Shown here piece by piece: positions 1-34,062 of a stretch of DNA of 34,062 bases. The notes under the pieces are model-generated. The model was given only the letters and a program-made list of their open reading frames with translations. It made no database searches and had not been told where the DNA came from. Within the stretch, counting starts at the first letter, position 1; each line of letters starts with the position of its first letter. Source of the stretch: Bacteroidales bacterium (GTDB lineage: Bacteria; Bacteroidota; Bacteroidia; Bacteroidales; UBA932). The DNA is taken from assembly GCA_017556765.1 (NCBI GenBank), contig JAFYME010000057.1, positions 1-34,062 of the forward strand. Reading direction: 5' to 3'. The position numbers and the translations under genes were made by a program.

Positions 1-554
1 AATACGGAATATTCTGGAACAGGACGGGAAAGGAGCTTCTCGGCCTGGATGATTTCGGAAAAAGAATCAAAGGACAGACCCTCAACCACATAATCAGCCA
101 CTTTGACGGAGCGTCAAAGAGCAAGGATGAAATCATCAGGGAGCTTTATGAATACGAAAGGAACATGAGCTATGATTACATCCCCGGAGCTGATGAATTC
201 ATGAAGGACCTGTATGCCAGAGGCATTCCCATGGCCATAGTGACCAGTTCCAACGACGCAAAAATGGTAAACGTACGCAAGGCTCATCCGGAACTGTGGG
301 AGCTTACAGAGGCAGTCCTTACAAGCGAACATTTCTCGAAGTCAAAGCCTGATCCCGAATGCTTCCTCAAGGGCATGGAGGTCCTTGGAGGCCGTCCTGA
401 GGACACATATGTATTCGAAGATTCCATCCACGGCATCAATGCAGGCCGTGCAGCCGGCGCAAAGGTCATCGGACTGGCTACCACAAACACACGTGAAGCC
501 ATCGTTCACCTGTGTGACCAGGTAATCGATGACTTCAGAGGTTTTGTGTTATAG
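1..554 (+). CDS. HAD-superfamily hydrolase, beta-phosphoglucomutase/phosphatase-like (5' partial)
   Basis: The frame is open from base 3 to a TAG at 552-554, so the gene begins upstream of the window; about 183 residues are visible. Seen: HAD motif II (IVTSSND), the motif III lysine in SKSKPDPECF, and motif IV (VFEDSIHGINAG), followed by AAGAKVIGLATT, the usual Rossmann-type end of this family. The motif I Asp (DxDx[T/V]) and most of the cap lie outside the window. The arrangement fits subfamily I HADs such as beta-phosphoglucomutase, phosphoglycolate phosphatase or sugar-phosphate phosphatases; the substrate cannot be told from this part. It is cytoplasmic (no signal visible, though the N-terminus is missing). 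The 3' end converges on the last gene of the PUL with only 5 bp between the stops. Confidence 0.88.
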   Translation, partial: YGIFWNRTGKELLGLDDFGKRIKGQTLNHIISHFDGASKSKDEIIRELYEYERNMSYDYIPGADEFMKDLYARGIPMAIVTSSNDAKMVNVRKAHPELWELTEAVLTSEHFSKSKPDPECFLKGMEVLGGRPEDTYVFEDSIHGINAGRAAGAKVIGLATTNTREAIVHLCDQVIDDFRGFVL

Positions 555-559
555 AAGGA

Positions 560-2794
560 TTATCTTACTTCGAATGAAACCTGGGTACGGATATCATCCG
601 ATGCTGAGCCCACATAAGCAGTAAACTTACCGTCTTCAAGCACCCACTCATGTTTTTCATCATCGAAATACATGAGTTTTTCAGGATCTATGCTGAATGT
701 GACTGTCTTGGTCTCACCCGGTTCAAGCGCAATCTTGCTGAAGCCCTTGAGTTCCTTTACAGGACGTTCGAGCCTTGACTGCTCATCACCGATGTAGAGC
801 TGCACGACCTCCTTGCCCGCAACCTTTCCGGTATTGGTCACATCAACGCTCACGCTTACATCCGCTCCGGCCTTCACAGAATTCTTGCTGACCTTTGCAT
901 CTCCATATGTAAACTCAGTATAGCTGAGACCGTGACCGAACGCGAAGAGCGGCTTGATCTGCTGCTTGTCCGCCCAACGGTAACCGACATAGATATCCTC
1001 CTTATATTCCACTGTAAGATCCTGAGGATCATATGCATTGAGGGCATGGGCACCATTGTCTTCAAGCTTCACAGGGAAGGTGAAAGGCAGCTTTCCTGAA
1101 GGGTTGACCTTGCCGAAGAGCACGTCTGCTATCGCATGTCCCATCTGTGAACCGCTGTACCATCCTTCTACAATGGCATTGACCTTATCCACCCATGGCA
1201 TTGCAACGGCATTTCCTGAAATGATCACTACAGCAAGGTTCGGATTTGCCTCGGCAAGAGCCTCGATGACCTTGTCCTGAGCATATGGAAGTTCAAGGTG
1301 GTATCTGTCGGAATCCTCACAGTCCTGGTGAGATGCCTTATTGAGACCTCCGAAGAACAGAACAACATCCGCATTCTTCGCTGCAGCCACAGCATCAGCG
1401 ATCAGCTGCTCCTCTGACCTGCTTTCAGAGAGATCCTGGCCGGTAGCCACTCCATTGTAATTTCCGGACACATCGCCTACATAGCCTCTTTCGTAAACGA
1501 CCTCAGCCTTATCTCCTACAGCAGCCATGATTCCTTCGAGAGGTATACATTCATGCTGAGCCTTCAATGAAGACGAACCTCCACCGACAGTCATCATCTT
1601 GATGGCATTCTCTCCGATCACGGCTATCTTCTTAACCGAAGCAAGATCCACAGGAAGAACGTCATTGTCATTCTTGAGAAGGACGATACCCTCTCCTGCA
1701 ATCTTTCTCGCAGCATCATAATGCTCCGGCGAGCAAAGAGAGCCTGAAGGCTTGTCGTTGTTCATGGCTGTACGGAACATCAGCCTGAGGACTCTGCGCA
1801 CCTTATCGTTGAGGATGTCCTCGGATGCGCTTCCTTCACGAAGCTTCTTGAGATATGGATCTGCAAGATAATAGGCATCATATCCATTTGTCGCACCCAT
1901 GGTAAGGCCATCTGTCCATGTACCGAACTCAAGGTCAAGGCCGTTTGTGATGGCCTGGTCGGTATCATGCGTTCCACCCCAGTCGGAAATGACAACTCCG
2001 TCGAAGCCCCATTCTCCCTTGAGGATATCGTTCAGAAGGTACTCGTTATGGCAGGCATGCTGTCCCTTGTAAAAATTGTAGGCACCCATGATCGACCATG
2101 CTCCACCGTCCTGCACAGCAGCCTTGAATGCCGGGAGATAAATCTCGTACAACGCTCTGTCAGAAAGGATTGCATCATACTCATGCCTCTTGGCCTCCTG
2201 GTTGTTCAGAGCATAATGCTTCACGCACACTGCGACTCCGTTCTTCTGCACTTCCTGCACATATGGAACCACCATCCTCGAAGCAAGGTACGGATCCTCA
2301 CCCATGTACTCGAAATTTCTTCCATTAAGCGGCGTACGGTAAATGTTCACACCCGGGCCAAGAAGGATATCCTTCTCGCGGAAACGTGCTTCCTCTCCTA
2401 TGGATTTTCCATAAAGCACGGACATGTCCTCATTCCATGTAGCGGCAAGGCATGTAAGGGCCGGGAAAGCCACACATGAGTCATTTGTCCATCCTGCCTG
2501 CTCCCACTCGTCCCAAAGAACCTCCGGACGGATACCATGCGGGCCATCTGTTGTCCAAAGTTCAGGAATACCAAGGCGAGGGACGCCTGCCGATGAGAAT
2601 TTCGATTGCGCATGAATGATCTTCACCTTTTCTTCAAGGGTCATGCGTGAAAGAGCGTCTTCCACACGCGCTTCGATAGGCTGGCTGTCATCGAGATATA
2701 CCGGTCCCTCCGACTTCGGTGCCTGAGAACACGAAGCCGTGAGAGCCGCAAGCGACAGCAAAACATAAAATCTGGCGGTCAGTTTCATTTTCAT
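560..2794 (-). CDS. GH3 beta-glucosidase, lipoprotein (last gene of PUL)
   Basis: Predicted exo-acting beta-glucosidase that removes glucose from beta-gluco-oligosaccharides. The protein from the ATG at 2794 is 744 residues. Lipoprotein signal with the lipobox ending at Cys22 (LTASC). The N-terminal GH3 barrel contains GFDGVVISDWGG, whose Asp271 is the expected nucleophile; a C-terminal alpha/beta domain follows (SEGIVLLKND-like segment, KIAVIGENA) and a terminal fibronectin-III-like domain (VTNTGKVAGKEVVQLYI). An in-frame TTG at 2812 would add six residues, but the ATG at 2794 (or 2788) gives a better signal peptide. It lies 24 bp after the GH30 stop and is probably co-transcribed. The residues after Cys (SQAPKS) lack an acidic export tag, so a periplasmic position is plausible (inference). 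Linkage specificity is not readable; beta-1,6 or beta-1,3 oligosaccharides are likely from context. Confidence 0.93.
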   Translation of the reverse strand: MKMKLTARFYVLLSLAALTASCSQAPKSEGPVYLDDSQPIEARVEDALSRMTLEEKVKIIHAQSKFSSAGVPRLGIPELWTTDGPHGIRPEVLWDEWEQAGWTNDSCVAFPALTCLAATWNEDMSVLYGKSIGEEARFREKDILLGPGVNIYRTPLNGRNFEYMGEDPYLASRMVVPYVQEVQKNGVAVCVKHYALNNQEAKRHEYDAILSDRALYEIYLPAFKAAVQDGGAWSIMGAYNFYKGQHACHNEYLLNDILKGEWGFDGVVISDWGGTHDTDQAITNGLDLEFGTWTDGLTMGATNGYDAYYLADPYLKKLREGSASEDILNDKVRRVLRLMFRTAMNNDKPSGSLCSPEHYDAARKIAGEGIVLLKNDNDVLPVDLASVKKIAVIGENAIKMMTVGGGSSSLKAQHECIPLEGIMAAVGDKAEVVYERGYVGDVSGNYNGVATGQDLSESRSEEQLIADAVAAAKNADVVLFFGGLNKASHQDCEDSDRYHLELPYAQDKVIEALAEANPNLAVVIISGNAVAMPWVDKVNAIVEGWYSGSQMGHAIADVLFGKVNPSGKLPFTFPVKLEDNGAHALNAYDPQDLTVEYKEDIYVGYRWADKQQIKPLFAFGHGLSYTEFTYGDAKVSKNSVKAGADVSVSVDVTNTGKVAGKEVVQLYIGDEQSRLERPVKELKGFSKIALEPGETKTVTFSIDPEKLMYFDDEKHEWVLEDGKFTAYVGSASDDIRTQVSFEVR

Positions 2795-2818
2795 ATCAGT
2801 TTTAGTTTTCAATTCAAA

Positions 2819-4351
2819 CTATTCCTGCCATATAAGCGACACCAGCGCCTTTGCAGGGACATTATATTTAACTGTAAACGAATCGTTTACAAAGACCATC
2901 TGCTGAACGGCAGACTGATTGTTCAATATCAGCACACCGACCGTTCCATCCGGATTGAGGTACATCTGACATTCAAAGCCGGAAGGATAATTGAAGCCCG
3001 ATGTCTCCATCATTCTTGCACCAGGCTTGACCACGGCAGAAGCATGGGCCACGTTGAACCAATGGCTGTTCTTTGTAATCGATTTGTAATCAGAAGACTT
3101 GATGGTCACTCCTCCGTAGCAGGTCTTGCATGAGCCGTCCTGAGGGCTGTAAGGACCGTTCTTTTCGTCAAGCATGAGGTTCCAAAGAGTCACGCCCTGG
3201 CCGCCACGCTTCAATGTTCCCAGGAACAGACTTGAGAAGTCGTTCATCAGGCAGTCTGCAAACTTATAGTTCCATTCTCCGATAGACGCCTCTGTGAAAT
3301 AGATCGACTTCTCCGGATAGGTTGTGCTTATCTCGTCAAGCTCCGAAACATGGCCGCCATAACTGTGCCATGCAGAACCATCAGACCATCTGTATGCCTC
3401 CGGATCCGCATATACGTTGAGCGGGTAGTTGTTCTGGCCATCCTTGTCATCATAATTGAAGTTGTGGTCGAAAAGAAGGAGCTTCACATCGCCCAGACCC
3501 GCCTTTTCCATTGCAGGGCCAAGCACCTTCACGAACTCCTTCTGGTCCTGCCATGGCATCACAAGAGACATCGAGTTGCCCGGATTGAGCGGCTCGTTCT
3601 GCATTGTAAGGGCGAAGATATCGAAGCCTTCGGCTTCCATGGTCTGTACCCATTTCACAAAATATTCTGCATATTCATCGTAGCAGGAAGGCTTCAGACG
3701 GCCTCCTGTCCACGAATCATAATCCTTTTCCTCTGTAACAGGCTTATTGAATGCAGGCACATGCCAGTCGTTGCCTCCCGGCATCTGACACTTCATCCAC
3801 TTCGGACAAGACCAAGGCGAAGCAATGATCTTTACATCCGGATTTATGGCATAAACCTCCTTCAAGATAGGAAACAGATAGTCGCGATCCTCCTTATGGA
3901 CAGCAAAATTCTCAAGTCCGGGAGTGTCGCACCATGTGTATTCTTCACTGAGGCAGAAGTCCGAGGCACCTATGGAAACCCTTATAAGGCTGGATCCTAC
4001 TCCTTCGGTCTTGGAGAACATCTCCGTGAGGAATCTGGTCCTGTCTTCCTGCGCCATGCGCATGAGGTTGTAGCATGAAGCGGTCGTCAATGCAAGGCCG
4101 AAACCGTCGACAGGCTTGCCAAGTTTTGTCTTGTCATACCTGACATTATAAGAAGGCAGCACCTGGGTGTCTGTAAATTTGATAGACGACTCCGCAAAGA
4201 GTGAAGTCGCATCGGCCTTGGTGACATACACGGTCACATCGCCTTTCTTTTCCGGTTTTTCAGGCGTACCCTGATCCACCGGCGTCTTCTCTCCGCAGTT
4301 ACATGCCATCAGGCCCGCAAGAGAAGCCAGAAGTAATAATTTGTATCTCAT
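2819..4351 (-). CDS. GH30 family glucan hydrolase (beta-1,6-glucanase type), lipoprotein
   Basis: 510 residues with lipobox LMAC (Cys17). The GH30 fold is shown by GVGSSLIRVSIGASDF, IIASPWSCPKWMK, the acid/base Glu253 in TMQNEPLNPG and the nucleophile Glu354 in IYFTEASIGEW, followed by a C-terminal beta-sandwich. The pattern resembles subfamily GH30_3, whose characterized members are endo-beta-1,6-glucanases, more than the xylanase subfamilies; glucosylceramidase-like annotations are also common for this family. Established context: the Bacteroides thetaiotaomicron pustulan/yeast beta-1,6-glucan PUL pairs GH30_3 with a GH3 and SusC/D. Here GH30 lies between a CotH-like protein (6-bp gap) and a GH3. 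Inferred job: cutting beta-1,6 branches or chains of a beta-glucan at the cell surface. Start is ATG. Confidence 0.9.
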   Translation of the reverse strand: MRYKLLLLASLAGLMACNCGEKTPVDQGTPEKPEKKGDVTVYVTKADATSLFAESSIKFTDTQVLPSYNVRYDKTKLGKPVDGFGLALTTASCYNLMRMAQEDRTRFLTEMFSKTEGVGSSLIRVSIGASDFCLSEEYTWCDTPGLENFAVHKEDRDYLFPILKEVYAINPDVKIIASPWSCPKWMKCQMPGGNDWHVPAFNKPVTEEKDYDSWTGGRLKPSCYDEYAEYFVKWVQTMEAEGFDIFALTMQNEPLNPGNSMSLVMPWQDQKEFVKVLGPAMEKAGLGDVKLLLFDHNFNYDDKDGQNNYPLNVYADPEAYRWSDGSAWHSYGGHVSELDEISTTYPEKSIYFTEASIGEWNYKFADCLMNDFSSLFLGTLKRGGQGVTLWNLMLDEKNGPYSPQDGSCKTCYGGVTIKSSDYKSITKNSHWFNVAHASAVVKPGARMMETSGFNYPSGFECQMYLNPDGTVGVLILNNQSAVQQMVFVNDSFTVKYNVPAKALVSLIWQE

Positions 4352-4357
4352 AATAAA

Positions 4358-5998
4358 CTATAATTTGTTCAATTCCCTGTCAAGCCACTCAAGTCTGTCT
4401 GAATAGAATCCCTTCAGATATGCGACTTCCTTTTCATATGAGCCAAGCGACGGCATCTTCACCCAGTCTACCCAATCCCATATGTTCCAGCGCTGAAAAT
4501 TGCGCTTTACAGCCTTGTCAAGAGTCAGGGCCTGCTCGTCTATGAAATCGGGGATCCTCTCAAGCTCAGGCATCAGCTCATTCCAACGGTCCTGCAAGCG
4601 TATAATGAAATCAGGATCCCTCATCATCAGATTCACCCAGTTGTCGCCCGGGGTACAGTTGGAAGCGAAATCCTTGACCCAGAAATTTTCCGGTCCATTG
4701 CCCACATCCCAGCCGTAATATCCGCAGTTTCCAAGCGTAAGGTCGAAATCCCAGACATGATACATCTCGAGTTTCCTGCCCTGCTCCTTGGTCAGAAAAG
4801 AGCTTTTCCTGAAGTTTCCATCGACATTCTTGGTCAGTTCCTGTATAATATAATAATTGATGAACGAGTCAACATCGACATATTCCTCATATGCATCAGT
4901 ATCAGAGCTATGCAACGCAGCCTCAAAATCGTCGAAAAGCCGTCTAGCCCGGTCAAACTGCTCAGGGGTAGGTATCTCCGGCTCGGAAAACATCATAGGC
5001 ACACCCATGCTTGTCCACCATACGGTCTTCTCGTCCATACTCTCTTCTATTTCAAAATAGAAATCGTTTTTCTTGTCGATATTAACCCTGTCCTTTGAAA
5101 CCTTCTTATGCTCGCATAATGTATAGACGCCCTGATATTCACCATTGAGATACACTTCCACGCTTCTCATGCGAGGTGTCCAGCTGAAACCGCATATCTC
5201 CGATATCTTCATGGCCACTATGTTACGGATAAGGGTCCTGTCTGCATAATTCGCCAGAAGAGCCCATTCCTTGTCGGCAGGCATTCCAAGCAGCGAAGCC
5301 TTCTCATCCAGCTTGACTTTCCAAGGCTTCTTCGGCCAGCTCCATGTGGAATTGCCTCTGCCTCTTATACCCATAGAAGCCGAGAACTGATCTACATCGC
5401 TGTAAAGCTTCTCCGGATCAGAGATGGTAATCCGGCCCTTCACATAGTTTTCCTTATCGTATATGCCAGCTCCGCCTGCTGTCTGAATCCTTACGACAGG
5501 GATGTTCTGTCTGCGCTCCAACTCTTCCTGCTCCTTTTTTTCTTCCTCTTCATCCCTTGATGCAACACTGTCAAAAACCAGGTGTTCACCGTTGCTTATC
5601 CACATATGAAGAGTCTTGGTATCGAAATACACGTATACCGGATACGCATCATGTCTGGAAAGCCCTGTATCGACCTTTATAGGCTTGACAAGCTCCCCGA
5701 CCTTCCACCATCCTCCGGACGCAAACACTTGTTCGGGCTTTGAATCCGTACAGTCATGAATCTGTATCGAAGTGTCCGAAACCGTGATCTGAAAACCGTT
5801 CTCAAACTTCACGATGCAGCAGTAGGGCTGGTACTCGGCTGAAGAAAAGACCATCCCCAGCTCATATGCCTGAATGAGTTCAAGATATCCTCTGGGCTGC
5901 GTCCTTTCCGGCAAATCCTCCTTATCCCTGCATCCGTGAAGAAGCAGGGAAAGGAGCAAAACCACAAACATCCAGAAAGAACGCAACTTCCTCATCAT
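4358..5998 (-). CDS. CotH kinase-family lipoprotein encoded within the PUL
   Basis: 546 residues from the ATG at 5998, whose A is the last base of the TGA of the upstream GH3 gene (TGATG), so translation is probably coupled. Lipobox LHGC, Cys23, followed by RDKED, an acidic/charged stretch like a surface-export signal. Residues ~30-145 form a beta-rich domain I do not recognise (ends YVYFDTKTLHMWISNGE). A highly charged linker (EEEEKKEQEELERR, ~147-161) follows. The rest is CotH: GIRGRGNSTWSWPKKPWKVKL, a segment with VYLNGEYQGVYTLCEHKK, and MYHVWDFDLTLGN with Asp417/Asp419, the expected metal/catalytic site of this atypical kinase fold. CotH of Bacillus phosphorylates spore-coat proteins; the role in Bacteroidetes is unknown. 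An in-frame TTG at 6001 is an alternative, less likely start. Confidence 0.87.
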   Translation of the reverse strand: MMRKLRSFWMFVVLLLSLLLHGCRDKEDLPERTQPRGYLELIQAYELGMVFSSAEYQPYCCIVKFENGFQITVSDTSIQIHDCTDSKPEQVFASGGWWKVGELVKPIKVDTGLSRHDAYPVYVYFDTKTLHMWISNGEHLVFDSVASRDEEEEKKEQEELERRQNIPVVRIQTAGGAGIYDKENYVKGRITISDPEKLYSDVDQFSASMGIRGRGNSTWSWPKKPWKVKLDEKASLLGMPADKEWALLANYADRTLIRNIVAMKISEICGFSWTPRMRSVEVYLNGEYQGVYTLCEHKKVSKDRVNIDKKNDFYFEIEESMDEKTVWWTSMGVPMMFSEPEIPTPEQFDRARRLFDDFEAALHSSDTDAYEEYVDVDSFINYYIIQELTKNVDGNFRKSSFLTKEQGRKLEMYHVWDFDLTLGNCGYYGWDVGNGPENFWVKDFASNCTPGDNWVNLMMRDPDFIIRLQDRWNELMPELERIPDFIDEQALTLDKAVKRNFQRWNIWDWVDWVKMPSLGSYEKEVAYLKGFYSDRLEWLDRELNKL

Positions 5999-8214
5999 CA
6001 AATAACTTCAAACGACACAGGCTCGCCGGAAGCGGAATCTCCTGCAACCCAGAGATTGAAATCGCCCTTCTCTACAACGTATTCCATATCGATGTTCCAG
6101 AAAGCAAGATCTGATACCGGAAGCTCGAATGTCACCGTCCTCGTCTCTCCCGGAGCAAGTGTCACTCTCTGGAATCCCTTGAGTTCCTTTACAGGACGCA
6201 CGACAGATCCGACCTTGTCCTGAACATAAAGCTGCACAACTTCAGTACCTTCGCGCATACCTGTATTCTTCAGTTCGAAGCTTACACGGATGACATCATC
6301 CTCCGTATACTCGCCCTTGTCAAGAACCGGATTTCCATACTTGAATGAAGTATAAGAGAGGCCGTAACCGAACGGGAAGAGAGGGCCATATCCTGTGTCA
6401 AGATAGTATGACGTACATCCCAAAGATGTCTGTCCAGCCGCAATCGGAATATCGTAAAGAAGAGTCTCGGTACCGTTGTTAGGACGTCCTAAATTGTTGT
6501 GGTTGTAATAGAAAGGTGCCTGTCCCGCATCCCTGAGGAATGTCATAGGAAGTTTTCCTGAAGGATTCGCCTTGCCCTTGATAAGGTCAGCAAGCGCCGG
6601 ACCTCCCATTGTTCCGGGATGGAATGAATAAAGCATGGCGTCGCAGTTGTCAAGATCACGCTCGACGGTAAGAGGGCGTCCGGCGATCACGACTACCACA
6701 ACAGGCTTTCCTGCCTTTGCGACTTCAGCAATAAGCTCACTCTGAGCGCCCTGGAGATTGAGGTTAGAGAGCGAGTGAGCCTCTCCTGAAAGTATGGCCT
6801 CTTCACCTACGAACACCACCGCCGCTTCCGCTCTTGAAGCCGCATTACGCACCTTTGCAAACTCCTTTGTACTTCTGTCACGGCTGTATGCAAGGCCCGG
6901 TTCCCATATGACATCATACTCCTGACGAAGGGCAGTGAGAGGTGTCACGGTATGTTCCTGCTGGCCATCGAATGCCCATGTACCCATCTGTTCATACGGA
7001 GCATCGGCCAGAGGTCCGGTCACGAGAATGGTCTTCGCCTTGTCCAAAGGCAGTACCCCTCCTTCATTCTTGAGAAGGATAGCAGACTCTACCGCCGACT
7101 GCTTTGCAGCCTCGAGATGAGCAGGCGCATAATCAACCTTAGCGGAAGCCGTCTCGTCGACATACGGATTTTCAAAAAGTCCGAGATCGAACTTGAGCTT
7201 CAATATATTGCGTACGGCCCTATCGATTTCAGCCTCAGACACTTTGCCTTCCTTGACAAGTTCTTCAAGGTACTGAATGAAGCCATACGACATCATGTCC
7301 ATGTCGACGCCTGCGTTGACTGACTGCTCCGCTGTATGCTTGAGATCATTTGAGAATCCGTGCGCGATCATCTCGCCTGCCGAATTCCAGTCGGTCACCA
7401 CCATTCCGTCCCATCCCCATTCGTCGCGAAGGATGTCCTTCAGGAGCCACTTGTTTCCTGTCGAAGGGATGCCGTCGATCTCGTTGAACGAGGTCATCAG
7501 GGTTGCCGCCCCGGCATCTGCCGTCGCCTTGAACGCAGGGAAGTATGTATTGCGGAGCGAACGCTCTGAAATCATGGTCGAATTGTAATCACGGCCTCCC
7601 TCCGCAGCTCCGTAACCCACGAAATGCTTGATGCAGGCCGCCATGGATGCCGGGTTGCTCAGGTCTTCTCCCTGATATCCCCTGACCATGGCCAGACCCA
7701 TCTGCACATCAAGATACGGGTCCTCTCCTGAGCCCTCTGCCACTCGTCCCCAACGAGGATCACGAGCAACGTCAAGCATAGGTGAAAAGGTCCATCGTAT
7801 GCCGCTTGCCGTAGCTTCGACAGCAGCGACGCGCGCTCCCTCCTCAACGATTTCAGGATCGAATGTCGATGCCAGTCCCAATGGGATAGGGAAAATGGTC
7901 CTGAATCCATGGATCACGTCTCTCGCCACCAATATCGGAATGCCCAGACGGCTTTCCTCTACTGCAGCCCTCTGCACTGCATTGATCTCTGCGGGATCCA
8001 CACAATTCAATATGGATCCGACTTCGCCTTTTGCCGCCTGATCCGCAAGCCATGCCCCGCCGGAAAGCTGGTTCATCTGACCTATTTTCTCATGCAGGGT
8101 CATCTGGCTCAAAAGTTCCTCAACCTTTCTGTCAGTCTCTGTCTGAGGAGCTGACGAGCAGCCTGCAAGTGCCAGAACGGCTACTGACAATATATTTCTT
8201 ATGATTCTGTTCAT
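5998..8214 (-). CDS. GH3 beta-glucosidase, BglX-like lipoprotein
   Basis: 738 residues, close in length to BglX-type periplasmic beta-glucosidases (~765). Lipobox LAGC with Cys19 followed by SSAPQTETD. Ordered GH3 features: LLSQMTLHEKIGQM near the N-terminus, FSPMLDVARDPRWGR, the conserved KHFVGYGA, then GMVVTDWNSAGEM with nucleophile Asp275; the C-terminal domain begins near SAVESAILLKNEGG, and a FnIII-like domain (ELKNTGMREGTEVVQLYV) closes the protein. It should release glucose from the oligosaccharides made by the GH16 and GH30 enzymes. It lies 27 bp after GH16 and overlaps the CotH start by one base. The two GH3s of this locus differ clearly in sequence (SDWGG versus TDWNS around the nucleophile), so they are not a recent duplication and may divide beta-1,3 and beta-1,6 substrates (inference). 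Confidence 0.94.
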   Translation of the reverse strand: MNRIIRNILSVAVLALAGCSSAPQTETDRKVEELLSQMTLHEKIGQMNQLSGGAWLADQAAKGEVGSILNCVDPAEINAVQRAAVEESRLGIPILVARDVIHGFRTIFPIPLGLASTFDPEIVEEGARVAAVEATASGIRWTFSPMLDVARDPRWGRVAEGSGEDPYLDVQMGLAMVRGYQGEDLSNPASMAACIKHFVGYGAAEGGRDYNSTMISERSLRNTYFPAFKATADAGAATLMTSFNEIDGIPSTGNKWLLKDILRDEWGWDGMVVTDWNSAGEMIAHGFSNDLKHTAEQSVNAGVDMDMMSYGFIQYLEELVKEGKVSEAEIDRAVRNILKLKFDLGLFENPYVDETASAKVDYAPAHLEAAKQSAVESAILLKNEGGVLPLDKAKTILVTGPLADAPYEQMGTWAFDGQQEHTVTPLTALRQEYDVIWEPGLAYSRDRSTKEFAKVRNAASRAEAAVVFVGEEAILSGEAHSLSNLNLQGAQSELIAEVAKAGKPVVVVVIAGRPLTVERDLDNCDAMLYSFHPGTMGGPALADLIKGKANPSGKLPMTFLRDAGQAPFYYNHNNLGRPNNGTETLLYDIPIAAGQTSLGCTSYYLDTGYGPLFPFGYGLSYTSFKYGNPVLDKGEYTEDDVIRVSFELKNTGMREGTEVVQLYVQDKVGSVVRPVKELKGFQRVTLAPGETRTVTFELPVSDLAFWNIDMEYVVEKGDFNLWVAGDSASGEPVSFEVI

Positions 8215-8241
8215 ATCGGTCTGTTATCAGTTCAAGTTGGT

Positions 8242-9693
8242 TTATTCCGCCATCTGGAAGACGCGGACATAGTCGATTTCATATGTAGCAGGGAGGCAGC
8301 TTTCGTCAACACCGTACATTCCTCCCCAGTCACCGCCCCATGCAAGATTGAGCTTCAGCTGGAAAGGTTTGTTGAACGGCCATGTATCCGCATTGCGTCC
8401 CTTCGGATAATCGTCAGGATTGTAGTAAAACAGCTGGACGCCATCCACATAAGTCTTTATGTACTCAGGAGTCCACTCGAGAGCATACACATGGAATTCA
8501 TCCATCACGCTCGCGATCTTCTTCGCAGCTGTCTTCTGAGTGTTGATGGCATGGTAGTAGGCCTTGCAATGGATTGAAGATGAAACTTCGGTCGGCACGC
8601 AGCCCACATGTTCCATTATATCGATCTCACCGCCCTCAGGCCATCCTGACCAGACTGTCGGCATCATCCAGAAAGCCGGCCATGTTCCCTTTCCTTTCGG
8701 GAGCTTCAGGCGGGCCTCGAAATAGCCATATGTCCAGCCTTCATTAGTATTTACACGGGCAGAGTAGACTCTGTTCCCGTCTTTGATCGCACGGATCTTC
8801 AAGGTTCCGTCGCTCACATCCGCTGTAACGATGTCCCCCTTCTTTCCTGCGATATATGTCTGAAGTTCATTGTTCACCCAGCCAGGCTCTGCAGTCTCGT
8901 ACCACCATTTCTTAGGGTCCGGAAGGCCTGTAGCCGATTCATTGAACTCTTCCTGCCATACAAGGCTGTAGCCGGCAGGAGTTGGGATTTCAGGCTCGAC
9001 ATATTCTGCAGTCTCAGGCTTTGAAAAGCCTGCCGGCGCCACGAAACCGGTCCATACATAGATCTTCTTCAGATCCGGATTTCCTGTCGCATTCATTGTC
9101 TCGAGCTTCATCATATTGGTTATGTCAAGCTCTGTAAGCAGATTGTCCGAGCAGTCCAGATATGTGATGTCCCTGAAGACGGTATTGAGCTCCGGCATAG
9201 CCTTGATTCCAAGTCCGGATGCTTTGATTTCCGTCACGGCGGCAGCCTCCTTCGTACTGAGGATGCCGTCCTTGTCAGCGTCGAATGCCCCTGTAAGATA
9301 CTTCCTGAAGGCAGCATCAGATATAGCCACCTCCTCAACATCATAGTTCTGTCTTACAGGAAGCGTATGGTTGCCGCTCTTTGTCCTGAAGACAAGAGAA
9401 GTCTCACGAACATCGCCCGAGTTGTTTTCCGCTATCTTGACAAGGATATCCGAAGTTCCCTTGCTTCCTCCGCTCGGAGATACGCTGACCCAGGATTTAT
9501 CTTCAGGAGCCACACCCCAGTCACCGTCAGCAGTCACTGTAATCACCTGCTGCGCCGCCTCAAAGGACACATCTATGCTTTCGCAGCTGAATGTAAGATT
9601 TACCTTGGCCTCGTCGGAAGGGACATCCGGGCCCGGCTTTCCGCATCCGGCAGCCAAAAGACTGATTATCAAACTTATAAATAACCTTGCCAT
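8242..9693 (-). CDS. GH16 endo-beta-glucanase (laminarinase type) with BACON and LRR-like segments
   Basis: 483 residues, lipobox LAAGC (Cys17). Domains: a BACON domain at ~35-120 (VTADGDWGV... SWVSVSPSGGSKGTS), commonly mucin- or glycan-associated and often a spacer in surface enzymes; ~125-205 a segment starting with an EF-hand-like DADKDGILSTKEA and then short leucine-rich turns (ITYLDCSDNLLTELDI), as in many Bacteroidetes surface proteins; ~235-482 the GH16 jelly roll. The active site is Glu356-x-Asp358-x-x-Glu361 (EIDIMEHVG), with Glu356 as nucleophile and Glu361 as acid/base; the extra Met in the motif is typical of laminarinase-type GH16_3 rather than lichenases without it. Predicted to cut internal beta-1,3 (or mixed) glucan bonds at the surface. 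A terminator-like hairpin lies in the 69-bp gap upstream. Confidence 0.93.
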   Translation of the reverse strand: MARLFISLIISLLAAGCGKPGPDVPSDEAKVNLTFSCESIDVSFEAAQQVITVTADGDWGVAPEDKSWVSVSPSGGSKGTSDILVKIAENNSGDVRETSLVFRTKSGNHTLPVRQNYDVEEVAISDAAFRKYLTGAFDADKDGILSTKEAAAVTEIKASGLGIKAMPELNTVFRDITYLDCSDNLLTELDITNMMKLETMNATGNPDLKKIYVWTGFVAPAGFSKPETAEYVEPEIPTPAGYSLVWQEEFNESATGLPDPKKWWYETAEPGWVNNELQTYIAGKKGDIVTADVSDGTLKIRAIKDGNRVYSARVNTNEGWTYGYFEARLKLPKGKGTWPAFWMMPTVWSGWPEGGEIDIMEHVGCVPTEVSSSIHCKAYYHAINTQKTAAKKIASVMDEFHVYALEWTPEYIKTYVDGVQLFYYNPDDYPKGRNADTWPFNKPFQLKLNLAWGGDWGGMYGVDESCLPATYEIDYVRVFQMAE

Positions 9694-9710
9694 AGTTTAA
9701 AAGTTTAAAA

Positions 9711-9749
9711 AGGCAGGGTCGAAGCCTTTTGAACGCACCGTCCCTGCCT
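9711..9749 (-). terminator. Terminator-like hairpin between the glycan-binding gene and GH16
   Basis: On the minus strand AGGCAGGG (9749-9742) pairs perfectly with CCCTGCCT (9718-9711) around a 23-nt loop and is followed directly by a TTTT run (9710-9707, then AAAC). This looks like a weak intrinsic terminator or an mRNA-stabilising stem between the binding/import genes and the hydrolase genes. The loop is long for a classical terminator, so partial read-through is likely. Confidence 0.55.
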
Positions 9750-9762
9750 GGAAAATTCATTA

Positions 9763-12267
9763 TTATTCAGCTCTATGCTCCTGGAAAAGCACGTTGCTTA
9801 CCGTTACCTCTGTACCTGCAGCGTTGCCGCCGAAGTCGAAGAAGAGGCTGATCTTATCCATGTCGATACCCGGCATGTTCTCCATTCTGTAGACATAATC
9901 TTCATAAGCTGTCAAAGGATGACGATCAGCGAAATAGTAGATATTGTCATTGTCGCCGCCACCTGAAAGCACAAGCTTGATTGTAACTCCAGGGTGATCG
10001 AGAGTTGAATTGAGAACAACCTGGAAATCATATGTCTTAGCCGCGCTTGAAGTCATGTCAGTATGGAATGCAACCTGCGCCTGCCACTGGTCTGCAGTAG
10101 CCTCCGGAAGAGTAATCACATAATTGTCACCATTGTCGGCGAAACCAGGATCAGCGATCTGCGACCAACCAGGTGCATAATAGTAAGACATTGAAAGGAG
10201 GTTCTTGTTGAGCCACTTGTTCCAAGTTGCATCAGCAGGATCCCATACTGTCTGTCTTACCTTGTCGACAGTCATGTCGAGGATACCACCGTTGTCCACG
10301 AATGTGAATGTATAATATCCTGCCTGAGTTCCGGTGATGGTATGGATGTTTCCGTCATCGCCAGGGATGTGGAAGAATCCGTTGTCAGTCACTGTGCCAT
10401 ACTTGTCCTTTGTCCACTCGCGGCCCCAGTCTGCCTGACCGAATACCTTCACAGAACCGCCCTCAGCCTTCATGGCAAGAGTGATCTGGTATGTATTCTC
10501 GCTGATCTGAGCGCATGGAAGCGGAGCGTCGCCTGTATTCCATCCGATAAGCTGGTCAGTCGTCGGCTTTCCACCACCGTCACCGATGATCCAGAGAGCC
10601 TTTCCGTTTTCATATGTAGCTTTCTCGCCGTTGTACATAGGCACAACCTTGATCCACTTCGCGCCTGCATCGTATGTGAACTTGTAATCACCATCTACAG
10701 CCTTGAATGTAAGCATGTTACCGTTCGCTTCGAAGAAGTCAGGGTCAACCCAGATATCATCTACGTTGATGTTGCCAAGAGCGAGGACCTCACCCTGGGA
10801 TACAGAGATTTCTGCAGGGAGTTCCACATCATTGAGGGTTGGACCTGCAGGGCCCTTGATGTCACGTGCCTTGAAGATCATCTGCCAGTAGCATCCCGGA
10901 TTCTCGGCAACGACTGTCATTGATGTCTCCGTAAGGGCTGTAACGTGGAATACAGGGTTCTCCCATACATAGTCAGAAGGCACGTATACCATAGGAGTGT
11001 TGGCTGCAAGAGTGATTGTCTCGCCGTCAAACTCGTATGTAGACTCTGTGAGAGGCCACTCGATGTCGATATCAGGCTCAACACCAGGGTTAGGGCCGAT
11101 AGCTGTAACGCCCCAGTTGATGTACATGAGTCCGTCTGCTCCTGAGCTGTATACATACTTGCCGCCAGGGTAGAATGTGATCTCATCATCGTAGAGACCT
11201 GTTCCGGCCTTCTCTTCAGGACCGGCAGACCACCATCCTGCAGCATTTGCAGCAGACTCACCACAACCGAGGTGACCCTTGGAAGCAGAATCCATCACCC
11301 AAACCTTACCCTCTGCAGAAGTACCGGCGAGGAGCTCCTCAGGACTTGCAACATGAACTGCAGGGATGAAGTTGTAGTACCATGAAATAGTACCGTCTCC
11401 GTTAGGAGCAAGAGCGGCAGCAAGCTTGAGTTCCTTTCTCATGCTTGAAGGCTTCGAATCCATCACGAGGAAACGAGGGTCGTCATAAATGGTCTGGTTA
11501 GGAATGTATGAGAGGTTCTTCTGAGCAGGAAGCACGAGCCAGATCTCCTCGATACCGGCCTCGTTCCAGTTGTTCTCGAACGAATATGTAGTCTCATATG
11601 CAGGAATGTCCACAAGGAAGTCCGCTCCGTCAGGAGATGCTCCCAAAGCAGAGAAGCCAGCGTTTACATATACCTTTCCGTCATCACCAGGATTGAACTG
11701 ATACTTTCCGTCAGCTGTGAATGTCATGCGGTCGTTATAAAGGCTCCAGTCTGCCTTCTCGTTTGCACCTGCCGCCCACCAGCCAGCAGGGCCGGCGAGA
11801 TCAGGACCGCAGCCGAAATGGCCTGCAACCTCGTTGTTCCACATCCACTCTCCTGTAATAGCCTTCACGTATGAAGAAGGATCGAATGGATCACGATATG
11901 TATTCTCAATGCTGAACGAGTAGATCTTCGAACCCATCGAGATACCGTTGGCATTGTATGCCTTCACCTCTACAAAATGCTCACCTGCATCGCGGAAACG
12001 GAGGCTGATGCCGTTTGTAGTATATGCATACTTCTTATTTACATCCTTGTCGATCTTTACGTCACCGAAGATCCACATAGGCACCATGCCGGTGTTGTTC
12101 ATGGTGAATGTCACGTAGTTTGTCGCCTGATCCACCGAAATGGTCACATCAAAGTCATCTGTTGAAGGAAGCTTGTCCTGATCAGGAGCAATGATCTCAG
12201 GCGTACAGCCGATTGCAAGCAGCGACATCGCCAAGGCAACGGCTATATATTTGAAAAATCTTTTCAT
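9763..12267 (-). CDS. SusE/F-position surface glycan-binding lipoprotein with duplicated domain
   Basis: 834 residues from ATG 12267 (a TTG two codons upstream is the longer alternative). Lipobox AIGC (Cys21). An N-terminal PKD/Ig-like segment (~35-125, FRDAGEHFVEVKAYNANG) is followed by two clear copies of one domain: ~140-255 (WMWNNEVAGHFGCG, AGWWAAGANEKA, GKYQFNPGDDGKVYVNAG) and ~320-430 (VWVMDSASKGHLGCG, AGWWSAGPEEKA, GKYVYSSGADGLMYINWG). A SusE-like segment follows (LTFKAVDGDYKFTYDAGAKW), then a C-terminal beta-sandwich of ~180 residues resembling a carbohydrate-binding module (VWDPADATWNKW... FFDFGGNAAGTEVTVSNV). No catalytic motifs are seen. The position right after susD is where PULs encode surface glycan-binding proteins, so it probably holds beta-glucan at the surface for the SusCD complex. 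Family assignment is by context and architecture. Confidence 0.82.
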   Translation of the reverse strand: MKRFFKYIAVALAMSLLAIGCTPEIIAPDQDKLPSTDDFDVTISVDQATNYVTFTMNNTGMVPMWIFGDVKIDKDVNKKYAYTTNGISLRFRDAGEHFVEVKAYNANGISMGSKIYSFSIENTYRDPFDPSSYVKAITGEWMWNNEVAGHFGCGPDLAGPAGWWAAGANEKADWSLYNDRMTFTADGKYQFNPGDDGKVYVNAGFSALGASPDGADFLVDIPAYETTYSFENNWNEAGIEEIWLVLPAQKNLSYIPNQTIYDDPRFLVMDSKPSSMRKELKLAAALAPNGDGTISWYYNFIPAVHVASPEELLAGTSAEGKVWVMDSASKGHLGCGESAANAAGWWSAGPEEKAGTGLYDDEITFYPGGKYVYSSGADGLMYINWGVTAIGPNPGVEPDIDIEWPLTESTYEFDGETITLAANTPMVYVPSDYVWENPVFHVTALTETSMTVVAENPGCYWQMIFKARDIKGPAGPTLNDVELPAEISVSQGEVLALGNINVDDIWVDPDFFEANGNMLTFKAVDGDYKFTYDAGAKWIKVVPMYNGEKATYENGKALWIIGDGGGKPTTDQLIGWNTGDAPLPCAQISENTYQITLAMKAEGGSVKVFGQADWGREWTKDKYGTVTDNGFFHIPGDDGNIHTITGTQAGYYTFTFVDNGGILDMTVDKVRQTVWDPADATWNKWLNKNLLSMSYYYAPGWSQIADPGFADNGDNYVITLPEATADQWQAQVAFHTDMTSSAAKTYDFQVVLNSTLDHPGVTIKLVLSGGGDNDNIYYFADRHPLTAYEDYVYRMENMPGIDMDKISLFFDFGGNAAGTEVTVSNVLFQEHRAE

Positions 12268-12304
12268 AATCAATTCATTTAAGATTCATATAGCATTGCT
12301 GCCG

Positions 12305-13822
12305 TTAGTAATTGTTCTGTACAAGGTTAGGATCCTTGTCAATCTCAGGCTGCGGGATAGGCCAGTACTTGAGGTTAGGGGTCCAGTCCTTTGTTCTGTA
12401 CTCGTGGTTGGCAGCAGTAAGAACTGTTGATGCCATACCTGTACGAACGAGGTCCCAGTAACGCTTACCCTCACCTACGAACTCCTTGCGGCGCTCTGCG
12501 ATGATAGCTTCCTGATCGCTGCCTGCATCTGTACATCCTGCACGGTCACGCACCATCTGAAGATACTGCGAGCCATCCTTTCCCGTAAGATATGCAAGCT
12601 CGGCCGCATTCAGGAGAGTCTCCGCATAACGGTAAACCCTGAAGTTGTTGTGATGGTTGAGGTCGGCGTCAGCCTTCTGGCCATGGTTACCATTATTACG
12701 CGCGATATACTTGCGGAGGAAGTTTCCTGTATCCTGCGCACGTGGAGTGTATGTTGCGTTCGGATGCTCCTTGAGATACTCATTCCAGTTGAGAATGCTG
12801 GCATTCTTTCTCTGGTCTGCATCATCGAACATGTCATATGTATGCTGCGGGATAGGAGCGAAGCCCCAACCTGGATCAAACTCATACTCATCAGAATCAG
12901 GGAAAGCATTGATACCGATAAGCTTAGGCATCACTGTTCCACCCGCTGCAAGAGGGTTACCCCATGAGCGTACGCCGTCAACTGATGTATAGTTGATCTC
13001 CCAGATGGACTCAGGACCCCATTCGCCCTGCTCTTCCCAGATCGATGCGAAATCAGCAACGAGGCTGTATGTACCGCTGTTGATGATCTCCTCCATATAC
13101 TTGAGAGCTGTAGGATAGCGTGCTTCGTCGTTCTGATACATTACGACTTCAGCATAGAGCATATAGACCATAGACTTGGTTACACGGCCTTCCTGACCGC
13201 CGGCAGCCTTCATAGGAAGAAGATCCGCTTCTATAACCTCTTCAAGTCTTGCGACGATATTCTCATACACCTCGTCAGCCTTGAGCTGAGGAGTGATGTA
13301 AGGAGCTGTAAGGTTTACATCATAATAAGGGATGTTTCCCCAGAATTTCCAAAGGAGAGTGTAGTAGAACGCCTTGAGGACAGTAGCCTCAGCCTGATAA
13401 AGGTTCTTGGTCTCTTCGCTCATGCCAGGAACGTCATTGATGTTCTCAAGAACCTGACAAGCGCGGTTGATGCCTGAATAGCATGTGGTCCACATCATGT
13501 TCGGAAGCTGTCCTTCGAGAGGTGACAGAGTGTAGAGATGGACATTCTTCAGATATACGCAGTCTGCCTCGAGAGTCTCACCTCCCTTGTACATGTCATC
13601 CGCCATGATATCGGATATCATGTTAAGCGGAGTATACTGGTTGAAATAATCAAGCCACTGCAGAGGTCCGTAGGCAGCCACCAACGCCTCGAAAGCACGG
13701 CTTTCATTTATGAAATACTCGCTGTACGGTTCCTGCGAATTGTGTGTCACCGTCACAAAGTCCTTTGTACAAGAAGCAAGAACGGCAACAAGGACACTGA
13801 GCGAAATCAATATCTTTTTCAT
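12305..13822 (-). CDS. susD: SusD-like outer-membrane glycan-binding lipoprotein
   Basis: 505 residues from ATG 13822 (a TTG at 13828 gives two more). Lipobox VLASC, Cys18, followed by TKDF. The N-terminal SusD helical repeat region contains FINESRAFEALVAAYGPLQWLDYF and YQAEATVLKAFYYTLLWKFWGNIPYYD, the hallmark aromatic/Pro segment of the family; the C-terminal RagB/SusD domain has YAETLLNAAELAYLTG and RRKEFVGEGKRYWDLVRTG, ending in WPIPQPEIDKDPNLVQN, the classic SusD C-terminus. SusD forms the lid of the SusC channel and captures oligosaccharides. It is 18 bp from the upstream SusC stop and is surely co-transcribed with it. Confidence 0.97.
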   Translation of the reverse strand: MKKILISLSVLVAVLASCTKDFVTVTHNSQEPYSEYFINESRAFEALVAAYGPLQWLDYFNQYTPLNMISDIMADDMYKGGETLEADCVYLKNVHLYTLSPLEGQLPNMMWTTCYSGINRACQVLENINDVPGMSEETKNLYQAEATVLKAFYYTLLWKFWGNIPYYDVNLTAPYITPQLKADEVYENIVARLEEVIEADLLPMKAAGGQEGRVTKSMVYMLYAEVVMYQNDEARYPTALKYMEEIINSGTYSLVADFASIWEEQGEWGPESIWEINYTSVDGVRSWGNPLAAGGTVMPKLIGINAFPDSDEYEFDPGWGFAPIPQHTYDMFDDADQRKNASILNWNEYLKEHPNATYTPRAQDTGNFLRKYIARNNGNHGQKADADLNHHNNFRVYRYAETLLNAAELAYLTGKDGSQYLQMVRDRAGCTDAGSDQEAIIAERRKEFVGEGKRYWDLVRTGMASTVLTAANHEYRTKDWTPNLKYWPIPQPEIDKDPNLVQNNY

Positions 13823-13840
13823 ATTCAATTCCCTTTAAGA

Positions 13841-16800
13841 TTAAAAAGTAAGATTTACACCGACAGAGAATGTACGTGACTGAGGATATACACCACGGTC
13901 GATACCCACCTCTGTTCCATAAGAAGAGTTACCTCCTGTAACTTCAGGATCACAACCCTGATATCTGGTGAGAGTGAAGAGGTTCTCGGCCTGTGCATAT
14001 ACTCTGAGTCTCTGTACAAAGAACTTCTTTGTAATATTCTGAGGAAGAGTATAGCCGAGCTGTACATTACGTGCGCGGAGGAAAGATGCATCCTCAACCC
14101 ATACATCAGACACTACATAATTGGTAGCATCTCCGACCTCGAACTTAGGATACTTGTTTGTTGTACCCTCGCCTGTCCAGCGGTTGAGCATGTACTTAGG
14201 AAGGTTGACCGCACCAAGGTCGATACGACGGCTCACGTTGTAAGCCTGCGCTCCGAGCTGTCCCTGAAGGAGGATGCTGAAATCAAGACCCTTCCAGTCA
14301 AAGCCGAGGTTGAGACCGAATACCCAGTCAGGAATACCCTTTCCGATGTATGTCTTATCGCCGTCACCGATGACGCCGTCACCGTCGATATCCACAAAGC
14401 GTACATCACCTGGCTCAGCATTAGGCATGATCATGTTGCCTTCTGCATTTGTATAAGCCTTCACCTCATCCATGTTCTGGAAGATTCCGTCAGACTTGAA
14501 ACCATAGAAATACGGGAACGGAAGTCCTACGAGACCTCTTGTAAGCTGACCGGTCTGATGGTTCGAGCAATAAAGAGACGGTGCATCATCGCCAAGATAT
14601 GTAAGGGTGTTCTTGTTGTATGTCGCATTTATCGATGCATGATAGTTGAAGTCACCTGCAGAGTTACGATATCCGAGGTCGAGCTCGATACCCTGGTTGA
14701 GCATGTCACCGAGGTTTCCTGTAGGCGCTGAGTCTCCCGAATAACCTGGAACAGGCATGCTGAGGAGCATTCCGGCTGTCTTCTTATGGTACCAGTCCGC
14801 AACGAAAGTGAGTCTGTTACCGAAGAAGGCCATATCGATACCGATGTCAGTCTGTCTTGACTCCTCCCACTTCACGTTAGGGTTTGCAAGACCTGAAGGT
14901 TTGGTTCCTCCTGTGATCTGCTCTGAAGTCGCTGGAGAACCGAATACATAGTTGTTATTCTGCGAAGTATATACAGCATATGTGAAGTCACCGATTGCAT
15001 CGTTACCGTTGACACCCCATGAAGCACGAAGCTTGAGGCCTGAGATCCATGGCACATCCTGCATGAAGGACTCGTTCTTGATGTTCCAGCCCAAGCTGAA
15101 TGAAGGGAATGTACCCCACTTGTTGTTGTCACCGAAACGGCTTGATGCATCACGACGGAAGGTAACCTCAGCCATATAGCGCTCATCATAGTTGTATGAA
15201 GCGCGGCCGAAATATGAGATCAATCTGTAAGGAATTGAATTCCAAGATCCCCAACCGTTTCTATCGCTGTAAAGAGCTTCATCGAATGTAGTATTTACAG
15301 AGATCTTGTTAGGATCGTAAGGATATCTGAGTCCTGAACCTGATGCACCGAGGTTCATTGAAGTGGATGACATTGCAGACTGACCGAGGATCACTGCCAC
15401 CGAATGCTTGCCGAATGTCTTGTCATATGAAAGGACATTCTCCACCTGCCATGTAAATGCACGGTTCATCTCCTGTGAAGCGCCTGAGCCATAACTTGTC
15501 TCGGACTTGATGGTAGAATTTCCCTTGTCATCATATACAGGAGTGTCAGTAGTCACGTCAAGGCTCTTCTTCATGGCATTGAGGTAATACTGCTTTGTAT
15601 ATCCGTGGTTGCCCCAGAAAGCAAGGTCGATACCTACCATAGAGCGGAACTTGAGAGCATCCCAGATCTGGAGCTCCACATTTGCATTAGCCACGAACTT
15701 GTCTGTATTATACTTGGTTCCAGGAAGAGAGAGTTCTGCAAGAGGGTTTGCCATTTCATTGTATCCCTCATCCGCTATAGAATAAAGTCTTCCGTCTGCA
15801 GCTCTTACCAGATGCTCGTACTTGTCTGCATACTTGGTCTGATACTGCGCCACCATAGCATCGTCGGCATATATTGGAAGCACCGGAGCCATAGCCATTG
15901 CTGAACCGAGAGGAGAACCGAACTCTGAGTTGTTATTGATACCGGTAGAATTGATATGCGCATATGATGCGCTTGACTGCATTGTCATCTTGTTCAGCCA
16001 TGTACGGTCATCCGAATTGTCGAACAATTTTGCATTCAAGGCCTGACGCACTGTGAATCTTTCATAATTTGATCTTCCGAAGTTTCCTCCGATAATACCT
16101 TCGCGCGAAAGATAGCCGACTGAAGTGGTATAAGTCACTTCATCGTTACCACCGCTGATGTTCACGTCATGCTTCATTACAGGAGCATTGTGGTTGAAGA
16201 TAGCGTTGATCCAGTCTGTTCCTTCTCCGAATGAATAAGGGTCGTCATACTTTACAGGATTGCCGGCATTTACAGCAGCCTCATTCATCATGATGGCATA
16301 CTCTGTAGCATTGAGAACCTGCGGATTTCTCCAAGGGTTCTGCAATCCATATGAAAAGTCATAATTCACAGTAGTCTTGCCCTTCTTACCCTGCTTTGTC
16401 GTAACGAGAACCACACCGTTGGCGGCACGTGCTCCGTATACAGCTCCGGAAGCGGCATCCTTGAGGACTTCGATACGCTCGATATCGTTAGGATTGAGGT
16501 AATCGATGCCACCAACAGGCATACCGTCCACAAGGTAAAGAGGATCCGAGTTACGGATAGTACCGATACCACGGATTCGGATCTGGGATCCTGCATCAGG
16601 AGCACCGGAAGTCTGGGTAACGGTAACTCCGGAAGTCATACCCTGAAGGAGATTGTCCACTCGGGTCTGTGACTGGGCCTTGAGGTCTTCTGATGTAATT
16701 GATGAAATCGCTGCTGTAACGACGCTCTTCTTCTGGACGCCGTAACCGACTACGACAGTCTCTTCGAGCATTGTTGAATCTTCTTCAAGAATGATGTCAA

Positions 16801-17071
16801 GACTTCCGCTAACAGGTACGCGGGCAGTCCTGTAACCGATTGAAGAAACAACGAGGACAGCGTCTGACGGGATGTTTCCGCTTAAAGCGAAGTTGCCGTC
16901 AAGATCGACAGTTGTACCATTGGATGTTCCCTCCACTATCACGGCAGCGCCGATGACAGGTTCGCCGGAAGCATCCTTCACTGTACCTTTCACTTGCTGA
17001 GCAAACGCGCTTGCGCAGCTCAGACCCATTATCGCAAAGATAAGGGCGATTCGATAAGTTAGGTGTTTCAT
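13841..17071 (-). CDS. susC: SusC-like TonB-dependent outer-membrane transporter
   Basis: 1076 residues, typical SusC length. Signal peptide with probable cleavage after AFAQ (~25). Residues ~26-105 form the carboxypeptidase-regulatory-like N-terminal extension (VKGTVKDASGEPVIGAAVIVEG... DLDGNFALS). Next come the SusC box region LEETVVVGYGVQKKSVVTAAIS, the plug (~115-225: VDNLLQGMTSGVTV, IRIRGIGTIRNSDPLYLVDG, NDIERIEVLKDAASGAVYGARAANGV) and a 22-strand barrel ending in the aromatic TFSVGVNLTF. It imports beta-glucan oligosaccharides (substrate inferred from the hydrolases downstream) with energy from TonB/ExbBD. First gene of the enzyme operon; a TAnnTTTG element and repeats lie in the 316-bp upstream region. 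Confidence 0.97.
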   Translation of the reverse strand: MKHLTYRIALIFAIMGLSCASAFAQQVKGTVKDASGEPVIGAAVIVEGTSNGTTVDLDGNFALSGNIPSDAVLVVSSIGYRTARVPVSGSLDIILEEDSTMLEETVVVGYGVQKKSVVTAAISSITSEDLKAQSQTRVDNLLQGMTSGVTVTQTSGAPDAGSQIRIRGIGTIRNSDPLYLVDGMPVGGIDYLNPNDIERIEVLKDAASGAVYGARAANGVVLVTTKQGKKGKTTVNYDFSYGLQNPWRNPQVLNATEYAIMMNEAAVNAGNPVKYDDPYSFGEGTDWINAIFNHNAPVMKHDVNISGGNDEVTYTTSVGYLSREGIIGGNFGRSNYERFTVRQALNAKLFDNSDDRTWLNKMTMQSSASYAHINSTGINNNSEFGSPLGSAMAMAPVLPIYADDAMVAQYQTKYADKYEHLVRAADGRLYSIADEGYNEMANPLAELSLPGTKYNTDKFVANANVELQIWDALKFRSMVGIDLAFWGNHGYTKQYYLNAMKKSLDVTTDTPVYDDKGNSTIKSETSYGSGASQEMNRAFTWQVENVLSYDKTFGKHSVAVILGQSAMSSTSMNLGASGSGLRYPYDPNKISVNTTFDEALYSDRNGWGSWNSIPYRLISYFGRASYNYDERYMAEVTFRRDASSRFGDNNKWGTFPSFSLGWNIKNESFMQDVPWISGLKLRASWGVNGNDAIGDFTYAVYTSQNNNYVFGSPATSEQITGGTKPSGLANPNVKWEESRQTDIGIDMAFFGNRLTFVADWYHKKTAGMLLSMPVPGYSGDSAPTGNLGDMLNQGIELDLGYRNSAGDFNYHASINATYNKNTLTYLGDDAPSLYCSNHQTGQLTRGLVGLPFPYFYGFKSDGIFQNMDEVKAYTNAEGNMIMPNAEPGDVRFVDIDGDGVIGDGDKTYIGKGIPDWVFGLNLGFDWKGLDFSILLQGQLGAQAYNVSRRIDLGAVNLPKYMLNRWTGEGTTNKYPKFEVGDATNYVVSDVWVEDASFLRARNVQLGYTLPQNITKKFFVQRLRVYAQAENLFTLTRYQGCDPEVTGGNSSYGTEVGIDRGVYPQSRTFSVGVNLTF

Positions 17072-17100
17072 GGGTTATTGTTTATGTGTTGATTATGTAT

Positions 17101-17118
17101 TGAACAATTTCATGTTCA
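17101..17118. repeat. Inverted repeat in the susC leader
   Basis: TGAACA (17101-17106) and TGTTCA (17113-17118) are perfect inverted arms around 6 bp. The site lies between the candidate -7 elements and the susC ATG, so it is either an operator or a small leader hairpin. Six-base arms can arise by chance in AT-rich DNA. Confidence 0.35.
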
Positions 17119-17125
17119 CGCTTTC

Positions 17126-17142
17126 CAAATTTAGCAAATATA
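17126..17142 (-). promoter_or_regulatory. Candidate -7 elements of the susC promoter
   Basis: Read on the minus strand there are two overlapping-scale matches to the Bacteroidetes -7 consensus TAnnTTTG: TATATTTG (17142-17135) and TAAATTTG (17133-17126). Either would give a leader of about 50-60 nt before the susC ATG. I see no good -33 TTTG at the usual 19-bp spacing, which fits a promoter that needs an activator. Confidence 0.45.
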
Positions 17143-17183
17143 TTTCTTCATTGTGCACTTCCCGGCGGAATTTGGGGAAAATT

Positions 17184-17374
17184 AGTGGATTCACCCGTGA
17201 TAAATCATTGATTATCATTACATTTAACCCCATTAAAGAGGTAAAAAAGTGGACATTTTCAGGCGAAAGAATACAACGAACGGGGGCATAGTGGATTATT
17301 TTCATATAAAAACAAATGCCAAATCCTTAATATTCAAGGATTTGGCATTTACTTATACGTTCAAAAAAAGTGGA
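17184..17374 (+). repeat. Four AGTGGA direct repeats in the regulator-susC intergenic region
   Basis: AGTGGA occurs at 17184-17189, 17248-17253, 17290-17295 and 17369-17374, all in the same orientation; the second and fourth extend to AAAAAAGTGGAYATT, the first and third to AGTGGATT. Start-to-start spacings are 64, 42 and 79 bp. The first three lie between the regulator's terminator and the susC promoter, so they are candidate binding sites for the PUL regulator; the fourth lies on the gene side of the terminator, 14 bp from the regulator's stop. The rest of the gap (17072-17387) holds the promoter elements, the inverted repeat and the terminator, and no gene. Confidence 0.45.
17314..17350 (-). 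terminator. Intrinsic terminator of the PUL regulator gene
   Basis: A perfect 15-bp inverted repeat, AAATGCCAAATCCTT (17314-17328) and AAGGATTTGGCATTT (17336-17350), with a 7-nt loop. On the minus strand it is followed by G and TTTTT (17313-17308), the layout of a rho-independent terminator 37 bp after the regulator's stop codon. On the plus strand no T-run follows. It separates regulator transcription from susC. Confidence 0.8.
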
Positions 17375-17387
17375 TATTGTGACAGAA

Positions 17388-18986
17388 TCAGCGTCTTGAA
17401 CCGATCTTTTTCACAGTCTCTTCGAAGTTTTCACGGTCTTCAAGAACAGCATTCTTGACCTGCGCCCTGTAGTTGTAGATCGTATTCACCGAATACCTCA
17501 AAAGCGAGGCGATATGAGACGACTGCGTGATGCCGAGCTTGATCAGAGCAAATATCCTGAGTTCCGTATTCAGGAGCTCTCCGTCCTTCAGCACAATGCG
17601 TCCTTCTTCCTTGAGGAGAGCATTGAATTCCTCGACGAAGGTAGGATACAGCTGGAGGAAGGATGTATCAAAAGTCTTGTAGAAATTCTTCAGCTCCGCC
17701 TCGTACAGATCACGTGATATGTTTTTCTTGAGCTTGTCCAGATAACCGGAACACATCGACAGGAATAGGCCGAGGTACTCCTCCTTGGCAGCATTGGCCT
17801 CGACAAGGTCGAGATTTGTCTTCCTGAGGCTGTCTTCAACCTCGATTATCGACTGCGTATATTCTGCCAGCTGTCCGTTCTTCCTTTCGATGACCCTTGC
17901 GACCTTCCTTCCCTTCACATAAAGACTCACAGTATACACGCATATCAGAAGGAGAAGAATCGATATGATTGTGGTCAGCATAAGATAGCGGTTCCTTTCC
18001 ATGTTCTGAGCCTCCTTGCCGGAAATGTATTCCGTCATGATCCACGGCATTGTCGAGGCGATCTGAACCTTGCGCAGCTTGGCATTATAATAAATGGCAT
18101 CTGCGAGCGAGATCCTTATGTATCTGAAAGCACGGTCCGTCTCGTCGGGACTTGTCAGCTTTATTGCGATCGAACACAGCGAGGCATTATCCTTTATGGC
18201 GCCCCTAATGTCGCAGATGGCCGATTCGACCCACCATTTTATTGTCTCATCAGAACGATCAAGGTTTTCGCAGATGAATCCCTGCCAATATGTCTGGACA
18301 GCGTACTGATGCTCATCCTCATCAAGGCTTTTGATGAACCTGAGGTTTTCCTGATACGCCTTTTCATACTCCCTGCCTTCTATCATACGCAGGATCCGTA
18401 TATGACGGTTCAGATATGAATCTTCTGGAGTGATCTCAAGTATCCTGTCCTGATATTCGGTGATTTTGTCCACATCCGAAACCGTAAAGCTTGAAGTCTT
18501 CACATACTCGTGATAATCATGAAGATACTTCTGACGGGCATTATACCATGACACCATCTGGCGTGTGTCGAAAGTCGTCGTATCAAGCTTTTCGAACACG
18601 AATTCAGCTTCATGGAAGAATCCGGCCATGGTCAGCATCATTGCCTTTTCAAGAAGCGCATCGTTCTTCAATTCCAGGCTGTTCATGTCTTCTGCAAGCC
18701 TTTCCTGATGCTCCAGCATCTGTTTCGCCTTGTCAAACTGGAACGGAAGGTACTCGGCATATAACCTTCCATATATCTGATATTGCTGAAACGGAGTCAC
18801 GCCACGGGAATGAAGCATATTTTCTATAGAGCTGATTCTCTGCTCTTTAGAATTCACATATTCATCCGCTCTGGCAATTGTCTCATCCAAACGGTCGAGA
18901 TATGAAGTATAAGGGCGTGTGACTTCTGTACTGCATGATACACAAAGCAGTATAACGGATAACGATATGACGGACAGTCTTTTCAT
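17388..18986 (-). CDS. SusR-like membrane regulator (TPR-like periplasmic part, TM, C-terminal HTH)
   Basis: 532 residues from ATG 18986. N-terminal signal/lipobox-like segment ending VSCS (Cys18); residues ~25-325 are mostly helical with TPR-like pairs (EMMLTMAGFFHEAEFVFEKL-type); a single strong membrane segment at ~330-352 (MLTTIISILLLLICVYTVSLYV); then a cytoplasmic coiled-coil-like stretch and a C-terminal LuxR-like helix-turn-helix (ITQSSHIASLLRYSVNTIYNYRAQ, ~484-510). This is the architecture of SusR and related Bacteroidetes regulators (DUF6377-type), which sense a periplasmic oligosaccharide and activate the adjacent susC operon. The open frame runs 23 codons further upstream, but a TAnnTTTG promoter element lies inside that extension, so the shorter start is preferred. 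It is divergent from GH53. Confidence 0.88.
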   Translation of the reverse strand: MKRLSVISLSVILLCVSCSTEVTRPYTSYLDRLDETIARADEYVNSKEQRISSIENMLHSRGVTPFQQYQIYGRLYAEYLPFQFDKAKQMLEHQERLAEDMNSLELKNDALLEKAMMLTMAGFFHEAEFVFEKLDTTTFDTRQMVSWYNARQKYLHDYHEYVKTSSFTVSDVDKITEYQDRILEITPEDSYLNRHIRILRMIEGREYEKAYQENLRFIKSLDEDEHQYAVQTYWQGFICENLDRSDETIKWWVESAICDIRGAIKDNASLCSIAIKLTSPDETDRAFRYIRISLADAIYYNAKLRKVQIASTMPWIMTEYISGKEAQNMERNRYLMLTTIISILLLLICVYTVSLYVKGRKVARVIERKNGQLAEYTQSIIEVEDSLRKTNLDLVEANAAKEEYLGLFLSMCSGYLDKLKKNISRDLYEAELKNFYKTFDTSFLQLYPTFVEEFNALLKEEGRIVLKDGELLNTELRIFALIKLGITQSSHIASLLRYSVNTIYNYRAQVKNAVLEDRENFEETVKKIGSRR

Positions 18987-19006
18987 GATAGGTGAAATGT
19001 CTACTG

Positions 19007-19014
19007 CAAATTTA
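19007..19014 (-). promoter_or_regulatory. Candidate -7 element of the regulator gene
   Basis: TAAATTTG on the minus strand matches TAnnTTTG and lies 20 bp before the regulator ATG at 18986. No clear -33 partner is seen. It faces the GH53 promoter within a 73-bp intergenic region. Confidence 0.45.
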
Positions 19015-19025
19015 ACAAAATTTAT

Positions 19026-19033
19026 TATATTTG
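19026..19033 (+). promoter_or_regulatory. Candidate -7 element of the GH53 operon
   Basis: TATATTTG matches TAnnTTTG, 26 bp before the GH53 ATG. A CTG at 19004-19006 is 19 bp upstream, one base off the -33 TTG. With the regulator's element it forms a near-palindromic divergent promoter pair. Confidence 0.5.
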
Positions 19034-19059
19034 TGAGATTTGATACAAGCATCATTTAT

Positions 19060-20154
19060 ATGAGGAAATCATGGATATCTGTACTCCTGATGGCATTGGC
19101 CGTTACGACGGCATGCCAGGAGAACCCCTATGGTCCGACAAATCATACTCCGGAGGTTGACAAGCCGGAGGAGATTGTCAAAGGCAGCTATGCCGAAGGA
19201 GCGGACATCAGCTGGGTGACTGAGATGGAAAATGACGGGGTGAAGTTCTACAACGCCTCCGGCTCCGAAACGGAATGTACCGCCCTGATGAAGGAGATCG
19301 GCTTCGACGCGATCCGCCTGAGGGTATGGGTTGACCCTGAAGAAGGATGGTGCGGAAAAGAAGACGTCATAGTAAAGGCAAAGCGTGCTCAGGCACTGGG
19401 CATGAGGCTGATGATCGACTTCCATTACAGCGACTATTGGGCGGATCCGGGCAAGCAGAACCCTCCTGCGGCATGGAAGAACCACGACCTCACCCAGCTT
19501 ACTGCAGCTGTCGGAGAACACACCAAAGACATACTCAAGACATTGAAAGACAACGGAGTAAACGTCGAATGGGTGCAGATAGGCAACGAAGTGAACAACG
19601 GAATGCTCTGGCCTGCGGGCAAAGTCGAGGTTAAGAGTGCTGACAATTTCATCAGCCTCGTCAACACCGGCTACAATATGGTCAAGGAGGTATATACTTC
19701 AGCAAAAGTCATAGTCCACGTGAGCAACGGCCACGACGCAGGCCTGTTCGACTGGTTCTTCGGACTCATGAAGAATGGAAATGCAAAATATGACATCATC
19801 GGCATGTCGCTCTACCCGATGTGGTGGGAAAACGGCGGATGGAACGACTGGAAGTCAACCATTGACAAATGCATAGCGAACATTAAGGCCGTGACAGCGA
19901 AATTCGGCAAGCCGGTCATGCTCTGCGAGATCGGAATGCCGGTAAGCGAACCTGAGACCGCCAAGACTGCGTTCGGATACATCCTCGAGCAGACGAAGAA
20001 GATAGAGGATTGCCACGGCGTATTCTGCTGGGAGCCGCAGACCGACGGAGTTTGGAAACCGTCCAGCTACGACGCTCTCGGATGGGGTGCATACAATATG
20101 GGAGCGTTCAAGAACGGAAGACCGACCGCTGCGTTGGATCCTTTTAAAGATTGA
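19060..20154 (+). CDS. GH53 arabinogalactan endo-beta-1,4-galactanase, lipoprotein
   Basis: 364 residues from ATG 19060; the open frame extends to 18919, but this would read through the promoter and lose the signal. Lipobox TTAC (Cys19) followed by QENP. The (beta/alpha)8 GH53 fold shows GADISWVTEMENDGVKFY at the start, FDAIRLRVWVDP, LMIDFHYSDYWADPGKQ, WVQIGNEVNNGMLWP with acid/base Glu177, MSLYPMWW, and VMLCEIGMP with nucleophile Glu290; WEPQTDGVW follows. These are the standard GH53 motifs, so the reaction is endo-cleavage of beta-1,4-galactan (type I arabinogalactan, pectin side chains), probably at the surface. It is the first gene of a plus-strand cluster with a GH2 beta-galactosidase, which completes galactan breakdown. 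Confidence 0.95.
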   Translation: MRKSWISVLLMALAVTTACQENPYGPTNHTPEVDKPEEIVKGSYAEGADISWVTEMENDGVKFYNASGSETECTALMKEIGFDAIRLRVWVDPEEGWCGKEDVIVKAKRAQALGMRLMIDFHYSDYWADPGKQNPPAAWKNHDLTQLTAAVGEHTKDILKTLKDNGVNVEWVQIGNEVNNGMLWPAGKVEVKSADNFISLVNTGYNMVKEVYTSAKVIVHVSNGHDAGLFDWFFGLMKNGNAKYDIIGMSLYPMWWENGGWNDWKSTIDKCIANIKAVTAKFGKPVMLCEIGMPVSEPETAKTAFGYILEQTKKIEDCHGVFCWEPQTDGVWKPSSYDALGWGAYNMGAFKNGRPTAALDPFKD

Positions 20155-20170
20155 AAAGAAGATTCTTCAC

Positions 20171-20250
20171 TTCGTTCAGAATGACATGATTTCGTTCAGA
20201 ATGACATGATTTCGTTCAGAATGACATGATTTCGTTCAGAATAACATGAT
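20171..20250 (+). repeat. Four tandem copies of a 20-bp repeat before the GH2 start
   Basis: The unit TTCGTTCAGAATGACATGAT occurs at 20171-20190, 20191-20210, 20211-20230 and 20231-20250; the first three are identical and the fourth has one change (G to A at 20243). The preceding ATTCTTCAC and the CAGAAT inside the unit make a small imperfect hairpin. It fills most of the 108-bp gap and ends 12 bp before the GH2 ATG, so it would be in the GH2 leader or between cistrons. Copy number could vary by slippage. Confidence 0.93.
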
Positions 20251-20262
20251 AACATAACATTT

Positions 20263-22791
20263 ATGAGAAAAATATTGACAATACTGGCTGTACTGACAAC
20301 AGCCGCAACAGCTCTGGCACAGAGTCAGCGCTCTGAGACTCTCCTGAAGGAATGGGAATTCCGAAAAGGTCATGAAATCGAGGCCACAGATGGCTGGGAG
20401 GCCGTTTCCGTCCCTCACGACTGGGCGATTTACGGCCCATTCGACAAAGCCAACGACCTTCAGACCGTGGCTGTGGAGCAGAACGGAGAGACCGTAGCGA
20501 CAGAAAAGACAGGCCGCACCGGAGGACTTCCGTACATGGGCAAAGGAGCATACAGACGTACCCTTGAAATCAGCGCGGAAGAGCTCGACGGACGCAGACA
20601 CATCCTTTACTTCGACGGTGCGATGAGCGAGGCGCAGGTATTTGTAAACGGAGAGAAGGTCTGCTTCTGGCCATACGGATACAATTCGTTCCATTGCGAC
20701 GTGACCGGACAGCTCAAGGCTGGAACAAATGAGGTGGCCGTACTCTTGGAGAACCGTCCGCAGTCCTCACGCTGGTATCCCGGAGCGGGACTTTACAGAA
20801 AGGTCCGTCATATCACCCTGCCTGAGATCCATGTACCGGTATGGGGCACATATGTAACGACTCCGTACGTAGGCAAGGACTACGCTGACGTGCGCATCAG
20901 GACAAAGGTAAATGGAGTCGCAGACGACACCCCGGTGACTCTCAAGACAAGGATCATCGACGCAGAAGGCAATGTAGTGGCAGAGAGAACTGATACAAGA
21001 CCGATCCACAACGGAGAGTTCGAACAGAACATCATCGTGGACAATCCGTCATTATGGTCTCCGAAAAGCCCCGTCCTCTATCATGCTGAAACTGAAGTAT
21101 ATACAGGAGGTTCAATCGATGCCGACTGGGATCTGGCAAGACCGATATTCAGCATCAGACATGGCGAAGATTTCCAGGACAAGGTCAGCACACGCTTCGG
21201 ATTCAGAACCATAGAGATACGCCCCGACAAGGGCTTCTTCCTCAACGGAGAGGCACGCAAGTTCCGCGGAGTATGCCTCCACCACGACCTCGGTCCTCTC
21301 GGAGCCGCGATCAGCAAGGCAGCCATCCGCCGTCAGCTCACCATCCTCAAGGACATGGGCTGCGACGCGATCAGAACGTCCCATAACATGCCTGCCGAGG
21401 AGCTCATCGAGCTCTGCGATGAAATGGGCTTTATGGTGATGTGCGAAAATTTCGATGAATGGGACATCGCGAAATGTGAGAACGGATACCACAGATTTTT
21501 CAACGTTGACAGCGGAGACAGCCGCATATGGGCTGAAAGGGACATGATCAACATGCTCCATCATTTCCGCAACAACGCTTCGGTAGTGATGTGGAGCATC
21601 GGAAACGAAGTTCCGTCACAGTGGAAGCCGGAGGGACGCGTCGTAGCCGCATGGCTTCAGGGAATATGCCACACAGAGGATCCGACAAGACCGGTCACAT
21701 GCGGAATGGACCAGTATAATTCGGTCGTTATCAACGGATTCGCAGAGCAGCTCGACATTGTCGGATTCAACTATAAGGTCGACAGATACCTCCCTGCATA
21801 CGATCTTCTCCCGCAGCGCATCATCCTTGGAAGCGAGACCGCATCGACAGTCAGCTCACGCGGAGTCTACCACTTCCCTGCCCAGCTTGGAGCTGCGATC
21901 ATGCACGATGACCATCAGTCATCCTCATACGACACCGAGTACTGCTGGTGGTCGAACATCCCTGACAACGATTTTGCCGCTGACGAGGATTACCCATGGT
22001 GCATAGGACAGTTTGTATGGACAGGATTCGACTATCTCGGAGAGCCTTCTCCGTACGACACTGACGCATGGCCGAACCACTCTTCGGTCTTCGGAATCGT
22101 CGACCTCGCATACATACCGAAAGACCGCTTCTACCTCTACAGAAGCCAGTGGAACAAGACCGACGAGACCCTGCATGTGCTTCCGCATTGGAACTGGAAG
22201 GGCCGCGAAGGAGAAGTCACCCCTGTATTCGTATACACATCATACCCATCTGCAGAGCTTTTTGTGAACGGAGTTTCGCAGGGAATACGTACATTTGCGG
22301 AATCTGACGGCAGGAAGCCATGCCTGGGAGAAGACGCGATGAAGCGTTTCCGCCTCATGTGGAACGACGTCGTGTACCAGCCGGGAGAGCTGCGGGTTGT
22401 AGCGTATAACGCTGACGGAAAGGCAGTTGCAGAAAAGACCATACGCACCTCAGGTAAGGCTGCAGCCATAAAGCTGACTCCAGACAGGACAGTGCTGAAG
22501 GCTGACGGAGAAGACCTCTGCTTCGTAAATGTAAGCCTTACAGACAAGGACGGCAATCCGGTACCTGTCGACAACAGGCTAGTGAAGGTAAAGGTCAGCG
22601 GAGCAGGAAGCTTCAAGGCTATAGCGAACGGAGATCCGACATGCCTCCAGTCGTTCCAGGAGCCACAGATGAACCTTTTCAGCGGTCAGTTGACCGTCCT
22701 CGTGCAGAGCGGCGCAACACCTGGCGAAATCACTGTCGAGGTGAGCGGAAAGGGTGTTAGAAAAGCAACTATGAAAATAAAAACCGAATAA
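20263..22791 (+). CDS. GH2 beta-galactosidase-like enzyme, secreted
   Basis: 842 residues with a type I signal peptide (cleavage near ALAQ, ~20), so probably periplasmic rather than lipid-anchored. Order of domains: sugar-binding jelly roll (~25-190: SVPHDWAIYGPFDK, MGKGAYRRTLEI), Ig-like domain (~195-310), TIM barrel (~315-600) with RGVCLHHDLGPLG, AIRTSHNMPAEELIELCDEMGF, acid/base Glu449 in WSIGNEVPSQW and nucleophile Glu525 in ILGSETAS, then a DUF4982-type domain (~640-720) and a C-terminal Ig/Big-like domain (~735-840). This architecture is common for Bacteroidetes GH2 beta-galactosidases; beta-glucuronidase or mannosidase activity is not excluded. Beside GH53 it would remove galactose from galacto-oligosaccharides. 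The gap to the S8 protease is 3 bp. Confidence 0.93.
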   Translation: MRKILTILAVLTTAATALAQSQRSETLLKEWEFRKGHEIEATDGWEAVSVPHDWAIYGPFDKANDLQTVAVEQNGETVATEKTGRTGGLPYMGKGAYRRTLEISAEELDGRRHILYFDGAMSEAQVFVNGEKVCFWPYGYNSFHCDVTGQLKAGTNEVAVLLENRPQSSRWYPGAGLYRKVRHITLPEIHVPVWGTYVTTPYVGKDYADVRIRTKVNGVADDTPVTLKTRIIDAEGNVVAERTDTRPIHNGEFEQNIIVDNPSLWSPKSPVLYHAETEVYTGGSIDADWDLARPIFSIRHGEDFQDKVSTRFGFRTIEIRPDKGFFLNGEARKFRGVCLHHDLGPLGAAISKAAIRRQLTILKDMGCDAIRTSHNMPAEELIELCDEMGFMVMCENFDEWDIAKCENGYHRFFNVDSGDSRIWAERDMINMLHHFRNNASVVMWSIGNEVPSQWKPEGRVVAAWLQGICHTEDPTRPVTCGMDQYNSVVINGFAEQLDIVGFNYKVDRYLPAYDLLPQRIILGSETASTVSSRGVYHFPAQLGAAIMHDDHQSSSYDTEYCWWSNIPDNDFAADEDYPWCIGQFVWTGFDYLGEPSPYDTDAWPNHSSVFGIVDLAYIPKDRFYLYRSQWNKTDETLHVLPHWNWKGREGEVTPVFVYTSYPSAELFVNGVSQGIRTFAESDGRKPCLGEDAMKRFRLMWNDVVYQPGELRVVAYNADGKAVAEKTIRTSGKAAAIKLTPDRTVLKADGEDLCFVNVSLTDKDGNPVPVDNRLVKVKVSGAGSFKAIANGDPTCLQSFQEPQMNLFSGQLTVLVQSGATPGEITVEVSGKGVRKATMKIKTE

Positions 22792-22794
22792 GAC

Positions 22795-24885
22795 ATGAAA
22801 CGAACCATCACGGCCCTCATGGCGACAGCCATGGCCCTGGCCGCATGTACAAAGGATTTCCAAGAGAATGCTCCTCTCCAGCAGGAGACTCTCGCAGAGA
22901 AGCTCGTAGGAGGGGCGGCAGGAGAAATCGTGCCGGGATCTCTGCTTGTAAAGCTTGACGAGAACTCGACAAGAAAGATCATGGAAGGAGGTTTCAACGA
23001 GATCTCCGGAGAGCTTCTGGACGGATTGCAGGCGACATCATTCACTCCTGCTATCCCTGTAACACCGAAGAATGAGGAAGTTGCAAGGAAATACGGGCTG
23101 CACCAGTGGTTCAACATAGGATTCGACGAACAGATCAAGCCTGAAGCAGTTGCAGCCAAAGTCGCAAAATCTGCCATGGTACGCTCAGTGCAGTACAACA
23201 GGCTCATCCAGCCTATCAGAACAGGAGATGTACAGCCATTCGTGCCACAGCCTAGGACCAGAGCTGAGGGAGACTCGGGATTCCCGTTCAACGATCCTTT
23301 TACGGAACATCAGTGGAATCTATACAATGACGGTTCCATCAAAGGCTCTGTCGCAGGAGCTGACGTCGGCGTAAAGGATGCATGGAGGCTCACAGGAGGC
23401 GATCCAAGCGTAGTTGTTGCGGTATTCGACTGCGCCGTTGCCTATAGGCATGAGGATCTTGCTGACGCCGTATGGAAGAACCAGGGGGAGATGGACGGCG
23501 AGTCAGGAGTCGACGATGACGGCAACGGATTCATCGACGACAAATACGGATTCAATTTCGTGAACTGCTTCGCCATCAACAGCGACTATGTAAACGGCAA
23601 GCTGGACGGCAATGCACAGACAGCCGTCAAAGGTCAGCCGCTGAACAGCAACAAAGGTACCGGCCACGGAACACATGTAGCCGGAATCATCGGAGCGACA
23701 AACGGAAACGGCAAGGGCGTGAGCTCTATCGCGGGCGGTACCGGAAACGGTGACGGTGTTCGCCTGATGACCTGCCAGATATATGAAGGATCATCGTATT
23801 GCGTTGATGCTCAGGCAGCTGCCGCATTCATCTACGCGGCCGACAACGGAGCATGCATCGCACAGTGTTCATATGGAAACTACAAGATCATCACAAGCGA
23901 CTTCGATTATATAAACGGAACAGAGGATATTGACGGCTCACCGCTTGAAAATGCAGCATTGAGATACTTCCTCGACCCGGCAAACAGCAATCATGAGTCA
24001 CTCGAGGGCAATATCGCAGTATTCGCTTCCGGCAACCACAGCAACCCATATTCGTCATATCCTGGAGCTCTTCCGTATGTACTTTCGGTAACCGCATTCG
24101 GAAACAACTACCTTCCCGGAGGTTATACCAACTATGGCCCTGGCTGCAAGATCGCTGCCCCTGGCGGAGAGTATGGAAACATCAAGGGAGACTATTCGGG
24201 CATGATCCTTTCGACCGGCGTTTCCGCAGCTGCATCTCCATCGCCTGGAGTCGTGACTGAAAAGGGAGAGAACAAGAATTATGTATACATGCAGGGAACA
24301 TCGATGGCATGTCCTCATGTATCCGGAGTAGTGGCCCTCGGTATTTCATACGCAAAGAAACTTGGAAAGAAGTTCACCAGAGAGGAGATGACCTCACTTC
24401 TTCTGAGTTCTGTCAATGATCTCGACAGCTTCAACAAAGGCGGCACCAAAGAGTTCATCAAATCGAACGTAGACGGCACGAAAGAGACCGTCCAGATCGA
24501 CATGAACAGATACAAGGGCCAGATGGGAACCGGCGCTGTAGACGCATGGAAGTTCCTCATGGCCATTGAGGGCACTCCTTCTGTGATGGCCGCAGTCGGC
24601 GAGAAAGTCAGGATAGACCTGAGTGATTACTGCAACCCATCCCTCAAGTATGAGATTTCAGTCGACGAGGCCTCAAGCGCATCGCTCGGACTCTCTTCAG
24701 ATCCTGTCATCAAGGAAGGATTCCTTGAGATCGAATGTTCGAAGATCGGAGCAGGAAAGATCGTGCTCAGCTCTGCTGTCGGCAAGGATCCGGAGCGTGA
24801 AGACGGAATCGGCAACATGGATTACTCACGCGAAATCTCCATTGTATCAAGACCTTATGTAGCAAAGAACGGAGGATGGCTCTAA
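22795..24885 (+). CDS. S8 subtilisin-like serine protease, lipoprotein
   Basis: 696 residues, lipobox LAAC (Cys18) followed by TKDFQEN. A propeptide-like region (~45-145, EIVPGSLLVKLDENS, fervidolysin-prodomain-like) precedes the catalytic domain. The triad is Asp212 (VVAVFDCAVAYRHEDL), His291 (GTGHGTHVAGIIGA) and Ser503 (MQGTSMACPHVSGVVAL), all present, with the oxyanion-region VFASGNHSNPYSSYP. The sequence after the Asp is unusual: most subtilases have DTGVD or DTGI, here DCAVA. After ~600 there is a C-terminal beta-rich tail. It begins 3 bp after the GH2 stop, so it is in the same operon. Its target is unknown; it may process surface lipoproteins or glycoprotein-linked polysaccharides (inference). 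Confidence 0.93.
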   Translation: MKRTITALMATAMALAACTKDFQENAPLQQETLAEKLVGGAAGEIVPGSLLVKLDENSTRKIMEGGFNEISGELLDGLQATSFTPAIPVTPKNEEVARKYGLHQWFNIGFDEQIKPEAVAAKVAKSAMVRSVQYNRLIQPIRTGDVQPFVPQPRTRAEGDSGFPFNDPFTEHQWNLYNDGSIKGSVAGADVGVKDAWRLTGGDPSVVVAVFDCAVAYRHEDLADAVWKNQGEMDGESGVDDDGNGFIDDKYGFNFVNCFAINSDYVNGKLDGNAQTAVKGQPLNSNKGTGHGTHVAGIIGATNGNGKGVSSIAGGTGNGDGVRLMTCQIYEGSSYCVDAQAAAAFIYAADNGACIAQCSYGNYKIITSDFDYINGTEDIDGSPLENAALRYFLDPANSNHESLEGNIAVFASGNHSNPYSSYPGALPYVLSVTAFGNNYLPGGYTNYGPGCKIAAPGGEYGNIKGDYSGMILSTGVSAAASPSPGVVTEKGENKNYVYMQGTSMACPHVSGVVALGISYAKKLGKKFTREEMTSLLLSSVNDLDSFNKGGTKEFIKSNVDGTKETVQIDMNRYKGQMGTGAVDAWKFLMAIEGTPSVMAAVGEKVRIDLSDYCNPSLKYEISVDEASSASLGLSSDPVIKEGFLEIECSKIGAGKIVLSSAVGKDPEREDGIGNMDYSREISIVSRPYVAKNGGWL

Positions 24886-24892
24886 AAACTGA

Positions 24893-25393
24893 ATGATTAT
24901 GAAAAAGATACTCTATATATTGATGGCACTCATGTGCATCTCATGTGGTGAGAAACCGACTCCTCCTAACCCTGGTCCTGATCCGGAACCGCCAGGACCG
25001 GGACCAGAGCCTGTGGAAACTCTGGCTTCGAAGATAATTACCGAATGGCACTGCGTCGTATCCGACATTGACGCTGACATCTACCTTCAGTTCGGCAATT
25101 TCTTTGATTTCGAGCTGTATCAGAAGATAGGGGAAGGAGCACACCGCCTGTATAAAGGCACATGGGAACTTGACGAAGACACAGCCATGCTTACTGGAAA
25201 ATACAACGACGGAGCTGCATGGGGAAGCGGATATGCCGTGAGTGTAAGCGAGGACGGAAATTCCATGACGCTGACTCCTTCCGAAGGATCAGAAGCTCAG
25301 GTCTACAGAAAGGAAAGCATTCCTTCTGAAGTCAAGGAGAAAGCCGTTGTGATCGTAAGGTCTGATGCGGGCTGCGAGATCCCAGTCCTTTAG
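24893..25393 (+). CDS. Small lipoprotein with lipocalin-like beta domain
   Basis: 166 residues, lipobox CISC (Cys18) followed by a Pro/Gly/Glu-rich tether (~20-42). The remainder (ASKIITEWHCVV... YLQFGNFFDFELY... YKGTWELDEDTAMLTGKY... SVSEDGNSMTLTP) has the strand rhythm of the small lipocalin-like lipoproteins common in Bacteroidetes; function unknown. ATG 24893 and an in-frame ATG at 24899 are both possible. It lies 7 bp after the protease stop, so it is probably the last gene of the GH53-GH2-S8 cluster, possibly a partner of the protease (inference only). The stop overlaps the queH stop by 4 bp. Confidence 0.8.
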   Translation: MIMKKILYILMALMCISCGEKPTPPNPGPDPEPPGPGPEPVETLASKIITEWHCVVSDIDADIYLQFGNFFDFELYQKIGEGAHRLYKGTWELDEDTAMLTGKYNDGAAWGSGYAVSVSEDGNSMTLTPSEGSEAQVYRKESIPSEVKEKAVVIVRSDAGCEIPVL

Positions 25394-26019
25394 ACATCCT
25401 TGCGCATGCTGAATTCGCATCCGCAGTAAAGCTGATTATAGAAATCATATTCCTTGATGATCTGCAGGCGTCTTTCCTGCAGACCACCTTTACGCCAGTT
25501 ACGATCCCACCAGATGACGCAGTCATATGGTGGGACCATTTGGTTATTATTCATCTCGAATGCCTCCTGGACCTGCCTGCAAGCCCAGAGACCGGCCTCA
25601 TTTATCTGGTCGAGGGACTTCCATCTGGATGATGCAAGAGTAGTAGTGATGACTTTTATTCCTCTGCCGGCCGCATACTCTGCCGTACGAAGAAGCCTGA
25701 GCTTGAAGCATTTCAGGCATCGCCCTCCCCTTTCAGGCTCGTCCTCCATGCCCCTTATGGCCTCGAGCCAGTTGTCATGGTCATAATCTGCGTCCACAAT
25801 CTCCAGTCCGAGCGACTGCGCATACCTCGTACACTCGTTCTTTCTGATTTCGTATTCCTCTTGCGGGTAGATGTTCGGATTGCAGTAATAGATCACCGGG
25901 GTGATGCCGTTCTTCATCATGGCCTCGATGATGGCGCTTGAACATGGAGCGCAGCATGTGTGGAGAAGAACCGTAGTTTCCCCCATCGGTGCCTGTATGA
26001 CCTCTTTTACCTTTTTCAT
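25390..26019 (-). CDS. queH: QueH epoxyqueuosine reductase
   Basis: 209 residues from ATG 26019. Signature of the QueH/DUF208 family: LLHTCCAPCSSA near the N-terminus, VIYYCNPNIYPQEEYEIRK, GGRCLKCFKLRL, TTTLASSRWKS and NQLYCGCEFS at the C-terminus; these cysteines bind the iron-sulfur centre. QueH is the non-cobalamin alternative to QueG, reducing epoxyqueuosine to queuosine in the anticodon of tRNAs for Tyr, His, Asn and Asp. GTG 26022 precedes the ATG directly; another ATG at 25986 (MGETTVLLH) starts just before the conserved core and is a real alternative, because the promoter element ends 5 bp before the first ATG. It is divergent from nhaC. Confidence 0.95.
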   Translation of the reverse strand: MKKVKEVIQAPMGETTVLLHTCCAPCSSAIIEAMMKNGITPVIYYCNPNIYPQEEYEIRKNECTRYAQSLGLEIVDADYDHDNWLEAIRGMEDEPERGGRCLKCFKLRLLRTAEYAAGRGIKVITTTLASSRWKSLDQINEAGLWACRQVQEAFEMNNNQMVPPYDCVIWWDRNWRKGGLQERRLQIIKEYDFYNQLYCGCEFSMRKDV

Positions 26020-26024
26020 CACTG

Positions 26025-26032
26025 CAAAGATA
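26025..26032 (-). promoter_or_regulatory. -7 element of queH
   Basis: TATCTTTG followed by CA on the minus strand matches the Bacteroidetes TAnnTTTG element. It ends 5 bp before the queH ATG at 26019, which implies an almost leaderless message, or use of the downstream ATG at 25986. Confidence 0.55.
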
Positions 26033-26045
26033 ATCTGATTTTATG

Positions 26046-26053
26046 TATCTTTG
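26046..26053 (+). promoter_or_regulatory. -7 element of nhaC
   Basis: TATCTTTG followed by CA, the same decamer as the queH element but on the plus strand, 22 bp before the ATG at 26076. It lies inside the longer open frame that begins at 26043, which argues for the later start. Confidence 0.6.
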
Positions 26054-26075
26054 CACCTTCATAAACGAATTCGAC

Positions 26076-27446
26076 ATGGGCATTATTCCGGACAGATATC
26101 TGAAAGAACTTTTCAAGGGAACGAAACATACAGGAGATCAGGCAAAGCCGATGAGCGGCTGGATGGCACTCAGCCCTCTGGTGGTATTCCTATGCGTATA
26201 TCTTCTGTCTTCAATCATAGCCCAGGACTTTTATAAGATCCCTATTTCAGCGGCTTTCCTCATTGCTTCCGTATATGCGATTGCAATATGCCGCGGCAAG
26301 ACCATGGAGGAAAGAATCGCGACATTCTCCGAGGGAGCCGGCAACAAGAATGTGCTGCTGATGATATGGATATTCGTGCTGGCGGGGGCATTTGCCGCGA
26401 CTGCCAAGGAGATCGGAGCGATCGACGCGACGGTAAACCTCGCCCTCAGGATACTTCCGGGCAAGCTTCTGTATGCAGGCCTTTTCCTTGCCGCATGTTT
26501 CATTTCCATGTCCATCGGAACCAGCGTCGGCACCATAGTAGCCCTCGTGCCCGTAGCAGCCGGAATCGCCGAAGAACTGGCTTTGGGTGGAGCATCAGGA
26601 TCATTCGTAAGCACTCCTTTCATCACGGCTATCATCGTCGGAGGAGCCTTCTTCGGTGACAATCTTTCGTTCATTTCCGACACGACAATCGCTGCCACAA
26701 GGACCCAGGAGTGCTCTATGGCGGACAAATTCAAGGTAAACATCAGGATCGTCGCTCCGGCAGCGCTGATAGTAGCAATCCTCTACGTATTCCTCGGTTC
26801 TTCTGTCACAGTCATGCCTGAAGCCGGCCCGATCGAATGGGTGAAGCTCATTCCATACGTACTTGTGATCGCTCTTGCAATATCCGGAATGGAAGTGACA
26901 GCCGTGCTCACGATAGGCCTTGCCGTCAATGCATTGATAGGATTCTGCGGAGGAGATATGGGATGGACAAGCTTCCTGGAGTCTATCGGAAGCGGAATCA
27001 GCGGCATGGGTGACCTTATCATTGTGACCATGCTGGCGGGAGGAATGTTGGAGCTGATCAAGACAAACGGCGGCCTCGACTTCATCGTTAACGGCCTGAC
27101 ACGACGCATCCATGGCAAAAGAGGAGCGGAACTCAGCATAGCTGCTCTGGTATCGCTTGCCAACCTATGTACGGCAAACAATACGATCGCTATCATCACG
27201 ACAGGCCGCATCGCCAAAGACATCACAAACCAGTTCGGCCTCGACCCACGCAAGACAGCCAGCATCCTGGACACATTCTCATGCCTGATCCAGGGTCTCA
27301 TTCCGTACGGAGCCCAGCTTCTCATGGCCGCAGGACTTGCCGGCATATCGACGATCTCGATAATCAACCACCTCTACTACCCATTCATGATGGGTATCCT
27401 CGCCCTCGGCGCAATCCTTTTCCGCCTTCCACGAAAATATTCATAG
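26076..27446 (+). CDS. nhaC: NhaC-family Na+/H+ antiporter
   Basis: 456 residues, about 11-12 hydrophobic segments across the inner membrane. Family motifs: GAFAATAKEIGAIDATVNLAL, SIGTSVGTIVALVPVAAGI, GGAFFGDNLSFISDTTIAATRTQ (the conserved GDxxSPxSDTT-type site, here with NLSFISD) and LCTANNTIAIITTGRIAKDI. NhaC proteins exchange sodium for protons or organic acids (malate/lactate in some); the exact substrate is not readable here. ATG 26043 lies upstream of the promoter element, so ATG 26076 is chosen. The gene ends in TCA-TAG, and this TAG is also the first part of the left repeat unit of the transposase locus, so the C-terminus may have been set by insertion of that unit. Confidence 0.92.
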   Translation: MGIIPDRYLKELFKGTKHTGDQAKPMSGWMALSPLVVFLCVYLLSSIIAQDFYKIPISAAFLIASVYAIAICRGKTMEERIATFSEGAGNKNVLLMIWIFVLAGAFAATAKEIGAIDATVNLALRILPGKLLYAGLFLAACFISMSIGTSVGTIVALVPVAAGIAEELALGGASGSFVSTPFITAIIVGGAFFGDNLSFISDTTIAATRTQECSMADKFKVNIRIVAPAALIVAILYVFLGSSVTVMPEAGPIEWVKLIPYVLVIALAISGMEVTAVLTIGLAVNALIGFCGGDMGWTSFLESIGSGISGMGDLIIVTMLAGGMLELIKTNGGLDFIVNGLTRRIHGKRGAELSIAALVSLANLCTANNTIAIITTGRIAKDITNQFGLDPRKTASILDTFSCLIQGLIPYGAQLLMAAGLAGISTISIINHLYYPFMMGILALGAILFRLPRKYS

Positions 27447-27597
27447 GCCCGGCATACACCCGATCATATAGCACTGATATTCAACACATTAGATAACATC
27501 CCGTGCCAGACCCCTGCTTTAAAGTATGGGTCTGGCTCGCACGCCTTAGATATATATTGATAATCAAGCGCTTACAAACATGCGCGTGTCAGACCCA
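27444..27597 (+). repeat. REP/BIME-like structured unit, left copy
   Basis: About 154 bp with the same layout as the right copy: 5' edge TAGGCCCGGCATAC, an AT-rich spacer, a hairpin GCCAGACCC (27505-27513), 14-nt loop CTGCTTTAAAGTAT (27514-27527), GGGTCTGGC (27528-27536), a second spacer with TTGATAATCAA, and the 3' edge GTGTCAGACCC (27586-27596). The 3'-edge CAGACCC can also pair with the hairpin's GGGTCTG, so two folds exclude each other. The 27598-27714 stretch up to the transposase holds only a purine-rich leader (GAGAGGGAGATAGAGGAGAAGG) region and an imperfect -7 element, AATCTTTG. Confidence 0.8.
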
Positions 27598-27714
27598 AAT
27601 GATAATTGCAATTCTCAAATAATATATCAATCTTTGCATCAGTCATTTCCTGATTCTCATGTATGTCAGAGAGAGGGAGATAGAGGAGAAGGATAAAGTT
27701 AAAAATGATATATT

Positions 27715-28590
27715 ATGAGAAAGCGTGGGTTCTATCACCTGTTCTCTGACGGATTCCGTACAGATGTTCTTTTTGAGGACAAACAGGCATTCATAGCAGG
27801 CATGAATATAATTGCATTATGTTTCCTGAAATGCAACATTGCCATACCGGCATTCATCCTTATGGACAATCATGTACACTTCATTCTTTATTGTACATAT
27901 GAGGAGTGCTGCAGATTCAGAGACAAGTTCATTCATCGTTACGGATTATGGCATTCCAACAGGTACTCCCGCAAACCCCTTGAAACGATTGACTTCGATA
28001 TCAAGCTTATGGAGGAAGAGAGATACATCCTCAACTCAATAGCTTATGCCCTCCGAAACAGCATAGCTGCCGGATACTGTTTCTGCGCAGATGATTATCC
28101 GTGGTCCTCAGGAGGATTGTACTTCCGTATGCCTGACAAGATGGCTGCGTCAACTGCGGGATGGAATAAAATTTCCGATCTGACAGCACGGGAAATCCGT
28201 TGCTTATTCCACACACATGAAAACTTACCCAAAGACTGGGTAATCACTCCGGAAGGATTTATCTGGCCAGGAAACTACGTAGACTTTCATCTGGCCGAAA
28301 GCCTGTACCGAACTCCTAAAAGCTTCGCATTCTTCATGGGCCAAAGCAAAGAGGAAGAAATCAATAAAAGCTTGGGAATATGTGAATCCGTCGCCCTCCC
28401 TGACATGGAAATCCGAGAGAAAGCAGTCATGAATTGCATGAGAATATTCGGCATCGGGAATCTCAGAAGGCTGGACGTTCCCCAACGCATACGGCTTGGG
28501 AAAGTTCTTCGACGAGAATACCGATGCTCCGCCAAACAGATTGCACGCACAATCCACCTTGACCCGAAATATATAAAGGAGCTGATTTAG
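27715..28590 (+). CDS. REP-associated tyrosine transposase (RAYT, Y1/HUH family)
   Basis: 291 residues. The HUH metal site is MDNHVHFIL (His53, His55). The likely catalytic tyrosine is Tyr111 in IAYALRNSIAAGY; the family usually has NP where this protein has Asn115-Ser116. The typical YPWSS follows (DDYPWSSGGLYF). The C-terminal ~60 residues form a helix-turn-helix (RIRLGKVLRREYRCSAKQIARTIHLDPKYIKELI region), as in several RAYT groups. RAYTs nick and join single-stranded REP hairpins and usually occur as one copy flanked by REPs. Here matching ~154-bp units flank the gene, and the stop codon TAG is the start of the right unit. No TnpB or cargo gene is present, which argues against IS200/IS605. 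The gene looks intact. Activity is not known. Confidence 0.88.
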   Translation: MRKRGFYHLFSDGFRTDVLFEDKQAFIAGMNIIALCFLKCNIAIPAFILMDNHVHFILYCTYEECCRFRDKFIHRYGLWHSNRYSRKPLETIDFDIKLMEEERYILNSIAYALRNSIAAGYCFCADDYPWSSGGLYFRMPDKMAASTAGWNKISDLTAREIRCLFHTHENLPKDWVITPEGFIWPGNYVDFHLAESLYRTPKSFAFFMGQSKEEEINKSLGICESVALPDMEIREKAVMNCMRIFGIGNLRRLDVPQRIRLGKVLRREYRCSAKQIARTIHLDPKYIKELI

Positions 28591-28742
28591 GCCCGGCACA
28601 CGTCACGTCATACATCACTGATTATCAATCAATTAAGTTAGAGCGACGTGTCAGGCCCCTGCTTTAAAGTATGGGCCTGACACGGGCAAAACGCCTAAAT
28701 AATTTATAATCAAATCGTTATGATCAGAGGAGTGTCAAACCT
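28588..28742 (+). repeat. REP/BIME-like structured unit, right copy
   Basis: About 155 bp: 5' edge TAGGCCCGGCACAC, spacer, hairpin CGTGTCAGGCCC (28647-28658), loop CTGCTTTAAAGTAT identical to the left copy (28659-28672), GGGCCTGACACG (28673-28684), spacer with TTATAATCAA, 3' edge GTGTCAAACCT (28732-28742). Two base pairs in the stem differ from the left copy on both sides, keeping pairing (C-G to T-A, A-T to G-C). It reaches to 6 bp from the feoB stop and could act as its transcript end, although no T-run is present on that strand. Confidence 0.82.
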
Positions 28743-28748
28743 ACCACA

Positions 28749-31172
28749 TCATAAGAATAATGAAGCCAGGCGGAAGGTGATGAAAGCTGCGATCCAGGCA
28801 AGGAAGATTGTGTAGACGGCCGTGATGATGGCCCATTTCCAGCCTCCGCCTTCGTTCTTGATGGCGACAAATGTGGCTATGCATGGGAAGTAGAGCAGGA
28901 TGAAGACCATGTATGCCAGGGCAGCGGCAGGGGTCACCGAGCGGACAAGGGCACGCTGGAGGCGGGTTTCGCCTGACGGAGCCGACGGAGATTCCTCGAC
29001 CTCACCAGACATGGCAGAGGAGCCTGACGCTACCGGTGTCTCATCCACATACATCACTCCCAATGTGCTGACTACCAATTCCTTTGCACCTACTCCCGCA
29101 ACGATGCCGACTCCCATACGCCAGTCAAAACCAAGCGGCTCAAGAACCGGCTCCATGGCCTTTCCGACATATCCGATGAATGAATGTTCCTGCTGTTCCT
29201 TTACGGAATCATATGCATCATGGTTCGGGAAATAACCGAGGAACCATATGGCCATAGAGCAGACAAGGATGATTCCGCTCATCTTCTGGAGATACTGACG
29301 GCCCTTTTCCCATGTATGTCTGAAAACTGATTTTGCGGTAGGGACACGGTATGGAGGCAGCTCCATCACGAAAGGAAGGTCGTCCTCCTTGAAGAAGAAG
29401 CTCATGACCTTTGCAGCGATCACCGCCAGGATGATGCCCAATGCATAGAGTCCCAGTACTACAAGGCCGGCATTGCGAGGGAAGAAAGCTCCGGCGATAA
29501 GCACGTATACCGGCATTCGTCCCGCGCATGACATCAATGGGATGATCAGCATCGTAATGAGCCTGCTCTTCCTGTTCTCTATCGTTCTGGTCGCCATTAT
29601 AGCAGGTACATTACAGCCGAATCCCATGACCATAGGGATGAAAGACTTGCCATGAAGACCTATCTTATGCATGAGTTTGTCCATGATGAAGGCTGCGCGA
29701 GCCATGTATCCGGAATCTTCCAGAAGCGATATGAACAGATAGAGTATCAATATGTTAGGCAGAAAGACCAGCACGCTTCCGACACCGCCTATGATACCGT
29801 CGACAACCAGATCCTTCAGCCAGCCGTCATTCATTGTCGAAGCCACGAATGCTCCGACCTGCTCCACGAGCCACTCGATCCACTGCATCGGATACTCTCC
29901 GAAAAGGAAGGTCGACTGGAATACCACATACAGAAGGAAGAAAAAGATCGGGAATGCCAGCCACTTGTTGGTTATCACAGCATCCAGCTTGTCAGTCAAT
30001 GTATTCCTGCGTTTCTTTCCCTTGTATGGTTCATATGTCTCAGCCAATGCGCCCTGCACAAAGGCGTACTTTGCGTCCACCAGAGCTGATTCCAGACCGG
30101 ACTTCAGAAGACTTTCTATCCTTTTGTGCTCTTCAAAGCGGGCCGCTATGATCTCGTCTCTGTTCGGCAGTGCCTCCACGACCTTGTCGATCTCCTTATC
30201 GTTTTCAAGATACTTGATCGCAAGATAACGTGTAGAATACTTATATCTGATGTCCGTATTCTTCTGAAGAAGAGTCTTTATGCGGTCGATGCTATGCTCC
30301 AGCTCTGCACCATGATTTATATGTATGTGTCGGGCCAGATGCGGGTCACTCTTCTCATAGATCTGCACCACAGTATCGAAAAGTTCGTCAATTCCCTTGC
30401 CCGTACGACTGACAGTAGGCACTACCGGCATACCGAGAAGGTAGCCTAACTGCTTGATGTCCAGCCTGTCACCTTTAGCCTGAAGCTCATCATACATATT
30501 CAGAGCCATCACGACACGAAGGTTCATGTCGATCAGCTGAGTCGTAAGATACAGGTTTCTCTGAAGGTTTGATGCGTCAACGACATTGACCACAACATCC
30601 GGCATATCTTCGACGAGATTCTTCCTGACGTAAAGTTCCTCAGGGCTGTATGCCGACAATGAATATGTACCCGGAAGATCCACAAGAAGGAACTTATAGC
30701 CTCCATGTTCGAATGTGCCTTCCTTCGCATCCACTGTCACACCGCTGTAGTTGCCCACATGTTCATGGCTGCCGGAGGCTATGTTGAAAAGAGATGTCTT
30801 TCCGCAGTTCGGATTACCGACCAAGGCTACCTTGATGACCTTTCTCCTGGCTTCCGCCAATGTAGTCATCTCTCTCTCGAGGTACGCCTCGCCCTTGGCG
30901 TCCAAAGCCGGCAGGGCCTCCCTTTCGGAAAGCATCTGCTTCGCCTCGGTCTCACTGATGACCTCGATCTTTGAGGCTTCCTCGCGACGCAGCGATATCT
31001 TATATCCTATTATTTCATATTCAATAGGGTCTCTGAGAGGGGCGTTAAGGATCACCTTGACCTTGTTGCCCTTCACAAATCCCATCTCTATTATTCTTTT
31101 ACGAAAGCTTCCGTGGCCGTTGACCTTGACGATCACGGCACGTTCCCCCGTCTTCAATTCCGACAGTTTCAT
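28749..31172 (-). CDS. feoB: FeoA-FeoB fusion, ferrous iron transporter
   Basis: 807 residues. Residues 1-75 are a FeoA (SH3-like) domain (MKLSELKTGERAVIVKVNGH, RIIEMGFVKGNKVKVI); a linker follows; the GTPase begins at ~112 with G1 GNPNCGKTS (119-127), VGNYSGVTVDAKEG as the G2 region, G3 DLPGTYSLS, and G4 LNMYDE. From ~390 on there are two gate-type membrane regions (MGFGCNVPAIMATRTIE, LIIPLMSCAGRMPVYVLIAGAFF and the matching later half). FeoB imports Fe2+ across the inner membrane; fusion of FeoA to FeoB is usual in Bacteroidetes. Start ATG 31172 follows a TAnnTTTG element. Expression is usually iron-regulated, but I see no Fur box that I would claim. Confidence 0.97.
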   Translation of the reverse strand: MKLSELKTGERAVIVKVNGHGSFRKRIIEMGFVKGNKVKVILNAPLRDPIEYEIIGYKISLRREEASKIEVISETEAKQMLSEREALPALDAKGEAYLEREMTTLAEARRKVIKVALVGNPNCGKTSLFNIASGSHEHVGNYSGVTVDAKEGTFEHGGYKFLLVDLPGTYSLSAYSPEELYVRKNLVEDMPDVVVNVVDASNLQRNLYLTTQLIDMNLRVVMALNMYDELQAKGDRLDIKQLGYLLGMPVVPTVSRTGKGIDELFDTVVQIYEKSDPHLARHIHINHGAELEHSIDRIKTLLQKNTDIRYKYSTRYLAIKYLENDKEIDKVVEALPNRDEIIAARFEEHKRIESLLKSGLESALVDAKYAFVQGALAETYEPYKGKKRRNTLTDKLDAVITNKWLAFPIFFFLLYVVFQSTFLFGEYPMQWIEWLVEQVGAFVASTMNDGWLKDLVVDGIIGGVGSVLVFLPNILILYLFISLLEDSGYMARAAFIMDKLMHKIGLHGKSFIPMVMGFGCNVPAIMATRTIENRKSRLITMLIIPLMSCAGRMPVYVLIAGAFFPRNAGLVVLGLYALGIILAVIAAKVMSFFFKEDDLPFVMELPPYRVPTAKSVFRHTWEKGRQYLQKMSGIILVCSMAIWFLGYFPNHDAYDSVKEQQEHSFIGYVGKAMEPVLEPLGFDWRMGVGIVAGVGAKELVVSTLGVMYVDETPVASGSSAMSGEVEESPSAPSGETRLQRALVRSVTPAAALAYMVFILLYFPCIATFVAIKNEGGGWKWAIITAVYTIFLAWIAAFITFRLASLFL

Positions 31173-31194
31173 GACGCATAATTTGCACTATACG

Positions 31195-31202
31195 CAAATA
31201 TA
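31195..31202 (-). promoter_or_regulatory. Candidate -7 element of feoAB
   Basis: TATATTTG on the minus strand, 22 bp before the feoAB ATG, matches TAnnTTTG. No -33 element at the expected spacing. It lies in the 103-bp gap divergent to the next lipoprotein gene. Confidence 0.45.
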
Positions 31203-31246
31203 TCGTTTTTCTGCAATACTTGAGCCTCCGCACGGGATTAAATTCA

Positions 31247-31254
31247 TATATTTG
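31247..31254 (+). promoter_or_regulatory. Candidate -7 element of the lipoprotein gene
   Basis: TATATTTG followed by CA, 21 bp before the ATG at 31276, matches TAnnTTTG. It also excludes the much longer upstream reading frame, which runs antisense through feoB. Confidence 0.5.
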
Positions 31255-31275
31255 CAGATTATAGACGCTGAACAC

Positions 31276-32532
31276 ATGAAGAAAATCATCACAATATTGT
31301 TTATGGCAGCGGCATTGCTTACCGCATGTCAGGAAGAGTCTCTGCTTAATCCGGCCGCTTCTCTTTTCACTTCTACCCCGGAGCTCACCGACACCACAGC
31401 CATATTCAGGCTGGCTGTCGCCAACATAAAGGCCGGCGACAAGGCGATAACATTCCCTGTAAGATTTGAAGGAACTGCCGAGCGCGGAGTTGATTATTCG
31501 GTATCGGCTGATGCATTCGTATTCGGCGGCGAGGCACCTGTAGACTCCATAGTGGTAACCACATTGAACCTCGGCACTGACAAGACATTGAGCCTGACAG
31601 TATCGCTTCCGGAAGGATTTGAAGCAGGAAAGTACCTCACATCAGAATACAGATTGCACGACAAATTCGCATACGTCTCTTTTTCAAGAGGTTATGCAAT
31701 GACAGCGGATTCGACAGACCTGGGCTTCCAGTTGACCGGCAAGAACGGCAAAGTCAAGACATTCAGCAAGCCGGTGAAGATCCACATGATCGTGGACAAG
31801 GAAAAGTCGACTGCAGAAGAAGGAGTTGACTTCGAATTCTCCGACAGCAGCTACTTCACCATCCGCGAAGGCCAAACAAGCGGAACGCTGGAAATAAAAT
31901 CATTGAAATCAGTTGTGGAGCCAGGCAGAGACAAGATCGTGATGAACCTCAGCTTCAAGGACGATTTCGGGGCCGGACAGATTCATGAGATGGAGATCGA
32001 CCTTCTTGACGGAATCTGGTCTGACCTTGACGGTACATGGATGGCCCACGCCATGGTTACGGACTCTCTTTACATGGAAGAATACTGGAAGGAAACAGCA
32101 AGCGGCTACAGATTGATTCCGGAATTCGACAGCGATGACACCTTCACCGTTGACATGACAAACAGCATCCTTGACCCTCGTTTCTCGTCTTCATTCAGAT
32201 ATTATTTCATAGGCCAATCACTGATGAGGAAAGGCAGCATCGTCGATCTGGAGCTTCCTGACGGGGCCACGGTTCCAATGCAGACATTCCTAATTGACAA
32301 TACAAACAGATTCTTCTCAAATGAAGAGAAAAGCGACGACAAGGAATCTTACATAGGCCTGAGGCTCATTTCAGGAGAAACGGAAGACAAACCGCTCCTT
32401 GACATGTATGTCCTCGACCATACTTCCAAGTCATTCATGCCGGAGCTTGAAGCTGCCGGAAAATATAGCCCGGAAAAGCCTGTTGCAGCCTCTCCGGGAC
32501 TCTATCTCAACCTTGTTTTCAGCAAGGAATAA
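31276..32532 (+). CDS. Bacteroidetes lipoprotein with two related beta-sandwich segments
   Basis: 418 residues from ATG 31276. Lipobox LLTAC (Cys18) followed by QEESLL. Two segments look alike: ~35-120 (VRFEGTAERGVDYSVSADAFVFGGE... SIVVTTLNLGTDKTLSLTVSL) and ~150-235 (HMIVDKEKSTAEEGVDFEFSD... YFTIREGQTSGTLEIKSL), the Calx-beta-like rhythm found in DUF4843-type lipoproteins encoded beside SusC/D genes. The C-terminal ~170 residues (WSDLDGTWMAHAMVTDSLYME onward) form another domain I do not recognise. No catalytic motif seen; a surface or periplasmic binding protein is the best guess. It is divergent from feoAB and converges on the epimerase with a 6-bp gap. Confidence 0.82.
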   Translation: MKKIITILFMAAALLTACQEESLLNPAASLFTSTPELTDTTAIFRLAVANIKAGDKAITFPVRFEGTAERGVDYSVSADAFVFGGEAPVDSIVVTTLNLGTDKTLSLTVSLPEGFEAGKYLTSEYRLHDKFAYVSFSRGYAMTADSTDLGFQLTGKNGKVKTFSKPVKIHMIVDKEKSTAEEGVDFEFSDSSYFTIREGQTSGTLEIKSLKSVVEPGRDKIVMNLSFKDDFGAGQIHEMEIDLLDGIWSDLDGTWMAHAMVTDSLYMEEYWKETASGYRLIPEFDSDDTFTVDMTNSILDPRFSSSFRYYFIGQSLMRKGSIVDLELPDGATVPMQTFLIDNTNRFFSNEEKSDDKESYIGLRLISGETEDKPLLDMYVLDHTSKSFMPELEAAGKYSPEKPVAASPGLYLNLVFSKE

Positions 32533-32538
32533 TTTCAG

Positions 32539-33414
32539 CTAGGCGATCTCAATCGTATACACGCTTGAAAATCTTTCACCGGGAGCAAGACGGTTGACCC
32601 AGTCCTTGTCTCGGTAGTCTCCCTCGTATCCGGCCCTGTCGCAGCGGCCATACCATGGCTCCAGGCATATGAACGGAGCGTTCTTTGTCGGCGGTGACCA
32701 TATTCCTACCACGGGAGCATTGAAGCTCAGGCTCAGCCAAGGAGTCTTGTCGGCCCTATGCAGGGCCACACGGCCGATCTGCCCGTTCTGAAGCATTATG
32801 GTATCTATTGCATCAAAAGTGTCCGCAGCAAGCGGGAAAAGGCCGTTTTCGGGGATTTCAAGAGGATATTTCGTCTCAGCGTCGACACAACCCTTCTCCT
32901 TTATCCTTATGCACTGGAGTCCTTCCGATCTATCAAAGGAAAGGAAGCCTCTTTCTGACGTCTGCGGATCATAGTCCGGATAATAGAATGCCGGATGAGC
33001 TCCGATCTGGAAATACATATCTTCGTCACCGGGATTCTCGACCTCCCATATCACGTCAAGCTTGTTTTCATGAAGCCTATAGGCAATCTCCAGCACGAAC
33101 GGCCATGGATATTTAGTCATTGTCTCAGACGAAGATTCCAGACGATAACGGACCTCTGTGTCATTTCCACTGACAAGAGTGAAGTCCATATCTCGCGCAA
33201 ATCCATGCTGTCCGAGTTCGAACTCCTTTCCTGCGACGCGGTATTTCTTTTCCCAAACACTTCCGACTATCGGAAACAGCACAGGCGAATGCCTTCCCCA
33301 GAACGCAGGATCAGCCTGCCATAGATATTCGACTGAGCCCTTTCTGATGCTGGCGAGCTCCGCTCCATGCTCCTTCACCTGGACGGCAAGGATATCATTT
33401 TTCAATACATGCAT
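32539..33414 (-). CDS. Aldose 1-epimerase-family protein (LacX/GalM-like)
   Basis: 291 residues, no signal peptide, cytoplasmic. Family features: HGAELASIRKGSVEYLWQADPAFWGR, PVLFPIVGSV, the conserved QHGFARDMDF, IGAHPAFYYP with the second histidine, and CLEPWYGRCD with the glutamate expected to act as base. This is the LacX subgroup of galactose mutarotase-like proteins; they interconvert sugar anomers, though the substrate of LacX-type proteins is not settled. A sugar mutarotase fits a glycan-degrading organism, but it is not in an operon with either CAZyme cluster. ATG 33414 chosen; a TAATTTTG element lies 31 bp upstream. Confidence 0.92.
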   Translation of the reverse strand: MHVLKNDILAVQVKEHGAELASIRKGSVEYLWQADPAFWGRHSPVLFPIVGSVWEKKYRVAGKEFELGQHGFARDMDFTLVSGNDTEVRYRLESSSETMTKYPWPFVLEIAYRLHENKLDVIWEVENPGDEDMYFQIGAHPAFYYPDYDPQTSERGFLSFDRSEGLQCIRIKEKGCVDAETKYPLEIPENGLFPLAADTFDAIDTIMLQNGQIGRVALHRADKTPWLSLSFNAPVVGIWSPPTKNAPFICLEPWYGRCDRAGYEGDYRDKDWVNRLAPGERFSSVYTIEIA

Positions 33415-33445
33415 ATCTTTCAGGTCATTAGTTTGCGTAAAATTA

Positions 33446-33453
33446 CAAAATTA
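33446..33453 (-). promoter_or_regulatory. Possible -7 element of the epimerase gene
   Basis: TAATTTTG on the minus strand fits TAnnTTTG and lies 31 bp before the ATG. AT-rich surroundings and no good -33 make this a weak call; read-through past the tRNA terminator is the alternative. Confidence 0.3.
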
Positions 33454-33478
33454 AATGACATCAGAAGAACATATAAAC

Positions 33479-33507
33479 AAAAAAAGAGACCAGCTTTTGC
33501 TGATCTC
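33479..33507 (-). terminator. Intrinsic terminator of tRNA-Leu
   Basis: On the minus strand GAGATCAGC (33507-33499), loop AAAA, GCTGGTCTC (33494-33486) form a 9-bp stem with one G-U pair, followed by seven Ts (33485-33479). It begins 6 nt after the tRNA's 3' end. The G-U pair would be a C-A mismatch on the plus strand, which confirms the orientation. Confidence 0.88.
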
Positions 33508-33513
33508 CTTTGT

Positions 33514-33595
33514 GCGGTGGGCGAGACTCGAACTCGCACAGGATTACTCCCACTACCCCCTCAAAGTAGCGTGTCTACCATTTCACCACCACCGC
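33514..33595 (-). tRNA. tRNA-Leu (anticodon GAG)
   Basis: 82 nt without an encoded CCA. Acceptor GCGGTGG pairs with CCACCGC; the D arm has AATGGTAGAC; the anticodon stem CTACT/GGTAG encloses the loop TTGAGGG, giving anticodon GAG (plus-strand CTC at 33560-33562); a long class II variable arm (GGGAGTAATCC region) follows; the T arm is GCGAG-TTCGAGT-CTCGC. The long variable arm and the anticodon both say leucine (reads CUC and CUU). It has its own consensus promoter and terminator. Confidence 0.95.
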
Positions 33596-33614
33596 TTTGT
33601 TTGTTTTGGGATTG

Positions 33615-33645
33615 CAAAGGTACGCACTTTTTTTAAACTTCCAAA
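33615..33645 (-). promoter_or_regulatory. Consensus promoter of tRNA-Leu
   Basis: On the minus strand TTTG (33645-33642), exactly 19 bp, then TACCTTTG (33622-33615): the full Bacteroidetes -33/-7 consensus, with the tRNA 5' end 19 nt downstream of the -7 element. Farther upstream the DNA is strongly AT-rich (33646-33730), including a TTTTTGCAAAAA palindrome at 33659-33670, as expected for an UP-like region between two strong promoters. Confidence 0.78.
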
Positions 33646-33735
33646 CTTTTCTGCAATTTTTTTGCAAAAATTTTCACTTTTTTTGTTCGGACATGTTTTT
33701 GAATATGCACAAAGCATTCATTTTCAACGAAATCA

Positions 33736-33765
33736 TTGTATTCTCATTTTTATTTACTATCTTTG
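33736..33765 (+). promoter_or_regulatory. Consensus promoter of rpsP
   Basis: TTG (33736-33738), 19 bp, then TATCTTTG (33758-33765) followed by CA. Fits the Bacteroidetes consensus and gives a leader of about 60 nt before the rpsP ATG. Confidence 0.75.
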
Positions 33766-33768
33766 CAC

Positions 33769-33790
33769 GCTTTTCCTCGGGTAGGAAAGC
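33769..33790 (+). other. Hairpin at the 5' end of the rpsP leader
   Basis: GCTTT-T-CCT and AGGAAAGC pair as 8 bp with one bulged T around the loop CGGGT. It starts within a few bases of the expected transcription start, so it would cap the 5' end of the mRNA. No T-run follows, so it is not a terminator; stabilisation or autoregulation is possible. Confidence 0.4.
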
Positions 33791-33829
33791 ATGGTATTAT
33801 TTTATTAACATTATTAAAACAGATTCACA

Positions 33830-34062
33830 ATGGCTGTTAAAATTCGTCTCCAGCGCCACGGTAAGAAGAATTTCGCATTCTTCCACATTGTAGTGGCTGA
33901 TTCACGCGCACCACGCGATGGTCGTTACATCGAGCAGCTCGGCTCTTACAACCCTAACACAAACCCTGCAACTATCGTTCTCAACCACGAGCGCGCGCTT
34001 GCATGGCTTAACGTAGGTGCACAGCCTACCCTTACTGCTAACAAGATCCTCTCTTACGAGGG
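33830..34062 (+). CDS. rpsP: 30S ribosomal protein S16 (3' partial)
   Basis: The ATG is at 33830 and the frame is open to the window end; 77 complete codons are visible of a family usually 80-180 residues long. The sequence [20 protein letters not shown] then [24 protein letters not shown] is the unmistakable S16 N-terminus, followed by [18 protein letters not shown]16 is an early-binding protein of the small ribosomal subunit. Codon choice is strongly biased (CGT/CGC for Arg, AAC for Asn), as expected for a highly expressed gene. Own promoter and leader upstream. Confidence 0.97.

Follow-up and report, generated by a model that had tools for sequence, protein, structure and literature searches.

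The window studied here, by which we mean the whole 34,062-nucleotide stretch of DNA that was analysed, comes from a gut Bacteroidales bacterium, very probably of the genus Candidatus Cryptobacteroides, and holds a RAYT-like gene between two large structured units. This raises the question of how the gene and its flanks belong together: as an enzyme and its substrates, as a mobile element and its ends, or only by chance of position. We consider it likely that the locus comprises a domesticated, vertically inherited RAYT-type HUH/Y1 single-stranded DNA nuclease with its cognate four-arm units, i.e., one REPtron/TIRtron-like locus of a large Cryptobacteroides radiation, and a genus-wide radiation of such systems is our best reading of the data.

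The RAYT gene and its flanking units

The gene (27444 to 28741 with its flanks; coding region 27715..28590, + strand) encodes a protein of 291 aa (P0001) with an HVH motif at residues 53-55, a tyrosine at position 111 and a C-terminal tail in which Q275 and R278 are conserved. P0001 itself matched the NCBIfam model NF047646 weakly (score 22.6, cut-off 80) and had no match in a Pfam search, and among 60 aligned family members 52 matched NF047646 at E<=0.01 and 44 matched Pfam Y1_Tnp at E<=0.1, which supports the initial annotation of the gene as RAYT-like. Residues H53, H55 and Y111 were identical in all 86 aligned proteins, P0001 included, and H53-x-H55 and Y111 were also invariant in all 60 rows of a second alignment, in which Q275 and R278 were conserved at >=90%. 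The sole PDB profile match up to E=0.1 was E. coli TnpAREP (4er8; E=0.029). Judged from sequence, P0001 thus appears to carry the HUH motif and the single catalytic tyrosine of the Y1 transposase core; its tyrosine motif, YALRNS, corresponds to Y-x-x-R-N-P in the consensus of the family, and NHVH is present. A check for a C-terminal helix-turn-helix (profiles Bac_DnaA_C, HTH_23, and HTH_28) gave an HTH_23 match in one of the 60 family members (E=0.03).

Both flanks hold a unit of ~154 bp in which four arms alternate and a 12-bp stem encloses a 14-nt loop that is identical in the two, just as had been described from the letters (all features on the + strand). The upstream unit (27444..27596), delimited by direct repeats D1 and D2, inverted repeat I2 and alignment with orthologues, consists of arm 1 (GGCCCGGCATAC, 27446..27457, found as direct repeat D1), a first spacer motif (YTNNNNNNCARNNNNTTA, 27474..27491), a central hairpin of arm 2, loop and arm 3 (27502..27539; stem 27502-27513 / 27528-27539, loop CTGCTTTAAAGTAT at 27514-27527), a second spacer motif (27557..27574), and arm 4 (GTGTCAGACCC, 27586..27596). 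The downstream unit (28588..28741), defined by repeats and orthologue alignment, repeats this layout with arm 1 (GGCCCGGCACAC, 28590..28601, from the repeat search), spacer motifs at 28618..28635 and 28703..28720, a central hairpin at 28647..28684 (stem 28647-28658 / 28673-28684, loop 28659-28672), and arm 4 (GTGTCAAACC, 28732..28741); it can also fold as one long hairpin. Twelve of 12 stem positions pair downstream and 11 of 12 upstream, where a T-T mismatch takes the place of a T-A pair, and the two further pairs that differ between the stems are each changed on both sides, as the initial annotation had claimed. Allowing up to two mismatches, the loop pattern matched twice in the window, both times exactly, against 0.13 matches expected, and one of 100 shuffles had two. 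Arm 1 (GGCCCGGCAyAC) is weakly related to the other arms and was missed by a 10-mer search with one mismatch; the window locus scored as alternating on one side only. The start of each unit coincides with a TAG stop codon, that of an antiporter gene upstream and that of the RAYT gene downstream.

The 18-nt spacer motif recurs in the same orientation in every spacer of both units (starts 27474, 27557, 28618, and 28703), these four sites being among nine window matches (shuffle mean 3.2) to a pattern that was drawn from the units themselves. By eye, all 12 spacers in six units carried it in direct orientation, again with a pattern drawn from these sequences. Alignment scores of whole spacers, half against half, favoured the direct orientation in four of the six units and the inverted one in two, and because these scores split, it is the motif that speaks for the direct orientation.

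Synteny, stem covariation and copies in the window's own genome

The locus lies between a Na+/H+ antiporter family gene on its left (26043..27446, + strand; PF03553) and a FeoA-FeoB ferrous iron transporter gene on its right (28749..31172, - strand; PF02421 and PF04023), both identified also by synteny. The antiporter/FeoB site holds the RAYT gene in five species at 68-72% amino acid identity, with two of the loci (L223 and L224) near-identical to each other and one (L225) matched over 191 aa only, and the upstream unit is also kept there in the five species. No unit was seen in the 260-320 nt after the RAYT gene in G025 and L223. The mid-stem sequence varies between lineages while pairing is kept: across six hairpins from the window and its orthologues, 91.7% of cells were paired, five pairs were changed on both sides, and covariation was 0.461 compared to 0.164 in shuffles. 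These values bear out the proposed selection on hairpin pairing. The companion proposal of selection on the whole loop did not hold up, as only a central TTTAAA and one further A were invariant in the six hairpins.

An HUH/Y1 protein between hairpin ends could also be read as an IS200/IS605-type insertion sequence, with the units as its left and right termini and the full 1.3 kb mobile as a single piece. The module is indeed absent in one genome (G062), where antiporter and FeoB genes are separated by about 60 nt as measured between the aligned ends, and two others (G089 and G007) have no RAYT match within 1.5 kb of the antiporter. However, the syntenic position is unchanged in five species, both flanks are four-arm units complete in themselves, gene-free units occur in two relatives (G104 and G016; see below), and the 58% of the genome that was assembled held no second near-identical gene copy: the best full-length paralogue was 36% identical to P0001, and a 75-aa paralogue piece at a contig end was 45% identical. 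With paralogues this divergent and its position conserved, the RAYT gene behaves as a single-copy gene and not as an insertion sequence, and we regard the insertion sequence as very unlikely.

Dispersed copies of the units had been anticipated in the window's own genome (58% complete; the genomes named here are nearly all metagenome-assembled), and this expectation failed: recognisable units were the two beside the gene and one degenerate hairpin elsewhere. The window arm pattern was not enriched in this genome (131 matches vs 154 for the reversed control), and exact arm matches at five further places (L154-L157 and L162) lacked a partner arm of opposite orientation about 26 bp away. The loop pattern had three matches, each of them exact; C48, the only one that lies outside the window, is without a stem, sits inside a 620-aa open frame, and was judged chance. 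A BLAST search of 200 genomes with the 155-bp unit gave a convincing DNA match at the window itself only, matches of 19-29 bp in other genomes being taken as chance; this search was insensitive, since it also missed the known orthologue units.

Alternating arms and dispersed units across the genus

RAYT relatives are encoded in 168 of 200 genomes of the genus, and a single genome can carry at least 12 divergent genes. Alternating arms on both sides of the gene were found at 40 of 88 loci of a first set (shuffles 0/88; two of the 90 initial loci were left out, L078 without a tblastn match and L054 with a short flank), at 28 of 60 held-out loci (shuffles 1/180; about 100 had been planned), and, without a shuffle control, at nine of 38 further loci (49 of 78 used after 29 partial or distant matches were left out, minus 11 duplicates). 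The wider RAYT family therefore explains the window's locus, as its relatives in the genus carry alternating arms of their own, and the many relatives with a different matching repeat suggest that the family comprises diverse pairings of enzyme and repeat.

If the units instead served neighbouring genes as RNA or DNA structures, such as terminators or stabilisers of mRNA 3' ends, their link to RAYT would be incidental. Both units start at stop codons, the downstream FeoB gene is convergent, and pairing is conserved, all of which would fit; a terminator scan that found none at the units could not have reported these hairpins, because it covers loops of 3-8 nt and the loop here has 14. Yet by inspection no T run follows either stem, no Rfam match was obtained at gathering thresholds, and the arms track the individual RAYT and not the neighbour genes. 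Both-sided arms were absent at all 24 antiporter genes without an adjacent RAYT (24 of 29 loci; L302 and L307, with a RAYT beside them, and short ones were left out). We consider a role confined to the neighbouring genes unlikely.

Flanking of the gene by its own repeat was seen at the window, while dispersal of the repeat was found in two of four genomes tested (G104 and G016, and not in the window's genome or G021, where the orthologue arm gave 50 matches vs 71 in the control). The arm GTAGACGGTCCA occurred 31 times without mismatch in G104, whereas four other genomes had 0, 0, 0, and 1 exact copies. Ten gene-free solo units, at separate sites with different flanks, and two at the RAYT gene of G104 all had exactly four arms (12/12 fetched; ten single one-mismatch matches are left out of this count), so that the four-arm unit is supported as a repeated entity in this relative, and the units showed 94.7% paired cells with nine pairs changed on both sides. 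G016 had 140 arm matches vs eight in the control, mostly in 74-bp ladders, and 16 of 18 loci away from RAYT, chosen among the matches listed, had at least four arms in a run (exceptions L212 and L220). Five other genomes, too, had more matches to the G016 arm pattern than to its control (5, 21, 25, 7, and 25 vs 2, 8, 9, 2, and 6), each with only 0-2 exact matches.

Passive tandem or inverted duplication, through replication slippage or recombination, might make and spread such arms, with RAYT as a bystander in repeat-rich gaps. Long ladders with a nearly constant step at some loci (L072 and L221) are in keeping with this, as is the arm search, which detected no both-sided arms at 109 of 186 RAYT loci. 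Against it stand the uniform, four-armed solo units of G104 at their ten separate sites and the near confinement, among the genomes tested, of exact arm copies to the genome with that RAYT. We rate passive duplication as the least probable of the explanations considered.

A RAYT with cognate units thus remains the favoured reading, and under it each RAYT would recognise its own arms as single strands folded in the cell, for example on the lagging strand. Through cleavage and strand transfer, the enzyme would cut and rejoin DNA at the arms and so mobilise four-arm units, copying or moving them to other sites, while the RAYT gene itself would stay put; in the window's lineage the system is at low copy. 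No excision or insertion events were observed.

Relation to known systems and the spacing of arms

RAYTs have been described as domesticated bacterial transposases (PMC8266576), and the initial annotation had placed RAYT-REP systems in Gammaproteobacteria. A restriction to that group does not hold, as the sections of PMC6006769 cited here describe Bacteroidetes Y1 genes (subclass 2.6) with atypical flanking structures. These share with the systems studied here the Bacteroidetes hosts, the structures beside the gene and copies elsewhere in the genome, but have a median length of 179 aa and the motif YIH[QN]NP, compared to 291 aa, a C-terminal extension and another motif here. Also close are the TIR-flanked RAYTs, or TIRtrons, with their dimers and clusters (Di Nocera et al. 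2013, PMC3733652) and TnpAY1 subclass 2.1 (Quentin et al. 2018, PMC6006769). As the cited parts of these papers describe them, they too combine a RAYT-type Y1 gene with a C-terminal extension, flanks of inverted repeats other than GTAG REPs, and repeats that can be self-complementary, lie in dimers or clusters and form repeat families in some genomes; the subclass 2.1 histidine motif, NHVH or NH[YF]H, agrees with the NHVH found here. Differences are the tyrosine motif (Y-x-x-R-N-x here, YIELNP or Y[IV]HLNP there), the regular four-arm units or fixed-step ladders, the number of divergent genes per genome, and the arms, none of which, in window and orthologue hairpins or at G104 feet, fitted GGGGWSAS by inspection, a motif that only some TIRs share in the paper.

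REPtrons with REPINs or BIMEs in E. coli and Pseudomonas, according to the cited sections of PMC3116915, PMC8266576, and PMC6006769, likewise have one gene per repeat family, a gene flanked by its own repeats, dispersed solo repeats, and alternating palindromic arms. Unlike in REPtrons, inspection found no GT[AG]G at the hairpin foot in the window and its orthologues, and in G104 GTAG lies inside the stem and not at the foot; the halves of the window units carry the spacer motif directly, in contrast to the inverted REP pairs that make up 93% of 430 P. fluorescens doublets. The questions of what RAYTs do for the cell and of how they stay matched to their repeats are ones on which this genus bears. 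With its many gene-repeat pairs of different arm sequence it lends itself to the mapping of recognition, and it includes five species that keep one gene at one site although the mid-stem of its repeat has changed, with pairing retained.

The step between repeats falls into classes of 42, 50-53, 61-62, 71-74, and 83-86 bp, near whole helical turns, with one 88-bp pair (L109 and L112) out of phase. These statistics are based on the 67 loci (39 + 25 + 3) that show two or more alternations, among them one with a tied step (L010; 73, 72, 20, and 52), which was set to 73, a value already taken. Helical phasing had p<1e-4 at the level of clusters, which still share ancestry, and p of about 0.08 over six distinct step classes. 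Phasing at 10.5 bp scored 0.88 in the first locus set, but in the held-out loci taken by themselves 10.5 bp (0.773) was surpassed by 9.5 bp (0.845), the best of the values tested. A near-quantised step leads directly to a prediction of duplex binding, whereas a purely single-strand model predicts none. The arms may accordingly be read as duplex, either ahead of the known single-strand hairpin step or in addition to it, on one helical face and perhaps by the RAYT C-terminal domain, with the step set to about four, five, six, seven, or eight helix turns. Between related RAYTs, the step would then jump by roughly one turn (from 73 to 62 bp, or from 74 to 85 bp), with arm sequences free to change, and the dispersed four-arm units would amount to a code of protein-repeat pairs that is specific to the genus and renews itself. 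Taken jointly, the radiation with a whole-turn step, duplex reading, step switching, and such a code is a tentative proposal that we think is rather doubtful as a whole. The gaps between step classes that had been named beforehand (55-60, 64-70, and 76-81 bp) contained none of the 25 held-out values.

Flanking units and stem covariation at a fixed site

The gene for P0001, the 291-aa RAYT-like protein of the window (27,715–28,590), lies between two units of ~154 bp, and the four alternating arms that the initial annotation had ascribed to each unit were found in both. Within each unit, one spacer separates arms 1 and 2, the 14-nt loop separates arms 2 and 3, and another spacer separates arms 3 and 4; arm orientation alternates, and arm 1 is the weakest match; the TAG stop codon of the preceding gene forms the start of each unit, and every spacer holds an 18-nt motif in identical orientation. 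Stem positions are paired at 11/12 in the upstream unit and 12/12 in the downstream unit, and the two pairs said to have changed on both sides between these copies are visible in the hairpin alignment. The central hairpin was predicted as single-stranded DNA in both units and on both strands (folding z-scores: + strand −2.3 and −3.5; − strand −1.9 and −2.8). The stretch from the upstream unit to the RAYT start (27,600–27,714), an AT-rich block plus a purine-rich leader, looks by eye well conserved among orthologues and is perhaps where the RAYT gene has its promoter and leader. A tRNA-Leu (gag) gene lies on the − strand at 33,512–33,595.

The genus of the window is very probably Candidatus Cryptobacteroides. 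Orthologues with 68–72% aa identity in genomes G021 (L222) and G025 (L224) and at two further loci (L223, L225; the latter matched over 191 aa only) share the window's site, with a Na+/H+ antiporter on one side and FeoB on the other. At this site L223 is almost identical to L224, and in both ~1.7 kb and two further open frames separate the RAYT from FeoB. No RAYT was found at this site in G062, where the antiporter–FeoB distance is ~60 nt, nor was there a RAYT match within 1.5 kb of the antiporter in G089 or G007. At L225 (10,001–10,832), from a goat-caecum MAG, a stop ends the orthologue's open frame only ~100 aa after the start codon, which reflects either gene decay or an assembly error. 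In another species (G061), the antiporter–FeoB gap (L329:2836–3050) contains a solo array that is unrelated and repeats every 51 bp, and no RAYT match was found in that stretch.

At the antiporter/FeoB site, the window has the stem GTGYCAGRCCC, G021 has GTGGAAGACCC, G025 and L223 share GTGTTTAACCC, and L225 has a different sequence; GTG at the outer end and C at the inner end are retained, and the middle varies. In the window and G021, where both units are present, the arms of the two units are closely similar. Six hairpins (two from the window, two from G021, one from G025, and a degenerate hairpin standing alone at C43:49574–49611 in the genome of the window) showed 91.7% paired cells, five pairs changed on both sides, and a covariation of 0.461 versus 0.164 in shuffles. 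Of the selection on structure and loop proposed earlier, these covarying pairs support the structural part, but the loop as a whole is not conserved, its invariant positions in the six hairpins being a central TTTAAA and one further A.

The protein family and known systems

P0001 had no match in Pfam and only a weak one to the NCBIfam RAYT model (22.6 bits; cut-off 80). Among 60 aligned family members, 52 matched this model at E ≤ 0.01 and 44 matched Pfam Y1_Tnp at E ≤ 0.1; two histidines and a tyrosine are invariant in the family alignments, and the sole PDB match of the family profile up to E = 0.1 was E. coli TnpAREP (E = 0.029). At the sequence level, the RAYT assignment thus appears clearer from the family than from P0001 alone. 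Relatives were present in 33 of the 61 genomes of a first set, all within the genus (33/37 genus genomes versus 0/24 from other families), and a profile search found at least one in 168/200 genus genomes, the richest carrying at least 12 each; phage and plasmid collections yielded none at E ≤ 1e-5. Relatives also occur in Coprenecus, Merdivivens, and Muribaculum sp. An289, and on a contig filed under a Spirochaetales MAG (loci L246 and L251–L273), few of these loci having both-sided arms.

TIRtrons are described as RAYTs with flanking inverted repeats, sometimes as dimers or clusters (PMC3733652). Quentin et al. (PMC6006769) reported no REP-like sequences for subclass 2.1 genes and noted atypical structures beside genes of the Bacteroidetes subclass 2.6; none of the subclasses tabulated there is a full fit to the present system in tyrosine motif, arms, and length. 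Among the titles and abstract openings listed from mostly non-subscription literature, on TIRYT/TIRtron/REPtron/TnpAREP and on RAYTs, REPINs, or palindromic repeats in Cryptobacteroides, none described this system.

Arms across the genus and their dispersal

Both-sided arms, scored by one script as a single 10-mer recurring with alternating orientation on either side of the gene, were found at 40/88 RAYT loci versus 0/88 shuffles (one each), at 28/60 held-out loci of other genomes versus 1/180 shuffles, and at 9/38 further loci scored without a shuffle control (pooled, 77/186 positive and 109/186 negative). None of 24 antiporter genes without an adjoining RAYT had them. Arm sequence varies from RAYT gene to RAYT gene, and in the window locus itself the third arm upstream is too divergent, so that the script scored this locus as one-sided.

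Dispersal was tested in four genomes (the window's own, G021, G104, and G016). G104 (96% complete) has 31 exact copies of the arm of its RAYT L128, and 53 within one mismatch versus 29 for the reversed control; exact copies numbered 0, 0, 0, and 1 in four other genomes (G013 and G075 without a RAYT match, G016 and G120 with other RAYTs). Ten fetched sites elsewhere in G104 and two beside the gene each held exactly four arms (up to two mismatches; ten single one-mismatch matches left out), with equal spacing and different flanks. The two hairpins of each of these 12 units showed 94.7% paired cells, nine pairs changed on both sides, and variable 5-nt loops. For RAYT L072 of G016 (8 contigs, 98% complete), arm matches numbered 140 versus 8 for the control. 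This arm also exceeded the control in five other genomes (5, 21, 25, 7, and 25 versus 2, 8, 9, 2, and 6; exact matches 0 to 2 each), so the pattern is somewhat common anyway. Among the matches listed, 16 of 18 sites away from the gene had four or more arms in a row, usually at intervals of 74 bp. G016 also has a second ladder class with this 74-bp step (L203, L208–L211, L213, L215, L216, L218, L219), which adjoins a conserved ~55-bp head, GGACAATTGACACGCCCTCGC... in most cases, and partly also a conserved tail; ladders next to the RAYT differ in having unrelated flanks.

A check for further copies of the window arm in its own genome found no excess, nor did the G021 arm show one in G021. Given the dispersal in relatives, the window system is quiet within a family that otherwise looks active. 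E. coli TnpAREP is reported to process its cognate REPs in vitro as single strands (PMC8266576); by analogy, the RAYT's own arms, once folded, would be recognised by the enzyme and serve as sites of cutting and rejoining, and units may spread in this way while the gene remains in place. The same paper reports enzyme–repeat co-evolution for two TnpAREP groups, and a gene that is inherited vertically at one site and whose arms change together fits such co-evolution here.

The repeat step and possible helical phasing

Two or more alternations were present at 67 loci, where the step between like-oriented arms was 42 bp (1 locus), 50–53 (37), 61–62 (3), 71–74 (18), 83–86 (6), or 88 (2), that of the window being 83–84 bp. 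After protein clustering (17–32 cluster values by threshold), vector strength at 10.5 bp was 0.73–0.81; in the two clusterings tested, the observed value was reached by 0/40,000 smoothed-null draws and at most 1/40,000 uniform-null draws. Step gaps named before the held-out loci were fetched were empty in the held-out set, and genes related in the tree differ in step by about one turn (73 bp at L010 and L034 versus 61–62 at L102, L110, and L113; 74 at L072 versus 85 at L080). Against phasing stand the 88-bp pair, a p of ~0.08 if only the six step classes are counted, a best fit at 9.5 bp when the held-out set is taken by itself, and the shared ancestry of the clusters. On balance, helical phasing is a candidate explanation, likely enough to test; among the titles and abstract openings listed on helical spacing, none described this system. 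Downstream of the RAYT gene at L018, the 10-mer CGAAACCCTG occurs 14 times, mostly 17 bp apart and in a single orientation, which is a different repeat style.
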